Shown: piece after piece, positions 1-64,000 of the stretch
How positions within the stretch are numbered: position 1 is the stretch's first letter
Layout of the letters: each line of letters begins with the position of its first letter
From: Paenibacillus xylanilyticus
GTDB taxonomy: Bacteria > Bacillota > Bacilli > Paenibacillales > Paenibacillaceae
NCBI RefSeq assembly: GCF_009664365.1
Contig: NZ_CP044310.1
Coordinates: 2,925,001 to 2,989,000 of the forward strand
Length of the DNA: 64,000 nt
Direction of reading: 5' to 3'
The notes under the pieces: generated by a model
What the model saw: only the letters and a program-made list of their open reading frames with translations
What the model was told of the DNA's origin: nothing
Databases searched by the model: none
Position numbers and translations under genes: made by a program

Positions 1-614
1 CCGTTCCCGACGTGGAACGAGGGCAGTTTGCCGAACTCAAGCCCTACTACTGGCAAACCGATACGGCCGTCGCCAAAAACTCCTGGTGCTACACGGAAAA
101 TAACAACTACAAATCAGCGAATGAAATCATCAGGGATCTGGTCGACATTGTGAGCAAAAACGGCAATCTGCTTCTCAATGTTGGACCCAAAGCGGATGGC
201 AGCATACCGGAGGAGGACCGGGATATTTTGTTAGCCATAGGGGAGTGGCTCGGCGTGAATGGAGAGGCCATCTATGATACTTCCTTCTGGCGTACTTACG
301 GCGAAGGTCCTACAGAAGTGAAGGAAGGCCAATTCACAGACGGAGATACTAAGATGTTTACCAGTGAAGATATTCGTTTTACAGTAAAAGACAGCAGTCT
401 CTACGCCACGGTTCTTGTCTATCCGGACAACGGAGAGGTTCGTATTCGATCCTTGAAAGAGAATTCACATCACTTCCAAGGGATAATCAAAAATATTGAG
501 ATTTTGGGATTTGATGAACGCCCGCAATGGGGAAGAACAGCAGATGCGCTGACGATCACAACAACTGATGTGAAGAGCGACTCGCCGGTTGTATTCAAGA
601 TTGAAATGGACTAA
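1..614 (+). CDS. alpha-L-fucosidase (GH29), C-terminal part, cut by left edge
   Basis: The reading frame is open from base 3, so the gene starts outside the window; 203 residues are visible. The visible part matches the end of GH29 alpha-L-fucosidases, which remove terminal alpha-L-fucose from glycans by a retaining mechanism. Typical motifs are SANEIIRDLVDIVSKNGNLLLNVGPKADG (split here as the SANEIIRDL helix and the NGNLLLNVGP strand) and GEWLGVNGEAIYDT, which close the catalytic barrel, followed by a small beta-sandwich of about 100 residues. The nucleophile and acid/base region lies upstream and cannot be checked. A GTG at base 12 is an internal codon and not a credible start. A hairpin terminator follows directly. 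Confidence 0.88.
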   Translation, partial: VPDVERGQFAELKPYYWQTDTAVAKNSWCYTENNNYKSANEIIRDLVDIVSKNGNLLLNVGPKADGSIPEEDRDILLAIGEWLGVNGEAIYDTSFWRTYGEGPTEVKEGQFTDGDTKMFTSEDIRFTVKDSSLYATVLVYPDNGEVRIRSLKENSHHFQGIIKNIEILGFDERPQWGRTADALTITTTDVKSDSPVVFKIEMD

Positions 615-624
615 GCAAAGGATG

Positions 625-651
625 GAGCCGGCAGCATTGTCGGTTCTTTTT
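625..651 (+). terminator. rho-independent terminator of the fucosidase gene
   Basis: GAGCCGGC and GTCGGTTC pair (8 bp, two G-U pairs) around a 6-nt loop, followed by five T. It starts 11 bp after the stop codon. Confidence 0.8.
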
Positions 652-853
652 GTTATTCCAATCGTTGTGTCGAGAGTGTGCTATGCATTTCAGCTGTCTC
701 TTACACAGCAAGTCTTAGTCATAAAGGCATGATTTGAATCTATGATGGTACCAATGGTGCGCAATTGTGAAAAAACGATACCAAGTTAAGAGAGACAACA
801 GACATATAAAAGCATTAAAAAGTCTTATTTTCTATATTTTTCTAGAAAAGTGC

Positions 854-882
854 TTGTACATATCAAATGGTGGCGATATACT
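854..882 (+). promoter_or_regulatory. candidate sigma-A promoter for the S8 protease gene
   Basis: TTGTAC and TATACT are separated by 17 bp. If used, the protease mRNA has a leader of about 390 nt. The 615-1278 gap holds no convincing gene; besides this and the terminator I see only a short inverted repeat AATGAA-cgt-TTCATT at 966-980. Confidence 0.45.
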
Positions 883-1278
883 ATTCCATAAAAATCCAGT
901 TAAATTGCAATTTGGTTATTACATGTAATTTTAAAGAGATTCCCACATTACTCGCACAAATCGCAAATGAACGTTTCATTCACTCCCTGGCAAGCTTTCT
1001 GCTAACGCACGTGATTACCCTCCTATATGAATGCTTATCAACATTCACTCTCATGTTTGGGCCTATCATTCTTCCATTTCTAAACTTCCAAGACTTACAA
1101 TCTGCTGCTACCGTTTCATATCGCCTGTGTAACCAGACCTTTAAAGGAGGTGAGGCTCTATGTAATGATTCGGGCGTCTATTGGTGTCCGCAAAAGGCCG
1201 TAATTCCATTTTGATTTAAATTGAGAAGGGCTTAAGCATCAGAATAATCCAAAAACCGGGTAAAAGGAGTGGAAAAGT

Positions 1279-4200
1279 TTGATTAAGAGTAATCGGTTAC
1301 GCAAGCCCATCTCCATGGGCCTCTCGCTTCTCCTTGCATTTTCGATTGTACATCCGGTTTCAGCTGAAAACTCCACATCACAAAAAATCGACATGAAATC
1401 AAGCCAGGCCAAGGTTTCGACATCCAAAGTCAACGCGAAATTGACCAAACAGTTTGAGGATAGCGACTATGTCACCTATCTCGTGAAAATGAAGGAGCAG
1501 GTGGATACGTCAGCGGTCTCGAAACAGGCCATGGAAAAGGCGACGATCGAGAAACAGACGGCTTCAGCGACCAAGCTGTCCGTACGAAATTCGGTTGTCA
1601 GCACTCTCCGGGAAACGGCTTCGCGGACGCAGTACACGCTTGAAAGCTATCTCGAGAAAGAAATTGACAAAGGCAATGTTAAAGAATATAAAAGCTATTT
1701 TATCGTCAATTCACTCGCCGTAACGAGTACCAAGGAAGTCATGGAACAGATTGCTCTGCTGCCTGAAGTGGAGAAAGTTCTCCCTAACGAAACGCGTTAC
1801 TTGCAAAAAGCTGAGGTGAGCAAAGAAAAGGCAAGTGCAGCTCCGTCTGCAGATCCTGCAAAAACACCGGTCAAGGAAGATGCAGCAACTTCCAAGGACT
1901 CGGCAGCTGCAACAAAGGATAATCTGGCAACAGAAAATGTCGAATGGAATATCGATTATATCAATGCACCCGCAGTTTGGGAGAGAGGGATCGATGGAAC
2001 AGGCATCGTCGTTGCCAACTTGGATAGTGGGGTTGATTACAATCATCCAGCTCTTCGCAGCAAATGGAGAGGATTCGATGCATCTGGTAATATCGTTGAT
2101 CCAGAGCTTAGCTGGTATGATCCACATAGTAACGCTTCCCTGCCTGCGGATGAAGACGGGCATGGTACACATACGATGGGTACGATGGTGGGTTCGGAGG
2201 AAGATGGAAGCAATCAGATCGGTGTGGCTCCAGGTGCCAAATGGATCGGTGTGCGGATATTCAATCCGGAAACCACTGATGCCATCATCCTGGACGGCGG
2301 GCAATGGCTGATCGCACCAGTGGATGCCGAAGGCAACCTGCATCCTGAGCTTGCCCCGGATGTTGTCAACAATTCCTGGGGTGGTGGCGCAGGACTGGAT
2401 GAGTGGTTCCGGCCCATGGTACAAGCCTGGCGGGATGCACAGATTTTCCCTGAGTTTTCGGCTGGTAATGTGAGATTAACGAATCCGGGTGGCCCAGGCT
2501 CAGTTGCGAATCCAGCGAATTATCCGGAAAGCTTCGCCACAGGAGCAACAGATATTAACGGTAACCTGGCCTCATTCTCACTTCAGGGTCCATCTCCATA
2601 TGATGAGATCAAGCCGGAAGTCTCGGCACCAGGAGTCAATATCCGATCTGCTGTTCCTGGCGGGGTGTACGAGGGAGGCTGGGATGGAACATCCATGGCG
2701 GGTCCCCATACGACAGCACTTGCTGCATTACTGCTCCAGGCCAATCATTCCCTGACTGTAGATCAACTGGAACAGATCATTATGGATACAGCAACACCGC
2801 GAACGGACAGTCAATTTCCAACTTCGCCCAACAACGGTTACGGGCATGGCATTATCAATGCCTTGGACGCTGTGGGTTCGGTGCTTGAAGGAATAGGAAC
2901 CGTATCCGGACGAGTGGTAACGGCAGGAGATGATCTGGAAGAGCCGGTCCTCCAGCATACACCTGTGAATTCAGCTTTTACCGGACTCGATATTCCGCTG
3001 ACGGCTCATGTAACGGACAATGTGGGAGTGGTTTCCGTAGATGCCTTTGCCAAAACGACGGGAACAAGCCAGTATGTCTATCTGCCGATGAATCGCATAG
3101 CGGGGGACAGCAAGGATGGTACCTATTCCACTTCCATTCCGGCATTTTTGATCGAGCCTGAAGGCGTGGAATATTATATTCGGGTTAACGATTACGGGAA
3201 CAACGGATTCGACAGCCAGGTGTATAAAGTGGCTGTGTCCAATGGAGTCCAGCCTGGATATGTTCAGGATTTTGAAGAAGATCAGTTGGGCTTCACAACA
3301 GGAGGTACAGGAAGCACATGGGTTTGGGGTGCGCCAACCAGCGGACCTGGCAGTGCAGCCTCCGGCGAGAAGGTCATTGCGACCAATCTGGAAGGTACGT
3401 ACGCAGCTAATAGCAACGCCTATCTGCTCGCTCCACCTATTGATCTAACGGAAAGTCCAGAAGGGGCATTACTCTCGTTCAAACACTGGTTTGATCTGGA
3501 GAGCAATATTGACTTCGGTAAGGTATACATCGCGACAGAAGACAGTGACTATGTATTTGAAGAACTATTAAGCTTTACGGGCACAAGCGGTGATTGGAAA
3601 ACCCAGTATGTGGACCTGCATGAATATGCAGGACAACAGGTGTTCATCCAGTTTAATCTGACCAGTGACAACACTGTACAGAAGGCAGGCTGGTATATCG
3701 ATGACTTCTCTGTACAAGCACCTGATGATATCGCCCCGGGTGCACCTGTAGAACTTAGCGCTACAGCTGACGTTTTGGGTAATGTGGCGTTATCCTGGAA
3801 TGGACCTGACGATGAGGATCTGGAGTCTTATGTCGTGTATCGTTCGACAACTTCGGGTGACGAATACGAGGCGATCGGAAATACAAGAGCGACAACATTT
3901 ACGGATACAGCTACAGTTACGGATACAACGTACTATTACACCGTTGCGGCTCTGGATTATAGCGGCAATGAGAGTGGAAAGTCGAATGAGGTATCCATCT
4001 CGGTTGAGGTGCCGGAAGACATTTACGTCGACCAGTTTGACGGTAGTGACGATAATGGCTGGACTCATTCGGGAACGAAGGATGAATGGGAACGCGGGGT
4101 TCCAGTCAATGGACCAGCAAGTGCCGTTTCTCCGCCAAATGTCTGGGCAACGGATCTGGACAGTACGTATGAGAATGGTTCAAACTATTCACTGGTTTCA

Positions 4201-6495
4201 CCTGTTGTGGATTTGACGGATACCAATGATGCTACCCTGACATTCAACCACTGGTATGAAATTGAGGGCGGATATGATTTTGGCTATGTGGAAGCTTCAT
4301 CTGATGGTGGAAGCACATGGTCAGAGCTGGGCAAGTTCTCACATAATTCGAATGGCAAGCAGTGGACACCGGTATTTTATGACCTGAGTTCGCTGACTGG
4401 AAACGAAGTTCAATTCCGATTCCGCCTGACCTCCGATAGCAGTGTGGTCAAGACCGGTTGGTATATTGATGATTTCCGCATCTTGAGCATTGCTCCAGAG
4501 ACGGTTACACAGGATAGTTCGGTAGTGCTCAGCAGTGACAAGCCAAAACCGGAATATGACAATTCCTGGTATAAGGTTACACGAACCGATAAGGCAGAAT
4601 TCAATCAATCCAAGCAGCAGCAGCCTGAGGCTGAGAAACCGGAAACAGGCTCCGTTAATCCACAAAGCCTGCCTGCAAGTGCAACGGTTACGGTCATTGA
4701 AACCGGGCGTTCGGTAAAAACAGATCCATCCACAGGGAAATACAGCTTCACTCATGTGGCGGGTGATTATACTTTGAAAGCGGAGGCTTATGGTTATTAT
4801 CCGCGTACACAAGCAGTAACCATTACCGACGGTAGTGGTGCAAAAGCCAATTTCAATCTGGAAGCTATACCTCATGGTACGATTGAAGGTATCGTTACCG
4901 ACGAGCGTACAGGCGAACCGGTGGCCGATGCTTCCGTTCTGGTACTGGAAGATGCCCAGGTAGGTGAGGTTCGTACCGGGTCGGACGGTAGTTTCGTACT
5001 GGATGTGCTGGAAGGAAGTTATACCGTCTCCGTCAGAGCTGCAGACTATTACAGCAAAACCGTTACTGTGACGGTACCAGGGAATGGTGCTGCGGATGCA
5101 AGTGTGGCATTGAAGCCGTTTATCGGTTTCCCTGGAGAAATCGCATATGATGACGGTACAGCGGAGAATGCAAGAGCCTTTGTAGCGGCAGATAATGCCT
5201 GGGCGGTCCGGATGACACCTGAGCAAGCAACCGCTCAAGTAACAGGCGCATCGTTCCGATTCTGGAACACAGAGTGGCCTGTGCCTGGTGGGACCGCATT
5301 CCAATATGCTGTCTATGATGCTTCCGGAGCGAATGGAGCACCGGGGCGTTTGCTGGCAGGACCGTTTGAGGGAACTGCACTGCGCAACGATCAGTGGACC
5401 AGCGTTGAATTCCCGGAACCGGTCATCACGAGTGGAGATTTCTATATTGTGTATATACAATCCGCTGCAGGAACAAGTGCACCGGGACTGGCTACCGACG
5501 AGAACGTAACCAATGCCGGACGAAGCTGGCAGCGCGTAAGCGGCGTATGGGACACAGCACCGGCAGAAGAAGGTAACTATATGATTCGGGCGGTGGTGAG
5601 ATATCCGGTAAACGCACCCGTACTTACGGCACCAAGCAATACGTATTCCAATAAAACGACATTCACCGTATCAGGTACTTCTCCGGCGAATGGAGCTCAG
5701 ATCAAAATCTACAATGGCAAAGATGTAGCGGGAACAACAACGGTAACCAACGGAACGTTCAAGTTTGACGCCAAACTTCGTTCAGGAGTCAATGCCTTTA
5801 CTGCAGAGGCAATAATTGATGGTAAAGTAACGGATCGCTCACTTCCTGTTGTTATTATCCAGGATCTGACGCCTCCGCAATTGACTATTCTTACGCCTGA
5901 GGAAGGAAGTCGAACCAACGCTGAAGTGGTGCATGTTACAGGCAGCGCAGTGGATCAATTCCTCAACAAGGTTACCGTAAACGGCGAGACAGTCAAATTG
6001 GAGAAAGACCGAAGCTTCAGTCATCGTATTCTCGTCAATGAAGGCGAAAACACGATTACGGTCATTGCGACGGACGTCGCGGGCAATAAAACAACGGTAA
6101 CCCGTAAAGTCTACGTGGAAACAACGCTGCCTGAGTTGACCAATATTGCACCTGCCGAAGATGTGCGAATTGCATCCGGAGAAACCGTAACAGTTTCCTT
6201 CGACAGTGCTCCAGGACTGCAGGCTTCATTCCGAATCCAGCTGCCGCTGAATCTGAATGCGGAAGGCGGATCGGAGATTCCACTGGTGGAGACAGAGCCC
6301 GGTCATTATACGGGAACATATACTACACCTTCCTCGTTAGTCCTTGAGGGTGGAGTCATTGTTATTCGCGTTCAGGATGCAGCGGGCAACAAAATCGAGA
6401 CCGAAGCACCAGGTCGGTTATACGTAACTGCCGGGGAAGAGAACACCCCTGAACCGGAACCGGAAGTAACTGCCGAAGAGAATTTGCTTCCTTAA
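1279..6495 (+). CDS. secreted multidomain S8 serine protease (subtilase, bacillopeptidase F-like)
   Basis: 1738-residue exported subtilisin-family endopeptidase. TTG start follows AAAGGAGTGG. Signal peptide to about residue 29 (HPVSA|EN), an I9-like propeptide (about 60-175), then the S8 domain (about 220-540) with Asp249 (VVANLDSGVD), His295 (DGHGTH), oxyanion Asn397 (FSAGN) and Ser472 (GTSMAGPH), so the catalytic set is complete. C-terminal parts, by sequence pattern: MAM-like domain (about 659-815), fibronectin III (about 815-910), second MAM-like domain (about 914-1070), two carboxypeptidase-regulatory-like beta modules (about 1130-1280), a jelly-roll-like part (1285-1440), then Ig-like repeats and an acidic Pro/Glu tail. 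No LPXTG or SLH anchor is seen, so it is probably released. It stands alone between two terminators. Domain borders are estimates. Confidence 0.93.
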   Translation: MIKSNRLRKPISMGLSLLLAFSIVHPVSAENSTSQKIDMKSSQAKVSTSKVNAKLTKQFEDSDYVTYLVKMKEQVDTSAVSKQAMEKATIEKQTASATKLSVRNSVVSTLRETASRTQYTLESYLEKEIDKGNVKEYKSYFIVNSLAVTSTKEVMEQIALLPEVEKVLPNETRYLQKAEVSKEKASAAPSADPAKTPVKEDAATSKDSAAATKDNLATENVEWNIDYINAPAVWERGIDGTGIVVANLDSGVDYNHPALRSKWRGFDASGNIVDPELSWYDPHSNASLPADEDGHGTHTMGTMVGSEEDGSNQIGVAPGAKWIGVRIFNPETTDAIILDGGQWLIAPVDAEGNLHPELAPDVVNNSWGGGAGLDEWFRPMVQAWRDAQIFPEFSAGNVRLTNPGGPGSVANPANYPESFATGATDINGNLASFSLQGPSPYDEIKPEVSAPGVNIRSAVPGGVYEGGWDGTSMAGPHTTALAALLLQANHSLTVDQLEQIIMDTATPRTDSQFPTSPNNGYGHGIINALDAVGSVLEGIGTVSGRVVTAGDDLEEPVLQHTPVNSAFTGLDIPLTAHVTDNVGVVSVDAFAKTTGTSQYVYLPMNRIAGDSKDGTYSTSIPAFLIEPEGVEYYIRVNDYGNNGFDSQVYKVAVSNGVQPGYVQDFEEDQLGFTTGGTGSTWVWGAPTSGPGSAASGEKVIATNLEGTYAANSNAYLLAPPIDLTESPEGALLSFKHWFDLESNIDFGKVYIATEDSDYVFEELLSFTGTSGDWKTQYVDLHEYAGQQVFIQFNLTSDNTVQKAGWYIDDFSVQAPDDIAPGAPVELSATADVLGNVALSWNGPDDEDLESYVVYRSTTSGDEYEAIGNTRATTFTDTATVTDTTYYYTVAALDYSGNESGKSNEVSISVEVPEDIYVDQFDGSDDNGWTHSGTKDEWERGVPVNGPASAVSPPNVWATDLDSTYENGSNYSLVSPVVDLTDTNDATLTFNHWYEIEGGYDFGYVEASSDGGSTWSELGKFSHNSNGKQWTPVFYDLSSLTGNEVQFRFRLTSDSSVVKTGWYIDDFRILSIAPETVTQDSSVVLSSDKPKPEYDNSWYKVTRTDKAEFNQSKQQQPEAEKPETGSVNPQSLPASATVTVIETGRSVKTDPSTGKYSFTHVAGDYTLKAEAYGYYPRTQAVTITDGSGAKANFNLEAIPHGTIEGIVTDERTGEPVADASVLVLEDAQVGEVRTGSDGSFVLDVLEGSYTVSVRAADYYSKTVTVTVPGNGAADASVALKPFIGFPGEIAYDDGTAENARAFVAADNAWAVRMTPEQATAQVTGASFRFWNTEWPVPGGTAFQYAVYDASGANGAPGRLLAGPFEGTALRNDQWTSVEFPEPVITSGDFYIVYIQSAAGTSAPGLATDENVTNAGRSWQRVSGVWDTAPAEEGNYMIRAVVRYPVNAPVLTAPSNTYSNKTTFTVSGTSPANGAQIKIYNGKDVAGTTTVTNGTFKFDAKLRSGVNAFTAEAIIDGKVTDRSLPVVIIQDLTPPQLTILTPEEGSRTNAEVVHVTGSAVDQFLNKVTVNGETVKLEKDRSFSHRILVNEGENTITVIATDVAGNKTTVTRKVYVETTLPELTNIAPAEDVRIASGETVTVSFDSAPGLQASFRIQLPLNLNAEGGSEIPLVETEPGHYTGTYTTPSSLVLEGGVIVIRVQDAAGNKIETEAPGRLYVTAGEENTPEPEPEVTAEENLLP

Positions 6496-6537
6496 ATCGA
6501 GAATGTCCATGAAATAGAATCCATTCAATGAAGCAAG

Positions 6538-6578
6538 ACCAGGGCCATGCGTTAGCATGAGCCCTGGTTCTTTTTTTT
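6538..6578 (+). terminator. strong terminator of the S8 protease gene
   Basis: ACCAGGGC / GCCCTGGT outer stem plus an inner CATGC-gtta-GCATG stem, followed by a run of eight T. Confidence 0.92.
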
Positions 6579-6797
6579 GCATTTTCATGATTAGCCATTC
6601 AACCTCAATGGAAAGCCTTTTAACCGCAAAATCATGGAGAAGACAGCTTCTTGGTTTGTTGAACTCAGAACGTCGACTCTGAATGGGATGTCGTAATTTT
6701 ATATATTTGTTGTCGTCTGATTCTATTAAAATTAAATGAAGTCTGTGATAACTTATATTTAAATGTCAGGATATTATATACTAGGAGGTAAGACATC

Positions 6798-7802
6798 GTG
6801 ACCATTCGAATTGGTAAAATAAGCTTGTGGCATGTGCATGCATGGGATTATATCAAGCAAGTCCAGGAACATGAGGACACTGAAATTGCAGCCGTATGGG
6901 ATGACAATGTTCAGCGGGGGCAGGAAGCTGCCGAACGACTGAATGTACCCTACTTTTCATCTCTTGAAGAGATGCTGGCACAGAAGGACATTGACGCCTT
7001 GATCGTGGATGCACCTACTCGTGACCACCAAGACGTCATCACCGCTGCTGCAAGAGCAGGTAAACATATTTTTACGGAAAAAGTTATTGCTTCAACGGTC
7101 AAAGAGGTGAATGCCATCCTGGCTGAAGTCCGTGAGCAGGGAGTCAAGATGACCGTATCCTTACCTCGCTTGAATGACGGGTATACGCTAACCATTCAGG
7201 ATGTGCTCCAGCAAGGTTTATTGGGGAAAGTGACTTATGTCCGGGTTCGCCTGTCTCATAACGGAGCGATTGCAGACTGGCTGCCGCAGCATTTTTATAA
7301 CTTGGAGGAATGTCAGGGAGGTGCTATGATTGACCTGGGGTGCCATCCGATGTATTTAACCAGACTCTTTTTGGGTCAGGAAGTGACAGCTGTGAGTGCC
7401 AATTTCGGCTATGTCACAGGCAAAGAGGTAGAAGATAATGCAGTTGCAACCCTGTTTACGGATTCTGGAGCGATCGGTGTGGTTGAGGCCGGTTTCGTGA
7501 ACAGTCACTCTCCATTTACCATTGAAGTTCATGGAACGGAAGGCACCTTGTTGTATGGTACACCTGACGACAGGCTGCTGATCCGGACCAATACGGGTAC
7601 AGAGGCGGTTAAAGAGTGGACTGAGCTTCCGTTGCTGGAGAAAAGAGAAAGCGCATTCAGTCAGTGGGTTTCCCATATTCAGAATGATTCCTTGGCTGCA
7701 GAGAATCTGCAGATTGCCGCCGAGCTGACACGCCTGATGGAAGCTGCCAATACCTCTTCCAAGGAAGGACGCAGGATCTCCCTCAGTGATTTGCAAGGCT
7801 AG
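6798..7802 (+). CDS. Gfo/Idh/MocA family oxidoreductase
   Basis: 334 residues, GTG start behind AGGAGGT. Predicted NAD(P)-dependent dehydrogenase of the Gfo/Idh/MocA family, which oxidises or reduces sugars, inositols and their derivatives in the cytosol. The N-terminal Rossmann strand is unusual: KISLWHVHAWDY replaces the usual GxGxxG-type loop. The catalytic lysine region reads FTEKVIAST instead of EKP, and the GGAMIDLGCHPMYLTRLF helix of the C-terminal domain is present (HPM in place of the usual H-x-x-D). The gene opens a three-gene set with an AraC regulator and a second family member, so these probably act on one substrate. Substrate unknown. Confidence 0.82.
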   Translation: MTIRIGKISLWHVHAWDYIKQVQEHEDTEIAAVWDDNVQRGQEAAERLNVPYFSSLEEMLAQKDIDALIVDAPTRDHQDVITAAARAGKHIFTEKVIASTVKEVNAILAEVREQGVKMTVSLPRLNDGYTLTIQDVLQQGLLGKVTYVRVRLSHNGAIADWLPQHFYNLEECQGGAMIDLGCHPMYLTRLFLGQEVTAVSANFGYVTGKEVEDNAVATLFTDSGAIGVVEAGFVNSHSPFTIEVHGTEGTLLYGTPDDRLLIRTNTGTEAVKEWTELPLLEKRESAFSQWVSHIQNDSLAAENLQIAAELTRLMEAANTSSKEGRRISLSDLQG

Positions 7803-7823
7803 GCGGGTTGGGGAGGTACGATA

Positions 7824-8768
7824 TTGAACCGATATCCTTTTGAAAAAATGCTTGAACGACAGGATCTCCTCGAGCGTTTGGACATCACCATTGCTTGGGG
7901 ACATTACGAAATACGGGTTTTACGATTTCACTTGACGTCGTTTCCGGCAGGACGAATCGTTGATTTTCATAACCATGCGGAATTTGAATTTCATTTTATA
8001 CCGCGGGGCAAGGGGAAAGTTATTCTGGGAGACCAGATGCATTCCTTGTCCGAAGGCATGCTTTATTTGACCGGGCCTGGCGTCGTTCACTATCAGGAGG
8101 CCGATGCCGAAGAGGACATGGATGAACTATGTCTCCATGTAGATATTGTTGAGCAGCCCAGAGAGGATGTCGATCCGTGGGAAGCTGCAGAATCCGAGGA
8201 AACGATCGCCAAGCTCAAAGCGCTGCCCCTCGTTCCGGTGCATGATTATCACCGGGCCATGAACTGTTTTTTGGAAGCGTATGAAGCATGTGATCGTAAA
8301 CTGATCGGGTATTATACATCCATTAAACAACTTGTGATCAGCATTCTGCTGAGAACCGTTCGTGCACATGATAACGGCGAAATCCGGGTTGAAGCACCGG
8401 AGCGGGATATGTCCATGTACAGGTATGAATACGCTGTCCAGTATATGGAGGCCAACTATTCCAATGCCGTAACACTGGAGAATGTGGCAGAGAAGCTACA
8501 TATCAGCACCAGACAACTGCAGCGGATATTTTATCAGGTGCAGCCAGGCATGCCGTTCAGCCGTGTGCTGGAGGATATTCGCCTTGGCGCGGTGTGCCGC
8601 AATCTGGAGGAAAGCAATGGATCAATTGAACAAATTGCGCTTGTCTCCGGTTTTACCAATGCCAACTATTTGCATGCCGTCTTCCGCAAGCGCCTGGGCA
8701 TGACCCCGTCTGCTTTTCGGAAGATGAAACAAACCAAATCAAAAGTGAGGGTGAATGGATATGAGTAA
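7824..8768 (+). CDS. AraC family transcriptional regulator with cupin sensor domain
   Basis: 314 residues, TTG start after GGGGAGG. The N-terminus (about 30-120) is a cupin-like ligand-binding fold (VDFHNHAEFEFHFIPRGKG is the characteristic strand). The last 100 residues hold two helix-turn-helix motifs (VTLENVAEKLHISTRQLQRIF and IEQIALVSGFTNANYLHAVF), ending with the AraC signature GMTPSAFRKM. It is encoded between two Gfo/Idh/MocA dehydrogenases and overlaps the second, so it probably activates this set in response to a sugar or polyol. Ligand unknown. Confidence 0.9.
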   Translation: MNRYPFEKMLERQDLLERLDITIAWGHYEIRVLRFHLTSFPAGRIVDFHNHAEFEFHFIPRGKGKVILGDQMHSLSEGMLYLTGPGVVHYQEADAEEDMDELCLHVDIVEQPREDVDPWEAAESEETIAKLKALPLVPVHDYHRAMNCFLEAYEACDRKLIGYYTSIKQLVISILLRTVRAHDNGEIRVEAPERDMSMYRYEYAVQYMEANYSNAVTLENVAEKLHISTRQLQRIFYQVQPGMPFSRVLEDIRLGAVCRNLEESNGSIEQIALVSGFTNANYLHAVFRKRLGMTPSAFRKMKQTKSKVRVNGYE

Positions 8769-9852
8769 AGTGTATCGAATTGGAATTGTTGGATGTGGCG
8801 GGATTGCGAATGGCAAGCATCTGCCAAGTTTGAGCAAGCTCGATAATGTTGAACTGGTTGCATTCTGTGATATTGTTCCTGAACGGGCTGAGGAAGCCAA
8901 AGAGAAATATGGCAGTGCAGAAGCCAAGGTATACACGGATTATCAGGAGCTGCTGAAGGATGAAACGATTGATATCGTTCATGTCCTCACACCTAATATT
9001 TCTCATGCTGAAATCTCCATTGCTGCTCTTGAAGCGGGCAAACACGTCATGTGTGAAAAACCGATGGCGAAGACATCCGCCGAAGCACAGAGCATGCTTG
9101 AAGCAGCTGAACGCACAGGCAAAAAGCTGACCATTGGATACAATAACCGCTTCAGAGAAGACAGCTTGTACCTGAAGCAGATGTGCCAAGCAGGCGAGCT
9201 GGGATCGATCTATTTTGCCAAGGCACATGCGATTCGCAGAAGAGCCGTACCGACGTGGGGTGTTTTCCTCGATGAAGAAAAACAAGGCGGCGGACCACTG
9301 ATCGATATCGGTACACACGCACTGGACCTGACACTCTGGATGATGGACAATTACAAACCGAAAGTGGTTCTGGGCACGACGTATCATGAGCTCTCCCAAA
9401 AGGAAAACGCTGCGAATGCATGGGGTCCGTGGGATCCGAAGAAATTCTCGGTTGAGGATTCGGCCTTCGGCATGATCGTGATGGAAAATGGGGCGACCAT
9501 TATGCTGGAATCCAGCTGGGCGCTGAATTCGCTGGATGTGGATGAAGCAAAATGCAGTCTTAGCGGAACGGAAGCCGGAGCGGACATGAAGAATGGCCTG
9601 CGCATTAACGGCGAGAAATTCAGCCGTCTGTATACGAATGAGATCTCGCTAAGTGCAGACGGCGTAGCGTTCTACGACGGGAAGTCGGAAAGTGCGCCGG
9701 ATGTTGAGATGAGAAAATGGATTGAAGCGATCGATAAGGATCAAGAGCCTGTAGTTACACCTAAACAAGCTCTGGTTGTATCGCAAATTCTCGAAGCACT
9801 CTATGAATCTGCCCGCACGGGAAAAGCGGTGTACTTGAACGAGCAAAACTAA
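8761..9852 (+). CDS. Gfo/Idh/MocA family oxidoreductase
   Basis: 363 residues from ATG 8761; GTGAGGG lies 9 bp upstream, while an in-frame ATG at 8755 would be only 3 bp from it. The gene overlaps the end of the AraC gene by 8 bp. Unlike the first oxidoreductase of this set it is canonical: IGIVGCGGIANGKHL nucleotide-binding loop, CEKPMAKT with the catalytic-site lysine, and GGGPLIDIGTHALDLTLW in the substrate domain. Likely NAD(P)-dependent sugar or inositol dehydrogenase. Translational overlap with the regulator suggests coupled expression. Exact substrate cannot be read from sequence. Confidence 0.88.
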   Translation: MSKVYRIGIVGCGGIANGKHLPSLSKLDNVELVAFCDIVPERAEEAKEKYGSAEAKVYTDYQELLKDETIDIVHVLTPNISHAEISIAALEAGKHVMCEKPMAKTSAEAQSMLEAAERTGKKLTIGYNNRFREDSLYLKQMCQAGELGSIYFAKAHAIRRRAVPTWGVFLDEEKQGGGPLIDIGTHALDLTLWMMDNYKPKVVLGTTYHELSQKENAANAWGPWDPKKFSVEDSAFGMIVMENGATIMLESSWALNSLDVDEAKCSLSGTEAGADMKNGLRINGEKFSRLYTNEISLSADGVAFYDGKSESAPDVEMRKWIEAIDKDQEPVVTPKQALVVSQILEALYESARTGKAVYLNEQN

Positions 9853-9884
9853 TTGTTTCGAAGCACCACAAATTAAACAAAGGG

Positions 9885-9918
9885 AAGACGCTGCTGTCAA
9901 TCGGTAGCGTCTTTTTCG
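9885..9918 (+). terminator. terminator closing the oxidoreductase set
   Basis: AAGACGCT and AGCGTCTT form an 8-bp stem followed by T-rich sequence. Confidence 0.85.
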
Positions 9919-9979
9919 TTATTAGCTTAGGGATTTTCGTCGGATTTAAAAAAATATATGTGATATTTTGAAAAAAACA

Positions 9980-10008
9980 TTGCATATCTGTTTAGTCGGA
10001 ATTATATT
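9980..10008 (+). promoter_or_regulatory. sigma-A promoter of the GntR/peptide-transport operon
   Basis: TTGCAT and TATATT with a 17-bp spacer, about 57 bp before the GntR start codon. The GntR-type repressor probably acts on the following leader, but I could not define a symmetric operator. Confidence 0.6.
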
Positions 10009-10064
10009 ATGAGTATGAGTTTAATGGTATAAGGTTTAGACATTATATCGATCGGAGTGTTGAT

Positions 10065-10811
10065 ATGTTCAACCAAGCGACTTTCCAGTTTGAGAAAGTT
10101 TCGGCAATAAAGGTCAGTGAGTTCATCAGAGAACAGTTAGAGGAAGCTATTATCCTTAAAGAAATCATGAGTGAAGATCAGCTGCCTTCGGAACGTGAAC
10201 TTGCCGAAATGTTCAATGCAAGCCGAATTACGGTTCGTGAAGCATTATCTGCTCTTGAGAGTAAGGGATTGATTGAAAAACGTGTTGGTGCCAAGGGAGG
10301 AACATTCGTACTCCCCATCACGGCGAATGCACACAAAAGAACCAAGGAAGAAATCATGCGTGACTGGGATCAGATGTTACATGTGTTTGAATATCGGACA
10401 ATCGTGGAGCCGGAAGGCGCTTTTCTGGCTGCTGAGCGGATCACCGCAGGCGAACTGGAGCTGCTGGAAGGTTACATCAAACAGAGTACCGAGCCAGAAT
10501 GTACCCGGGAATGGTTCAGGGCACTGGATGTCAAGTTTCATCTGACGATTGCCAAGGCCTCAGGGAATCCTTACCTGGAAACGGCAGTCAGACAGATTCG
10601 TACCAAGATCAATCCTGCGCTGGATCTGATGCCATACGATGAAAACATTCGGGTTCTTAACCAAGGAGTACATACCGAGATCCTTGAAGCACTGAAATCA
10701 CGTGATCCGGAGAAATCTCGAGATACGATGAAACGTCACATTGCATTTTCCGCTGATGCCATCTATTCAAGGTTGGTCTCATCAGAACCACAGGAAAGGA
10801 ATGAGCACTAA
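10065..10811 (+). CDS. GntR family regulator, FadR subfamily (FCD domain)
   Basis: 248 residues. N-terminal winged HTH (about 15-85) with the GntR pattern LPSERELAEMFNASRITVREALSALESKGLIEKRVGAKGG; the C-terminal part (about 105-230) is an all-helical FCD domain, the ligand- and metal-binding sensor of FadR-type regulators (EYRTIVEPEGAFLAAERI, DVKFHLTIAKASGNPYL, HTEILEALKSRD). First gene of a packed operon: its stop codon overlaps the ATG of the amidohydrolase by one base. It therefore most likely represses its own operon until a peptide- or amino-acid-derived ligand appears. Confidence 0.92.
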   Translation: MFNQATFQFEKVSAIKVSEFIREQLEEAIILKEIMSEDQLPSERELAEMFNASRITVREALSALESKGLIEKRVGAKGGTFVLPITANAHKRTKEEIMRDWDQMLHVFEYRTIVEPEGAFLAAERITAGELELLEGYIKQSTEPECTREWFRALDVKFHLTIAKASGNPYLETAVRQIRTKINPALDLMPYDENIRVLNQGVHTEILEALKSRDPEKSRDTMKRHIAFSADAIYSRLVSSEPQERNEH

Positions 10812-12022
10812 TGGAACAAACTTCACTATTTGAACTCGCAAAGCAGCTGCAGCCGAAGCTCACGAACTGGCGGAGAGACTTCCATCGCCATCCGGAAATT
10901 GGATACGAAGAGATTCGGACTTCAGGCATCGTGGCCGAGCATCTGGAGAGCCTCGGGCTTGAAGTGACCCGTCATGTTGGCAGGACCGGGGTTGTCGGTT
11001 TGCTTCGCGGGGAAACGGATGGTCCAACCATTGCACTCCGGGCAGACATGGACGCTCTTCCGATCCAGGATCAGAAATCGGCGGAGTATCGTTCCCAGGT
11101 TGAAGGCAAGGCTCACTTATGTGGTCATGATGCCCACACCACCATTTTGATGGGAGCGGCAGAACTGCTTACAGGTCTCGGCAGACCGAAATCGGGCAAC
11201 ATCAAGTTTGTGTTCCAGCCAGCAGAAGAGGGGCTTGCCGGTGCACGCGCCATGATTCAGGACGGTGTACTGGAGAATCCGAAAGTGGATGCGATCGCAG
11301 GTCTGCATGTGACACCTGGCCAGGATACGGGTACCGTTGGTGTGAGTAAAGGGGTAGCTTTTGCTTCGGCAGACCGTCTGGTGATTCGTGTATACGGCAA
11401 AGGTGGACATGCTGCACGGCCGCATGAAGGCATCGATGCGATTGCCGTATCGGCTCAGGTCATCACAGCGCTGCAGAATATCGCCAGTCGTTTGGTGGAT
11501 CCGCTGGAGCCCGTTGTAGTCACCATTGGCAAAATCACTGGCGGGTATATGGGCACAGCCATTGCGCCAGAGGTGGAGATGATCGGTACGGTGCGCACAC
11601 TCTCACCCACCCTTCGTGAACGCATGCCTGCATTGATTGAACAAGTCGTTAGTGGGGTGTGCGCTTCCTTCGGCGCAGGGCATGAAGTTGTTTATGGCGA
11701 TGGATATCCGGTCGTGGTTAACGATCATGCGATGGTGGACTTGCTTACCGAAACTGTTGATGGATTGGATTGGGCAAAAGGATGGAGCAGCATTCCGCCT
11801 TCTACTGGCGGTGAAGATTTTGCCTTCTATTGCGAACAGATTCCTGGCGTTTTCTTCCGTCTTGGTTCGGGCAATGAGGAAGAGCGGACAAGATATCCGC
11901 TTCATCATCCGATGTTTGATCTGGATGAAACAGCAATGCCGTATGGTGTAGGCATGCTGTCATCCATAGCACTTGAGTTTTTGGCAAGAAACACAACTTC
12001 TGAGGGGGAACGTTCCAAATGA
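10811..12022 (+). CDS. M20 family amidohydrolase (N-acyl amino acid / aminoacylase-like)
   Basis: 403 residues. Metallo-amidohydrolase of the M20D type that cleaves N-acyl or peptide-like amides. Expected metal-site segments are present in order: RRDFHRHPEIGYEE, LRADMDALPI, LCGHDAHTTILMGAA, FQPAEEG and STGGEDFAFY near the C-terminus; the lid/dimerisation domain (about 185-300) carries KGGHAARPHEGIDAI. No signal peptide, so cytosolic. It is translated from an ATG that overlaps the GntR stop and overlaps the transporter binding-protein gene by 4 bp, which ties it to uptake of the same compound. Substrate (N-acetyl amino acid, hippurate-like or modified peptide) is undetermined. Confidence 0.9.
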   Translation: MEQTSLFELAKQLQPKLTNWRRDFHRHPEIGYEEIRTSGIVAEHLESLGLEVTRHVGRTGVVGLLRGETDGPTIALRADMDALPIQDQKSAEYRSQVEGKAHLCGHDAHTTILMGAAELLTGLGRPKSGNIKFVFQPAEEGLAGARAMIQDGVLENPKVDAIAGLHVTPGQDTGTVGVSKGVAFASADRLVIRVYGKGGHAARPHEGIDAIAVSAQVITALQNIASRLVDPLEPVVVTIGKITGGYMGTAIAPEVEMIGTVRTLSPTLRERMPALIEQVVSGVCASFGAGHEVVYGDGYPVVVNDHAMVDLLTETVDGLDWAKGWSSIPPSTGGEDFAFYCEQIPGVFFRLGSGNEEERTRYPLHHPMFDLDETAMPYGVGMLSSIALEFLARNTTSEGERSK

Positions 12023-13587
12023 AAAAAAGACAATGGACTGGCATGTGGATTACATTACTGGCTGTAGTATTGGTGCTCAGCGCATGCGGTGGAACAAGCA
12101 CGGGTACAGACAGCAATTCGGCATCAAGTGGAACGGAAGGCAGCGGAGCTGCCAGCACAACACTTACGATCGCAGCAGCAACGGATATTGAGAGCTTCGA
12201 TCCGCATAACAACAACAATACATCCAGTGAGGCGGTTCTGGTTAACGTATTCGATTATCTGATCAAAAACGACAGTGAACAAAATAAAGTGCCTGGACTT
12301 GCTGAATCCTGGGAACAAGTGGATGACACCACCTGGCGCTTCAAGCTGCGTGAAGGGGTTACGTTCCATAATGGTGATCCATTCACTTCAGCAGACGTCA
12401 AATATACAATAGAGCGTGTAGCCAAAGATGAAACGCTTAAACAAAACAGCTATTTCAAGAATATCGTTGAAGTTAAAGCTGTTGATGAGCATACGGTGGA
12501 TATCATTACAGACGGTCCGGATCCGCTCCTGCTTAACCGCCTCTCGAAAATGGGAGCAGGCATCCTTCCTGCCAAATATATCGAGGATAATGGCATGGAT
12601 GCTTTCCTGAAACAGCCGGTAGGAACCGGACCATATAAATTCAGCAAATGGACCAAAGATGATCGTGTGGTACTCGTGAAGAATGAGAACTACTATGGCG
12701 ATGAACCGAAATGGAATGAAGTCGTATTCCGCGTAATTCCTGAGGCTTCCACACGGGTATCCGAACTGCTCGCGGGTGGAGTTGACGTCGCTGCATCGAT
12801 TCCATCTACAGACATCGCCCGCATTGAAGGTGAAGCAGACAAGAAAATTGTCAAAGCGCCAATCCAGCGCGTGCTGCAGCTGATCTTCCGTCAGACAGAA
12901 GGCAGCATTACAGCTGATCCGAAAGTCCGTGAAGCCATTGATCTGGCCATCGACAAACAAGGTATTGTCGACAGCATTGCAGGCGGAGCAGGTATCGTCA
13001 CTCGTACATCTGTAACGCCAGGTAACTTTGGTGCAGATCCGTCATTATACAAAACATCCCTATATGATTTGGAAAAAGCCAAACAGCTTCTGAAAGAAGC
13101 GGGTTACGCTGAAGGCGAAGCCGAGATGACCATTTCCGTTTCATCACAATATAAGGAACAGGTTGAAGTAGTTGCTGCCATGCTGGAGCAAGCAGGCTTC
13201 AAAATCAATATGGACGTGCTGGAGCCAAGTGCTTTCAGTGAACGTTACAGCTCCAAATCATTCAAGGAAATTTTCATGATCGGTATCGGCAACTCCTTGT
13301 TCGACGCTTCAAATAACTACAACCGTTACATGTTGGAAGAAGCTAAAGGAGAATCGGATTACAATAATCCGGAAGTGGAGAAATTGCTTCAATCTGCATT
13401 GGTAAATATGGACCCTGAGGCTCGTGAAAAAGAGTACCAACAAGTACAGCAGATCTTCGCAGAGGAACGTCCAGCCGTGTATCTGTACCAGATGGAAGGG
13501 GTCTACGGAACGAATGCACGCGTGAACTTCACGCCGCGCAGTGATGAAATGTTCTATGCCGACGAGATTACACCTGCAGCACAGTAA
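12019..13587 (+). CDS. peptide/nickel-type ABC transporter substrate-binding lipoprotein (SBP family 5)
   Basis: 522 residues. Lipoprotein signal peptide with lipobox LSAC, Cys23 to be lipidated. The mature part has family-5 features: ESFDPHNNNNTSSEAVLVNVFDYL, PGLAESWEQVDDTTWRFKLREGVTFHNGDPFTSADVKY and GTGPYKFSKW. Such proteins capture oligopeptides, dipeptides or related solutes outside the membrane for a DppBC-type permease pair, which follows. ATGA overlap with the amidohydrolase shows translational coupling. A hairpin sits between this gene and the permeases, which may keep binding-protein mRNA in excess. Confidence 0.92.
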   Translation: MKKRQWTGMWITLLAVVLVLSACGGTSTGTDSNSASSGTEGSGAASTTLTIAAATDIESFDPHNNNNTSSEAVLVNVFDYLIKNDSEQNKVPGLAESWEQVDDTTWRFKLREGVTFHNGDPFTSADVKYTIERVAKDETLKQNSYFKNIVEVKAVDEHTVDIITDGPDPLLLNRLSKMGAGILPAKYIEDNGMDAFLKQPVGTGPYKFSKWTKDDRVVLVKNENYYGDEPKWNEVVFRVIPEASTRVSELLAGGVDVAASIPSTDIARIEGEADKKIVKAPIQRVLQLIFRQTEGSITADPKVREAIDLAIDKQGIVDSIAGGAGIVTRTSVTPGNFGADPSLYKTSLYDLEKAKQLLKEAGYAEGEAEMTISVSSQYKEQVEVVAAMLEQAGFKINMDVLEPSAFSERYSSKSFKEIFMIGIGNSLFDASNNYNRYMLEEAKGESDYNNPEVEKLLQSALVNMDPEAREKEYQQVQQIFAEERPAVYLYQMEGVYGTNARVNFTPRSDEMFYADEITPAAQ

Positions 13588-13626
13588 GACCCGGCAGAAC
13601 AACTGGTCATTGCAACGATAGGCCGT

Positions 13627-13668
13627 GAACGGCAGGGACTGGGTTGACCAAGTTCCTGCCGTTCTTTT
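13627..13668 (+). terminator. intra-operon hairpin between binding protein and permease genes
   Basis: GAACGGCAGGGACT pairs with AGTTCCTGCCGTTC (one mismatch), followed by TTTTG. The T run is short, so it probably works as a partial terminator or an mRNA 3'-end stabiliser that raises binding-protein over permease levels. Confidence 0.6.
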
Positions 13669-13691
13669 GTATCGCATGGAGGTGAATGAGG

Positions 13692-14609
13692 ATGGGGAAG
13701 TACGTATTCAAATCTTTACTGCAAGTCATACCGGTATTATTCATTGTATCGCTGATTGTTTTCATATTGGTCAGGGTCACGGGTGATCCTGTTGCCCTGA
13801 TGCTGCCCGAGACTGCCACAGCGGAAGACCGCGCGGTGCTAACGGAAGCGCTTGGGCTGGATCAACCGCTCTACACGCAATACATGAAATTCCTCGTCAG
13901 CGCATTGCAGGGCGATTTCGGTCAATCTTTTCGCTATGGACAACCAGCTCTGCAGCTTGTTCTGGAGAGATTGCCTGCCAGCTTCGAACTGGCTGTAGCA
14001 GCCATGTTTTTTGCGGTGCTTATGGCTGTGCCGCTGGGAGTCATTTCGGCGGTTAAACGTAATACGTTTACCGATCTGATCATTTCGGGGATATCCGTGA
14101 TCGGTAAGGCGATGCCAAACTTCTGGATGGGTATCATGCTGATCCTGCTGTTCTCCGTTATGTTGGGCGTTCTGCCCGTCTCGGGCCGTGGTGGTCTGTC
14201 GCACTTGATCCTGCCCGCATTTACCCTTGGCGTAGGTCTGGCCGCACAGATGACCCGTCTCATTCGTTCCAGTATGCTGGAAATTCTAAGTCAGGATTAT
14301 ATTCGTACAGCACGCAGCAAGGGGCTTGGCCGGATGGTCGTGATTGGGAAGCATGCGTTTCGGAACGGCTTGATCCCGGTTGTAACGATTATGAGCTTGC
14401 AGTTTACGAGTCTGATCGGCGGAACACTGATTACGGAAACGGTGTTCTCTTGGCCGGGCTTGGGACAGCTTCTGGTCGTCGCCGTCAATACACATGACAT
14501 GGCGATTGTTCAGGCGGCCGTGTTTGTCATTGCATTAATCGTAGTTATAACCAATATTCTGACGGACGTAGCTTACCGGCTGCTTGATCCGCGCATTAAA
14601 TTCGACTAG
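13692..14609 (+). CDS. ABC transporter permease, DppB/OppB type
   Basis: 305 residues from ATG 13692; GGAGGTG lies 7 bp upstream, whereas the in-frame ATG at 13686 would leave almost no spacing. About six membrane segments. The conserved cytoplasmic EAA-like loop, where the ATPase docks, is at RTARSKGLGRMVVIGKHAFRNGLIPVVT. N-terminal TGDPVALMLPETAT and LGLDQPLYTQYMKFL are typical of DppB. Forms the channel with the following permease. Confidence 0.93.
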   Translation: MGKYVFKSLLQVIPVLFIVSLIVFILVRVTGDPVALMLPETATAEDRAVLTEALGLDQPLYTQYMKFLVSALQGDFGQSFRYGQPALQLVLERLPASFELAVAAMFFAVLMAVPLGVISAVKRNTFTDLIISGISVIGKAMPNFWMGIMLILLFSVMLGVLPVSGRGGLSHLILPAFTLGVGLAAQMTRLIRSSMLEILSQDYIRTARSKGLGRMVVIGKHAFRNGLIPVVTIMSLQFTSLIGGTLITETVFSWPGLGQLLVVAVNTHDMAIVQAAVFVIALIVVITNILTDVAYRLLDPRIKFD

Positions 14610-14624
14610 AAGGAGGTGCAATCT

Positions 14625-15554
14625 ATGACAGGGAGCAATGAAATGCCAATTCCGGGTTCGGAACAGAAAAAGGAGAGTTCACATACGCAAGGGGGATTTC
14701 GCTATATATGGAAACAACTGATCATCAGCAAGACCGGGATGCTTGGCTCTGTGCTCGTTTTGTTGGTCGTTTGGATCGCCATATGTGCACCTCTGCTAAC
14801 GAGTCACGATCCTGCAGCTGTCGATCCGCTGAATCGCCTCAAACCTCCTGCCTGGCTGGACGGAGGAGCCTCGGAACATTGGCTTGGTACGGATAATTTA
14901 GGCCGAGATATGTGGAGCCGAATCGTGTATGGTGCACGCGTTTCATTAATCGTCGGTATGGGGGCAGTCATTGTCTCAGGAGTGATCGGAGCCATACTGG
15001 GACTGCTATCCGGATTTTATGGGAAATGGCTGGATGCGGTCATCATGCGGGTGGGGGATGCCTTCATGGCCATTCCTACCATTCTGTTCATGCTCGTTGT
15101 GATGGCCATCGTTGGCCCGGGAATAACGACGTTGATCTTTGTCATCGGCGTGACCAACTGGGTTCCGTTTACCCGTATCGTTCGAAGTGAGGTTCTCAGC
15201 ATCAAGGAGCGTGACTTCGTTCATGCTGCCAGGTCCATAGGAGCCAAGAATGGACGGTTGATTGTAAAACACATTCTGCCAAACATCCTGTCTTCCTTTA
15301 TCGTCATCTGCGGTATGAACGTCGGAACGACCATTATTATGGAAGCTTCGCTCAGTTTCCTCGGTCTCGGCATTAAGCCGCCGGACGTTTCATGGGGAGG
15401 CATGCTCAGTGATGGAAGACAATATGTAGCCACAAGCTGGTGGGTCGCCACATTCCCGGGACTAGCCATTACATTCACAGTGCTTGGTGTTATTTTCCTC
15501 GGGGATTGGCTGCGCGATGTACTTGATCCACGTACGGAAACGAATAAAAAATAA
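14625..15554 (+). CDS. ABC transporter permease, DppC/OppC type
   Basis: 309 residues. ATG 14625 is placed 6 bp after AGGAGGTG (14611-14618), which makes it preferable to the in-frame GTG at 14616 inside the ribosome binding site. OppC N-terminal domain with the GTDNLGRDMWSRIVYGARVSL motif, five to six membrane segments, EAA loop at HAARSIGAKNGRLIVKHILPN and the C-terminal WGGMLSDGRQ. Pairs with the DppB-type protein upstream. The next gene is a peptidase, not the expected DppD/DppF ATPase, so an ATPase encoded elsewhere must drive this transporter. Confidence 0.93.
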   Translation: MTGSNEMPIPGSEQKKESSHTQGGFRYIWKQLIISKTGMLGSVLVLLVVWIAICAPLLTSHDPAAVDPLNRLKPPAWLDGGASEHWLGTDNLGRDMWSRIVYGARVSLIVGMGAVIVSGVIGAILGLLSGFYGKWLDAVIMRVGDAFMAIPTILFMLVVMAIVGPGITTLIFVIGVTNWVPFTRIVRSEVLSIKERDFVHAARSIGAKNGRLIVKHILPNILSSFIVICGMNVGTTIIMEASLSFLGLGIKPPDVSWGGMLSDGRQYVATSWWVATFPGLAITFTVLGVIFLGDWLRDVLDPRTETNKK

Positions 15555-15580
15555 CAGGACTGGGGAAAGGGGACCTTCAT

Positions 15581-17608
15581 ATGAACAAACGACCGATCAT
15601 ACCGGAGGATTTATATCACTATCGTTCCATTAGCCAACCCGTAATCCATCCGAATGGACAGGTGGCCTACGTAGAACAGACTATAGATCGGCAAAAGAAC
15701 GTGTACAACACCCGGATTCGGGGAATCTCGCTGGATGGCAGCAATGATGTCGAGCTCACGAATGGCACCAAGGACACAGCGCCGAGCTGGACACCGGACG
15801 GAACACGGCTTGCTTTCTTGCGTTTGGAAGAGGGCGGCAAAGGATTATGGATACTTGCGTCAGGTGAGGACGAACCTGTTAAACTTATTCCGCCCGAGCG
15901 AAAAATATTGGATTACGCTTGGTCGCCTGACGGCCAGTATATTGCCTTCACCAGCAAAGCGCAGTTAACAGATGCAGGTGACCAAGATGACCAAGATAAG
16001 CCGAGGAATCAAACGGCATCTGAGCTGCGTGGCAAAGTATATGAACGTACAACGCCGAAAGCGGAGGGATCCGGCTGGTGGGACGGTCTATACAGCCATC
16101 TGTTTGTTTATGAGGTTCGAAGTGGGGTGGCCACTTCAGTGATCACCGGATTATGGAACGTCAGTGGACCAACATGGTCCCCGGATAGCCGGAGCATTGC
16201 TTTTATCTCGAAGCAGGTGGAGGATAAGGAGGGCGATGCGGATCTGCTGTACTTCACTGACGTGTATACTATTCGGCCGGGAGTGAGTGAGCCTTTCAAA
16301 GTGACGGATTCCAGTCTGCTGGTGAGCCAGTTCTCCTATTCTCCCGATGGACAGATGTTCAATCTGATTGCCAGTGACCGGGAATTCGGCAGCGGCAGTC
16401 ATAACCGATTATATACCGTCCCCGTACAAGGCGGAACGCCTAAGCCGATCACAGCGAAATTGGATATGCAGTTAGGCAACGCTGCACTTGGAGATATGAA
16501 ATCTGCCGGTCCGTCTCCATCTCCGGTCTGGGATGCGAACCATCCTGAACGAGGCATGCTTGTACTCGGTACGCACGATGGAAGCGTGGATGTGTACCGT
16601 ATCCATGCAAATGGAGACTGCCAGCCCATGACGGGAAAAGGGGAAAAGGATGTGTACCAATATACATTGTCACCTGATGGAGCTACACTCGTCATTGCTG
16701 CACTGACAGCTGATCACCCTGCAGAGCTATATCGGGTGGATGTTGAGACTGGCGAAATGATCCGGCTCACCCGGAGAAACGACGAATGGATCAACGCACT
16801 CCAAGTGAATGTACCTGAACGGATTGAATTTACATCCACAGATGGCTGGCGCATCCAGGGTTGGCTGCTGCAGCCTGCGAGGCAGGATTCGAGTGCCAAA
16901 ACTCCACTGATTCTGCAAATCCATGGAGGCCCGCATGCAATGTATACGGGCACTTTCAGTTATGAGATGCAGACACTTGCAGCACAAGGGTATGCCGTTT
17001 TATGGGTGAATCCGCGAGGGAGTATGGGATATGGACAGGAATTTGCCAGAGCTTGTCGTGGCGATTTCGCGGGTGGAGACTTCCGTGATTTAATGGAGGC
17101 GGTTGACCATGCCCTTGACACATATGAACTATTAGATGAGTCACGTCTGGGTGTTGCAGGCGGCAGTTACGGAGGGGTTATGACGAACTGGATCGTTGCC
17201 CACAGCACTCGGTTCAAGGCAGCTGTTACCCAGCGCTGCATCTCCAATTGGCTGTCCATGTACGGTACCAGTGATATAGGCATATCTTATGTGGAGGGAG
17301 TCATTGGGGACAATCCGGCAGAGAATGCTGAGCTGTTATGGTCCCGTTCACCGCTGGCTCATGCACATAAGATTGACACACCGCTTCTTATCATGCATGG
17401 AGAGCAGGACTATCGGACTCCGATTGCCCAGGCGGAGGAGCTCTATACCACGCTCAAACGTTACGGCAAAACAACCAAACTGATTCGCTACCCTGGTTCC
17501 AATCATTCGCTGCTGAAAAGCGGCAAGCCTTCACTACGAGTGGACAGTTACGAACAGATCAATGCCTGGTTCAATCAGTATCTTCGAGAAGAGGGGGTCT
17601 CAGCATGA
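15581..17608 (+). CDS. S9 family prolyl oligopeptidase / acylaminoacyl-peptidase-like serine peptidase
   Basis: 675 residues, no signal peptide, so cytosolic. The N-terminal half is a beta-propeller (SPDG-type blades such as YAWSPDGQYIAFTS) that gates access; the C-terminal half is an alpha/beta hydrolase with Ser529 (GGSYGG), Asp610 (HGEQDYRTP) and His642 (PGSNHS). Such enzymes release N-acylated amino acids or trim short peptides. Position in the operon, after the peptide-type permeases and ending with an ATGA overlap into the next gene, indicates that it degrades what the transporter imports, together with the M20 amidohydrolase. Confidence 0.92.
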   Translation: MNKRPIIPEDLYHYRSISQPVIHPNGQVAYVEQTIDRQKNVYNTRIRGISLDGSNDVELTNGTKDTAPSWTPDGTRLAFLRLEEGGKGLWILASGEDEPVKLIPPERKILDYAWSPDGQYIAFTSKAQLTDAGDQDDQDKPRNQTASELRGKVYERTTPKAEGSGWWDGLYSHLFVYEVRSGVATSVITGLWNVSGPTWSPDSRSIAFISKQVEDKEGDADLLYFTDVYTIRPGVSEPFKVTDSSLLVSQFSYSPDGQMFNLIASDREFGSGSHNRLYTVPVQGGTPKPITAKLDMQLGNAALGDMKSAGPSPSPVWDANHPERGMLVLGTHDGSVDVYRIHANGDCQPMTGKGEKDVYQYTLSPDGATLVIAALTADHPAELYRVDVETGEMIRLTRRNDEWINALQVNVPERIEFTSTDGWRIQGWLLQPARQDSSAKTPLILQIHGGPHAMYTGTFSYEMQTLAAQGYAVLWVNPRGSMGYGQEFARACRGDFAGGDFRDLMEAVDHALDTYELLDESRLGVAGGSYGGVMTNWIVAHSTRFKAAVTQRCISNWLSMYGTSDIGISYVEGVIGDNPAENAELLWSRSPLAHAHKIDTPLLIMHGEQDYRTPIAQAEELYTTLKRYGKTTKLIRYPGSNHSLLKSGKPSLRVDSYEQINAWFNQYLREEGVSA

Positions 17609-18072
17609 GTCAGGTGCGGCTATCGATTCCTGTAGGGATGCTGGTGGAGAATGTTTTGACGAGTGGTGAACCGATTGAGACTATTATCGATCGTTTGCAG
17701 CGGAGAGATCTCGCTCCTTTGCTGTCCAAGATCAAGGAACCGACCATGGATTTGGAAGAACGGTTGCAGGCGGCAGAAGAAGTTGCCGAGGATTGGGCGG
17801 AGGCTCTTCGGAGCGGATACAAGTTTAAGTTTTTGCATATCAACGGTCTGAAAAGGGTGCTGGACTTTCGTTTTGATCGTAAGATTGATCGGGACTACAG
17901 CCAAGAGGAGTTAACGCTTCGGCATATCCAATTAAGCGCTCAAGAGATAGAATTGCTGTGCATGCTTATTGGCAGGCAGTGGGACGTGGTTGAAGAAGAA
18001 AATAATGAGGCAGGTGCAGTGCTCTCAACCGATACGCTCCCTCTCGTGGAGATTAAACTAAAATATCAATAA
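17605..18072 (+). CDS. hypothetical protein at the end of the peptide-uptake operon
   Basis: 155 residues; I do not recognise the family. ATG overlaps the peptidase stop (ATGA), with GAGGGGG upstream, so it is translated with the peptidase. No signal peptide or membrane segment. The middle is helical and acidic (EERLQAAEEVAEDWAEAL), followed by a basic segment (RVLDFRFDRKIDRDY) and a C-terminal helix-strand part. Its fixed place behind the peptidase suggests a role in the same pathway, but no function can be assigned. Confidence 0.8.
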   Translation: MSQVRLSIPVGMLVENVLTSGEPIETIIDRLQRRDLAPLLSKIKEPTMDLEERLQAAEEVAEDWAEALRSGYKFKFLHINGLKRVLDFRFDRKIDRDYSQEELTLRHIQLSAQEIELLCMLIGRQWDVVEEENNEAGAVLSTDTLPLVEIKLKYQ

Positions 18073-18108
18073 TTCAACCTATATAAATCGCAATCCTATA
18101 TGCCAAGG

Positions 18109-18135
18109 TCCTGGGGGGTTCCCAGGGCTTTTTTG
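18109..18135 (+). terminator. terminator of the peptide-uptake operon
   Basis: CCTGGG and CCCAGG pair around a short G/T loop, followed by six T. Confidence 0.88.
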
Positions 18136-18225
18136 GTTTTGTTGAGCGAAGGGCAAGATGTGCACGATTATGCGGTTCATGAAAAAGGAGCAGGATCCTT
18201 CGATGAGGCACTTATATTAGCCGTG

Positions 18226-18252
18226 ACGGCTGATAGACAGGAACATAGTATA
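18226..18252 (+). promoter_or_regulatory. sigma-K-like promoter candidate
   Basis: AC at 18226-18227, 16 bp, then CATAGTATA at 18244-18252, which fits the sigma-K pattern AC-N16/17-CATANNNTA. It lies about 50 bp before the next coding start. A short consensus, so chance cannot be excluded. Confidence 0.4.
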
Positions 18253-18303
18253 GTCTAAACGGAAGAATAGTACCTTTTTCTAAAGTGAAGGGAGTGAAAT
18301 CTT

Positions 18304-18672
18304 TTGCCAAATAGTACAGGTCTTGTCTATAATCCCGTAACTGGAGCGACCCAATCCACTCAGGTCATTGTAAACTGCATCAATGATTCACTTAATGCCC
18401 CCGTCAATATTGAACTTGAAGTATTCCGGTGGGACACAACCCAAACTACGCGTATTCCAGTTGGTCATGAGCTGTTTCAATTGACTCCCCAAGCTACGAG
18501 AACATTTATCTATCCACTGCTTAACGCTGCTTTTTTTGAAGTGCAAAGTGATTATTTCAGTGCTACAAGCACCATTATCAATGTATATGCTATTGACTCT
18601 ACAGGTCAAATTATCCAGCGAATTCTCCAGTCGGAAATGACGTTAATAGACCGATTTACAAATATCCCTTAA
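18304..18672 (+). CDS. hypothetical small beta-rich protein, possible spore-surface component
   Basis: 122 residues, TTG start behind GAAGGGAGTG. I do not recognise a family. Starts MPNSTGLVYNPVTGATQSTQ; sequence is Thr/Asn/Ile-rich with alternating hydrophobic residues, suggesting a single beta-sandwich domain; no Cys-rich or membrane part and no export signal. It precedes the Asp-box propeller gene by 10 bp, so they are co-transcribed. The sigma-K-like promoter suggests mother-cell expression during sporulation, which would explain a surface protein without a signal peptide. Inference only. Confidence 0.7.
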   Translation: MPNSTGLVYNPVTGATQSTQVIVNCINDSLNAPVNIELEVFRWDTTQTTRIPVGHELFQLTPQATRTFIYPLLNAAFFEVQSDYFSATSTIINVYAIDSTGQIIQRILQSEMTLIDRFTNIP

Positions 18673-18682
18673 AGGAATAGAG

Positions 18683-19924
18683 GTGAGCATATTGCCAGTA
18701 GTGAATATTACCGGCGCCTTGGCAGGCAGCCAGTTTGAACCTTCCATTGCTGTAAATACGCTAAATCCGAATATTATGTGTGTTGTTGCTGTGGATACCA
18801 GTACAGGGCCCACGCTAACAGGTTTCTATCGTTCAATCGATGGTGGCAACACATGGTCGACGACAGTGCTTCCACAGCCAGCCGGATATTCGGGAGCAGA
18901 GGCACCTACCATTGACTATACTTTTCCAAGTACCTTTATAGTGACCGTTCACGTGTTCAATGGAATCAATGATGGGACAATTGTAAGTTATACTTCGTTT
19001 GATGATGGTGAAACGTGGCAGCCTCCCGTAATCGTGCAAGCAGGATATGGGACAATTGTTCATAATGATGAGCCATTCATTGCCGTGGATCGGTCTCCAG
19101 GCAGTCCTTATCGGGGGCATGCCTACGTGGGGTATACACCTCTTGCGACGACATCTTCTGCCATTTTTACGCAAAGATCAGTGAATCAGGGTTTGACCTG
19201 GGAACCACCGGACAGACAGTCCAACCCACGTGGGATCCATGACCGTGCAGCGTTAGCCGTTGGTTTTTCTGGTGAGGTCTATGCCGGGTATATTATTACA
19301 GGACCTGCCAGTCCTTCTGCATTACTGAGGATATCTTATGATGGAGGAATCATTTATCAGCCTCCCATTGAACGTCAGGCTACGTTTATCTCCTCAGTTG
19401 TACCAGCTCCTTCGCCACTACCAGTGCCAAATTATGCTTTTCGAGTTCAAACCAACCTGTGTCTGGGGGCCGACATATCCATTGGACCGAAAAGTGGAAC
19501 CGTATACGGGGTCTGGAACGATGCCCGAAATGGTTACACGGATGTGTTCCTCAGTCAATCTCCCGATGGACTGCTCTGGTCAGCTCCCATAAGTATAACG
19601 GGTGCCCCTGCAGGTACACAGAACTTCTTCCCATTTATTACCGTGTCCCCGTTTGCCGGAACGATTCGGGTCATTTATATGACCAACCGGATCGACGGAT
19701 TCCTTCTGGACGTATTCGTTGCTGAATCTTTTGACGGTGGGGTTACGTTCAGTAATCGTAGACTCACGACGACTTCTTTTAATCCGAATGGAAATAATCC
19801 GGTTCCCACACCGCTCATTGGGGATTATATTACGGCTGCTACTGCCGCTCCTGATAATCTGGCTGCCGTGTGGATGGCGACCACGCCACCAACAGGAAAA
19901 CTGGACGTGTATTTTGGTACGTAA
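18683..19924 (+). CDS. Asp-box (BNR) beta-propeller protein, sialidase-like fold
   Basis: 413 residues from GTG 18683 (AAAGGA upstream); TTG 18692 behind AGAGGTGA is an equally good start. Sialidase-like propeller: Asp-box motifs SxDxGxTW recur at about residues 51 (SIDGGNTW), 106 (SFDDGETW), 166 (degenerate, NQGLTW), 218 (SYDGGIIY), 293 (SPDGLLW) and 350 (SFDGGVTF), roughly one per blade. The N-terminal Arg of true sialidases (FRIP) and a clear Tyr/Glu nucleophile pair are not evident, so enzyme activity is doubtful. No signal peptide. Co-encoded with the small protein upstream and followed by a glycosyltransferase gene. Confidence 0.78.
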   Translation: MSILPVVNITGALAGSQFEPSIAVNTLNPNIMCVVAVDTSTGPTLTGFYRSIDGGNTWSTTVLPQPAGYSGAEAPTIDYTFPSTFIVTVHVFNGINDGTIVSYTSFDDGETWQPPVIVQAGYGTIVHNDEPFIAVDRSPGSPYRGHAYVGYTPLATTSSAIFTQRSVNQGLTWEPPDRQSNPRGIHDRAALAVGFSGEVYAGYIITGPASPSALLRISYDGGIIYQPPIERQATFISSVVPAPSPLPVPNYAFRVQTNLCLGADISIGPKSGTVYGVWNDARNGYTDVFLSQSPDGLLWSAPISITGAPAGTQNFFPFITVSPFAGTIRVIYMTNRIDGFLLDVFVAESFDGGVTFSNRRLTTTSFNPNGNNPVPTPLIGDYITAATAAPDNLAAVWMATTPPTGKLDVYFGT

Positions 19925-19989
19925 CCATGCTTGGGGAGCCTTGGCAGGTCAGCCAGGGCTCAATCTATAATTCTTTTCTATTAGCCTAC

Positions 19990-20016
19990 ACCTGATCTAT
20001 TCTTCTACATATGATG
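19990..20016 (+). promoter_or_regulatory. sigma-K-like promoter candidate before the glycosyltransferase gene
   Basis: AC at 19990-19991, 16 bp, CATATGATG at 20008-20016 (one mismatch to CATANNNTA). Same arrangement as at 18226-18252. Confidence 0.35.
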
Positions 20017-20046
20017 AAGGATCATTCATAGAAGAGAGGTTAAGCC

Positions 20047-20760
20047 TTGAACAAGACAGAGGGTGGACATGGGGTTTCCATAATTGTATGTACGAACCGG
20101 TCACAGTTTTTTGATAACATTCTGACGAATTTTAAGAGACAGCAGTACCGGAGCAAAGAGTTGATTATCATTCTGAATCACGACGGCATGAATCTGGAAT
20201 CATATCGAAACCGTGTTCGAGGCCAAGCCAATATTCATGTATATCAGGTTCCTGAGAGAATCTCGTTGGGACAATGTTTGAATGCAGGGATTGAACGTGC
20301 CCGGTATTCGTTAATTGCTAAGTTTGATGACGACGATTATTATTCTGCCTATTATCTGAAAGAACAAGTAGGGGCATTAAGACGGACCCGAAGTGATATT
20401 GTGGGCAAACATTCCTGTCTGGTATATCTCGGGGCTTCGAAAAAACTACTGATCAGATCCCCTAAAGAAGCCAGTAAATTCTCAGAATTCGTGCAGGGGG
20501 GCACGATCCTGTTCAAAAAGGAAGTCCTCAAGAAGGTTCGATTCTCCGACCGTTCCGTGGGCGAAGATGTTACTTTTCTGAGGCAATGCAGGAGGAAAGG
20601 GTTCAAAACATTTGCGACCTCACCCTATAACTATGTCTATCACCGGAGGCAGAACAAGAAAAGCCATACGTGGAAAGCGGATGATACATTTTATCTGCAA
20701 GGCAGTAAGCTACTCACCGTTACAGATCAGTTTCGCCCATTCGCAGACAAGGAAATTTAA
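20047..20760 (+). CDS. glycosyltransferase family 2 protein
   Basis: 237 residues, TTG start after GAAGAGAGG. GT-A fold of family 2: VSIIVCTNRSQFFDNILTNF opens the nucleotide-sugar site, SLGQCLNAGIERARYSLIAKF leads into the metal-binding DDDD (Asp94-Asp97), and GEDVTFLRQCRRKGFKTF is the acceptor-side/catalytic ED motif. No membrane segment, so a soluble transferase. Its sugar and acceptor are unknown. The preceding propeller pair and the sigma-K-like promoter make glycosylation of the spore surface a reasonable guess. Confidence 0.88.
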   Translation: MNKTEGGHGVSIIVCTNRSQFFDNILTNFKRQQYRSKELIIILNHDGMNLESYRNRVRGQANIHVYQVPERISLGQCLNAGIERARYSLIAKFDDDDYYSAYYLKEQVGALRRTRSDIVGKHSCLVYLGASKKLLIRSPKEASKFSEFVQGGTILFKKEVLKKVRFSDRSVGEDVTFLRQCRRKGFKTFATSPYNYVYHRRQNKKSHTWKADDTFYLQGSKLLTVTDQFRPFADKEI

Positions 20761-20778
20761 TAGGCGGCATCTATGAAG

Positions 20779-20802
20779 TAAAAAGGCGCTCCTGTGAGCG
20801 CC
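20779..20802 (-). terminator. hairpin with T tract on the minus strand
   Basis: GGCGCTC-ctgt-GAGCGCC is a perfect 7-bp stem. The A run (five) lies on its left, so it would terminate leftward transcription; the plus-strand flank CTATT is not a good T tract. No minus-strand gene is visible to the right until 28 kb. It may simply act as an mRNA 3' end for the glycosyltransferase gene. Confidence 0.5.
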
Positions 20803-20950
20803 CTATTGAACTATCGAGTGATCGAAGATAAGGCTGAAATCAAACCTGGTGTACACACGAGATCAATGCACACAGATTCAAACAGTTGCAGGAATATCAT
20901 ATCTAATCTTGAAGTAATCTTGTATGAAGTCTCATTTAAAGGAGGATGAA

Positions 20951-21343
20951 ATGACGACAGCGTTAACGACCGTAATCATTGGTATAGTAATTGTTGTGTT
21001 CGGGCTGACCACAGGATTGATTCTCGTCTTAAATGTCACCAAAAGGCTGCGAACGGGTCAAGAGAAGATGCAGAACAAAAAGGAGATTTTGAGCTTCGGA
21101 ATGCCTGCAGAAGCAATCATCCAGGATATCGCTGAGACTTCATCCAGCATGGATGGACGGCCTGGCGTGCGTCTTGATCTGTTAGTTACTCAGGAAGATG
21201 GTCAGACCTTTCAAACTATTGTGAAGACGTATATTCCAATCATACATGTCCCCAAATTTCAGAGAGGAAGCGTAATAGATGTGAAATACATAGAGGATGG
21301 GGCAGTGAAAAAGGTAGAGGTTGTGGATGCTTACATCCCGTAA
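20951..21343 (+). CDS. small single-pass membrane protein with DUF3592-like module
   Basis: 130 residues from ATG 20951, placed 5 bp after AAAGGAGG; an in-frame ATG at 20924 lacks such a site. One N-terminal membrane helix (about 5-30), a basic stretch, then a beta-rich cytosolic or external domain with the pattern IIQDIAETSSSMDGRPGVRLDLLV. The same pattern (MEMAETGTYVNNQPLVRFKIRF) occurs in the large membrane protein at 25899-28163, so both carry related DUF3592-like modules. Function unknown. It stands alone before a terminator. Confidence 0.8.
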   Translation: MTTALTTVIIGIVIVVFGLTTGLILVLNVTKRLRTGQEKMQNKKEILSFGMPAEAIIQDIAETSSSMDGRPGVRLDLLVTQEDGQTFQTIVKTYIPIIHVPKFQRGSVIDVKYIEDGAVKKVEVVDAYIP

Positions 21344-21370
21344 CAATTCATTTCAAACCAATTAACGTAT

Positions 21371-21396
21371 AAAACCGCAGCAATGCGGTTTTTTCT
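21371..21396 (+). terminator. terminator of the small membrane protein gene
   Basis: AAAACCGC-agcaat-GCGGTTTTTT; 8-bp stem with T tract. Confidence 0.9.
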
Positions 21397-21514
21397 TATG
21401 CCTATGTACTGTCATTAATCCTCATGTCGAATCCAAAGAATGCTATAAAATGATTTTCTTGAAAAATAACAAATTGATAAATATTATTTATCGAATAGCA
21501 ACTAAATTCCTTTC

Positions 21515-21563
21515 ATGAAAGTTTCATAACTTCGTTTACATCAAAGTGAAAAAGTCATATAAT
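21515..21563 (+). promoter_or_regulatory. malic enzyme promoter with upstream palindrome
   Basis: TTTACA (21535-21540), 17 bp, TATAAT (21558-21563) is a near-consensus sigma-A promoter. ATGAAA-g-TTTCAT (21515-21527) is a perfect palindrome ending 7 bp before the -35 box, a position typical for an activator. In Bacillus subtilis the homologous maeA-ywkB pair is activated by malate through MalK-MalR; whether this site serves a MalR homologue is not shown. Confidence 0.65.
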
Positions 21564-21648
21564 TGTCATCGGAAGGTTAACAACTAACTTAAAGTTATCT
21601 AGTATTAAAAAGAAACTAAAGAGACATCATGAAAGAAGGCTATTCGTA

Positions 21649-23349
21649 ATGAACACATTTTTTGTTGATTCGAGCGGGAATCTGAAAACACAATTAAGAG
21701 GTAAAGAGGTTCTATCCAATCCAATTCTGAACAAGGGTATTGCCTTTACCGAAGAAGAGAGAAAAGAACTGAACCTGAACGGCATTTTGCCGCCGATGGT
21801 TTTAAATATTGAAGAACAGGTGAGCCGGGTTTATCAGCAGCTGCAAAATGAGTCTGATAACTTGCGTAAAAGCATCATGCTGAATGACTTGTTCAACCGA
21901 AACATTGTTTTATTTTATCGATTATTGAAAGAACATCTTAGTGAAATGCTGCCGATTGTATATACACCTACGGTTGGGCAAGCGATACAGGAATATAGCC
22001 ATCAATACCACAGACCTGGCGGAGTGTACCTCTCCATTAACGATATGGACGGCCTGGAGGAGGCATTCCGAAACAGTGGTCTGCAAGCTGGAGACGTGGA
22101 TCTCATTGTGGTAACCGACTCGGAAAGCATCCTCGGTATCGGAGACTGGGGTGTAGGCGGCATTAACATTGCCATCGGTAAACTGGCGGTGTACACCGCT
22201 GCCGTAGGGGTTGATCCAAGCCGAGTACTTCCTGTGGTACTTGATGTAGGAACGAACAATCCTACTTTGCTGAATGATCCATTATATGTAGGGAATCGTC
22301 ATGAACGTATCCGCGGTGAGAAGTATGATCAGTTTATTGAGGCTTTTGTGAAGGAAACGACCAAATGGTTCCCCGACGTTCTGCTTCACTGGGAAGACAT
22401 GGGCAGCGTAAATGCCAGAAACATCATCCATAAATATGGAGAAGAGCTGCTCACCTTCAACGATGACATTCAAGGAACGGGTGCAGTCACACTGGCTGCT
22501 GTAATGTCAGGTGTTCAGGTTACGGGTGTACCACTTCGTGAGCATCGTGTACTGGTATTTGGCCCAGGTGCTGCCGGTATTGGTAATGCGGATCAGATCA
22601 GGGATGCCATGATGGAAGAAGGACTTACGCAGGAGGAAGCGGAAAACCGGTTCTGGGCATTCGACTATCGCGGTATTTTGACGGACGAGATCGAAGGATT
22701 GTTCGAGTATCAAAAGCCATATGTACGCAAAGCGGATGAGATCAAAGACTGGAATCGGGGTGAACAAGGACAGGTTAATCTGCTTGAAGCTGTGACTCGT
22801 ATTAAACCGACCATCCTGATCGGTACATCAGGTGTTACAGGTGCCTTCAACGAACAGGTTGTGAAGGAAATGGCCAAGCATGTGGAACGTCCGATCATTA
22901 TGCCGATGTCCAATCCAACTTCTCTCGCCGAAGCAGCTCCAAAAAGCCTCATTGAATGGACGGACGGCAAAGCATTGATTGCAACAGGAAGCCCATTTGA
23001 ACCTGTAATGTATAATGATATTCAGTTCGAAATCGGTCAATCCAACAATGCATTTGTTTTCCCTGGTCTGGGATTGGGAGCTATTGTAGCCAAAGCTTCG
23101 AAATTTACGAAAAATATGTTTACAGCAGCCGCGATCGCGGTAGCAGGTGCAGTAGATTCTTCTGAACCAGGAGCTCCACTGCTGCCAAGGGTGAAAGAAT
23201 TGCAGGATGTTTCTTACAAAGTGGCCGTTGCAGTTGCGAAAGCAGCAATCGAAGACGGCGTTGCCCGCCGTCAACTCGAAAACGTGGAACAGGCGATTAA
23301 GGATGCCATGTGGCACCCTGTATATAGACCGATCCTTGCAGCAGTTTGA
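21649..23349 (+). CDS. maeA: NAD-dependent malic enzyme
   Basis: 566 residues, the usual length. Oxidative decarboxylation of L-malate to pyruvate and CO2 with NAD+. Visible features: malic-enzyme signature [46 protein letters not shown], the metal/catalytic segment [37 protein letters not shown], the dinucleotide-binding [15 protein letters not shown] and [12 protein letters not shown] near the C-terminus. It is followed by an AEC-type carrier gene, the same order as maeA-ywkB of Bacillus subtilis, supporting malate utilisation. The ribosome binding site is weak (GAAGG) but the start agrees with family length. Confidence 0.95.
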
Positions 23350-23398
23350 TAACTGTGAACACGCAATAATTTGAATATGACAATACGTCACACCGAGA

Positions 23399-23427
23399 GA
23401 ATACCTGTCCAACCGTACAGGTATTCC
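23399..23427 (+). terminator. intergenic hairpin between malic enzyme and carrier genes
   Basis: GAATACCTGT and ACAGGTATTC form a 10-bp stem; only a weak T stretch follows, so attenuation or mRNA stabilisation is more likely than full termination. Confidence 0.55.
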
Positions 23428-23530
23428 TTGGCTGTGTCCAAAATTGAAAATAACATATCACATGATCAAAATTTTTGTCATTTGTTGAAGTGTTGCAAAT
23501 GCTCAGATCATAAATGGAGGTTTGACCAAC

Positions 23531-24493
23531 ATGTCAGTAAGTGACATTTTCATTATATTAATTCCTATATTTTTCGTAATTTTACTCGGTTTTTTTGGAG
23601 GCTATTTCAAAGTATTTAACTCCGCATCCTCCAAAGGCCTGAATACACTGGTGACCAAGTTTGCGCTTCCGGCGCATTTGTTCATTGGTATCACGACGAC
23701 GAAAAAAGAGACCCTGATTGACAAGTGGCCATTCTTCATGACCATATTCCTCGGGATTATTGGCTTCTATGTTGTGCTGCTGCTGGTGATGCGTTTCATT
23801 TTCAAAGTCAATCTTAGCCAGTCATCGATCTTTTCATTGAATGCTACACAACCTTCGTTTGCATTTATGGGGATTCCGGTGCTGGGTAACCTGTTCGGTG
23901 CCGCTGAAGTCACCATTCCAATTGCAATTACGGGCATCGTAGTTAATGCGCTGCTTGATCCAATTGCGACCATTGTCAGTTCTGTGGGGAAGAAAACGGA
24001 AGAAGGCAAGCAGAGTGGTCATGGCGAGAGCTTGTTTAAACTTACAGTGCATTCCATCATCCATGGTTTGAAAGAACCGCTTGCCTGCATTCCGCTTCTG
24101 GGTGTAATCCTGACACTTTTTGGCTTCCAGTCACCTCAGCTGCTGCAAAGCTCCTTTGATCAGATCGGTAGCATCACATCCGGAGCAGCCCTGTTTGCAA
24201 TCGGGGTAACGGTGGGCATTAACCGGATCAAATTCAGTCTGAATGCCATCAGCATTTCGCTGTTGAAAGTGATTGCCCTGCCATTGTTTACGTACATGTT
24301 TGCATTGTTGATGGGACTCTCTTCAACCGACATGACAATGGTCATCCTGCTAGTTTCCTTCCCAGGCTCAGCCGTAGCTGCAATGATTGCTTCCAGGTTC
24401 GATACACTTGAGGTGGAGACGGCATCATCCTTTGTCATGAGCTCCGTGCTGTCATTGATCTCACTGCCGATCCTCATCTCCATATTGGTTTAA
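23531..24493 (+). CDS. AEC family transporter (malate-permease-like)
   Basis: 320 residues from ATG 23531, 10 bp after GGAGG (an in-frame TTG at 23522 touches the ribosome binding site). About ten membrane segments in two halves, typical of the auxin efflux carrier family, which includes bacterial malate permeases; FALPAHLFIGI and FSLNATQPSFAFMGIPVLGN are the conserved broken-helix regions in the first half. Being directly behind the malic enzyme gene, its likely substrate is malate or a related dicarboxylate. Its terminator has been split by the insertion sequence downstream. Confidence 0.88.
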   Translation: MSVSDIFIILIPIFFVILLGFFGGYFKVFNSASSKGLNTLVTKFALPAHLFIGITTTKKETLIDKWPFFMTIFLGIIGFYVVLLLVMRFIFKVNLSQSSIFSLNATQPSFAFMGIPVLGNLFGAAEVTIPIAITGIVVNALLDPIATIVSSVGKKTEEGKQSGHGESLFKLTVHSIIHGLKEPLACIPLLGVILTLFGFQSPQLLQSSFDQIGSITSGAALFAIGVTVGINRIKFSLNAISISLLKVIALPLFTYMFALLMGLSSTDMTMVILLVSFPGSAVAAMIASRFDTLEVETASSFVMSSVLSLISLPILISILV

Positions 24494-24501
24494 TTCAGAA
24501 G

Positions 24502-24513
24502 AAGCCGCGATAT
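24502..24513 (+). terminator. left half of a terminator split by an insertion sequence
   Basis: AAGCCGCGA plus loop TAT. The partner arm, TAT-TCGCGGCTT with six T, lies at 25805-25820. Joined without the element they form a perfect 9-bp stem with a 3-nt loop, 8 bp after the carrier gene. Confidence 0.88.
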
Positions 24514-24596
24514 TGGTATTATCCCCTTTTAGTAGACATGAGAAAAAAGACATCTGTTAAGATGAACTTAATCATGTAAACGAAGGGGATTTTTTC

Positions 24597-24896
24597 ATGG
24601 CTAAAAAAGGACAAACATACCGGCGGTACTCCTTGGAGTTGAAATTGGAGGCCGTCCGGCTGGTCAACGAAGAACATATGAGTATACGTGAAGTAGCGAC
24701 GCGTTTAGATATTCAAAATAAATCTCAGGTACAAGTGTGGGCAGCCAAAGCGAAACAGGGAATGAGTCTAGAACCTGCTACACCCAAACGGGGACGCCCT
24801 AGAACCAAGTTTTCCAGTATGGAAGAAGAGATGGCGTATTTGCGGGCGGAGATTGAATACTTAAAAAAGCAATATCCAAATCTACACAAGGAGTGA
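24597..24896 (+). CDS. IS3-family transposase OrfA
   Basis: 99 residues, ATG after GAAGGGG. DNA-binding protein of the element: helix-turn-helix RRYSLELKLEAVRLVNEEHMSIREVATRLDI, basic linker KRGRPRTKF, then a leucine-zipper-like C-terminal helix MEEEMAYLRAEIEYLKKQ used for multimerisation. Near its end, TTA AAA AAG contains the slippery heptamer A-AAA-AAG (24863-24869), where ribosomes can shift into the orfB frame to make the OrfAB transposase. The gene's stop overlaps the GTG of orfB by 4 bp. Confidence 0.93.
   Translation: MAKKGQTYRRYSLELKLEAVRLVNEEHMSIREVATRLDIQNKSQVQVWAAKAKQGMSLEPATPKRGRPRTKFSSMEEEMAYLRAEIEYLKKQYPNLHKE
24863..24869 (+). promoter_or_regulatory. -1 ribosomal frameshift site A-AAA-AAG
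   Basis: The heptamer is in the correct phase of orfA (codons 89-91). A -1 slip continues as AISKSTQGVTSK directly into orfB, giving one OrfAB fusion. Confidence 0.8.
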
Positions 24897-25759
24897 CGAG
24901 TAAAGCAGCCAGATTTCAAATCATTGAGGACCTGAGAGCACGCCATGGTCTGGCTTGGCTCTTGAAGTTAGCTGCGGTTTCCCGCTCGGGTTATTACAAG
25001 TGGAGAAAAAGCATAGCAGCCGCAAAAGAGCGTAGACACAAAGAACATGAACTAGAATCCCATTTGCTTGCCATTCATCGCGTGCATCCTTACTTTGGCT
25101 ATCTTCGAATGACCGTTGCTTTACGACGGGAAGGCCTTCGAGTCAACCACAAAAAGGTGTACCGATTAATGAAACAATTAGGCATCTGTTCTGTCATTCG
25201 AAAAAAGCGTCGATTCTTTGGAAAACAAGCCTCTGTGGTAAACCCAAATCGGCTGGAGCGTCAGTTTCAGGCGGATACACCACGAACGAAGCTGGTTACG
25301 GACATTACCTATATTCGTGCTGGAGAACACTTTGTGTATCTGTCTGTTATTCAGGATTTATACAATAACGAAATTGTAGCGTGGCATCTTTCTGAACGAA
25401 ATGACCTTGCTTTAGTTCATGACACGCTGGATAGACTCCGTCAGCACGTGGATCTGAATGGCGTAATCCTACACTCAGATCAAGGATTTCAATATACGTC
25501 GAAGCCATTTAACCGTAAACTAAACCAGCTTGGCATGCTAGGCAGTCACTCCAGGCGTGGAAATTGCTTAGATAATGCCTGTGTTGAATCTTTTTTCTCT
25601 CATTTGAAGACGGAGAAAATTTATTTGAATAAGGCGGCAAACAAAGCAGAGGTTGAGCAGCAAGTGAATGAATACATACTGTTTTACAACCAAAACCGAT
25701 TTCAGAAAAAACTAAACGACCGTTCCCCGGTAGAATACCGGGAAACGGCCGCAGCTTAA
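24893..25759 (+). CDS. IS3-family transposase OrfB (DDE integrase domain)
   Basis: 288 residues if read from GTG 24893; normally made as the C-terminal part of the OrfAB fusion. HTH_21-like segment (about 50-110, HPYFGYLRMTVALRREGLRVNHKKVYRLM) precedes the rve integrase core. The catalytic triad is complete: Asp137 (TDITYI), Asp196 (LHSDQGFQY) and Glu232 (NACVESFFSHLK), with exactly 35 residues between the second Asp and Glu as in IS3 elements. No stop or frameshift damages it. Confidence 0.95.
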   Translation: MTSKAARFQIIEDLRARHGLAWLLKLAAVSRSGYYKWRKSIAAAKERRHKEHELESHLLAIHRVHPYFGYLRMTVALRREGLRVNHKKVYRLMKQLGICSVIRKKRRFFGKQASVVNPNRLERQFQADTPRTKLVTDITYIRAGEHFVYLSVIQDLYNNEIVAWHLSERNDLALVHDTLDRLRQHVDLNGVILHSDQGFQYTSKPFNRKLNQLGMLGSHSRRGNCLDNACVESFFSHLKTEKIYLNKAANKAEVEQQVNEYILFYNQNRFQKKLNDRSPVEYRETAAA

Positions 25760-25804
25760 ATCTTGTCTTTTTTTTGTACTGTCTACTTGACAGGGTTATG
25801 ACCA

Positions 25805-25820
25805 TATTCGCGGCTTTTTT
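25805..25820 (+). terminator. right half of the split terminator
   Basis: TAT duplication, TCGCGGCTT arm and T tract; partner of 24502-24513. In its present form it cannot fold with the left arm except across 1.3 kb. Confidence 0.85.
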
Positions 25821-25898
25821 CCGTTTCTGAACTTAAAAAAGTTGCGTATACGATGAAAATTATGAATAATGTTTAGATGTGCGGAAGGGGGGCATTTT

Positions 25899-28163
25899 TT
25901 GAAAAAGAAGAAGAATAGAATTCCGTTTACACTTCTCGTAATATTTGTTCCTGCGATGATCCTGACGGTACAGATCTGGAATGATTATCGAGGTGGGGTT
26001 ATGAGAGTCCAGGATCAATACTCCAATCTGGCAGGCATGTATTATCTTGATGGCGGGAACAAAATTGCAGCTTTAACGGATGAAAGGGACGGCATGTATT
26101 TGAGGCTCCACATGTATGAGGCTAACACGGGAAACCTGATCAAAGAACAAATGATTCTTGCCAATTATGAAGGTCCATTAGCAGCAGCTACATATCAGAA
26201 TAACGGTGTGATCATCCCAACAGTAGACAGCAGTCAGAGCTTACAGCTGACTCACGTACGGGATACGGGAGAAGTGACAGAATTAGCCCGAAGTACATTG
26301 CAGCTCGATACTCCTTGGGCAGGTGTACACGCCTGGCGTGGCAGGCTCATTGTGAATGGAGAAACATCAGGTTCAACGACATACCTTGCAGAAGTCCGGG
26401 ACGCAGAAGTAAAAAAAGTGATTCTTAATAGTCCAGATGTACTTCCGTCGGATCCTGAAAATATCTCTGATTTAGACGGGAGCTTCAAAAACGAGCTGCC
26501 TGTTCCTCTATTTGAAGTCGTACTTGAACATGGCCAAAGGGCCCATGTAAGTGGAATTCTTCAACAGGATGGCCTTCCGGCTGTGAAGATCCAATCCAAG
26601 GATGTAGGCATTTCCCTCGCACAGGAACAGGCTTCCAATATGTTTGCCAAATTATTCGGCGTCGATAACACTCGATTGGTTCGGGCTGAGGATTCCGATC
26701 CCAAACAAGTCCGTTTCTATAATGCCAAAACGAATGAGTGGGGATCTGTCGTTAATACTCCCAAACCGGTATACCAAGCCAGTGTATTCTTATTGAATGA
26801 CCAGGAGGTTTTCATTGTTGGATCTTCCATGGAGGATGAGAAACAAGGTGAAGTTCGCGGTTATATCTACAATGAAAAGAAAAAGTCTTTTGTGGATGCA
26901 GGAGCAATGGTTGGGCAATTATCATTTGAGGATCTGGAGAACACGGACGTTCAATTTTACAAAGCCCTCGAAGATGATACGCTCTATTACTCCGGCGGCG
27001 AACAGTTGGCAGGCGCTATGAACGTGGAGTCAGGACTAGTCCATATACAGACGAAGGATCAGATGCTCGAATGGATCAAAACAGCGAATGAAGGACAGTT
27101 ATCCTTCCGTGGATTCCTGGGTCATATTGGTGAAGGGGGGGTTCTTGTCCTCAACTGGGCAGTTTGGCTCGCCATTCCGCTGTTAGTCATCATTGTGCCA
27201 CAATTCGTCCTGCCGTTGTTGTTTAGAAGGCGTACACGGCAGATTAACGAGGGTGAACTGTTGAATGGTACGATCATGGAGATGGCAGAGACAGGCACCT
27301 ACGTCAACAATCAGCCGCTCGTTCGCTTCAAAATTCGTTTCGAGGTGGATGGTGAACGGAAGGAGGTTGAACTCAAAAAGGTGCTCTCTCTCCTGAATGC
27401 TAATCGTATCGGCGATCAGGTAGTTATCAGCTATAATCGGGAAAAGGACAAGGCCATGTTGATATCCGATGAGGATTTACAGGGCCAGATGCCATCAACC
27501 ATACATCATGCTGTTCTTGAACGTATTGATCACTATGGATTCCTGAATCGCGGCAAGGTCCTCCTGCTCCATTTTATAGCGGATGAACAAGAATACGAGG
27601 TGCCGGTTGTGCAGCCTCCGGGCTTCATCTACCGTGTAGGGACCGAGGCAACGTTGATTCTGGCTGGAGGCCAGGTTCGCCTTCAAAGTTATGGTGTGGG
27701 TACTTCAGAACTTGCCGATCAATTGGCGCTGGAGGCAGAAGTTGTCCGGATGGAGAAGAAGGAGACGGAGTTCCTGGATCGGGAGCTGTTGGTTATGGAT
27801 TTGATCATAACAAGCGGTGAGGACAGTATCCGCAAAACAAACAGCCTGTTCGTACCATTGGATACTGTTGTTCAGAACGGAACGAGGATTCCCATGCATA
27901 TGAAACGTGAAGACTATGAGCGTGAACTTCGGTTAGCCAAAGGTAAACAGGGTGCGGCCACGATTCGAACCGTCATGTATGAAGGGATAACAGCTGGCGA
28001 GCGTCCCATGGCACAGATTACTGTGGATCGAGGTGGACAGGTCTATGAAATTCGTCAGTCGATCGATCCTATATTCGGTGTAGAGATTGGCGACGAGCTC
28101 TGGATCAGTTATGATGAACAGACACGTGAAGCTCTTATCCTACATTATTCATCAAATGGATAG
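25899..28163 (+). CDS. large membrane-anchored protein with DUF3592-like modules
   Basis: 754 residues from TTG 25899, 6 bp after GGAAGGGGGG; an in-frame ATG at 25869 has no ribosome binding site. N-terminal membrane helix (about 8-27), an extracellular domain of about 390 residues with propeller-like repeats (YYLDGGNKIAAL, YYSGGEQLAGAM), a second membrane helix near 420-444 (LAIPLLVIIVPQFVLPLLF), then cytoplasmic beta modules. The first module (about 450-525) has the DUF3592-like pattern EMAETGTYVNNQPLVRF and is followed by two or three similar, more diverged units (about 530-750). I do not know its function. It stands alone, just after the IS element and before a bidirectional terminator. 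Confidence 0.82.
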   Translation: MKKKKNRIPFTLLVIFVPAMILTVQIWNDYRGGVMRVQDQYSNLAGMYYLDGGNKIAALTDERDGMYLRLHMYEANTGNLIKEQMILANYEGPLAAATYQNNGVIIPTVDSSQSLQLTHVRDTGEVTELARSTLQLDTPWAGVHAWRGRLIVNGETSGSTTYLAEVRDAEVKKVILNSPDVLPSDPENISDLDGSFKNELPVPLFEVVLEHGQRAHVSGILQQDGLPAVKIQSKDVGISLAQEQASNMFAKLFGVDNTRLVRAEDSDPKQVRFYNAKTNEWGSVVNTPKPVYQASVFLLNDQEVFIVGSSMEDEKQGEVRGYIYNEKKKSFVDAGAMVGQLSFEDLENTDVQFYKALEDDTLYYSGGEQLAGAMNVESGLVHIQTKDQMLEWIKTANEGQLSFRGFLGHIGEGGVLVLNWAVWLAIPLLVIIVPQFVLPLLFRRRTRQINEGELLNGTIMEMAETGTYVNNQPLVRFKIRFEVDGERKEVELKKVLSLLNANRIGDQVVISYNREKDKAMLISDEDLQGQMPSTIHHAVLERIDHYGFLNRGKVLLLHFIADEQEYEVPVVQPPGFIYRVGTEATLILAGGQVRLQSYGVGTSELADQLALEAEVVRMEKKETEFLDRELLVMDLIITSGEDSIRKTNSLFVPLDTVVQNGTRIPMHMKREDYERELRLAKGKQGAATIRTVMYEGITAGERPMAQITVDRGGQVYEIRQSIDPIFGVEIGDELWISYDEQTREALILHYSSNG

Positions 28164-28210
28164 CATCCCTCAGCTAACGTATATATTTAGAATTTCATAA
28201 AACACATTGA

Positions 28211-28234
28211 AAAAGCCGCAGATCTGCGGCTTTT
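28211..28234. terminator. bidirectional terminator between convergent genes
   Basis: Perfect palindrome AAAAGCCGCAGA / TCTGCGGCTTTT serving the plus-strand membrane protein gene and the minus-strand dapA-like gene. Confidence 0.93.
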
Positions 28235-28266
28235 GTTGTCTATGGAAGGACGTTTAATGATAAGGT

Positions 28267-29163
28267 TTAACCTACTGCGTTACTGCTCACCATGTATTGA
28301 TCCATCTTCGCTTTTAATTGCTCAGATGCCGGCATCAGCGGCAGGCGCAGTTGATCGGAAGTAATGATTCCTTGATTGACAAGCAGCCATTTGATCATGG
28401 CAGGAGCGGGCTCTGCAAAGAGGTGATCAATAAAAGGAGCGACTCGAGTGAACAGCTCACGCGAGCCCTCTTTGTCCCCATTTTTATAGCGATCGTACAC
28501 CTCAATGAATTGCTCCGTGTTAATATTGGCAGATGCCAGCATGCCGCCAGCAGCACCTTCACTTAACATATCGTAAAAAAATCCATCATCCCCGCACAGA
28601 ATGGGCTTAGATCCGCTGCGTACCAACTCCGACATTAATTCCACGCCGTTGGTGCTGTCCTTAAGGCCAATAACCCCGTCCAAGTTCATTATTCTTTTCA
28701 TCGTATCCACCGAGACACGTACACCCGTGCGTGCAGGGATTTCATATACAATAATGGGTACTCCCACTTCGGCAGTCACGCGAAAATGCTCATAAATGCC
28801 TTCCTCTGTTGGTCTGTTGTAGTAGGGAGTGACTACAAGAACAGCGTCTGCTCCGAGTTCACCAGCCATTTGTGTACGCTTGACCGTAGATGCTGTATCG
28901 TTGGTTCCGGTTCCAACGACGATAGGTATTGATTTATTTATGCTTTGCAAGGTTTCCTTCGTGACTTGAACAAGCTGTTCTACTTCATCCCATGAAACCG
29001 TAGGTGATTCTCCAGTAGTGCCGTTAATAACTAAACCGTGAATTCCGCTATTCGCCATATGTGTGATGTAGTTCCGAAAGGAAGGGATATCGAGCTGATT
29101 ATCCTTCGTAAAAGGGGTGATTACCGGTACATAAATACCTTGAATCTGTTGTTCGGTTAGCAT
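28267..29163 (-). CDS. dapA: dihydrodipicolinate synthase family protein (DapA-like)
   Basis: 298 residues; ATG preceded by TGGAGG. TIM-barrel aldolase of the DapA/NanA family: condenses pyruvate with aspartate semialdehyde on the lysine/dipicolinate pathway if it is a true DapA. Schiff-base Lys168 (VIGLKDS), GTTGE motif (48-52) and Tyr140 are present. The segment after Tyr140 reads YEIPARTG instead of YNVPGRTG, so a paralogue acting on another 2-oxo acid aldol is possible. It is not in a lysine operon but divergent from a LysR regulator, which also favours a specialised role. Confidence 0.82.
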   Translation of the reverse strand: MLTEQQIQGIYVPVITPFTKDNQLDIPSFRNYITHMANSGIHGLVINGTTGESPTVSWDEVEQLVQVTKETLQSINKSIPIVVGTGTNDTASTVKRTQMAGELGADAVLVVTPYYNRPTEEGIYEHFRVTAEVGVPIIVYEIPARTGVRVSVDTMKRIMNLDGVIGLKDSTNGVELMSELVRSGSKPILCGDDGFFYDMLSEGAAGGMLASANINTEQFIEVYDRYKNGDKEGSRELFTRVAPFIDHLFAEPAPAMIKWLLVNQGIITSDQLRLPLMPASEQLKAKMDQYMVSSNAVG

Positions 29164-29224
29164 AATATGGCCTCCATTTATGTTGAAATGACATTAAACT
29201 CACTTTACCATGGGAATTGGCATC

Positions 29225-29239
29225 ATAGTTAACTATAAT
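29225..29239. promoter_or_regulatory. LysR-type palindrome in the dapA/LysR divergent region
   Basis: ATAGTTAACTAT (29225-29236) is a perfect 12-bp palindrome overlapping a TATAAT (29234-29239) that could be the -10 of the LysR gene. Overlap with the regulator's own promoter is the usual place for LysR autoregulation. Confidence 0.5.
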
Positions 29240-29286
29240 AGATGATGGGTGTTATCGATTATTTTGATAAGGTAGGTATCAGGAAC

Positions 29287-30174
29287 ATGGATTTGAATTA
29301 TTTTCAAACCTTTCGTGAAGTGGCCGTGCGGCAAAGTTTCACCAAGGCGGCAGAAGAGCTTGGCTACGCACAGTCGAGTGTAACGACACAGATTCAAAAG
29401 CTGGAAAAAATCTATCAGGTCAAATTATTCGAACGTTACAATAACAATAAAATCCGACTTACTTCAGCCGGGGAAGAATTGTTCAAGCTCTCCGGACAAC
29501 TCCTGGAGATATATGAACATTCGCAGGAAAAGCTGACCAAACAGGGCGGAGGCTCACTTACCATCGCAACGATGGATTCACTGGCTTCCTATTTTCTTCC
29601 TGCCCCGATTCAGACGACGCGCAAGCAGTATCCTGAACTAGGTATTCGGCTGCAGACCGATCGGGAAGACATGATTTTGCAGAAGGTAAAAGAGGGAGAA
29701 GCCGATGTGGGACTTATTCTCGCGAATGCTTCACTCGAATCAGGCTTGCAGTGGATCACCATCCGGGAAGAGCCGCTCGTCCTCATCGTTAACACAGATC
29801 ATCCCCTTGCGAAGAAGCAGAAAATCGAACTGAGCGATCTGGCTGACGAAGAATGGATTATGCCCGAGGATACCTGCAACTACAGACAGCTGCTGGAGAG
29901 AGTGCTCAGGGCTAACGGTATTCCTTACAAAGTAGGTCTGGAGCTCGGAAGTCCTGAGGCGATTAAACGAAGCATTATGGCAGGATCGGGTATCTCGCTT
30001 TTGCCTCAAATGATCGCCCTCGATGAGATCCGGCGGGAGGAACTCACCGTTTTGCCACTGGAGCATGGCGAATTCAGACTCGAAATCCAATTAGTCATTC
30101 ACACCCGAAAATGGGTATCTCATGCATTGCGCCAATTTGTCACAAACCTCGGAGCCAAGGAGACTGAATGGTAA
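29287..30174 (+). CDS. LysR family transcriptional regulator
   Basis: 295 residues from ATG 29287 (MDLNYFQTFREVA), which fits the family's N-terminus; the longer in-frame start at 29242 would lie at or before the likely transcription start. N-terminal winged HTH (residues 1-60: SFTKAAEELGYAQSSVTTQIQKLE), then the periplasmic-binding-like effector domain (about 90-290, with LTIATMDSLASYFLPAPI and GSPEAIKRSIMAGSGISLLP). Divergent from the dapA-like gene, which it probably controls. Effector unknown. Confidence 0.92.
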   Translation: MDLNYFQTFREVAVRQSFTKAAEELGYAQSSVTTQIQKLEKIYQVKLFERYNNNKIRLTSAGEELFKLSGQLLEIYEHSQEKLTKQGGGSLTIATMDSLASYFLPAPIQTTRKQYPELGIRLQTDREDMILQKVKEGEADVGLILANASLESGLQWITIREEPLVLIVNTDHPLAKKQKIELSDLADEEWIMPEDTCNYRQLLERVLRANGIPYKVGLELGSPEAIKRSIMAGSGISLLPQMIALDEIRREELTVLPLEHGEFRLEIQLVIHTRKWVSHALRQFVTNLGAKETEW

Positions 30175-30190
30175 CCCATTCGGTCTTTTT
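30162..30190 (+). terminator. terminator overlapping the LysR stop codon
   Basis: GACTGAATGG-taac-CCATTCGGTC (one G-U) then five T. The TAA stop lies in the loop, so the last codons form the left arm. Confidence 0.85.
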
Positions 30191-30368
30191 GGTGATGGAA
30201 GATTTCGAAAACGTTTAGCAAAACCGGAAGTGATGAAATGTTCTATTCCATTTTATCTTGAAGCTTAAATATCAAATTTTTGTTCTATTAAAAGCATGAT
30301 TTTGTATATGACTTACAGCGGAAAACTCATGTTACCATGGTGATGGCGCTAACAAGCACCCAGCAAAC

Positions 30369-30382
30369 TGTAAGCGCTTTAA
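30369..30382 (+). promoter_or_regulatory. cre-like CcpA site upstream of secreted propeller gene
   Basis: TGTAAGCGCTTTAA differs from the cre consensus at two positions (outermost base and the conserved C). Suits catabolite repression of a secreted carbohydrate-active gene. Confidence 0.45.
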
Positions 30383-30450
30383 TTATTCCCGGCCGGGGAT
30401 TCTTTCTCTACGAATTCATGTTACACCAATCATGAAGGAGGCGAATGATC

Positions 30451-31728
30451 TTGGGAAAAAGCAGGTTCTGGAAGATAGGCGCCGCTGCCGCATTGCTCAT
30501 ATCGATACTGCCAACGAGCTCTGGTATGGCAGCAGCAGCACTCACGGAGGTTCCTTATGCCATGGATTCAAGCAATCAGGCGGGATGGTGGACGCCGCTG
30601 GAGACATATGGCACGGGAAATGAGTATGCGTACTTGGCATATAACGGCCCGGGAGGCACAGAGAGCACACATACTGTAAATATCGCAAGACGGGACGGAT
30701 CTGGAACGTGGTCCAACATTCCGGTGATGAATGGCAGCAGCATAGCCCAGTATAGTGATGACATTGGGCACAACCAACCTTCCATAGCACGAGACGGCAG
30801 CGGCCGATTTCATGTCTTTGCATCCATGCACAACGATAGCTGGCGTTATTTCAGGTCAGACACCGTTGGAGGCGCTCCGCAGAATCATTCTTCCGATATG
30901 CCTTCCTTCTCCACTTTCAAGGGGACATACCCCGTTCTGACAACAGCACCAAATGGTGATGTCTATCTTCTGATCCGATCAAGCGATGACACGACTGGAT
31001 ATCGTCCAGGAATTTTGTATCGCTGGAACAATGCTCAGTCCAGCTGGAGCCAAGTGGCGGTCGTCGGTGCGAACGCGGGTCGTTCATTCTATCCCAATGA
31101 TCTGGTTTTCGATGCGCAAGGCGACTTGCACATCCTGTTTGAATGGTCAACTTTTGTTTCGAGCGCACTACGTCATGATTTATCTTACGTGAAGTACAGA
31201 CCTTCAACAGGTACTTTCTATAAAGCAGATGGCAGCGTCATAACTTCACCCGTATCGCTAAGTAATGTGGATATTGTGCAGCCGTTTGCTCCAACCGAGG
31301 CCTACGTCAAGGATGGAGGCGATCCAGGCGGACCGGGAATCCAGAGCGCCAAGCTGGCTGTAGATTCAGCAGGCAATCCGAAGATTGTCTATCGGTACCG
31401 TGAGGAAGGAAGCACGAACTTCTCCGTGAAATATGCTTCTTATGATGCAGGTGGATGGACGCAGCAGACTGTATATAATGCCACGGCAACTAGAGCGGGA
31501 ATTGATATTACGTGGACGGGGTCAGAAGTCCGGGTCTATTATACGAAATATAGCGGCACCGACCGTGCATATATGGCTGTTCCGGACGGCAATGGCGGAT
31601 GGACCCAAACGTCGATTGCTCCAGGCAAGCCGATTGAGAGACTCAGTGTTGAGCGCAATGCCAATGGTGTCGATATTCTGTACCTGGTGGATATCACCAA
31701 TCGTAAGCTGTATTACGGCAGAAACTAA
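30451..31728 (+). CDS. secreted BNR_4-type propeller protein, possible polysaccharide lyase
   Basis: 425 residues from TTG 30451, 9 bp after AAGGAGG; the in-frame ATG at 30445 would be too close. Signal peptide to about residue 31 (SSGMAAAA). The mature protein reads like a seven-bladed propeller of the BNR_4 group: HNQPSIARDGSGRFHVFASMHNDSWRYFRS, YPVLTTAPNGDVYLLIRSS and DLVFDAQGDLHILFEWS. This fold occurs in several polysaccharide lyases such as ulvan and related lyases, but the catalytic His/Tyr/Arg cannot be assigned here with certainty. A cre-like site upstream supports a role in carbohydrate use. Single-gene unit with its own terminator. Confidence 0.75.
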   Translation: MGKSRFWKIGAAAALLISILPTSSGMAAAALTEVPYAMDSSNQAGWWTPLETYGTGNEYAYLAYNGPGGTESTHTVNIARRDGSGTWSNIPVMNGSSIAQYSDDIGHNQPSIARDGSGRFHVFASMHNDSWRYFRSDTVGGAPQNHSSDMPSFSTFKGTYPVLTTAPNGDVYLLIRSSDDTTGYRPGILYRWNNAQSSWSQVAVVGANAGRSFYPNDLVFDAQGDLHILFEWSTFVSSALRHDLSYVKYRPSTGTFYKADGSVITSPVSLSNVDIVQPFAPTEAYVKDGGDPGGPGIQSAKLAVDSAGNPKIVYRYREEGSTNFSVKYASYDAGGWTQQTVYNATATRAGIDITWTGSEVRVYYTKYSGTDRAYMAVPDGNGGWTQTSIAPGKPIERLSVERNANGVDILYLVDITNRKLYYGRN

Positions 31729-31752
31729 ACTGCTTAACTACTTCTGATAAGT

Positions 31753-31808
31753 ACCTCTGGAGAGTCAACCGCACAGGCCGTGCGGAATCACTCCAGAGGT
31801 GTTTTTTT
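31753..31808 (+). terminator. long terminator of the propeller gene
   Basis: ACCTCTGGAG / CTCCAGAGGT outer stem and CCGCA / TGCGG inner stem, then seven T. Confidence 0.92.
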
Positions 31809-31837
31809 GATTATATTCAAATATCGGAGCGAAAGCC

Positions 31838-31903
31838 TTTTAGTATGGCATACTAAAATGGGCATCTCTTGCTAATCGAATGCGAAACAGTATACGCTAT
31901 ACT
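31838..31903. promoter_or_regulatory. two related palindromes upstream of the FAD oxidoreductase gene
   Basis: 31838-31858: TTTTAGTATG, one G, then its exact reverse complement. 31889-31903: AGTATA-cgc-TATACT. Both share AGTAT...ATACT half-sites, centres about 48 bp apart. Candidate operators of an unidentified regulator. Confidence 0.55.
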
Positions 31904-31934
31904 GGAAGCAGTGATAGAGGAAAGGGATGCAAGC

Positions 31935-33062
31935 ATGAAGAAAGTCATCGTAGTAGGGTCAGGAATACTGGGGGCTTCGACAGCCTATCAGTTAGCAAAA
32001 AGGGGTGCGGAAGTCATCCTTGTGGATCGTGGTGATATCGGACAAGCTACGGATGCTGCCGCAGGCATCATCTGCCCGTGGTTGTCGCAAAGGCGTAATC
32101 AGGATTGGTATCAGCTTGCCAAGGCCGGCGCACGCTTTTACCCCGAACTCATTGAAGAACTGCAGAGCGAGGGAGAAACCGAAACCGGGTATGCCCGAGT
32201 GGGGGCACTGAGTATTCATTCAGATATCGAAAAGATCGGCAAAATGGAGGAGCGTGCCCATCTTCGAAGAGCAGATGCACCGGAAGTCGGGGACATTACA
32301 AGGCTTAACGAAGAGGAAACACATGCACGTTTTCCTTTGCTCGGTCCAGGTTATCATTCCGTATATATTAGCGGCGCAGCGCGTATAGATGGCCGTGCCC
32401 TGCGAGATGCCTTAATTCGATCCGCGCAGCGGAATGGAGCCGTCCTCGTTCATGGGAATGCTGCACTTCTGTTCGATTCTGATCGGGTAACCGGAGTGTC
32501 GGTTGATACAGAGCAATTTCTGGCGGATGAAGTGATTGTATGTGCCGGTGCATGGGCCAATTCGATCATGAAGCCCCTGGGTATTCACTTTAAGGTTCAT
32601 TACCAAAAAGCACAAATTATGCACTTGCAGGTATCCGATCAGGAAGAGACAGAAAGTTGGCCTGTGGTTATGCCACCATCTGATCAATATCTTTTGGCTT
32701 TTGGCGAGCACAAAATCGTGATCGGCGCCACACATGAAAATGAAATTGAAGGATACGATACCAGAATCACGCCGGGCGGTATTCAGGAAATCTTGAATAA
32801 AGGACTGGAACTCGCACCAGGCTTGTCGAACAGCACGTTTCAGGAGGTAAGAGTTGGATTCCGGCCGTTTACGCCAGGCTTTCTTCCGGTAATGGGGCCT
32901 GTTCCCGGATGGAAGGGATTGATCACAGCCAATGGACTTGGTGCTTCAGGCTTAACGATGGGCCCCTTTATCGGCAGTCAGTTAGCGAAGCTGGCTCTGA
33001 ATCAGGAGCTGGATATCGACATCCAGCCGTATGATCTTGCCAAAGCGATGGACGAATCTTAA
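31935..33062 (+). CDS. FAD-dependent oxidoreductase, DAO family (D-amino acid dehydrogenase/glycine oxidase-like)
   Basis: 375 residues from ATG 31935 (GAGGAAAGGG upstream); a longer frame to 31869 starts inside the operator region and is less likely. Classical FAD-binding N-terminus KKVIVVGSGILGASTAYQLAKRGAEVILVDRG, a DAO-type substrate domain, and the C-terminal FAD contact GLITANGLGASGLTMGPFIGSQLA. RPFTPGFLPVMGPVP is also typical. Oxidises an amine or D-amino acid to the imino product; exact substrate unknown. Followed 21 bp later by a small coiled-coil gene. Confidence 0.88.
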   Translation: MKKVIVVGSGILGASTAYQLAKRGAEVILVDRGDIGQATDAAAGIICPWLSQRRNQDWYQLAKAGARFYPELIEELQSEGETETGYARVGALSIHSDIEKIGKMEERAHLRRADAPEVGDITRLNEEETHARFPLLGPGYHSVYISGAARIDGRALRDALIRSAQRNGAVLVHGNAALLFDSDRVTGVSVDTEQFLADEVIVCAGAWANSIMKPLGIHFKVHYQKAQIMHLQVSDQEETESWPVVMPPSDQYLLAFGEHKIVIGATHENEIEGYDTRITPGGIQEILNKGLELAPGLSNSTFQEVRVGFRPFTPGFLPVMGPVPGWKGLITANGLGASGLTMGPFIGSQLAKLALNQELDIDIQPYDLAKAMDES

Positions 33063-33083
33063 GAAGAATTGTTGAGGTGAACC

Positions 33084-33380
33084 ATGACCTATTCACAGCG
33101 ATTAACCCAAGCAAGCTCTTCCGATGTATCCTATCTGGAGTATCAGATCGGGGCAGCGGAGGACGAATTGAAACAAGCCGAAAGGCAGCAGAGTATATAC
33201 GAGTCTGAACTGAATCGGCTCAGGACGTCTCTTGAGGATGAGTCAAGTTCCATTTCATCAAGGGACACTGAGAGGGAGCTAAAACTGCAGAAACAAATAG
33301 CCGATGTGAAGAGTCGTATGGAAGCGATTCGTACACAGCTGGTTCAATTGCAGGATGATATGGAGAAGTTGGCAGATTAA
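33084..33380 (+). CDS. small coiled-coil protein
   Basis: 98 residues, ATG after GAGGTGA. Almost entirely predicted coiled coil with heptads (SYLEYQIGAAEDELKQAERQ, ELKLQKQIADVKSRMEAI), very rich in Glu, Gln and Ser; no membrane or secretion signal. I do not recognise it. It lies behind the FAD oxidoreductase gene and probably shares its transcript. Confidence 0.75.
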   Translation: MTYSQRLTQASSSDVSYLEYQIGAAEDELKQAERQQSIYESELNRLRTSLEDESSSISSRDTERELKLQKQIADVKSRMEAIRTQLVQLQDDMEKLAD

Positions 33381-33445
33381 GAGGCCTTACCTTATGAATA
33401 AATGAATCCTTTTTAATGGAAGGCAAGGCTAGCGATTATTCAGGT

Positions 33446-33494
33446 AAAAAGCGGCAGACAGGACATGAAGTTCGTCCTGATCTGCCGCTTTTTA
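33446..33494. terminator. bidirectional terminator between convergent genes
   Basis: AAAAAGCGGCAGA / TCTGCCGCTTTTT outer stem and GGAC / GTCC inner stem, serving the coiled-coil gene and the minus-strand MFS gene. Confidence 0.93.
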
Positions 33495-33512
33495 GTTTAT
33501 ATTGTTCCCGAT

Positions 33513-35018
33513 TTAGTTCGAATTCATGGAAACTTTCTGTCTAACAGGCATTTTGACTTCTTCTTCGGTTGCCTGCTTCGTACGTTTGATGAAGAAGGAA
33601 AGAGCGAGCCCTACGACTGCTATGCCGATAATAACGACGTAAGCATCGTTGATTCCCTGAATCATGGACTCCATCGCCAATTGTTCCCGGGACAAGCCGT
33701 TCGCAGCGCCACTTGCAATCATATCCTGTACATGTGTCGTTGTACGACTGGTCATGACACTCACGAGCAATGAAGTACCAACCGCGCCAGCGACTTGTCT
33801 GACCGTATTGGAAATTGCTGTACCATGAGGACCGAGTCTCGGCGGCAGCTGATTCAGACCTGCTGTTTGAATTGGCATCATGAGCAGAGCCATACCAATC
33901 CGGCGTCCAGTAGACATCAGAACCAAGTAAGTGTAGCTGGTCGAATCGGTCAGATCGATAAAGCCAATCGTGGTAACGATTGTAATGACCATACCGATAA
34001 TGGCAAGCCATTTTGCCCCGAATCGGTCGAACAAACGTCCAGTAACCGGCATCAGGAATCCCATGACAAGAGCACCTGGAAGCAGCAATAATCCGGATTC
34101 GAGTGCGGTATAACCACGTGCATTTTGAAGATACAGAGGCAGCAGCATCATGTCTGCATACATAATCATCGTAATTGCGATATTAATGATCGTGGTCAAG
34201 GAGAACATATTATACTTGAACGCACGAAGGTCGAGCAGCGGGGCTGCAGAAACGAGCTGACGCCAAGTGAACAAGGCGAGAGCCACAATCCCTGCGGCAA
34301 GACAGATGAGCACTTCCGCACTGGACCATCCGAGACTTCCTGCGCGGCTGAATCCATACAGCAGGGCACCAAAACCAATGGTCGATAAGGTCACACTAAC
34401 TGTATCGAACTTCGTATCAATGCGTTCCGATACATTTTTCAGATATACAAATGCACAACCGATAACAATCACCGTCAATGGGATCATGCCGTAAAACATC
34501 GTTTGCCATGAATAGTTCTCGAGTACGTATCCAGCGAGGGTAGGGCCGATTGCCGGTGCAAAAATGACTGCGAAGCCGACCATTCCCATGGCAGCTCCTC
34601 GTTTCTCAGGGGAGAACAAAGTGAGAATGACATGCATCAGCAGCGGCATGATAATACCTGCTCCAGCAGCCTGCACCATACGACCTGTAAGCAGTGTACC
34701 GAAGTTGCTCGCTAATGCCGATATGATCGTACCGATCAGGAAAATGAACATGGAAGCCTGAAAGAGCTGCCTTGTGGAAAAGCGCTGCATAAAATACGCA
34801 GTAATTGGAATAAGTACGCCATTTACCAGCATGTAGCCAGTGGTTAACCATTGCGCCGTTGTAGCGGAGATATTGAAATCTCCCATCAGCTCAGGCGTGG
34901 CAACACTCATTAGGGTTTGATTCAATGTGGCCAGAAATGCACCCAGAATCATGACAAACAGTATGGGACCTTTTTTGATGTTTTTCTCTTCGTCTAATCT
35001 AGCTTGACGCAAGTCCAT
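33513..35018 (-). CDS. DHA2 family MFS multidrug efflux transporter (EmrB/QacA type)
   Basis: 501 residues; ATG preceded by AAAGGA. Fourteen-helix drug:H+ antiporter. First-helix signature MILGAFLATLNQTLMSVATPELM, motif A-like loop near residue 70-80, and the motif C-like segment GFAVIFAPAIGPTLAGYVLE characteristic of DHA exporters; conserved second-half features MPIQTAGLNQLPPRLGPHGTAI. Divergent from a TetR-type regulator with a shared palindrome, the standard arrangement for an inducible pump. Drug range cannot be read from sequence. Confidence 0.93.
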   Translation of the reverse strand: MDLRQARLDEEKNIKKGPILFVMILGAFLATLNQTLMSVATPELMGDFNISATTAQWLTTGYMLVNGVLIPITAYFMQRFSTRQLFQASMFIFLIGTIISALASNFGTLLTGRMVQAAGAGIIMPLLMHVILTLFSPEKRGAAMGMVGFAVIFAPAIGPTLAGYVLENYSWQTMFYGMIPLTVIVIGCAFVYLKNVSERIDTKFDTVSVTLSTIGFGALLYGFSRAGSLGWSSAEVLICLAAGIVALALFTWRQLVSAAPLLDLRAFKYNMFSLTTIINIAITMIMYADMMLLPLYLQNARGYTALESGLLLLPGALVMGFLMPVTGRLFDRFGAKWLAIIGMVITIVTTIGFIDLTDSTSYTYLVLMSTGRRIGMALLMMPIQTAGLNQLPPRLGPHGTAISNTVRQVAGAVGTSLLVSVMTSRTTTHVQDMIASGAANGLSREQLAMESMIQGINDAYVVIIGIAVVGLALSFFIKRTKQATEEEVKMPVRQKVSMNSN

Positions 35019-35049
35019 TCCATCCTTTCAATCTACACGTGACTAAATT

Positions 35050-35063
35050 TACAACATGTTGTA
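35050..35063. promoter_or_regulatory. palindromic operator between MFS and TetR genes
   Basis: TACAACATGTTGTA, a perfect 14-bp palindrome 32 bp before the MFS start codon. Likely TetR operator controlling the pump; the TetR gene begins 173 bp away. Confidence 0.65.
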
Positions 35064-35235
35064 TAGTTTACATTGTATTTATTGAATTATATACATATTC
35101 CCGCAGATTACAATTTACACATCTGGACATAATTGTTGCTTATTTTACAGAACCGTTAATTATGTAGCTTAATGCGAAAATAAACGACTCATTATTTAAA
35201 ATTGTAATTTTCTGAAACTGAAGGAGTGATACGTT

Positions 35236-35838
35236 ATGAAAAACGATAACAAGTCAGCTACCGATCCTCGAATACTTCGGACAAGACAGCTTATTCGGGA
35301 TGCCTTCGTAGATCTGCTGCAGGAAGTGGATATCGAGAAGTTAACGGTGAACCGCATTGCCGAACGTGCAACCATTAACCGGGTAACCTTTTATCTTCAT
35401 TATCGTGATATCACGGATATGATGGAGAAAATGGCGGACGAGATGAACGAGCATATTGAACGGATTGTTGATCAGTACCACCGATTTGACAATCATGAGA
35501 CAGAGGACGCCTGGCCAGTTCTGGTGAAAGTGCTTGAGCATTTTGCCGATCATCCCAAATTCTATCGTGTCGTGCTCGCCTCCAAACGAACCCCAATTTT
35601 TACAGAACGGTTGTTGAAATTACTCACTAGACTTGTTACAGAGAAGATAGAGAAGCTGGAGATGGAAAGTGCTTTTGCGCAGGCAGGCATCCATAAGGAA
35701 ATTGCCATTTGGTACACCTCTTCGGCACTGATCGGAACCATTGTGGCCTGGCTTCGCAATGACATGCCATATGCACCACATTTTCTGGCCAAACAATTTT
35801 CGTTAATTCGCTCGTATGCGTACAAAGGGTTCATGTAA
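35236..35838 (+). CDS. TetR/AcrR family transcriptional regulator
   Basis: 200 residues, ATG after GAAGGAGTG. N-terminal TetR HTH (about 15-60: TRQLIRDAFVDLLQEVDIEKLTVNRIAERATINRVTFYLHYRDI), then an all-helical ligand domain with FYRVVLASKRTPIFTERL and YTSSALIGTIVAWLRNDMP, the pattern of the TetR_C_33-type C-terminus. Divergent from the MFS pump gene and most likely its repressor through the palindrome at 35050-35063. Confidence 0.92.
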   Translation: MKNDNKSATDPRILRTRQLIRDAFVDLLQEVDIEKLTVNRIAERATINRVTFYLHYRDITDMMEKMADEMNEHIERIVDQYHRFDNHETEDAWPVLVKVLEHFADHPKFYRVVLASKRTPIFTERLLKLLTRLVTEKIEKLEMESAFAQAGIHKEIAIWYTSSALIGTIVAWLRNDMPYAPHFLAKQFSLIRSYAYKGFM

Positions 35839-35849
35839 ATAACAAAAGA

Positions 35850-36503
35850 ATGGATGTGGGACACTTGAACATCATCATATTTGGAGCGACAGGAAGAACA
35901 GGCAAGGAACTGCTGCAGCGTGCACTTAATGAAGGGCATACCGTAACCGCATTTGTTCGAAACCCTTCCAAACTGGCTATTCCTCATCCAAATTTAAAGA
36001 TCGTGCAGGGAGAAGTAACCCGATATACGGATGTCGATCATGTCCTGAAAAATGAAAAATTTGACGCAGTCTTTTCGGTTCTTGGGGCGAGGAGCATGTT
36101 CAAAAGAGATCTCGTTCTTATCGACGCGCTGAAAAATATCATCCAGGCGATGGAAAACAACGAAGCTGGCAAATTGATTCATGTGTCGTTTATTGGTACT
36201 CACAGGGAGGCTGGTAAGCTCGGTTTCTTATACAAATATGTCATCCCGAACGTTATGACCAATCTGCTTCGCGATCACATGGATAAGGATAAGCTCGTAA
36301 CCAGCAGCAAGCTGAATTGGATACTGGTTCAACCTCCCGTGCTCACGATGGATCGTTATAATGGACAGTATGTTCACGAAGCGGAGATTCACCCGGACAA
36401 GTCTCGGAAACTCAAGCTGTCGCGTGCCAATCTGGCTGATTTTATGCTTCAACATGTGAACGATAGCACGTATGATCGTAAAGCTGTCTTGGTTACAGAG
36501 TAG
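35850..36503 (+). CDS. NAD(P)-binding oxidoreductase, atypical SDR (NAD(P)H-flavin/NmrA-like)
   Basis: 217 residues from ATG 35850; TTG 35865 (MNIIIFGATGRTG) is an alternative and neither has a strong ribosome binding site. Rossmann fold with IIIFGATGRTGKELLQRALNEGHTVTAFVRNPSKL, the atypical-SDR dinucleotide motif GATGxTG; the usual YxxxK is not conserved. Such proteins bind NAD(P)H and act as stress sensors or reductases of quinones and flavins. Starts 11 bp after the TetR gene and probably shares its transcript, so it may join the response to the pump's inducer. Confidence 0.82.
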   Translation: MDVGHLNIIIFGATGRTGKELLQRALNEGHTVTAFVRNPSKLAIPHPNLKIVQGEVTRYTDVDHVLKNEKFDAVFSVLGARSMFKRDLVLIDALKNIIQAMENNEAGKLIHVSFIGTHREAGKLGFLYKYVIPNVMTNLLRDHMDKDKLVTSSKLNWILVQPPVLTMDRYNGQYVHEAEIHPDKSRKLKLSRANLADFMLQHVNDSTYDRKAVLVTE

Positions 36504-36525
36504 GTCTTCCGGAAACCATTTCATG

Positions 36526-36547
36526 ACCGCCCATCGGCGGTTTTTTT
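36526..36547 (+). terminator. terminator of the TetR / SDR pair
   Basis: ACCGCC-catc-GGCGGT followed by seven T. Confidence 0.9.
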
Positions 36548-36586
36548 CAAATGACCAAAGGCTAGAAGGTGAGGAGGGGGCGTTTT

Positions 36587-37354
36587 TTGCTGATGGATTC
36601 TATCCAACATAAACATCTGATTGAGATCATGAAGTCACTTCCCCTGAAACAGAGGTACTCCAAAGCGGATCTGTTAATCAATGATCTGAAATTGGGAGAA
36701 GCAGGGAACGTTGAGATGTACTATTCTCCGCATAATGAATACATCAATTCCTCCGCCAAAGTCATGCTTGTTGGCATTACACCCGGTTGGCAGCAGATGG
36801 AGATTGCTTTTCGCACAGCCGTTCAAGCTTTGAAGCGTCAGGCCACCTACGAAGCAGCCTGTCAGGAAGCAAAGTTTGCCGCCAGAATGGCTGGAGTCAT
36901 GCGAACAAACGTAATCCAAATGCTTCAGGAGACAGGACTGCACCAATTTTTAAATGTACCTCATGTGAGTAAGCTTTTTGATCCGGAGTGCACACTTCTG
37001 CACACCACTTCACTGATCCGGTATCCAATCTTAGTGAAGCAGCAAAATTATACGGGACATCAGCCTGCCATTACCCAGAATAACTTTTTATATGAAGCTG
37101 TGCTTGGGTCTTTTCTGCCTGAGTGGAGTCAACTGGACGAACCCTTAGTTATTCCGCTCGGGAAGTCCGTTGAAGCTGTGCTTCGTCAATTGCTTGAGGA
37201 GAAACGAATACGTGAGAAAAGGATATTGTGGGGCTTCCCTCATCCGTCCGGGGCCAACGGTTCCCGGCTCAAACAGCTTCAACAGAACAAGGCAGACATG
37301 CAGTATAGATTGAGAAATCTCCATACAACTGCTCCTGCGTGTAAAAAGCAATGA
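36587..37354 (+). CDS. uracil-DNA glycosylase superfamily-like protein
   Basis: 255 residues from TTG 36587, 9 bp after AGGAGG (36572-36577); ATG 36593 is possible. Two segments resemble the UDG fold: a water-activating-type loop VMLVGITPGWQQ (about 65-75) and GFPHPSGANGSR (about 225-235), like the HPSP leucine-loop region. The usual catalytic Asp/Asn after the first motif is not obvious, so glycosylase activity is uncertain. No Cys cluster for an iron-sulfur centre is apparent. Single-gene unit. Confidence 0.62.
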   Translation: MLMDSIQHKHLIEIMKSLPLKQRYSKADLLINDLKLGEAGNVEMYYSPHNEYINSSAKVMLVGITPGWQQMEIAFRTAVQALKRQATYEAACQEAKFAARMAGVMRTNVIQMLQETGLHQFLNVPHVSKLFDPECTLLHTTSLIRYPILVKQQNYTGHQPAITQNNFLYEAVLGSFLPEWSQLDEPLVIPLGKSVEAVLRQLLEEKRIREKRILWGFPHPSGANGSRLKQLQQNKADMQYRLRNLHTTAPACKKQ

Positions 37355-37463
37355 AAGTCTCACTCGGCAGTCTGGATAAACATCACACAGAGGGTCAACC
37401 AAGTAAATTAATAGTATAATAGTTGAGACTACTTAGAATGCATTGGAGGAAAAGGAGAAGCAC

Positions 37464-38138
37464 ATGCCGACAATACTTGTTGCTGACGATGATGCGAACA
37501 TTCGCGAACTTGTCTGTTTATTTCTGAAGAATGACGGTTTTACAACGGTAGAAGCTGCAGATGGCAAGCAAGCGCTTGCGCTTTATGCTTCGACACCTGT
37601 CGATCTGGTTGTGCTTGATATTATGATGCCAATTATGGATGGTTGGACATTATGCAAGGAACTTCGCAGGGCAAGTCCTGACCTTCCTTTGCTTATGTTG
37701 ACTGCACGAGGTGAAACATGGGAGAAGGTAAAGGGTTTTGAACTGGGAACAGATGATTATTTGACCAAGCCGTTTGATCCGCTGGAATTGACGGTTCGGG
37801 TTAGGGCACTGCTGAAGCGCTACCGGATCGGTTCAACACAAATGATTCAGCTGGGCAAGCTCATTTTGGATAAGGAAACCTATAAAATTACGAATGGCAC
37901 AGAATCTCTTACGCTGCCGCTGAAGGAATTCGAGCTACTATATAAACTTGCGGGGACACCTGGACAGGTGTATACGCGTGAACAACTGATCGATCAAATT
38001 TGGGGAATTGATTATGCCGGAGATGATCGAACGATTGATGTACATATTAAACGTTTGCGGGAAAGATTTATAGCTTCTACAGATTTTCGGATTGAAACGG
38101 TGCGGGGTCTTGGATACAGGCTTGAGGTTTGTGGATGA
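37464..38138 (+). CDS. OmpR/PhoB family response regulator
   Basis: 224 residues from ATG 37464, 5 bp after AAAGGAG. Receiver domain (1-118) with acidic pocket DDD8-10, phospho-acceptor Asp52 (VVLDIMMPIMDG) and the conserved KPFDPLEL lysine; C-terminal winged-helix DNA-binding domain (about 130-222: LTLPLKEFELLYKLAGTPGQVYTREQLIDQIWG...TIDVHIKRLRERF). Stop overlaps the kinase start (ATGA). A TATAAT at 37415-37420 may be its -10 box. Confidence 0.95.
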   Translation: MPTILVADDDANIRELVCLFLKNDGFTTVEAADGKQALALYASTPVDLVVLDIMMPIMDGWTLCKELRRASPDLPLLMLTARGETWEKVKGFELGTDDYLTKPFDPLELTVRVRALLKRYRIGSTQMIQLGKLILDKETYKITNGTESLTLPLKEFELLYKLAGTPGQVYTREQLIDQIWGIDYAGDDRTIDVHIKRLRERFIASTDFRIETVRGLGYRLEVCG

Positions 38139-39508
38139 TCAGATCTCTGTATATCCGTGTGGTCCTGACTTTTCTTGTGTCTGTTATCGCGGGTATCATT
38201 TTAGCATTTATCATTACTTTTCTGGTGTTCCGCGAGAATCTGAATGAAAATTTGCTGGACAAATTATTAAGCTTTGGACAGGATATTGTGCGAATCTATG
38301 AAACGATGCCTGAGCGTGAAGCAGACTGGTTTGTAGCTGAGATGAAGCAGCTGGATACCTATCATATTCGCATCTATGATGAGAATAATGAGTTCCGCTC
38401 CTTCGGTAAGCTAGGTGAACAGTCCCCAGCTCCTGTATCAGCAGAGCAAATCGAAAACGTACGGAATGGAGACATTGTTCGGGCCAATGCAACCAAAGAG
38501 TATACAGGTTATTTGGGAATGCCTTTAAGAACGGAGTCGGGAACAAATGCGTTATTTGTTCAGCCTCTTGTCTCGCCTTATACTTCTTTTAATGTAAAAT
38601 GGATATCCACGTTCCTGATCTATTCTTTGGTTATCGGCAGTCTACTAATTTTGGCAGCTTCCATATTTGTAGTCAAACCAATCAACAAGCTCACCAAGGC
38701 AACCAAGCGTCTCGCTTCAGGTGATTTTAATGTCAGGGTGAATATTAAGCAAACGGGAGAGCTTGGAGCTTTGGCTAGAAGCTTTGAAGAAATGACACAT
38801 GATCTGCAGCACCTGGAACAAATGCGCAGAGAATTCGTCGCTAATGTTTCACATGAGGTTCAGTCGCCGCTTACTTCCATCTCCGGGTATGCCCAAGCGC
38901 TCAAGCAGGTCAATCTTGCGGAGCAAGAACGAGACCGTTATCTGGATATTATTAGTGCTGAAGCAAAGCGAATGTCCAAAATGAGTGACAGCTTGCTGAA
39001 ACTGAGCTTGCTGGAATCCGATTCGCAATCATTGCGATTCACGGAGCGCAATCTCGATGAACAGATCAGGCGCGTAATTGTGGCACTGCAGCCACAATGG
39101 ACTGTCCGAAACATTAATTTCGAGCTGGATCTGCAGGCGATTAAAGTTACAGCAGATCATGATCAGCTGGATCAGGTTTGGATGAATATTCTCGGGAATG
39201 GCATCAAATTTTCCGAAGATCATGGTGCTATGGCTGTCAGTATGAGACAAGTTCACTCTGATGTGATCATACGCGTATCCGATAACGGAATTGGCATTGA
39301 ACCAGAGGATCACCAGAGTATTTTCGAGCGCTTTTTCAAGGCGGATCGTTCCCATGGCAGCAAATACGAGGGTAGCGGGATGGGACTCGCTATCGTTAAA
39401 CAGATTGTTTCACTTCATAAGGGAGACATTCAGGTAGAGAGTAAGCCGGGTGAGGGAACAACATTTGTTGTGACCTTGCCGATCCATCCTGCCGAAAAAC
39501 ATAGATAA
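38135..39508 (+). CDS. sensor histidine kinase with HAMP domain
   Basis: 457 residues from ATG 38135 (ATGA overlap, GAGG upstream). Membrane helix 1 (about 8-30), extracellular sensor of about 130 residues, membrane helix 2 (about 160-185), HAMP (VKPINKLTKATKRLASGDFNVRV), HisKA with the phosphorylated His in FVANVSHEVQSPLTSISGYAQALK, and HATPase_c with N box VWMNILGNGIKF, G1 box RVSDNGIGIEPED and G2 box GSGMGLAIVKQIV. Complete. Partner of the upstream response regulator. Signal unknown; the ABC exporter operon downstream is a possible target but has its own operators. Confidence 0.95.
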   Translation: MIRSLYIRVVLTFLVSVIAGIILAFIITFLVFRENLNENLLDKLLSFGQDIVRIYETMPEREADWFVAEMKQLDTYHIRIYDENNEFRSFGKLGEQSPAPVSAEQIENVRNGDIVRANATKEYTGYLGMPLRTESGTNALFVQPLVSPYTSFNVKWISTFLIYSLVIGSLLILAASIFVVKPINKLTKATKRLASGDFNVRVNIKQTGELGALARSFEEMTHDLQHLEQMRREFVANVSHEVQSPLTSISGYAQALKQVNLAEQERDRYLDIISAEAKRMSKMSDSLLKLSLLESDSQSLRFTERNLDEQIRRVIVALQPQWTVRNINFELDLQAIKVTADHDQLDQVWMNILGNGIKFSEDHGAMAVSMRQVHSDVIIRVSDNGIGIEPEDHQSIFERFFKADRSHGSKYEGSGMGLAIVKQIVSLHKGDIQVESKPGEGTTFVVTLPIHPAEKHR

Positions 39509-39629
39509 AGATTGCAGTGTCTTCTGTGGTCTGGCCACTATTTGCTGAGGATTACATACAAGAGCATTGTATGTGTCCTCAGCATTTTTTTATAGAAAAG
39601 GGGAAACTCGCATAACTGGAAAAAACAGG

Positions 39630-39691
39630 TTGACAGGATAAAGTTCTGCGTATACAATCGTATACATATTAACTCGTATACAAATGTATAC
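39630..39691 (+). promoter_or_regulatory. repressible promoter with paired GTATAC operators
   Basis: TTGACA (39630-39635), 17 bp, TACAAT (39653-39658). GTATAC occurs four times as two pairs with 10-bp periods: 39650 and 39660 (overlapping the -10 box), 39676 and 39686 (in the leader, just before the ribosome binding site). Strong sign of repressor binding. Confidence 0.75.
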
Positions 39692-39711
39692 GATATGGAG
39701 GTGTTCTTGAA

Positions 39712-40074
39712 ATGAGAGAACAATACGCTAGTGAGTCTGCAGAACGTCAAAATATGCGTTCAGGACGTGGACGCGGAGAAGAAGAGCAGCGTGGTGAACG
39801 GTCCAGAAGGGGCAGAGGACATGGTGAACATCACGGTAAGCGGGGGAACGGAGCGCAAACGTTCCGGCGTGGTCGCATTCTGGTTTTTCTGGAGCAAATG
39901 CAAAATCGAAGAACGACTTTGGCCAGACAGCTGGGTCAAGCGGAATATGAGCATATTCGTCCGATGATTAGCGGTGAATTAAAAGCGATCGATCAGGTTA
40001 TCGATGAATATATTCATCTCTTCGAGCTTCAAGATGAACATGAGAGCCCTAATAAGGATTTGGAGAGTGAATAA
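39712..40074 (+). CDS. hypothetical protein with Arg/Gly/His-rich N-terminus, first gene of ABC exporter operon
   Basis: 120 residues, ATG 8 bp after GGAGGTG. Residues 15-50 are low-complexity (RSGRGRGEEEQRGERSRRGRG, then HGEHHGKRGNG), followed by a helical C-terminal half (RRGRILVFLEQMQNRRTTLARQLGQAEYEHIRPMISGELKAIDQVIDEYIHLFEL). The C-terminal half looks like a dimerising helix pair and might be a regulator or metal-binding accessory. Only 2 bp separate it from the exporter gene. No known family recognised. Confidence 0.7.
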   Translation: MREQYASESAERQNMRSGRGRGEEEQRGERSRRGRGHGEHHGKRGNGAQTFRRGRILVFLEQMQNRRTTLARQLGQAEYEHIRPMISGELKAIDQVIDEYIHLFELQDEHESPNKDLESE

Positions 40075-40076
40075 GA

Positions 40077-41795
40077 ATGATTCGTCGTTTCTTTTCGTAT
40101 TATCGGCCTTACAAGAAACTGTTTGTCATTGATTTTGGATGTGCAGTTATCGCAGGCCTGTTGGAACTGGCATTTCCACTTGCCGTGAGCAAATTTATTA
40201 ATGAATTATTGCCAGGTCAGGACTGGCCGCTCATTATCCTGGCTTGTATTGTATTGTTGTCCATTTATGCACTTAATACAGCCTTGAATTATGTTGTTAC
40301 ATATTGGGGTCACATGCTCGGTATTAACATTGAGACCAACATGCGTGAGAAAATGTTCGCTCACTTGCAGAAGTTGTCCTTCCGTTTCTTTGATAATCGA
40401 AAAACCGGTCATCTGATTGGTCATTTAACGAATGATCTGAATGACATCGGAGAGGTAGCTCACCATGGACCGGAGGATGTCTTCATCGCCGTTATGACAT
40501 TGATTGGTTCATTCTGGCTCATGGCGAATATTAATCTGGAGCTGGCCTTGATTACATTTATTATTATACCGATCATGGCCTGGGTCATTATCGTGTTTGG
40601 TGGACGCATGACCAAAACGTATCGTCGCCTCTTTGGCAACGTGGGTAATTTCAATTCCCGGATCGAAGATAATGTAGGCGGAATTCGTGTCGTTCAATCC
40701 TTTGCGAATGAAGAGCATGAGAAAAAACTATTTTCCGTCGACAATGAAAACTTTCGTCAAACCAAACTGCTTGCTTATAAAACGATGGCCAAGAGCATCT
40801 CGGTCAGCTATATGATGATGAGACTGGTCACTGTATTTGTGATGATCAGCGGTGCGTGGTTCTTTATTGACGGCAAAATCGATATGGGAGACTTCATGGC
40901 ATTCCTGCTGCTCTCCAACATTTTCTTCCGTCCGATTGAGAAAATCAACGCAGTCATCGAGAGCTATCCGAAGGGGATTGCCGGCTTCAAGCGCTATCTT
41001 GAAATTATTGATACGGAGCCTGAAATCGCGGATGCCAAAAACGCTGTTGAGCTGAAACATGTTCGGGGCGATATCCGTTTCGAGAATGTATCGTTCGGTT
41101 ATGAATCCAGCCGCCGTATACTGAACAACATCAGTCTGTCTATTAAACCGGGAGAAACCGTTGCTTTCGTTGGACCTTCCGGTGCAGGAAAAACAACCAT
41201 CTGCAGTCTGCTCCCAAGGTTCTACGAAGTGGAAGAGGGAAGAATCACAGTAGATGGCGTTGATATTCGGGATGTCCAGCTGCAATCCCTTCGCAAACAC
41301 ATTGGTATCGTTCAGCAGGATGTATTCCTGTTCTCGGGAACCATCAAGGAGAATATCGCCTATGGGGATCTTACGGCAACAGATGAGCAAATCTGGGATG
41401 CTGCCCGCCGGGCGTCGCTGGAGGAATTGCTTCTCACCTTGCCGGACGGCATCGATACGATCATCGGTGAACGTGGGGTTAAGCTATCAGGAGGGCAGAA
41501 GCAGCGTTTGTCCATTGCTCGCATGTTCCTGAAAAATCCACCGATTCTGATCCTTGATGAAGCTACATCAGCTCTGGATACGGAAACGGAAGCTTTAATT
41601 CAAAAATCTCTTGCAGAACTGTCTGTGGGCAGAACTACGCTGGTCATTGCACACCGCCTGACAACCATCAAGAATGCAGACCGCATCATGGTTGTGAACG
41701 CGGATGGCATTGCCGAGCAGGGGAATCATGATGAACTGGTTGCAGCTGGTGGGATCTACAGCCGACTTCATCAGGTACAGTACAGTCATTCATAG
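40077..41795 (+). CDS. ABC exporter, fused permease and ATP-binding protein
   Basis: 572 residues. N-terminal exporter transmembrane domain with six helices (about 1-310), then the nucleotide-binding domain: Walker A GPSGAGKTT, Q-loop IVQQDVFLFSG, signature LSGGQKQR, Walker B ILILDEATSALD, H-loop VIAHRL. Homodimer- or heterodimer-forming multidrug/lipid exporter of the MsbA/BmrA/LmrA type. Co-transcribed with the Arg/Gly/His-rich protein from a repressible promoter. Substrate unknown. Confidence 0.94.
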   Translation: MIRRFFSYYRPYKKLFVIDFGCAVIAGLLELAFPLAVSKFINELLPGQDWPLIILACIVLLSIYALNTALNYVVTYWGHMLGINIETNMREKMFAHLQKLSFRFFDNRKTGHLIGHLTNDLNDIGEVAHHGPEDVFIAVMTLIGSFWLMANINLELALITFIIIPIMAWVIIVFGGRMTKTYRRLFGNVGNFNSRIEDNVGGIRVVQSFANEEHEKKLFSVDNENFRQTKLLAYKTMAKSISVSYMMMRLVTVFVMISGAWFFIDGKIDMGDFMAFLLLSNIFFRPIEKINAVIESYPKGIAGFKRYLEIIDTEPEIADAKNAVELKHVRGDIRFENVSFGYESSRRILNNISLSIKPGETVAFVGPSGAGKTTICSLLPRFYEVEEGRITVDGVDIRDVQLQSLRKHIGIVQQDVFLFSGTIKENIAYGDLTATDEQIWDAARRASLEELLLTLPDGIDTIIGERGVKLSGGQKQRLSIARMFLKNPPILILDEATSALDTETEALIQKSLAELSVGRTTLVIAHRLTTIKNADRIMVVNADGIAEQGNHDELVAAGGIYSRLHQVQYSHS

Positions 41796-41814
41796 AAAAA
41801 GGTTTTGGAAGCTG

Positions 41815-41840
41815 AACCGCGCAAATAAGCGCGGTTTTTT
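41815..41840 (+). terminator. terminator of the ABC exporter operon
   Basis: AACCGCGC-aaataa-GCGCGGTT with six T. Confidence 0.93.
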
Positions 41841-41899
41841 GCTGCTTCATTTGCCCTCAAATGATTGCATCGTATTATTTTTCGGCAGGCACGATCATT

Positions 41900-41952
41900 A
41901 TGTTGACAACGTCCACTAATCAACTTATTATAATGTTGACAATGTCCACTAA
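41900..41952 (+). promoter_or_regulatory. MarR operon promoter with a duplicated 20-bp operator
   Basis: Two copies of ATGTTGACAAcGTCCACTAA at 41900-41919 and 41933-41952, one mismatch, offset 33 bp (three helical turns). The first contains the -35 TTGACA (41903-41908); TATTAT at 41926-41931 is the -10 with a 17-bp spacer. The second covers the transcription start. Each has a GACAA(C/T)GTC core dyad. Confidence 0.75.
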
Positions 41953-41967
41953 AAGGGAGGGTTTCGC

Positions 41968-42429
41968 ATCGACTCTCAGCATATACATTCTGATATTCTG
42001 GCTGACATGCGGCGTTTTAACCGCTTTTATACCAATATTCTTGGCGTATTGGATAAGCACATCCTTGGTACGGGGTATTCGTTTGCCGAGGTAAGGGTCA
42101 TCATTGAAATTGGTATTCGTGGAGAAAGTATTGCCAACAATCTGGTGGATACACTGACCATTGATCGCAGTTATATGAGCCGAATTGTGAACAAGCTGAC
42201 TAAGGAAGGTCTGCTCACCAAGGTGAATTCGGAAGCTGACAGCCGTGTCAGCCTCATTCGGCTGACGGATAAAGGCCAGGAACTTTACGCTGAATTAAAC
42301 GATCGGTCTGACCAGCAAATATTGAAGTTAATGCAGAATCTGGATGAGGAAGAGATCCAAGAGGTCTATGCTTCCATGATGAACATACAAGAGAAGTTGA
42401 CAAAGAAAGCAGGAGAGACAACACGATGA
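41968..42429 (+). CDS. MarR family transcriptional regulator (probable ATC start)
   Basis: 153 residues if read from ATC 41968, 6 bp after AAAAGGGAGGG; 140 residues from the first ATG at 42007, which has no ribosome binding site. The upstream codons read DSQHIHSDILADMRRFNRFYT, which looks like the natural first helix of MarR proteins, and the frame is closed by TAA at 41950. Winged HTH: GESIANNLVDTLTIDRSYMSRIVNKLTKEGLL, wing DSRVSLIRLTDKG. Overlaps the lyase gene (ATGA). Duplicated operators at its promoter suggest autorepression. The start remains unproven. Confidence 0.85.
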   Translation: MDSQHIHSDILADMRRFNRFYTNILGVLDKHILGTGYSFAEVRVIIEIGIRGESIANNLVDTLTIDRSYMSRIVNKLTKEGLLTKVNSEADSRVSLIRLTDKGQELYAELNDRSDQQILKLMQNLDEEEIQEVYASMMNIQEKLTKKAGETTR

Positions 42430-43505
42430 TACGATTCGAATGTGATTATAACGAAGGTGCGCATGTACGCATTCTGCAAAGACTGATCGAGACCAATATG
42501 GAACAAACGAACGGTTATGGCACAGATCCTCACTGTGATCGGGCGAGAGCTCTGATTCGTCAAGCGTGTGACAGTGAGCAGGCTGATGTGCATTTTCTGG
42601 TCGGAGGCACTCAAACCAACACAACGGTCATTGCATCCATCCTTCGTCCCTATCAAGGTGTCATTGCGGTGACTTCGGGCCACATCGCTGTTCACGAAAC
42701 GGGGGCAATTGAAGCAACTGGTCATAAAGTACTTACCGTTCCCAGCGAAGACGGGAAGATCACAGCTGAACAAGTAAAAGCAGTCTATGAAGCGCATAGG
42801 AGTGAGTCTTCTCCAGAGCACTGTGTACAGCCAGGAATGGTTTACATATCCCAGCCAACAGAGAACGGGACGATGTACAGTAAGGCCGAATTACAGTCAT
42901 TATTTGAGACAAGTAAAAAATGCGGACTTCCTTTATTTGTGGATGGGGCAAGGCTCGGCTACGCGCTTGCGTCTCCGGAATGTGACATGACCCTTGCTGA
43001 TCTCGCGCGTCTATGTGATGTGTTTTATATCGGAGGAACCAAGATCGGTGCTCTGATGGGGGAAGCTGTAGTCATCCTGAATGATGCATTGAAGCCTGAT
43101 TTCCGTTACATGATCAAGCAGAAGGGCGGTCTGCTCGCAAAAGGCAGATTGCTGGGCATTCAGTTCGAAACGTTGTTCGAAGACGGATTGTATCTGGAAA
43201 TTTCACGACATGCCATTGATATGGCCATGCGAATTCACGATTCGCTCGAAGAACAGCATATCCGGTTCCTGTATGAATCACCAACCAATCAACAGTTTCC
43301 AATTTTGCCTGATGTTTTGCTTGAGAAATTACGCAGCCAATATACGTTCACCTTCTGGGAGAAGGTAGACGCCACACATAGTGCAGTCCGTTTTTGCACC
43401 AGTTGGGCGACGCAGCAGGATAATGTGGATGCTCTGGCCCGTGATATCGCTCGATTAATGCACGAATCAGGTGAAATCCTTGAATTGGCTGAAGCAATGG
43501 TTTAA
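42426..43505 (+). CDS. threonine aldolase/beta-eliminating lyase family PLP enzyme
   Basis: 359 residues, ATG overlapping the MarR stop by 4 bp. Fold type I PLP enzyme: FLVGGTQTNTTVIASILRPYQGVIAVTSGHIAVHETGAIEATGHK phosphate-binding part, PLFVDGARLGYALAS with the Asp that contacts the pyridine nitrogen, and Lys206 (YIGGTKIGALMGE) as PLP lysine. Low-specificity L-threonine aldolases split beta-hydroxy amino acids to glycine and an aldehyde. Control by a MarR repressor is unusual for primary metabolism and hints at use of a specific hydroxy amino acid. Confidence 0.9.
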   Translation: MIRFECDYNEGAHVRILQRLIETNMEQTNGYGTDPHCDRARALIRQACDSEQADVHFLVGGTQTNTTVIASILRPYQGVIAVTSGHIAVHETGAIEATGHKVLTVPSEDGKITAEQVKAVYEAHRSESSPEHCVQPGMVYISQPTENGTMYSKAELQSLFETSKKCGLPLFVDGARLGYALASPECDMTLADLARLCDVFYIGGTKIGALMGEAVVILNDALKPDFRYMIKQKGGLLAKGRLLGIQFETLFEDGLYLEISRHAIDMAMRIHDSLEEQHIRFLYESPTNQQFPILPDVLLEKLRSQYTFTFWEKVDATHSAVRFCTSWATQQDNVDALARDIARLMHESGEILELAEAMV

Positions 43506-43542
43506 ACAGTGAAAATGTAGGATGAATCGTTGCGATATACTG

Positions 43543-43573
43543 AAAAAGGACGACATATGGTCGTCCTTTTTTT
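43543..43573. terminator. terminator of the MarR/lyase operon
   Basis: AAAAAGGACGAC-atatg-GTCGTCCTTTTTTT; T tracts on both strands, 13-bp symmetry. Confidence 0.93.
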
Positions 43574-43656
43574 GATGGGAAATAACGTGAATGTGAATTG
43601 GAAGCAAAGTCGTGACCCGATTGACAGGTTGTCTTAAACAGAGTTACCATGGACAC

Positions 43657-44289
43657 ATGAAAATAGATAGCCCGAAAATTCAGGAACAATCGATGACCGT
43701 AGAAACCATTCATGTATTGGAATCCAAAACAGAATACCGGAATCAACTCATTGAACAGATCTCACTCGATAACCAGGAAGCACTTAAAGTATCCTTTGAG
43801 AATGTCATTTTCAGAAATGTGATAATCTCTGATTCCACGCTGGAGCAATTTGAATTTACGGATGTTGTTTTTGAAAATTGTGATTTTTCCAACGTCAATT
43901 TCTCAGGTGCTATCATGCACCGGGCCGCATGGACCAACTGCAAATTTGTCGGCACGGATTTTTCCACCAGCAGAATGCAAAACGTTCAATTTGCCCAGTG
44001 TGTGGGGGACTACTCCAATTTTAGATTTGCCCACCTTAAACAAGTCGCTTTTGCCGAATGCTCATTAGTTAGTGCTGACTTTGCCTATCTAGCCTTGCAA
44101 AAAATGCTGCTGGACCAATGTAATATTGATCAGTCTTTCATGACAGGTACAAAATTAAAGGGGTTGGATCTTAGCAATTGCCAATTTGACTCGCTCGTAT
44201 TGAACATGGAAGATCTGAATGGCTGCGTTATATCACCTTATCAAGCGGCGACCTTCGTCGGATTAATGGGGATTGTGATCAAGTCATAA
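43657..44289 (+). CDS. pentapeptide repeat protein (Qnr/McbG-like)
   Basis: 210 residues from ATG 43657; ATG 43693 behind AGGA is an alternative and 43612 is in the promoter-like region TTGACA 43620. The body consists of A(D/N)LXX-type five-residue units: FENVIFRNVIISDSTLEQFEFTDVVFENCDFSNVNFSGAIMHRAAWTNCKF... which form a right-handed quadrilateral beta-helix. Some members mimic DNA and protect gyrase (Qnr, MfpA, McbG), others have no known role; sequence alone cannot tell. Stands alone. Confidence 0.86.
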   Translation: MKIDSPKIQEQSMTVETIHVLESKTEYRNQLIEQISLDNQEALKVSFENVIFRNVIISDSTLEQFEFTDVVFENCDFSNVNFSGAIMHRAAWTNCKFVGTDFSTSRMQNVQFAQCVGDYSNFRFAHLKQVAFAECSLVSADFAYLALQKMLLDQCNIDQSFMTGTKLKGLDLSNCQFDSLVLNMEDLNGCVISPYQAATFVGLMGIVIKS

Positions 44290-44294
44290 AAGAC

Positions 44295-44322
44295 TTGCCC
44301 CAATGGGAGAAGTGTGTATAAT
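44295..44322 (+). promoter_or_regulatory. promoter of the guanidine riboswitch operon
   Basis: TTGCCC, 16 bp, TATAAT; the RNA would begin shortly before the aptamer. Confidence 0.55.
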
Positions 44323-44345
44323 AGGTTACATAAAATCATACGACA

Positions 44346-44476
44346 TGCTTTCTAGGGTTCCGCGAGTGAGATCGGCCTGGTCCGAGAGAAAGCTCATAAC
44401 CTGTTGGTTATGCCACGGAGGGATAAAAGCCTGGGAGATAAACTGCTTGAATGCAGTTTGTTTCCCGGGCTTTTTT
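44346..44476 (+). ncRNA. guanidine-I (ykkC) riboswitch with terminator
   Basis: Conserved elements in order: CTAGGGTTCCG (44352-44362), GGTCCGAGAG (44379-44388), the variable hairpin CATAACC/GGTTATG, and CCACGGAGGGATAAAAGCC followed by GGGAGA (44412-44438). A terminator (about 44427-44476, AGCCTGGGAG... pairing with ...CCCGGGCT, T tract) shares its left arm with the aptamer's 3' part, so guanidine binding should block termination and turn the SMR genes on. Aptamer about 44346-44438. Confidence 0.93.
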
Positions 44477-44543
44477 ATTTTGTCTCTAAGACAAAACCTA
44501 AACGTTGTTGTATGAAATTGGATACCAAAAGGAGTAGGTCAAG

Positions 44544-44885
44544 ATGAACAAAACCTGGTTGTCTGTTGTGATTGCAGCCCTTTTTGAAGTGGGCTGGGTG
44601 ATTGGCTTAAAGCATGCGAGTGGTCTGTTGGAATGGGGAGCAACGGTGATCGCCATTGGTGTTAGCTTTTCCTTAATGATTGCGGCTTCCCGTACACTCG
44701 ATGTCGGAACGGTATACGCCGTATTTGTTGGATTGGGAACGGCTGGCACGGTACTGGCAGAGATTCTGCTATTCGGAGCTGCTGTCCAGGCTGGAAAAAT
44801 GATACTCATTGGTGTGTTATTGCTCGGAGTAATCGGACTGAAAATGGTAAGCAAGCAGAAAACGAAGGAGGCGCATCATTCATGA
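44544..44885 (+). CDS. SMR family guanidinium exporter subunit
   Basis: 113 residues, ATG after AAAGGAG. Four-helix small multidrug resistance protein; essential Glu15 in helix 1 ([15 protein letters not shown]). Under the guanidine riboswitch and paired with a second SMR gene, like ykkC/ykkD, so the pair probably exports guanidinium in exchange for protons, either as homodimers or an asymmetric heterodimer. Overlaps the second gene by 4 bp. Confidence 0.94.
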
Positions 44886-45196
44886 ACTGGGTATTTCTTA
44901 TTATGGCAGGCCTATTCGAGATGCTGGGTGTATTGATGATTAATAAATGGAACAAAGAACGTAATGTTCTATCTATCCTGCTTTTAGTTGCAGGTTTTGG
45001 ATTAAGCTTCTGGCTTCTGTCTCTGGCTATGAAAACACTGCCCATGGGGACGGCATATGCCGTGTGGACAGGAATAGGTGCTTCCGGAGGAGCGATTCTT
45101 GGCATGATTTTCTATGGAGAATCCCGAAACGCACTTCGAATATTGTTTATTGCCATGGTGCTTGGATCTGCGGTTGGGTTGAAGCTGGTGAGCTGA
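44882..45196 (+). CDS. SMR family guanidinium exporter subunit, second
   Basis: 104 residues, GAAGGAGG upstream of the overlapping ATG. Four helices with Glu13 in helix 1 ([16 protein letters not shown]). Together with the preceding SMR protein it makes the riboswitch-controlled exporter. No good terminator follows; 109 bp of unremarkable sequence separate it from the helicase gene. Confidence 0.94.
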
Positions 45197-45305
45197 CATT
45201 GGGATTAAAAGATAATATACAGATCGTCTTTTTAATGGTATCCTTATTCGTTACGTGTGATAACAAGACACATCTAATAGATATGGACGTCATGAAGGAG
45301 ACTCA

Positions 45306-46643
45306 ATGAACTTTAAAGACTTGAATATTATACCCCCAATCTTAGAAGGATTGAACAAAGCGAACTATACGAACCCTACACCAATTCAGGAACAAGCGAT
45401 CCCAGCCGTATTGGCAGGCAGAGACTTGCTTGGGTGCGCGCAAACAGGAACAGGGAAGACGGCAGCATTTTCGGTGCCGATCATTCAATTATTAAGCGAA
45501 AAGTCAGGTGGTCCCAGACAAGGACGCCGTATTCGCTCCTTGATTTTAAGTCCAACCCGAGAGCTGGCTATCCAGATTGCGGATAACGTTAAGATTTATA
45601 GCCGATACACGGATATTCGCTGCGCCGCGATCGTTGGTGGTGTTTCACAGAAGGCGCAGGAGCGAGCGCTGAGCCAGGGTGCAGATATTATTATCGCCAC
45701 GCCAGGCAGATTGATGGATCTGGTTAACCAAAAACGGATAGATTTGAAATCCATTGAGATTTTGGTATTAGATGAAGCTGACCGGATGCTGGATATGGGC
45801 TTTATTCATGATGTGAAGCGAATCATCTCCAAGATGCCGAGCAAGAAACAAACCCTTTTCTTCTCAGCTACGATGCCTCCGGAAATTACAAAAATGGTCA
45901 AAACGTTACTCGTAGATCCTGTGAAAGTTGAAATTACACCGGTGTCTTCTACGGTAGACCGAATTGAACAGTCTGTGTATTTATTGGAGAATGGCAAGAA
46001 ACAACATATGTTGAATCATATTTTGCAGGATAAATCCATTGTTTCGGCACTGGTGTTCACCCGCACGAAGCGCGGCGCTGACCGTGTTACACGTGAGTTG
46101 ACCAAAGTAAATGTGACTGCTCAAGCCATTCATGGTGACAAGTCTCAGAATGATCGACAAAAAGCGCTGAACAATTTCAAAAGCGGAGTCACACGAGTGC
46201 TGGTAGCGACAGATATTGCGGCAAGAGGAATTGACGTGGAAGAGCTCTCGCATGTCATCAACTTTAACCTGCCTAATATTCCAGAGACCTATGTACATCG
46301 AATCGGCCGCACAGGCAGAGCAGGGCATAGCGGTATGGCCATCTCTTTTTGCGATAAGGAAGAAATGCCGTTCCTCAAGGATATTGAGAAGGTAATCAAG
46401 AAGAGCATTCCCGAAGTCAAAGATCATCCTTATCCGATGACGAGTGCTTCTGTGTTTATAAAAAACAGTAAGGGATCGAAGGCTGCAGCCGACAATTCCG
46501 TAAGCAATAAACCGGCCAAGAATAAGAAGAATCCCGCGCGCAAACCCAAGTCTGAATGGTTTACCAAGCCGGGGAAAGCACAAAACAGCAACTTCAAACC
46601 CAATAAATCCAAAAGCAGTAAAGTCAATAAAAAAACGATCTAA
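45306..46643 (+). CDS. DEAD-box RNA helicase
   Basis: 445 residues, ATG after GAAGGAG. ATP-dependent RNA unwinding. Q motif (NPTPIQEQAIP), motif I AQTGTGKT, Ia PTRELA, Ib TPGR, II DEAD (VLDEADRMLDMGF), III SAT, IV LVFTRTK, V ARGIDVEELSHVINF and VI HRIGRTGRAG are all present. The C-terminal tail (about 385-445) is very basic and Lys/Asn-rich, typical for RNA anchoring in cold- or ribosome-related helicases of the RhlE/CshA kind. Single gene with a strong terminator. Confidence 0.95.
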   Translation: MNFKDLNIIPPILEGLNKANYTNPTPIQEQAIPAVLAGRDLLGCAQTGTGKTAAFSVPIIQLLSEKSGGPRQGRRIRSLILSPTRELAIQIADNVKIYSRYTDIRCAAIVGGVSQKAQERALSQGADIIIATPGRLMDLVNQKRIDLKSIEILVLDEADRMLDMGFIHDVKRIISKMPSKKQTLFFSATMPPEITKMVKTLLVDPVKVEITPVSSTVDRIEQSVYLLENGKKQHMLNHILQDKSIVSALVFTRTKRGADRVTRELTKVNVTAQAIHGDKSQNDRQKALNNFKSGVTRVLVATDIAARGIDVEELSHVINFNLPNIPETYVHRIGRTGRAGHSGMAISFCDKEEMPFLKDIEKVIKKSIPEVKDHPYPMTSASVFIKNSKGSKAAADNSVSNKPAKNKKNPARKPKSEWFTKPGKAQNSNFKPNKSKSSKVNKKTI

Positions 46644-46698
46644 TCAAACGGGCAGAATTACTTAAGTGAACTGTCCCCGAATCGTTCGGCAAGTCAAA

Positions 46699-46752
46699 CA
46701 CCTCAAAACGCCTTCCGTATTGTATCAAATGGAGGACCGTTTTGAGGTGTTT
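46699..46752 (+). terminator. terminator of the helicase gene
   Basis: CACCTCAAAACG... pairs with ...CGTTTTGAGGTG; 12-bp outer stem and T-rich end. Confidence 0.85.
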
Positions 46753-46859
46753 ATTCGTTGTGTGGGCTCTAAGAGGGGATCACACTGTAGAAGTGAAGTT
46801 GAAAGCAGGCATTCGATAAAAATCATTTAATACAAAATATAAGGTTTAATACAGCAAAT

Positions 46860-46888
46860 TTGACTCTTTGGTAACATACAAGTAAAAT
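46860..46888 (+). promoter_or_regulatory. promoter of the HTH regulator gene
   Basis: TTGACT, 17 bp, TAAAAT, 37 bp before the start codon. Confidence 0.6.
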
Positions 46889-46925
46889 TATTGAAATACA
46901 ATCTTAGAATGAGGTGGATTACGCA

Positions 46926-47867
46926 ATGCTTGAGCTTAGTTTTGAAGACCCGGACAAGCTGGTAACGGTTACCCATGCTTTATCTACACGTTCCCGGGTA
47001 GATATCCTCCGCCTCCTTAATTCCAAAAACCTCAATATTGTGGAGATTGCTGAAGCTCTTAAACTTCCGGTATCCACTGTAGCCAACAATATCAAGATTT
47101 TGGAGGCTGCAAGATTAATTAATACAGAGCTGCTGCCGGCTTCTCGCGGCGCGATGAAGGTATGCAGTCGTAATTATGATGATATACACATTGCACTGAA
47201 TTTGGAGAAGGCGGGTCCCAGAGGAGGTGTTCAAGTCTATGAGGTAGACATGCCCATAGGTCATTATAGCGATTGCGAGGTATCCCCAACCTGTGGCATG
47301 GCCAATGCGGATGGAATGATTATACGTGAGGATGAACCTGCGAGTTTCTTTCACCCAAAGCATATTGGAGCTCAGATCATGTGGTTTCGAAAAGGATATG
47401 TTGAATATTTGATGCCACTGGAACTACCGCCCGGAGCAAGGATTGAATCGCTTGAAGTATCTATGGAAATGTGTTCTGAGGCGCCTAACTACGATCACAA
47501 CTGGCCTTCCGATATTTCGGTATGGATTAATGGCGTGGAGATTGGCATGTGGACATGTCCTGGGGACTTTGGTGACAGAAGGGGAAATCTTAATCCCGCC
47601 TGGTGGCATGAGTGGTCAACCCAATATGGTTTGCTAAAGACCTGGCGAGTAGACAAGGAGAAGACTTCGCTTGATATGGAGAAGGTTTCCCCTGTTACAT
47701 TAAATCAACTGAACCTCCTGGATAGTCACAAATTGCGCTTGCGGGTGGGCATCAAACCGGATGCTGTTCACCAAGGTGGGATGAACCTGTTTGGCAGAGA
47801 ATTTGGAGATCACGATCAGAACATCAAAATGACCATCAATTACGTAATGAATCCTGATGTGGATTGA
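46926..47867 (+). CDS. ArsR-like HTH regulator with large beta-rich C-terminal domain
   Basis: 313 residues from ATG 46926, 9 bp after GAGGTG; the GTG at 46914 lies in the ribosome binding site. N-terminal winged HTH (about 10-95: ALSTRSRVDILRLLNSKNLNIVEIAEALKLPVSTVANNIKILEAARLI). The remaining 215 residues are beta-rich with Trp/Gly-rich segments (PNYDHNWPSDISVWINGVEIG, NPAWWHEWSTQYG) and look like a carbohydrate-binding sandwich, so I infer a sugar sensor. Next to a sugar ABC operon carrying an 11-bp inverted repeat near its transcription start, a likely target. A terminator (47871-47912) separates them. Confidence 0.8.
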   Translation: MLELSFEDPDKLVTVTHALSTRSRVDILRLLNSKNLNIVEIAEALKLPVSTVANNIKILEAARLINTELLPASRGAMKVCSRNYDDIHIALNLEKAGPRGGVQVYEVDMPIGHYSDCEVSPTCGMANADGMIIREDEPASFFHPKHIGAQIMWFRKGYVEYLMPLELPPGARIESLEVSMEMCSEAPNYDHNWPSDISVWINGVEIGMWTCPGDFGDRRGNLNPAWWHEWSTQYGLLKTWRVDKEKTSLDMEKVSPVTLNQLNLLDSHKLRLRVGIKPDAVHQGGMNLFGREFGDHDQNIKMTINYVMNPDVD

Positions 47868-47870
47868 AGA

Positions 47871-47912
47871 GAAAGCTTTAGTTGCGGATAAATTGTAACT
47901 AAGGCTTTTTTT
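47871..47912 (+). terminator. terminator of the HTH regulator gene
   Basis: AGCTTTAGTT and AACTAAGGCT pair (G-U allowed), then seven T. Confidence 0.85.
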
Positions 47913-47937
47913 GATTCAATAATTACAATAAATATAA

Positions 47938-47975
47938 TTGAAAGCGTTGACATAAAGGGGTTTGGTGGCTATAAT
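47938..47975 (+). promoter_or_regulatory. consensus sigma-A promoter with overlapping CcpA cre site
   Basis: cre at 47938-47952 (TTGAAAGCGTTGACA) matches WTGNAANCGNWNNCW at every position. Its last six bases are the -35 TTGACA (47947-47952); 17 bp later comes TATAAT (47970-47975). CcpA binding would block RNA polymerase directly when a preferred sugar is available. Confidence 0.88.
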
Positions 47976-47980
47976 CCCAC

Positions 47981-48030
47981 TATAGATACAATAATAATGT
48001 AATAAATCAAGTATGTCGTTTGTATCTATA
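47981..48030 (+). repeat. 11-bp inverted repeat in the 5' leader of the sugar ABC operon
   Basis: TATAGATACAA (47981-47991) and TTGTATCTATA (48020-48030), perfect, 28 bp apart, starting at about +1. Either operator half-sites for the adjacent regulator or an mRNA hairpin; A/T-rich. Confidence 0.6.
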
Positions 48031-48055
48031 ATATTAGAATAAAGGGGATGCTCGC

Positions 48056-49348
48056 ATGAAAAGAAGAGTGGGCTTGTTGGCACTAACATTACTTCTCTCT
48101 GTGTCTATGATTTTAAGTGCATGCAGTGGAAACAGTGGTGGTGCCGACGATGATGCCGCAAGTGATGGGAAAGTGAGCTTGTCCTTCTGGACATTGTTCG
48201 ATGGTGGCGATGGGGCAAACATGCAAGCATTAGTTGATGAATTCAACAAAACCCATCCGGACATCGAAGTGAAAAATACCAAGCTTGCCTGGGGCGAGTA
48301 TTATACCAAACTTGTCACCGCGGTTGGTAACGGCAACGGACCGGACATCGGCATATCCCATTCCTCTAGGCTGCCCGATCTGATTGATCAGGGGGTAGTC
48401 ACTGAACTCGATACACCCGCTGCAGATGCAGGCGTAGATTGGAATTCCTACAATCAAAATCTTTTGAGTGCGGTTACAGTAGACGATCAGCATTATGCAG
48501 TACCCATTGATACACATGCTTTTATCATGTTTTACAATAAAAAGCTGCTAAAAGAAGCTGGTCTGCTTGGCGAAGACGGAAAACCCGTGTTGGAACAATC
48601 AGCTGATGGTTTTGTAAGTTTCCTTAAAACATTAAAAGAAAAGTTGCCAGCAAAGGTTACACCATTTGCATTATCCAATAACAATGATGATCCTTTCCGT
48701 CTATGGTGGTCATTGTATTCGCAATTGGGTGGAAATGATGTCATATCGGACGATCTGAAATCTGCGGCGATTGATAAAGAAAAGGGGATCCAAGCAGCCG
48801 ACTATATCCAGAAGTTGTATACCGAAGGCTACATCAAGAAAAATGATCCGGACTTTTATAAAAATTTCCAAAGCGGAACAGCCGCAATGACCATGACGGG
48901 TGTCTGGACGACAGGGACATGGGAATCCACCAAAGATTTTGAGTTTGGTGCGATGCCGATACCTAAATTTTACGACCAGGAAGCAACATGGGGAGACTCT
49001 CACACGATTATTCTGCCTTTGACTCAGGATGAAGACGAAGCAAAACGGAAAGCAGCGATGATTTTCGCCGATTGGGTTGCAGATAATGGCCAGGTATGGG
49101 CCAAAGCCGGTCATATTCCTTCCAAACCATCCGTTCTGGAAAAACAGGAATTTAAGGATATGCCTTACCGAAGCGATTATTCTGAAGTAGCAAGTGTCGT
49201 TAAGTTTAGCAAAAAATCAACCAAAACTGCCCAAATCCGTGAAGAAGTCGCCTTTAAATTTTTGAATGAAGTATGGGTCAATAAAATGACTCCGGCTGAT
49301 GCCATGAACAACATGGAGGCAGGCATTCAGAAAATACTGAGTGAGTAG
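48056..49348 (+). CDS. sugar ABC transporter substrate-binding lipoprotein (family 1)
   Basis: 430 residues, lipobox LSAC with Cys23. Mature part is a family-1 (maltose-binding type) protein: VSLSFWTLFDGGDGANMQALVDEFNKTHPDIEVKNTKL, GNGPDIGISHSSRLPDLI and GTAAMTMTGVWTTGTWE. Captures an oligosaccharide outside the cell for the two permeases that follow. CcpA-controlled promoter directly upstream. The downstream GH2 enzyme suggests a beta-linked galactoside, glucuronide or similar ligand. Confidence 0.93.
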   Translation: MKRRVGLLALTLLLSVSMILSACSGNSGGADDDAASDGKVSLSFWTLFDGGDGANMQALVDEFNKTHPDIEVKNTKLAWGEYYTKLVTAVGNGNGPDIGISHSSRLPDLIDQGVVTELDTPAADAGVDWNSYNQNLLSAVTVDDQHYAVPIDTHAFIMFYNKKLLKEAGLLGEDGKPVLEQSADGFVSFLKTLKEKLPAKVTPFALSNNNDDPFRLWWSLYSQLGGNDVISDDLKSAAIDKEKGIQAADYIQKLYTEGYIKKNDPDFYKNFQSGTAAMTMTGVWTTGTWESTKDFEFGAMPIPKFYDQEATWGDSHTIILPLTQDEDEAKRKAAMIFADWVADNGQVWAKAGHIPSKPSVLEKQEFKDMPYRSDYSEVASVVKFSKKSTKTAQIREEVAFKFLNEVWVNKMTPADAMNNMEAGIQKILSE

Positions 49349-49426
49349 AAGGAAGACGGGTCACGCAAGCTTGCGCATGTGTAAGCATTAACGCTGGCTT
49401 GCGTGTCAATCAAAGGGGAGACGGGT

Positions 49427-50317
49427 ATGAAGTTCAAAAAAATGAGGACGGAGATGCAGGCACTTGTCTTTCTGCTTCCTTTCCTAATTGTGTATGTATT
49501 GTTTACCATCTGGCCGATGATTAAAGGCATTGAAATGACCTTTTACAAATGGACACTCATTAAGAAAATGGACTTTGTTGGCCTGGATAACTTCCGCAAG
49601 GTACTTCAGGACAGGGAAGTCTGGGAAGCGATATGGCACTCGACCTTCTTTGTTTTTCTAAGTACTCCGACCATGATTATACTTGCCATTGTGCTGGCTC
49701 TGATTGCGAATCGAAAATCGGCTCTGCAAAAGTTTTATCGGATTATCTTTTTTATCCCAAGTGTACTCTCGGTGGCAGTCGCAGCTTATCTGGGGTTGTT
49801 CGTATTCCAGCCTTATACCGGGTTTGTCAATTCTGTACTGCATCTCATTGGCCTGTTACCCCAAAATTCCGAAATTTTCTGGCTGACCGAAACAAACCTG
49901 GCCTGGATCGTCATTACCGTTGTAACGTTGTGGTGGACGGTAGGTTTTAACTTTATTCTGTATTTGTCGGCGCTTCAGGAAATACCGGATGAGATCTATG
50001 AAGCTGCACGATTGGATGGAGCGAGTGACTCGCAAATATTTTGGAGAATTACTCTTCCATATCTATCTCCACTCACCAAAACCATAACCATGCTGCAAAT
50101 TATCGCTTCATACAAGGTCTTCATGCAGATCTATGTTATCACAGGCGGTGGCCCGCTGGATCAGACACGTCCGATTATCCAGTTAATCTATCAAACCGGA
50201 TTTAGAAATAACAACCTCGGTTATGCCGCGACGATGTCCTATATTTTATTCTTCATACTCCTGGTGTTATCCGTGCTGCAATACTGGATGAACAACCGGA
50301 AGGGAGTGGATAGATGA
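49427..50317 (+). CDS. sugar ABC transporter permease (MalF/UgpA type)
   Basis: 296 residues from ATG 49427, 8 bp after AAAGGGGAG. Six membrane helices; conserved cytoplasmic loop EAARLDGASDSQIFWRITLPYLSP contacts the ATPase. First of the permease pair; overlaps the second by 4 bp. No ATPase gene in the operon, so a shared MsmX-type ATPase encoded elsewhere is expected. Confidence 0.93.
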   Translation: MKFKKMRTEMQALVFLLPFLIVYVLFTIWPMIKGIEMTFYKWTLIKKMDFVGLDNFRKVLQDREVWEAIWHSTFFVFLSTPTMIILAIVLALIANRKSALQKFYRIIFFIPSVLSVAVAAYLGLFVFQPYTGFVNSVLHLIGLLPQNSEIFWLTETNLAWIVITVVTLWWTVGFNFILYLSALQEIPDEIYEAARLDGASDSQIFWRITLPYLSPLTKTITMLQIIASYKVFMQIYVITGGGPLDQTRPIIQLIYQTGFRNNNLGYAATMSYILFFILLVLSVLQYWMNNRKGVDR

Positions 50318-51124
50318 TGAAGTGGCTGTTTCGTATAAGTTCTGCATTGATGGCTGTACTGTTTGCGGCTCCGTTGGTTTGGATGCTTGTTGTATCGATC
50401 AAGGAAGAAGGCATGAAGATCATTACAGTCCTGGATTGGTTTATGCCTCCGTATTCACTGGCTGTGTATGAAGAGATTCTAACGACGACCAAATTGTCTC
50501 AATGGATTGCCAACAGTTTGTTCGTGGCCGTCATTGTAACGGTGCTTACTGTCATTTTTGCAGCAATGGCGGGGTTTGCGCTATCCAAGGTCCCATTTCG
50601 CTATCGTACCATTGTTTTCTTTTTCATCCTTGGAGGGCTGTTAATTCCGGGGGAAGCTACCATTATTCCACTCTATCAGGTGGCAAAAGATCTTCATTTG
50701 CTGAATTCGTACAGCGGACTCATCATTCCGGCTCTTGCCTCGCCCGTAGCTGTCATTGTACTCAAAAGTTTCTTTGACGGTGTTCCCAATGATCTGCTCG
50801 AAAGTGTACAGATTGATGGGGGTGGCTTCTGGAGAATTTTCACCAGCATCATGTTACCTCTCACTCGTCCAGCAATGGCTTCCATGGCCATTCTGACGTT
50901 TATCGGTTCCTGGAACAACTTCCTGTGGCCCGTTCCTTTCGATCACCGACGATAATCTATTTACACTGCCAATGGGTATTCCTACGTTGATGGGTCAATA
51001 TTCTGAGGATTATGTCAAACCAATGGTTATTAATGCAGTGGCTTCAGTACCTATCATTATTTTGTTTATCATTTTCGAGAAGCAGATTGTCAAGGGAATC
51101 AGCATGTCCGGAATTAAGGGGTAA
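50314..51124 (+). pseudogene. sugar ABC transporter permease (MalG type), frameshifted
   Basis: Reads normally from ATG 50314 to residue 205 (GSWNNFLWP) and then runs out of frame to a stop at 50955. Removing one C from the CCC at 50929-50931 restores FLSITDDNLFTLPMGIPTLM... and continues to KGISMSGIKG and TAA at 51122, the expected MalG C-terminus of about 270 residues. The break falls in the last third, after the EAA-type loop (LESVQIDGGGFWRIFTSIMLPLT), so the last helix is lost. A true mutation would disable this transporter; a homopolymer sequencing error is equally possible. Confidence 0.88.
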
Positions 51125-51212
51125 TGTGAGCAAGTCTGAATTTCATAAAACAATAAAACGGCTATGTCAGGCCAGCGAGCCCAATGTAGCTCAAGGAGAA
51201 TGGAGAAACGAT

Positions 51213-52979
51213 ATGACAACCCAATTTTACAATAAGGATTATCCAAGACCACAGTTTGTACGTAAAGACTGGCTGAATTTGAATGGCGAATGGGATTTTA
51301 GTTTTGATGACCATCAGGTGGGTGAGAGTGAACATTGGTATGATCAAGCTGAATTTCCGGAAGGACTCAAAATTAAAGTTCCCTTTACCTATGAAACTCA
51401 GGCAAGCGGAATCGGAATCGAGACATTTCATCCACTGGTTTGGTATCGCAAACTGGTAACCATTCCTCAAGAGGTTAAGGGCAAGAGAACTATTCTTCAT
51501 TTCCAAGGGGTGGATTATCGCGCCAAATGCTGGGTGAATGGAAGGGTTGCGGGTGAGCATGAGGGGGGATATGCAGCATTTTTCTTCGACATTACACCTT
51601 ATCTTACTTACGGTTCGGAGAACAATATTGTTCTTGAAGTAGCGGACAGTCAGAGTGCAATGCAGCCGCGGGGGAAACAGCGCTGGGTCGATGAAAATTT
51701 TGAATGCTTTTATGTGCAAAGCACCGGAATTTGGAAGAGTGTCTGGCTGGAGCATGTGAGTGAAGCAAGGGTCGAAACGGTCAAGATGACGCCCGATATC
51801 GACCGTCATATGATTCGTTTGGACTTTCAATTGAATGGGATTGAAGGCAGGAACAACTTGCGTCTGGAAACAAGGATTGAGCTGAAGGGTCAGCATGTGC
51901 AAACCATCAGCCTGTCTCCGGATAGACCTTGGATGACGGTAGAGGCCAGTGTCAAACATGAGGCGGGCGGCCCGTGGAAACAGTCGTTGTGGTCTCCGGA
52001 TTCACCAAACCTGTACGATATTGAGTTTGTTTTGTACGAAAATGAGAAGGAAATCGATCGGGTGCATTCCTATTTCGGCATGCGAAAAATATCGATTGAA
52101 AATGGGCAGGTTCTGCTGAATAATGCTCCGCTCTATCAACGACTTATTCTGGATCAGGGTTATTGGCCTGAAAGCCATTTGACTCCTCCATCGGTGGAAG
52201 CGCTGATCGAAGATATTGATAAAATTGCCGAGATGGGATATAACGGCATTCGCAAACATATGAAACTGGAAGATCCCCGCTTTTTATATTGGTGTGATGT
52301 AAAAGGGATGCTGGTTTGGTCGGAAATGGCGGCGACCTTTGAATTCAATGATGAAGCGGTTAGCCGTTTCACCAAGGAGTGGCTCGAGATTGTACCACAA
52401 CAATATAATCATCCAAGCGTGATCACCTGGGTTCCGTTTAATGAATCATGGGGAATACCGACAATCGCTCATGAGGTGGCACAGCAGCAGTTTACGCAAT
52501 CCATCTATCATCTGACCAAAGCCATTGATCCTTATCGTCCGGTCATTACCAATGACGGATGGGAGCATACGGTATCGGATATTTTGACCATCCATGATTA
52601 TGTGGAGTCAGGAGATGTCTTTTTGGAACGTTATCAGGATAAGGACATGATTGTAACCAACAAGGTCTCCTCTAATCGATGGAAGTTTGCTTTTGCGGAA
52701 GGTTACGAGTATAAAGGACAGCCCATTATCATCAGTGAATTCGGGGGCATTGCCTTTCAATCGGATAAAGGCTGGGGCTATGGCAATCAGGTGGACTCCG
52801 TTGAAGCCTTTGTTGAACGTTTTCGTTCCATTACGGGAGCGATCAAGGCCATTCCTTATATCTCGGGCTACTGTTATACACAGGTCACGGATGTGCAGCA
52901 GGAGATTAATGGTCTGTTAACTGAAGACCGTCAGCCGAAAGTGCCGCTGGAAGTCATCCGCAAAATCAATCTCGCATAA
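51213..52979 (+). CDS. glycoside hydrolase family 2 enzyme
   Basis: 588 residues from ATG 51213 (TGGAGA upstream); the longer frame to 51012 overlaps the permease end and is not used. Jelly-roll sugar-binding domain (about 10-175: RPQFVRKDWLNLNGEWDFSFDD), Ig-like domain, then TIM barrel with acid/base Glu411 (VPFNESWG) and nucleophile Glu509 (IISEFGG). No signal peptide, so it hydrolyses imported oligosaccharides in the cytosol. Family 2 includes beta-galactosidases, beta-glucuronidases and others; I cannot choose. Last intact gene of the CcpA-controlled operon. Confidence 0.92.
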   Translation: MTTQFYNKDYPRPQFVRKDWLNLNGEWDFSFDDHQVGESEHWYDQAEFPEGLKIKVPFTYETQASGIGIETFHPLVWYRKLVTIPQEVKGKRTILHFQGVDYRAKCWVNGRVAGEHEGGYAAFFFDITPYLTYGSENNIVLEVADSQSAMQPRGKQRWVDENFECFYVQSTGIWKSVWLEHVSEARVETVKMTPDIDRHMIRLDFQLNGIEGRNNLRLETRIELKGQHVQTISLSPDRPWMTVEASVKHEAGGPWKQSLWSPDSPNLYDIEFVLYENEKEIDRVHSYFGMRKISIENGQVLLNNAPLYQRLILDQGYWPESHLTPPSVEALIEDIDKIAEMGYNGIRKHMKLEDPRFLYWCDVKGMLVWSEMAATFEFNDEAVSRFTKEWLEIVPQQYNHPSVITWVPFNESWGIPTIAHEVAQQQFTQSIYHLTKAIDPYRPVITNDGWEHTVSDILTIHDYVESGDVFLERYQDKDMIVTNKVSSNRWKFAFAEGYEYKGQPIIISEFGGIAFQSDKGWGYGNQVDSVEAFVERFRSITGAIKAIPYISGYCYTQVTDVQQEINGLLTEDRQPKVPLEVIRKINLA

Positions 52980-53029
52980 AGGCTCAAGTATACATTACCG
53001 TTTCATGGGGATCAGGAGTGTAGATCACA

Positions 53030-53122
53030 ATGTTACGTGAAGATTGCCCAAGGCCGCAATTTGTGCGACAGAACTGGATGAGTTTGAATGGGGAATGGGA
53101 ATTTGAATTTACAAGCTGCTGA
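53030..53122 (+). pseudogene. remnant of a second GH2 gene (first 30 codons)
   Basis: ATG with CAGGAGTG upstream opens a 30-codon frame (CPRPQFVRQNWMSLNGEWEFEF) that matches the first 30 residues of the intact GH2 protein (YPRPQFVRKDWLNLNGEWDFSF) but not its bases exactly, then runs into a stop; no further GH2 sequence follows. A tandem paralogue appears to have been deleted from codon 30 onward. Confidence 0.82.
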
Positions 53123-53208
53123 AGTTGGATTATTCAGTCTGGAACCAGGAGATAGGTATGGGGCGATGAGAAGGCTTTATGTGCACTAAGCTGTTGCATA
53201 AAAATGGT

Positions 53209-53246
53209 GAAGAAGAACCGACTCCGTACGGATTCGGTTCTTCTTC
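53209..53246 (+). terminator. terminator of the GH2 operon
   Basis: GAAGAAGAACCGA pairs with TCGGTTCTTCTTC (13 bp). The T-rich right arm replaces a pure T tract, and it could work in both directions. Confidence 0.75.
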
Positions 53247-53319
53247 TGAAACCAAAAGTAGACCATTATAATTTGGATGCCACTCCCCAACATTTTGAAT
53301 ATTCCTTTTGCAAGGAAGC

Positions 53320-53745
53320 TTAATTATCAATCAATGCGCTTAATTCGGCCTGAAATACTTTTTGATGATTTTGATTATAGGTTGTGAGCAGTACGGTAAC
53401 AATGCCATTGCCTCTTCGTCTGGGGAGCAGTTCAATCACTTCCGCAACTACGCTCAGCTCATCATCGGGAAATACAGGCTTGATAAACTGAATGTGATTC
53501 ATCCCCGTACCTGCGACAACATTCTCTCCATATACGCCTACTTCAATCCACAGCTTGAAGGAGATGTTCATCGTCTGCATGCCGGAAGCAATCAGGCTGC
53601 CGAAACGTCCTTTTTTAGCCTTTTCCTCATCCAAATGCATGTACTGAGGATCATAGATCTTCGCAAACTCCATAATATCGCTCTTGGACAGTTTAATCGA
53701 TTTGGTTTCGTAGCGCTGACCTACGACATATTCACTAAATTTCAA
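53320..53745 (-). CDS. MaoC-like hot-dog dehydratase
   Basis: 141 residues from TTG 53745, 8 bp after GAGGTG; GTG 53754 lies in the ribosome binding site. Single hot-dog domain with the MaoC/(R)-enoyl-CoA hydratase pattern: DIMEFAKIYDPQYMHLDEEKAKKGRFGSLIASGMQT, containing the hydratase Asp/His pair. Hydrates or dehydrates enoyl-CoA/acyl substrates. Convergent with the GH2 operon and unrelated to it in function. Confidence 0.85.
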   Translation of the reverse strand: MKFSEYVVGQRYETKSIKLSKSDIMEFAKIYDPQYMHLDEEKAKKGRFGSLIASGMQTMNISFKLWIEVGVYGENVVAGTGMNHIQFIKPVFPDDELSVVAEVIELLPRRRGNGIVTVLLTTYNQNHQKVFQAELSALIDN

Positions 53746-53919
53746 TGCGGGCACCTCGTTCTTTTCGAATGTTTATTTAGATATCATTCATCATGTCGCC
53801 TATAGCAAATTTTTGGGGAGACTCTGTGTCAAAATGATGTTCAATTGAACATTTTGCCCAATATTAATGTGCCATAGTAACTTCAATTTGGTCAAATGTA
53901 CCATAATGCATGGATAACC

Positions 53920-53947
53920 TTTACGCACTGAACACTTCTTCTATAAT
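53920..53947 (+). promoter_or_regulatory. promoter of a tiny transcription unit
   Basis: TTTACG, 16 bp, TATAAT. Followed by a 23-codon frame and a terminator within 160 bp. Confidence 0.6.
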
Positions 53948-53979
53948 TAAAGAAAAAAAGAGCAGCAGGGGGAACAACC

Positions 53980-54051
53980 ATGTTAACGATTGTTATGTTT
54001 GCATTGGCAATGGCAAAAGCACAAACCGTTAACATTTTCCTTTTTCTATAA
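53980..54051 (+). CDS. 23-residue hydrophobic peptide, start codon in an inverted repeat
   Basis: ATG after CAGGGGGA (spacing 5-6). Product MLTIVMFALAMAKAQTVNIF...L, a single hydrophobic segment. ATGTTAACG (53980-53988, containing the start codon) is the exact reverse complement of CGTTAACAT (54027-54035) inside the same frame, so the mRNA can fold to hide the start codon. Possible small membrane peptide or type I toxin-like gene; no known family recognised and expression is not proven. Confidence 0.45.
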   Translation: MLTIVMFALAMAKAQTVNIFLFL

Positions 54052-54078
54052 ATAAGGGATTGCCGAGGAGACATGCTT

Positions 54079-54103
54079 AGCCGTCCTATAGGGCGGCTCT
54101 TTT
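54079..54103 (+). terminator. terminator of the tiny transcription unit
   Basis: AGCCGTCC-tata-GGGCGGCT (one G-U) then CTTTT. Confidence 0.8.
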
Positions 54104-54209
54104 CATGTGTGAAATTAATTTTCCTGATCTGTTCGAAAGGAATCCTGCTCTTCATGCATAATATGATTACTAGGGCTTGGAAATTGGAAAATATGGAAAG
54201 GGTGATCTG

Positions 54210-55088
54210 ATGGGAGTGCCAACGTTTCTTGAAACAGGTCATATGACAGAAGGGTTTCCGATCCGGGTAATTCACACGGGTGAACAGTTTAATTTTGCTG
54301 CACATTGGCATGAAGAGGTTGAATTGGTCGTTGTGAATGGAGAACGCGCGAGAATTGGAGTGAACAACGAGGTCTATGAGCTTGTACAAGGAGACGTTCT
54401 GCTGATTAAGCCGGGGGATGTGCACTGCTTTTTGCCAGGTACCGGGAATTTAACCATTATCCTGTTTCGGCTGGAGTGGGTGACGGGAAATGTGGCAGCA
54501 GATCCTGAATCCCATGACCTTCGCGAACTTTTTCATAAGACCACAATGATTCCGTCACTTATCTGTAATGAGAAGAATCTGGACCGATATATCAAGGCCA
54601 TTTCCGAAGAGGAGAAGAGGCAGCAGCCGGGATACCGCTGGTTAATGGTAGCGAGATTGTACGATCTCATCGTCCACCTGCTTCGGACCAAGGAACCAAC
54701 TACAGAGCCATGCGCTTCCAAAGAGACCTGTAACGGAGCCAAAAGATTCGAATTCCTTGAATCGGTCTGCGAATATCTGGAGGAACATTACGCGGAACCC
54801 GTGAAGCTGGATCATGTGGCTGAGCATATTAAATTCAGCAAATTTCATGTATGCAAGCTGTTTAAGGAGACTAAGGGAGTCACGTTGATGGAGTACCTGA
54901 ACCACTTTCGTATTATCAAATCGGAATGGGCATTATTGTTCAGTCAGACCTCCATTTTGGATATCGCCATCGGGCATGGATTTAACAATGTGAATTCCTA
55001 TAACCGACTGTTCAAAAAATATAATGGCTGTACACCTTCTGAATTCAGGAAGAAGCATCAGACCCATATCACAAAATATGAAGGATGA
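54210..55088 (+). CDS. AraC family transcriptional regulator with cupin sensor
   Basis: 292 residues from ATG 54210, AAAGGGTGA upstream. Cupin N-terminus (about 20-110: FNFAAHWHEEVELVVVNGERARIGV, QGDVLLIKPGDVHCFLPG) and C-terminal double HTH (VKLDHVAEHIKFSKFHVCKLFKE and SILDIAIGHGFNNVNSYNRLFKKYNGCTPSEFRK). Encoded 87 bp before a sugar ABC operon on the same strand, so most likely its activator. Confidence 0.92.
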   Translation: MGVPTFLETGHMTEGFPIRVIHTGEQFNFAAHWHEEVELVVVNGERARIGVNNEVYELVQGDVLLIKPGDVHCFLPGTGNLTIILFRLEWVTGNVAADPESHDLRELFHKTTMIPSLICNEKNLDRYIKAISEEEKRQQPGYRWLMVARLYDLIVHLLRTKEPTTEPCASKETCNGAKRFEFLESVCEYLEEHYAEPVKLDHVAEHIKFSKFHVCKLFKETKGVTLMEYLNHFRIIKSEWALLFSQTSILDIAIGHGFNNVNSYNRLFKKYNGCTPSEFRKKHQTHITKYEG

Positions 55089-55140
55089 TTCACAATATTT
55101 GAGGAGAAAGCCCTCTCCAAAATCACTATACTCGAATAAA

Positions 55141-55155
55141 ATGTAAGCGTTTCCT
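55141..55155 (+). promoter_or_regulatory. CcpA cre site before the second sugar ABC operon
   Basis: ATGTAAGCGTTTCCT fits WTGNAANCGNWNNCW at every position. It ends 8 bp before the GAAGGAGG ribosome binding site, so it may repress as a roadblock. Confidence 0.8.
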
Positions 55156-55175
55156 TTTATCGAAGGAGGGGGCCC

Positions 55176-56450
55176 ATGAAGACATTTAAGTTGAAGTATC
55201 TCTCCATCATTGCACTTGTAAGTGCAGTGATGATCGTATCCGGTTGTCAGTCCAAGGGAGAGCAGGCATCCAAGCAGGAAGAAATTACGGTGTGGAGTTT
55301 CACGGATGAAGCCGGTTATGCCATTGAGAAGTTCGAAGAAAAGTATCCTGACATCAAGGTGAATTTCGTCAATATCCCCGGAAACTTTTACATTACCAAA
55401 TTAAAATCCGCCCTGCAGACCACGTCGAAAGCACCTGATGTATTTATGATTGAAAATGCAAACATCCGAGAACTGATTGATGTACCTTATCTGGAGAATC
55501 TGTCTTCATCCCCGTATAACGCGAATGAGCTGATTCCAGAACAATATCCATTTGTGCAGGCGAATGAAAAGGACAGTGAAGGCCATATTCGCGCCATTGG
55601 GTATCAAGGGACACCTGGGGGCATCTATTATCGCAGGGACCTGGCCAAAGAATATTTGGGAACGGACGACCCCGTGAAAGTGGGAGAGCAGATTGGTACA
55701 TGGGAAGACATATTTGAGATTGGAGAGAGAGTGCAGCAGGAGAGCGGAAATAAAGTACATGCACTGGCAAACTGGAATGCCATATCCAACTCCTATGATG
55801 GAATCCCCTGGGTAAAGGATGGCAAGCTTGTCATTGATCCAACGTATATGGAGGTTCTGGACCTGGTGCGGGAAGCTCGTCAGCGCAAGGTGCTTGCGGA
55901 ATATGAAGAAGGAAGTGCGGGGCATGCCGCTTCAATGCAAAAGGGGGAAGTGATGTTCTACCCTGGTGCAACCTGGGCTTTGCAATATACCTTCAAGGCG
56001 AATGCGCCGGACACCGAAGGGTTGTGGGGGCTAGCACCTGGTCCGTCTTCATTTAGCGCAGGAGGCACGTATATCGCGATGTACAGTCAGAGTGAAAAAA
56101 AGGATGCAGCTTGGAAGTTTATCGAGTTTTATAACTTTGACCATGATTTCCTGTCTGAGCTGGCGAAGGAACAGGATTATTTTACAAGCAACATGGTCGT
56201 AAATGACCAGCTGGCACCATCCGTAACTTCAGCTTATTTGGGAGGGCAGAAGCATTTCGAGTTTTTCTCCGAGGCAGCCAAACAGGTTCCGGTGTATGAG
56301 CGAACGAAGTATGACTCCATTATTAATAATGACATTTATAAAAATGTCCTTCAGTTGTATCTCAATAATGATATCCAGACCAAAGAAGAAGCGGTGAAGC
56401 GAATCAAACGCGATGTGAAATTGAGATTTCCTGAGCTGGAAGTGGATTAG
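55176..56450 (+). CDS. sugar ABC transporter substrate-binding lipoprotein (family 1)
   Basis: 424 residues, start after GAAGGAGGGGG; lipobox VSGC with Cys24. Mature protein of family 1: EITVWSFTDEAGYAIEKFEEKYPDIKVNFVNIP, YQGTPGGIYYRRDLAKEYLG, KGEVMFYPGATWAL. Binds an oligosaccharide or sugar derivative for the permease pair that follows. Regulated by the upstream cre site and probably by the AraC protein. Confidence 0.93.
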   Translation: MKTFKLKYLSIIALVSAVMIVSGCQSKGEQASKQEEITVWSFTDEAGYAIEKFEEKYPDIKVNFVNIPGNFYITKLKSALQTTSKAPDVFMIENANIRELIDVPYLENLSSSPYNANELIPEQYPFVQANEKDSEGHIRAIGYQGTPGGIYYRRDLAKEYLGTDDPVKVGEQIGTWEDIFEIGERVQQESGNKVHALANWNAISNSYDGIPWVKDGKLVIDPTYMEVLDLVREARQRKVLAEYEEGSAGHAASMQKGEVMFYPGATWALQYTFKANAPDTEGLWGLAPGPSSFSAGGTYIAMYSQSEKKDAAWKFIEFYNFDHDFLSELAKEQDYFTSNMVVNDQLAPSVTSAYLGGQKHFEFFSEAAKQVPVYERTKYDSIINNDIYKNVLQLYLNNDIQTKEEAVKRIKRDVKLRFPELEVD

Positions 56451-56499
56451 CCGAGGAGAACGAAACCTTTTAATCATCCGATGACTGGAGGAACACATC

Positions 56500-57390
56500 A
56501 TGTTTGCCAAATCGATCCGCAAAGACCACTATGGCTATTATTTTATCGCTCCGTTCTTTATCATTTTCGCTATTTTTGGACTCTATCCTATTCTTTATTC
56601 CCTATATATCAGTTTTACCAACTTTGATGGCATTACGACCCCTGAATTCGTTGGGATCGGGAACTATATTGCTGTTCTGCAAGATCCGCTGTTCTATAAG
56701 ACGCTGTTCAACACCTTATTTATCTGGGGAGTATCTGTCGTCCCGCAGCTTACCGTCTCTCTTGTTCTTGCTTTTATCTTGAACGACAAGCTGCTTAAGG
56801 GAAGAGATTTCTTCAGAGCCGTATATTTTTTCCCGAATATCGTTACAGCAGCATCACTTGGATTGCTAGTCAGCCTGATCTTCGATTGGCAGTCTGGCGG
56901 TCTGAATCACTTCCTGGTGCAGATTGGGCTGATTGATGATCCGATCAACTGGAAGAATGATCCGTGGTTTATGAGACTCATTGTGTCAGCCATTCTGTTC
57001 TTTCAATATTTCGGATACTCAATGGTCATTTACCTTGCAGGGCTTCAGGGAATAGACCCGGCTCTACAGGAAGCGGCCCAGATGGATGGGGCGAAGAAGA
57101 AGCACATTTTCATTCATATTATCGTTCCAATGCTGCGACCGATCATTCTGTTTCAGATGATTACCTCCATTATTGGAGGCATTCAGATTTTCGACCAGCC
57201 GTTCACGCTCACGAATGGAAATGGTGGACCGGACCGTGCTGCCATGACCAGTATTATGTATCTTTATAATGTAGCATTCCAGAGCACACGCTTCGGTTAC
57301 GGCGCAGCTATCGCCTTCTGTCTGTTCGTTATCATCATTCTCTTATCCGTTGTATCCTTCATCATGACCAGTCGGAAGAGTCGTTCATAG
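56500..57390 (+). CDS. sugar ABC transporter permease (MalF type)
   Basis: 296 residues, ATG after GGAGGAACACATC. Six membrane helices, EAA loop QEAAQMDGAKKKHIFIHIIVPMLRP. Intact; 15 bp precede the second permease. Confidence 0.94.
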   Translation: MFAKSIRKDHYGYYFIAPFFIIFAIFGLYPILYSLYISFTNFDGITTPEFVGIGNYIAVLQDPLFYKTLFNTLFIWGVSVVPQLTVSLVLAFILNDKLLKGRDFFRAVYFFPNIVTAASLGLLVSLIFDWQSGGLNHFLVQIGLIDDPINWKNDPWFMRLIVSAILFFQYFGYSMVIYLAGLQGIDPALQEAAQMDGAKKKHIFIHIIVPMLRPIILFQMITSIIGGIQIFDQPFTLTNGNGGPDRAAMTSIMYLYNVAFQSTRFGYGAAIAFCLFVIIILLSVVSFIMTSRKSRS

Positions 57391-57405
57391 GGAGGAGGAA
57401 GTGCT

Positions 57406-58287
57406 ATGCAAACCGCAAAATCGATTGAGCAACCGAATGCAGCCATCCAGCAATATGCCAGCACGAAGCAGCTTACGATTGGTAAAGTGATCATCTACTT
57501 GTTCCTAATTGGTCTGGCTGTGATCTGTATCATTCCGTTTTATCTGATGATTATCTATGCCACGCATAATAATGCGACCATTGCATCCACCTTTACTTTC
57601 CTTCCCGGACCATTCGTAGCGGATAATTACTTCAACATGGCCTCCAAAATCAACATTTGGCGCGGATTTGCGAACAGTCTTTTTATTGCCGGCACTTCGA
57701 CAGTACTGTCACTGTATATCGGTTCATTAACCGCATATGGATTTGCCAAGTTCAAGTTTAAGGGACGTACCTGGCTGTTCATGTTTTTGCTGGCCACGAT
57801 GATGGTGCCCGGGCAGCTGGCTCTGATCGGGATGTACCGGCTGTTCAGTACACTGGGGCTGTTGGACAGCTATGCGGCCATTATTTTACCAGCGGCAGCG
57901 AATGCTTTTAACGTATTTTTTATCAAACAATTTATGGAGAGCAGCATCCCTGACGAAATCATCGAATCGGCACGTGTCGACAGTGCAGGAGAGTTTCGGA
58001 CATTCAATCAGATTGTGCTACCCATTCTGGGGCCTGCCATTTCGGCACTTGGCATATTTACGTTCATCGGCTCCTGGAACAATTTCCTCACACCGCTTGT
58101 TCTGTTCTTCTCATTGGATAAATACCCGCTTCCGGTCCTCGTTGCTCTGGTTCAGGGCTATTATGGTATGGATTATGGGTTGTTATATCTGGGAGTTGCG
58201 ATTTCCATCCTGCCGATCATCATCGTCTTTGCGATCTTCTCCAGGCAGATTATTGGCAGCGTGGCGCTGGGAGCTGTGAAGGGATAG
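57406..58287 (+). CDS. sugar ABC transporter permease (MalG type)
   Basis: 293 residues, ATG after GGGAGGAGG. N-terminal 25-residue hydrophilic extension, six membrane helices, EAA loop IIESARVDSAGEFRTFNQIVLPILGP, and the GSWNNFLTPLVLF motif that is broken in the other operon's MalG. Intact to KG at the C-terminus. No ATPase gene follows, again implying a shared ATPase. Confidence 0.94.
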   Translation: MQTAKSIEQPNAAIQQYASTKQLTIGKVIIYLFLIGLAVICIIPFYLMIIYATHNNATIASTFTFLPGPFVADNYFNMASKINIWRGFANSLFIAGTSTVLSLYIGSLTAYGFAKFKFKGRTWLFMFLLATMMVPGQLALIGMYRLFSTLGLLDSYAAIILPAAANAFNVFFIKQFMESSIPDEIIESARVDSAGEFRTFNQIVLPILGPAISALGIFTFIGSWNNFLTPLVLFFSLDKYPLPVLVALVQGYYGMDYGLLYLGVAISILPIIIVFAIFSRQIIGSVALGAVKG

Positions 58288-58313
58288 GTACCTTATATAG
58301 AAAGATTAACCTC

Positions 58314-58334
58314 TGGGCCAAGTGCCCTTTTTTT
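58314..58334 (+). terminator. weak terminator of the second sugar ABC operon
   Basis: GGGC / GCCC short stem with seven T. Confidence 0.55.
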
Positions 58335-58431
58335 GTGCTTATATTTAAAAATGAAAAAAGGAAGACAGCAAGCATTGTGCTCACTCACTTGAAATGAGTT
58401 ATAATGAGTAAGGCCAAAGCAACGCTTTACC

Positions 58432-58455
58432 AAGTCGCCATATGGCGGCTTTTTC
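58432..58455 (+). terminator. hairpin upstream of murB
   Basis: GTCGCC-at-GGCGGC type stem containing GCCATATGGC, followed by five T. No gene ends here; a second terminator for the ABC operon or the end of a short leader RNA. Confidence 0.65.
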
Positions 58456-58573
58456 CAGTCCTGCACCATCATTTTAAATAATTAATGATTAATTCGAATT
58501 AATTGCGACAAAATGGAGCTATTCAGAGTAAAATAACCTATACGATGCAATCAAGACAAGGTGGTAGAAAATC

Positions 58574-59497
58574 ATGAATTCATATCAGTTATTAAGCAAA
58601 ACCCTGTTTGACAACTTTCACGAAGACCGCATTCGATATTCCGAACCGATCCGAAATTATACGTACACGCGACTCGGCGGGGAAGCAGATATTCTCATAT
58701 TCCCCGAGACTATAGATGAAGTAGCCAAAATTGTGAAGCTGGCGGTTCAGCATGATATCCCGCTGACTATATTGGGATACGGCTCCAACATGATTGTCAG
58801 AGATGGCGGCATCCGGGGGATTACCATGTCGCTGCAGAATCTGAATCAGGTCCTTGTGAATGGTCATACGATGACAGCACAGAGCGGTGCAGCCATTATT
58901 GATGTATCCCGGCAGGCGTTAGATGCAAGTCTTACCGGACTCGAGTTTGCCTGCGGCATTCCGGGCTCGGTAGGTGGTGCGCTCTATATGAATGCAGGAG
59001 CATACGGAGGACAGATGTCCGATGTGGTCGAGTCTGCCATTGTCGTAACAGAGGCAGGCGAAATTATCACGATGCAGAGCGAGGAGCTGCTGCTCGGTTA
59101 TCGCAAGAGTGTATTTATGGGCAAAAGGGATATCATCATCGAGGTGAAGTTCCAGCTGCAGCCGGGAGATCCGGTAGAGATCAAGGCGAAGATGGATGAA
59201 CTTACTTATGCCAGAGAGTCCAAGCAACCACTGGAATATGCCTCCTGCGGAAGTGTCTTTAAACGTCCTGAAGGCCACTTTGCGGGCAAATTGATTCAGG
59301 ATTGCGGACTTCAGGGGACTCGCATCGGCGGTGCCGAAGTATCTCGCAAACATTCGGGCTTCATCGTGAATGTGGATAATGCTACAGCGCAGGATTACAT
59401 CGATATGATTGCGCTCATTCAGGAGAAGGTGCGCAGCCAGTTCAATGTGAATTTGGAAACGGAAGTCGTCATCATTGGCGATGAATTGAATAAATAA
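58574..59497 (+). CDS. murB: UDP-N-acetylenolpyruvoylglucosamine reductase
   Basis: 307 residues, ATG after AAGGTGG. Peptidoglycan precursor synthesis: NADPH-dependent reduction of UDP-GlcNAc-enolpyruvate to UDP-MurNAc, FAD-bound. Seen: YTRLGGEADILIFPETIDE and LGYGSNMIVRDGGIRG (FAD binding), ACGIPGSVGGALYMNAGAYGGQM, the active-site Ser in CGSVFKRPEGHFAGKLI, and the C-terminal Glu in LETEVVIIG. Usual length. Here it is alone, outside a cell-wall cluster. Confidence 0.96.
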   Translation: MNSYQLLSKTLFDNFHEDRIRYSEPIRNYTYTRLGGEADILIFPETIDEVAKIVKLAVQHDIPLTILGYGSNMIVRDGGIRGITMSLQNLNQVLVNGHTMTAQSGAAIIDVSRQALDASLTGLEFACGIPGSVGGALYMNAGAYGGQMSDVVESAIVVTEAGEIITMQSEELLLGYRKSVFMGKRDIIIEVKFQLQPGDPVEIKAKMDELTYARESKQPLEYASCGSVFKRPEGHFAGKLIQDCGLQGTRIGGAEVSRKHSGFIVNVDNATAQDYIDMIALIQEKVRSQFNVNLETEVVIIGDELNK

Positions 59498-59524
59498 TTG
59501 GACGCAAGTCCACACTTTTTCGAT

Positions 59525-59552
59525 AAGTCGCCTTCGGGCGGCTTCTTTTTTT
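59525..59552 (+). terminator. terminator of murB
   Basis: AAGTCGCC-ttcg-GGCGGCTT stem (tetraloop UUCG) and T tract. Confidence 0.92.
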
Positions 59553-59704
59553 ACACTTTCCCGAAGAAGAGCAGCTGAATGGAGAATGTGGGTCAGCATA
59601 AACCATATACATAAATATAAAGGATACGACAGATTACAACGACGCTCTTAAGGGTAAATGTTGTTAATTAAAGGATGTCTCTCATCCACCATAGGAGGTT
59701 TAAA

Positions 59705-60865
59705 ATGAATCAACCCTCGTATAACCATACGGATATCGCCATCCTGGGCATGGGGACTGCGCTGCCTGTTCATGAAGTTGCCCAGTCCGATATTGCTGAA
59801 CTCATTGCCTCATCGCTTGAGGATCAACAGGATTTGGCCCGGTTTGCCAAAAGAGTGTTCAGGTCCTGCGGCGTAGAAACACGCTATACGGTTGAACCCA
59901 GTTATCTGGGGACACTTGAGGACTGTCGTTACATTCCTTCGGGGGACCATTCTCAGATTCCGTCCACGCAGGAACGAATGGATACATATAAACGGGAGGC
60001 TCTCCCGCTTGGGATGGAGGCTGCCCAGAGGGCATTGAAGGATGCGGGCATGTCTCCTGAACAGATTACACATATCATAACGGTCAGCTGCACGGGACAA
60101 TATCTGCCTGGTCTGGATGTCATGCTTATTCGTGATTTGGGATTATCTCCCCGCGTAAACCGGTTACCGCTTATTTTTCAGGGCTGTGCAGCGGGATTAA
60201 AAGCCATACAGATGGCTCGGGATGTCGTCCAGGGAACGCCTGATGCCCAAGTGCTGGTCGTGTGCGTTGAACTCTGTACCCTGCATTTTCAACCGGTTAA
60301 GGAGAGAGGGGCGCTGTTTGCAGCCTCATTCTTCGGGGACGGGGCTTCTGCCTGTATCGTTGGAGCACCGGCATCCGAGCAGCGGCATTATCTCGCGCTT
60401 GGAACCGGATATTCAGTTCTGCTTCCTGATTCAACCGAGGATATGACATGGGAGGTAGGCAATCAAGGTTACGATCTGTACTTATCACCTCGCATCCCCA
60501 AACTGCTGGGTACGCACTTGGAGAACGAGCTCTATCAATTGCTCGGAAGCGACAGTTTACCCGAACTATGGGCCATTCATCCAGGCGGCCGGGGGATCGT
60601 TGACTCTGTCCAGGAAGTCATGAATTTAAGAGCAGAACAGACGATGTACAGCAGGGAAATTCTTAGAACCGTAGGTAACCTATCATCCAATACCATTTTA
60701 TTTGTACTTCATGCCATGCGGGAGGATATGAAAGCCCGTAATGAATCTGTAACGGAGGGTGTGGCGATGGCTTTTGGACCTGGGCTGATCGCGGAGCTCA
60801 TGAAATTTACGTACGTTCCGTCCTATACGCCTGCGCTGAAGGAGAAGGATCATGTCCTTCTTTAG
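59705..60865 (+). CDS. type III polyketide synthase (chalcone/alkylresorcinol synthase-like)
   Basis: 386 residues from ATG 59705, behind AGGAGGT. Thiolase-fold homodimeric enzyme extending an acyl-CoA starter with malonyl-CoA. Complete triad: Cys161 (FQGCAAGLKAI), His292 (AIHPGGRGIVDSVQ) and Asn325 (GNLSSNT). Lacks the pantetheine carrier, as expected. It opens a three-gene operon with a methyltransferase (14-bp overlap) and an FAD oxidoreductase, the same order as srsA-srsB-srsC for phenolic lipids in Streptomyces griseus. Probable product: alkylresorcinol or alkylpyrone. BpsA-type enzymes of Bacillus are relatives. Confidence 0.93.
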   Translation: MNQPSYNHTDIAILGMGTALPVHEVAQSDIAELIASSLEDQQDLARFAKRVFRSCGVETRYTVEPSYLGTLEDCRYIPSGDHSQIPSTQERMDTYKREALPLGMEAAQRALKDAGMSPEQITHIITVSCTGQYLPGLDVMLIRDLGLSPRVNRLPLIFQGCAAGLKAIQMARDVVQGTPDAQVLVVCVELCTLHFQPVKERGALFAASFFGDGASACIVGAPASEQRHYLALGTGYSVLLPDSTEDMTWEVGNQGYDLYLSPRIPKLLGTHLENELYQLLGSDSLPELWAIHPGGRGIVDSVQEVMNLRAEQTMYSREILRTVGNLSSNTILFVLHAMREDMKARNESVTEGVAMAFGPGLIAELMKFTYVPSYTPALKEKDHVLL

Positions 60866-61574
60866 AAACTTGTCGATCCGGGCGAAGGAAGATGAATTGA
60901 TGGATGATTTCTCCATGGGCGGGGAAGAATTGCGTGAAGCACTGCAGCACTTACGTCGTCTCAATAAAATATTTGCCGCTCCTGGTCCTACTCTTGATGG
61001 TGTGGAGAAATTATGGATATCTGTCGGTAGACCTCTTAAGCTGAGCATTATGGATGTAGGAGCAGGCTCAGGAGACGTGAATCAGAAGCTGCTTCAGTGG
61101 GCGAAGCAGAAGGGGATTGACCTCACGATTACATTGGTCGATCTGACCGAGGAAGCTTGCGAAGAGGCAAGACTGCTCTTTCAAAATGAACCAAGGGTCA
61201 AAGTACAGCGTGCCGATGTCATGAAACTGTCGGATGCATCGGCAGATATCGTTACAGGATCGCAGTTTGTACATCATTTTGACGGACAGCTGCTGCTGGA
61301 TATCGTTTCACATATGCTGCGTGTCTCCAGATATGGTGTTGTGATTAACGATATCCACCGCCACCCGGTATCTTATACTGCGGTCTGGCTGACAACCCGG
61401 ATGATCTCGCGTAATCGTTATATCCGGCATGACGGTCCGCTGTCTGTTGCCAAGGGCTTCACGGCAAAGGATTGGCAGGAGTTAAAACAGCAATTGAACC
61501 ATGACACCATGACCTATGAATGGAAGCCGCTGTTTCGCTACTCTGTCGTGATACCGAATCATCAGGCAGGTTAA
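60852..61574 (+). CDS. SAM-dependent methyltransferase (class I)
   Basis: 240 residues, start inside the PKS gene after AAGGAGAAGG. SAM motif I IMDVGAGSGDVNQKLLQWAK, acidic residue at the end of strand 2 (VDLTEEACEEA), motif II ADIVTGSQFVHHF. Class I O- or C-methyltransferase; with a type III PKS upstream it probably methylates the phenolic product. N-terminal RNLSIRAKEDELMDDFSMGGEELREALQHLRRLNKIF resembles the family fused to or near PKS enzymes in bacteria. No membrane segment. Confidence 0.9.
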   Translation: MSFFRNLSIRAKEDELMDDFSMGGEELREALQHLRRLNKIFAAPGPTLDGVEKLWISVGRPLKLSIMDVGAGSGDVNQKLLQWAKQKGIDLTITLVDLTEEACEEARLLFQNEPRVKVQRADVMKLSDASADIVTGSQFVHHFDGQLLLDIVSHMLRVSRYGVVINDIHRHPVSYTAVWLTTRMISRNRYIRHDGPLSVAKGFTAKDWQELKQQLNHDTMTYEWKPLFRYSVVIPNHQAG

Positions 61575-61634
61575 TGAAAGTGGCGTGTATCGTCACGGCT
61601 GCTCAAAATTCAATGTAAAGGCAGGTGATACTAG

Positions 61635-62780
61635 GTGTCCGAATCAATAGATGTCATAGTTATCGGTGCTGGAATCGCTGGCAGTTCGTGCGCCCTGCAG
61701 CTGGTCAGACAGGGTCATCGTACGCTTCTGTTGGATCGACAGTCATTTCCCAGACACAAAACCTGCGGCGAATTCATGTCACCGGAGACCAAAGAAATGC
61801 TGGAGTATCTAAATATTCAGCTTCAGGAAGTGAAGCCCAGCACGATGGATCATGCACAGATCATTATGCCTCAGGGTGGTCAGATTGAAGCCCCCTTGCC
61901 AGGACCCGCTTATGGTATCAGTCGACATGAACTGGATCGCCTTCTCCACAAGCAAGCTAAAGCTGCGGGGGTGGAGATAATAACAAAAGCGACCATCGTT
62001 GGTATTCAGCTGCTTGAAGATGAATGTTACGAGGTGCAGGTCAAACAAGGGAATGAACGGTTAAGCTATAGAACGAAGGCTGTCATCGGAGCGTATGGAA
62101 CGAAAAAGCCGCGAGGAATGACGTCTCCGCCTGAAACTCGGGATGATACTGTATACGTTGGGCTAAAGTCTCATTACAGTGGACTTGATATGCCTGCTAG
62201 AGTTGAACTTTATTTCTGTGAGGGAGGATACGTCGGCATTTCACCGATCGAGAATGGCTATGCGAATGTTGCAGCCTTATTAACGCTGGATACGGTGCAG
62301 GGAAGCGGCAAGTCTGTAACCGATATCCTGCAGGCCGCCTCGGAAACGAATGGAAGGCTCGCAGCAAGACTGGCAGCTGGAAAGCCTGTTCAGGGAACTC
62401 AGGTTTCCATCGCTCCACTTCACTTGTCGAACATGCCTGAGCCTTGGTCTCAGTTCCCGCAGATTGGAGATGCGATGCTGATGATTCCTCCCCTGTGCGG
62501 TGATGGCATGTCCATTGCGCTGCGATCTTCCATCCTGTGTGCAGAGTGGACCCACCGTTACTTGCAAAAGGACATCGGATTTGCGGAGTGGAAGGAAGGA
62601 TACACAAAAGACGCGAGTGAGGAATTTACAGAGCTGCTTCGGCGTGCACGCAGAATTCAGAAGCTGGCTTTTGCCAAAACTAATAAATATTATCCCGCGC
62701 TCGCACGCGTTTTTCCTGGTTTGGCAGCATATCTGATCAAGGCTACAAGGTTATCAGAAATGAATGCAGCTCGCGGATAA
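61635..62780 (+). CDS. FAD-dependent monooxygenase/oxidoreductase (geranylgeranyl-reductase-like)
   Basis: 381 residues, GTG start after GGCAGGTGAT. FAD-binding N-terminus DVIVIGAGIAGSSCALQLVRQGHRTLLLDR, FPRHKTCGEF, and the second FAD motif QIGDAMLMIPPLCGDGMSIALRSS. Group of flavoproteins that includes aromatic hydroxylases and reductases of isoprenoid chains. As third gene after PKS and methyltransferase it fits SrsC, which hydroxylates the phenolic lipid to a quinol/quinone. Substrate not proven. Confidence 0.9.
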   Translation: MSESIDVIVIGAGIAGSSCALQLVRQGHRTLLLDRQSFPRHKTCGEFMSPETKEMLEYLNIQLQEVKPSTMDHAQIIMPQGGQIEAPLPGPAYGISRHELDRLLHKQAKAAGVEIITKATIVGIQLLEDECYEVQVKQGNERLSYRTKAVIGAYGTKKPRGMTSPPETRDDTVYVGLKSHYSGLDMPARVELYFCEGGYVGISPIENGYANVAALLTLDTVQGSGKSVTDILQAASETNGRLAARLAAGKPVQGTQVSIAPLHLSNMPEPWSQFPQIGDAMLMIPPLCGDGMSIALRSSILCAEWTHRYLQKDIGFAEWKEGYTKDASEEFTELLRRARRIQKLAFAKTNKYYPALARVFPGLAAYLIKATRLSEMNAARG

Positions 62781-62812
62781 TGTGGGAAAACGAGCATATT
62801 GGTAGATCTGTA

Positions 62813-62840
62813 AGAGGCGGCGTATGTCGACCTCTTTTTT
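62813..62840 (+). terminator. weak terminator of the PKS operon
   Basis: AGAGG / CCTCT with a mismatched upper part, followed by seven T. Confidence 0.55.
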
Positions 62841-62870
62841 TATTGTTTTTGATGAATTTGAAGCAGACCA

Positions 62871-62899
62871 TTTTGAAAACAGAGAAGTACTCGTATAAT
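62871..62899 (+). promoter_or_regulatory. candidate promoter of the aminotransferase gene
   Basis: TTTTGA, 17 bp, TATAAT. Confidence 0.45.
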
Positions 62900-62960
62900 A
62901 GAAAAGAATGTAGAAGTAGTATTGAGCGTCAGATTTGAAGCAGGGAGGCATTATATTAAG

Positions 62961-64000
62961 ATGAACTATTCATTTTCTAACCGGATTGCTGCGCTGCAGC
63001 CATCCATTATTCGAGAGATCCTGAAGGCATCCTCGGGTCAGAACGTTATTCCATTCTCTGCGGGTAATCCCGCTCCGGAGACGTTTCCCATTGAAGCCAT
63101 TCGGACATTCACACAGTCCATTCTGGAGCAGGATCCGGTAACGGCTCTGCAATACGGGATAACCGAAGGTTACGGCCCGCTGCGCGATACATTGACCCAT
63201 CACCTGAAGACGAACTATAACACGGGCACAGCATCGGACGAGCTATTTATTGTCTCGGGTGCACAGCAAGGCATTGAGCTTGCCTGCAAAGTATTCTGCA
63301 ACGAGGGAGACACGATCATCTGTGAAAGCCCAAGCTTCATAGGATCGTTGAACTCCTTCCGGGCTTCAGGTGCGAGACTGGTTGGTGTTCCAATGGAAAG
63401 TGACGGTATGGATATCGGCAAGCTGGAACAGGCACTGCAGACAGAGCAGAATGTGAAATTGATCTACCTGATTCCGAGTTTCCAAAATCCCACGGGAATA
63501 ACGACAAGTCTGGAGAAACGCAAAGCCATTTATGCTCTTGCCAAACAGTATGGTGTAATGATTCTGGAAGATAATCCATACGGTGAGCTTCGGTTCAGTG
63601 GCGAAGATGTGCCTACGATCAAATCCATGGACGAAGAGGGACTAGTGATCTATGTGTGCTCCTTCTCCAAAATCCTGTCTGCTGGCTTGCGTGTTGGTTA
63701 TGTGCTGGCACCAAACGAAGTCGTGCAGAAAATGGTGGTTGCCAAACAGGGAGAAGACGTACATACGGCGATGCTTCCTCAGATCTTGGCCTACAAGTTC
63801 ATGGCAGAATACCAGTATGCAGAACATATCAGCAGTATTCGCGAAATATATCGCAGAAAATCTGCCTTAATGATGGACAAACTCAAGGAACACATGGGGA
63901 ATTCAATAACATTTACCCAACCGGATGGTGGCCTCTTCCTCTGGTGTGATCTGCCGGCTCATATTCCGATGCTGGATTATGCCAAGGCAGCTGCAGCCAG
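62961..64000 (+). CDS. PLP-dependent aminotransferase (2-aminoadipate aminotransferase-like), cut by right edge
   Basis: 346 codons visible; open at the edge. ATG 62961, GGGAGG 12 bp upstream. Fold type I aminotransferase of the LysN/MocR-C-terminal kind: IPFSAGNPAPETFP, YGITEGYGPLRDTL, VSGAQQGIELACKVF, IPSFQNPTGITTS, ILEDNPYGELRF, and PLP lysine in CSFSKILSAGLRVGYV. There is no N-terminal GntR domain, so it is the free enzyme. Typical substrates are aromatic, branched or 2-aminoadipate-type amino acids with 2-oxoglutarate. About 45-55 residues are expected beyond the window. Confidence 0.9.
   Translation, partial: MNYSFSNRIAALQPSIIREILKASSGQNVIPFSAGNPAPETFPIEAIRTFTQSILEQDPVTALQYGITEGYGPLRDTLTHHLKTNYNTGTASDELFIVSGAQQGIELACKVFCNEGDTIICESPSFIGSLNSFRASGARLVGVPMESDGMDIGKLEQALQTEQNVKLIYLIPSFQNPTGITTSLEKRKAIYALAKQYGVMILEDNPYGELRFSGEDVPTIKSMDEEGLVIYVCSFSKILSAGLRVGYVLAPNEVVQKMVVAKQGEDVHTAMLPQILAYKFMAEYQYAEHISSIREIYRRKSALMMDKLKEHMGNSITFTQPDGGLFLWCDLPAHIPMLDYAKAAAA

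Follow-up and report, generated by a model that had tools for sequence, protein, structure and literature searches.

Intrinsic terminators as apparent targets of an IS3-family insertion sequence in Paenibacillus xylanilyticus and its relatives

An insertion sequence in the chromosome of Paenibacillus xylanilyticus lies between the two arms of a transcription terminator, in the window analysed here (the whole stretch of 64,000 nucleotides, positions 2925001-2989000 of one chromosome of 6,447,596 bases). This location raises the question of whether the transposase of such an element chooses terminators and, if so, what it recognises in them, or whether gene ends are simply the places where an insertion survives. 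It also raises the question of what becomes of termination at a gene whose terminator has been divided. The reading put forward below, to which a probability of about 0.8 is given as a whole, is that the transposase chooses intrinsic terminators, that the point of insertion is measured from their A- and T-tracts, and that the element carries built-in replacement terminators.

The divided terminator and the element within it

With the element and one copy of TAT removed, the joined flanks read AAGCCGCGA-TAT-TCGCGGCTT (Table 1) and fold, at -21.9 kcal/mol, into a 9-bp stem with the 3-nt loop TAT, located 8 nt past the stop codon of the carrier gene. The preliminary description of this DNA had placed the element between the halves of a 9-bp terminator after the carrier gene and had taken the duplicated TAT to be the whole of the loop; direct reading confirms the former, coordinates included, and the fold of the joined site agrees with both. 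It had also counted six T after the stem. The run of six T is present (25815-25820), but two of these lie within the stem, such that the tail past the stem has four. The GC-rich stem, small loop, T-tract and position at a gene end are those of a rho-independent terminator, as predicted from the sequence.

The element itself has the features expected of the IS3 family. Its transposase is of the DDE (rve) IS3 type by NF033516, rve and HTH_21 matches, its two open reading frames overlap with ORF B in the -1 frame at an A6G slippery site, and its TG...CA inverted repeats are flanked by a 3-bp target duplication; a duplication of at least 3 bp is likewise found at 65 of the 84 sites described below. 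A tree of ORF B, in which the deep branches are weak and the rooting is by midpoint only, places the clade beside IS150, ISKpn8, ISEnfa3 and one other IS3 type of the same chromosome, and away from IS600, IS1133 and ISKpn18. The element is most probably an active-type member of the IS3 family within an IS150-like clade, an assignment that forms part of the joint figure given above.

Table 1. Features of the locus, in positions of the window
Feature	Position	Strand	Basis or remark
Malic enzyme gene	21649-23349		upstream of carrier gene
Carrier gene, Mem_trans / auxin-efflux-type transporter	23522..24493	+	owner of the split terminator; downstream of malic enzyme
Terminator left arm, AAGCCGCGA	24502..24510	+	direct reading; fold of joined site
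TAT, target duplication copy 1 (original loop)	24511..24513	no strand	
IS3-family element, 1291 bp, ends TGGT...ACCA	24514..25804	+	ends, profile matches, TAT duplication
Left inverted repeat TGGTATTATCCCCTTTTAGTAGACA	24514..24538	+	
Extended -10 TGGTATTAT in left inverted repeat	24514-24522	+	
Leader hairpin	24521..24595	+	predicted terminator and hidden ribosome-binding site
Pairing in leader hairpin	CCCC of left repeat 24523-24526 with GGGG of ribosome-binding site 24585-24588		followed by TTTTTT 24590-24595
ORF A (HTH_Tnp_1)	24597..24896	+	
AAAAAAG slippery site, -1 frameshift from ORF A to ORF B	24863..24869	+	sequence; ORF B in -1 frame
ORF B, IS3-family transposase (HTH_21, rve integrase core)	24893..25759	+	NF033516, 300.6 bits (cut-off 160 bits)
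Right-end hairpin inside end of ORF B, T-rich tail on minus strand	25703..25752	-	predicted to terminate transcripts that enter from the right
Right inverted repeat	25780..25804	+	
TTGACA, predicted -35 of circle-junction promoter, in right inverted repeat	25787-25792	+	
TAT, target duplication copy 2	25805..25807	no strand	
Terminator right arm TCGCGGCTT and T run	25808..25820	+	arm itself 25808-25816

Target sites in the chromosome and across the Bacillales

The same chromosome contains seven full copies of the element, five of which are nearly identical. By inspection, six of the seven split terminator-like hairpins, of the type AAGCC...GGCTT, with duplications that are all different (TAT, TTT, ACT, AAG, AAA and TCG), and five of the seven pass a strict automatic terminator-loop test (a near-perfect stem of at least 8 pairs, a loop of 3-9 and a T-rich tail; p about 1e-9). 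Three further IS3 types of this chromosome are similarly placed in terminators. Within the genus the element is found in 21 of 75 genomes, with flanks of similar appearance. The comparison of empty-site alleles proposed in the preliminary description succeeded in part: the terminator that is split at locus L005 is uninterrupted in sister species (L166, L168, L171 and L174), but for the site in the window the sister species compared yielded no empty allele, one of them having a decayed copy there while another differs at this position.

Some observations on individual copies may be set down here. The decayed copy (L156, genome G012) sits at a junction identical to window 24502-24540, while four other copies in the window's own genome are identical to the one in the window; either an old shared insertion was later homogenised or one terminator was hit twice. 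A single copy of the seven (L007, G000:C1:202680-203972) has no target duplication, its flanks being GT and GG with no hairpin across the element, and is possibly the product of recombination between copies. All seven lie on the + strand of the deposited chromosome (G000), from 0.2 to 4.8 Mb and on both sides of its middle. In different species, the copies at six loci (L013, L015, L017, L021, L033 and L037) lie in one kind of terminator within a repeated palindromic unit, TCGAGGGACAAGAAC...GTTCTTGTCC, which is perhaps a small mobile repeat with a terminator that serves as a landing pad.

The wider sample combined the genus set with 80 named genome loci at 45-94% protein identity, almost all of them from Bacillales. 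Element ends were assigned from the end motifs alone, blind to any hairpin, giving 87 distinct sites, 84 of them with enough flank to be analysed. The strict test is passed by 39 of the 84 empty sites, against 0.86% of window positions (those that touch or fall within a terminator-like hairpin loop; p about 1e-57). The joined flanks fold with a mean of -16.2 kcal/mol, as opposed to -8.6 kcal/mol when flanks are exchanged between sites (p 1e-26, n=84), the insertion point ranks among the top 5% of positions within 420 bp to either side at 54/84 sites, and the centre of the duplication lies within 1 nt of the hairpin axis at 51% of sites, against 11% of random window positions. A convincing hairpin is absent at a handful of the 84 (L063, L070, L089, L007 and some others).

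It might be argued that these statistics reflect selection only, in other words that insertion is random and that the survivors are found in harmless places such as gene ends, elements that disrupt genes having been lost. Almost all sites are indeed at gene ends: the 76 intergenic sites comprise 35 between convergent genes, 40 between codirectional genes and one between divergent genes, convergent pairs being uncommon in the window itself (3/36). Harmless gaps, however, explain neither the placement at the hairpin centre nor the distance of 7 nt from the tract discussed below, the distances being bimodal, and when the insertion point is shifted by at least 15 nt, upstream or downstream, the strict-terminator signal drops from about 46% to 0-1/84. 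Selection as the sole cause is thus very improbable. The suggestion made in the preliminary description, that the element may target terminator hairpins, is strongly supported by its own copies, those of related species, relatives at 45-94% identity, the position statistics and the intact equivalent of L005. That the transposase of the clade chooses intrinsic terminators as its targets is accordingly regarded as highly probable, again within the joint figure for the whole reading.

Transposons of other families were also considered. Elements with PF01609 and PF00872 transposases, intended as a negative control, are absent from this genome, and of those in its relatives some lie in terminators and others do not. 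At six sites (L180, L183, L186 and L191 in Cytobacillus oceanisediminis; L192 and L194 in Paenibacillus apiarius) a PF01609-type transposon lies between two complete copies of a terminator hairpin (such as GAGCACCCTTCAGGTGCTC, present twice), the whole hairpin being the duplication, an outcome which had been proposed in theory (PMC5678879). In P. apiarius a PF01609-type element has repeatedly entered an IS3 element of the present kind (L178, L181, L184 and L187), each time in the region of its left-end repeat, as if the hairpin there were itself a target. Another PF01609-type element of this species (L198-L207) has 6-bp duplications at short palindromes, ACTGCA-N6-TGCAGT, that are not terminators.

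Spacing from the A- and T-tracts

There is no common target sequence, since 35 different duplications occur in 65 sites; rather, the information content of the flanks is highest in the A-rich tract on the left and the T-rich tract on the right. In this regard, the A- or T-tract closest to the duplication lies 5-9 nt away in 63% of cases, 10-14 nt in 8% and 15-19 nt in 25%, which is to say that the spacing is bimodal, at about 7 nt or about 17 nt. Among seven extra copies held out from the analysis (from L208-L237), six match the rule of 7-9 nt. Across 862 kb of host sequence the lengths of natural terminator units vary widely, and the targets include more than the expected share of short ones. 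Other IS3 types may use other lengths, of about 13 nt and about 19 nt on each side, as seen in two or three copies of each.

An alternative is that the transposase attacks the loop of a hairpin or cruciform extruded from the DNA, or of a single-stranded hairpin formed during replication. Models of this kind exist for IS1272 (PMC5678879), and of the 80 sites whose stem has at least 8 bp, 56 have the duplication in the loop and 36 have it exactly centred. A loop-seeking enzyme should nevertheless stay central whatever the length of the terminator, yet where 22-31 nt separate the A-tract from the T-tract insertion is central in 2/20 and lies 5-9 nt from one tract in 16/20. Recognition of an extruded form is, on this evidence, unlikely, if still arguable. 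The rule thus appears to be anchored on the tract, the loop being hit when the terminator is short, and the description of the element as sitting exactly in the loop stands for short terminators, the window site included, and fails for long ones. A spacing of about one helical turn further suggests that the target is recognised as duplex DNA.

A third possibility is that the element follows stalled RNA polymerase, or the RNA hairpin, at the terminator, such that insertion is coupled to termination. The sites do lie a few nt upstream of T-tracts; the direction of the element, however, has no preference relative to the flanking or carrier genes (17 sites in ++ and 23 in -- contexts), and coupling to termination is considered quite improbable. 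The preferred reading remains one in which the transposase, as a complex with the circle junction, would recognise the unit of A-tract, palindrome and T-tract as duplex DNA and would measure its distance from the tract. The distances observed, close to 7 nt or greater by roughly one helical turn, put the insertion in the loop of short terminators and in an arm of longer ones.

Transcription at the element ends, and known systems

The left inverted repeat includes TATTATCCCC and the leader before ORF A ends AAGGGGA-TTTTTT-C-ATG; the two pair, with a fold for this copy of -26 kcal/mol (z -3.9) that is stable within the context of an incoming transcript. In 86/87 relatives CCCC pairs with the ribosome-binding-site GGGG just before the T-tract, with a mean of -30.5 kcal/mol. 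Moreover, the variable 3' arm folds with its own 5' arm at -11.6 kcal/mol as opposed to -7.3 kcal/mol with exchanged arms (0/5000 permutations), and paired changes are seen in the arms, such as CCCCC/GGGGG in L107. RNAalifold on a MAFFT alignment of the leaders gave no consensus pairs, MAFFT having misaligned the arms, and it is therefore on the arm-exchange test that the covariation of the leader rests. In this copy the loop of the left hairpin is long and branched, which makes the strength of that hairpin as a terminator uncertain. At the right end, a hairpin facing the opposite transcription is found in 87/87 relatives, as compared with 4.5% of control windows; these hairpins have 14-20 bp, are quite different in sequence among elements and carry a T-rich tail on the minus strand, which in some relatives is merely T-rich.

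When the ends are abutted, as in a circle, a TTGACA-18-TATTAT layout appears in 87/87 relatives, with one or two hexamer changes in a few. Transcripts from this predicted promoter would start just past CCCC, and in folds of transcripts that start after CCCC the leader pairing is gone. Both hairpins are also present in other IS3 types that land in terminators, and neither is found in IS1133, IS600 or ISKpn18 (few cases, with a single site each, none of them a terminator). In IS150 the right hairpin alone is clear, and E. coli IS150, together with one E. coli relative seated in a terminator, is without a strong leader hairpin.

Both hairpins could be by-products of constraints on the inverted repeats and the coding sequence, with no role in stopping transcription, given that the inverted repeat itself serves as the 5' arm of the leader and that the right hairpin lies within the conserved SPVEYR coding region. 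However, the 3' arm of the leader falls beyond the repeats and fits the element it belongs to and not others, the right hairpins retain 14-20 bp although their sequences are wholly unlike, and IS3 types that do not land in terminators are, in the few cases available, without both; the by-product view is accordingly unlikely. Most likely, the element brings with it predicted inward-facing terminators on both sides, and read-through is probably blocked at its ends. The earlier concern that transcripts may run into the transposase is then unlikely as stated, since the predicted left hairpin with its T-tract would stop transcription and also hide the ribosome-binding site, and the right hairpin would block the other side. 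In other words, at the left end transcripts reading in from the carrier gene would either terminate or escape translation, and at the right end those of a convergent neighbour would terminate, such that the terminator destroyed by the insertion would be replaced by the element's own. Translatable transposase mRNA would then come only from the junction promoter of the excised circle, starting past CCCC.

What was already known is that IS3-family elements (IS1397, ISKpn1) target palindromes and that IS1272 targets terminators. Apparently new are terminator targeting by an IS3 clade, the spacing rule and the predicted built-in replacement terminators: no description of IS3-family insertion into intrinsic terminators was found in the open-access literature, which is weak evidence of absence, nor in the same literature any of tract spacing or of a replacement terminator based on an inverted repeat. 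In a compact genome nowhere is safer to land than a terminator, and if an element locates terminators without needing a fixed sequence and restores termination, this would explain a low-cost spread; it also offers a sequence-independent way of inserting DNA at gene ends.

IS1397 and ISKpn1 are IS3-family elements that insert specifically in the palindromic units, or REP, of enterobacteria, a choice attributed to the transposase (reviewed in PMC1525189). Like the present element these enter palindromic intergenic DNA, but they keep to a single family of repeats whose sequence is nearly fixed, whereas those of the present clade share the layout of a terminator and not a sequence. A palindromic-unit specialist of the IS1397/ISKpn1 type was rejected, there being no common target sequence and the information being highest in the A- and T-tracts. 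IS1272 and TnSha1, of the IS1182 family, also target terminator hairpins with little sequence preference (PMC4923244, PMC5678879). They differ in having another transposase family, in partly deleting or replacing the hairpin and in making no target duplication, while here there is a 3-bp duplication and nothing is lost; assignment to the IS1272/IS1182 type (DDE_Tnp_1-type, no duplication, hairpin deleted) was rejected from the different Pfam families, the duplication and the complete hairpin halves.

IS150 is closer, with a related transposase (those of E. coli IS150 and of ISKpn8 have 36.7-37.7% identity to the present one), a 3-bp duplication and landing at hairpins. Its approximately six distinct sites, from twelve E. 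coli records and one plasmid record, are all in or beside hairpin or terminator regions, and they (L238-L249) cluster at hok and ibs toxin loci with hairpins of sok- and sib-type antisense RNAs. In an evolution experiment new IS150 insertions recurred at the hokC, hokE, mokB and ldr loci and were interpreted as an adaptive loss of toxin systems (PMC5419217); as opposed to this adaptive reading, the hotspots at hok and ldr in laboratory evolution may be a matter of target preference. IS150 differs, however, in its end sequences, in the want of a strong leader hairpin and in also entering coding genes (cycA, nadR and brnQ; PMC5419217), such that its preference for hairpins is not exclusive. Whether one ancient target rule covers all of these is an evenly balanced matter: a large IS3/IS150-type clade may apply a protein ruler to duplex terminators (7 nt or one helical turn more, other subgroups being centred at other lengths), with two inward-facing terminators as payment, one made from its own inverted repeat, and the preferences of IS1397 and IS150 for palindromic units and hok/ldr may be special cases of it.

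In respect of transcription the likeness is to IS200, in which one hairpin terminates incoming transcripts and another structure hides the ribosome-binding site (as summarised in PMC3196728), both functions being predicted here. IS200 is without inverted-repeat ends, whereas the present element would use one hairpin for both roles, the 5' arm of which is the inverted repeat bound by the transposase. Class C group II introns also insert beside intrinsic terminators. These are retroelements that have no transposase, and their chemistry and position of insertion are different from those of the present element.
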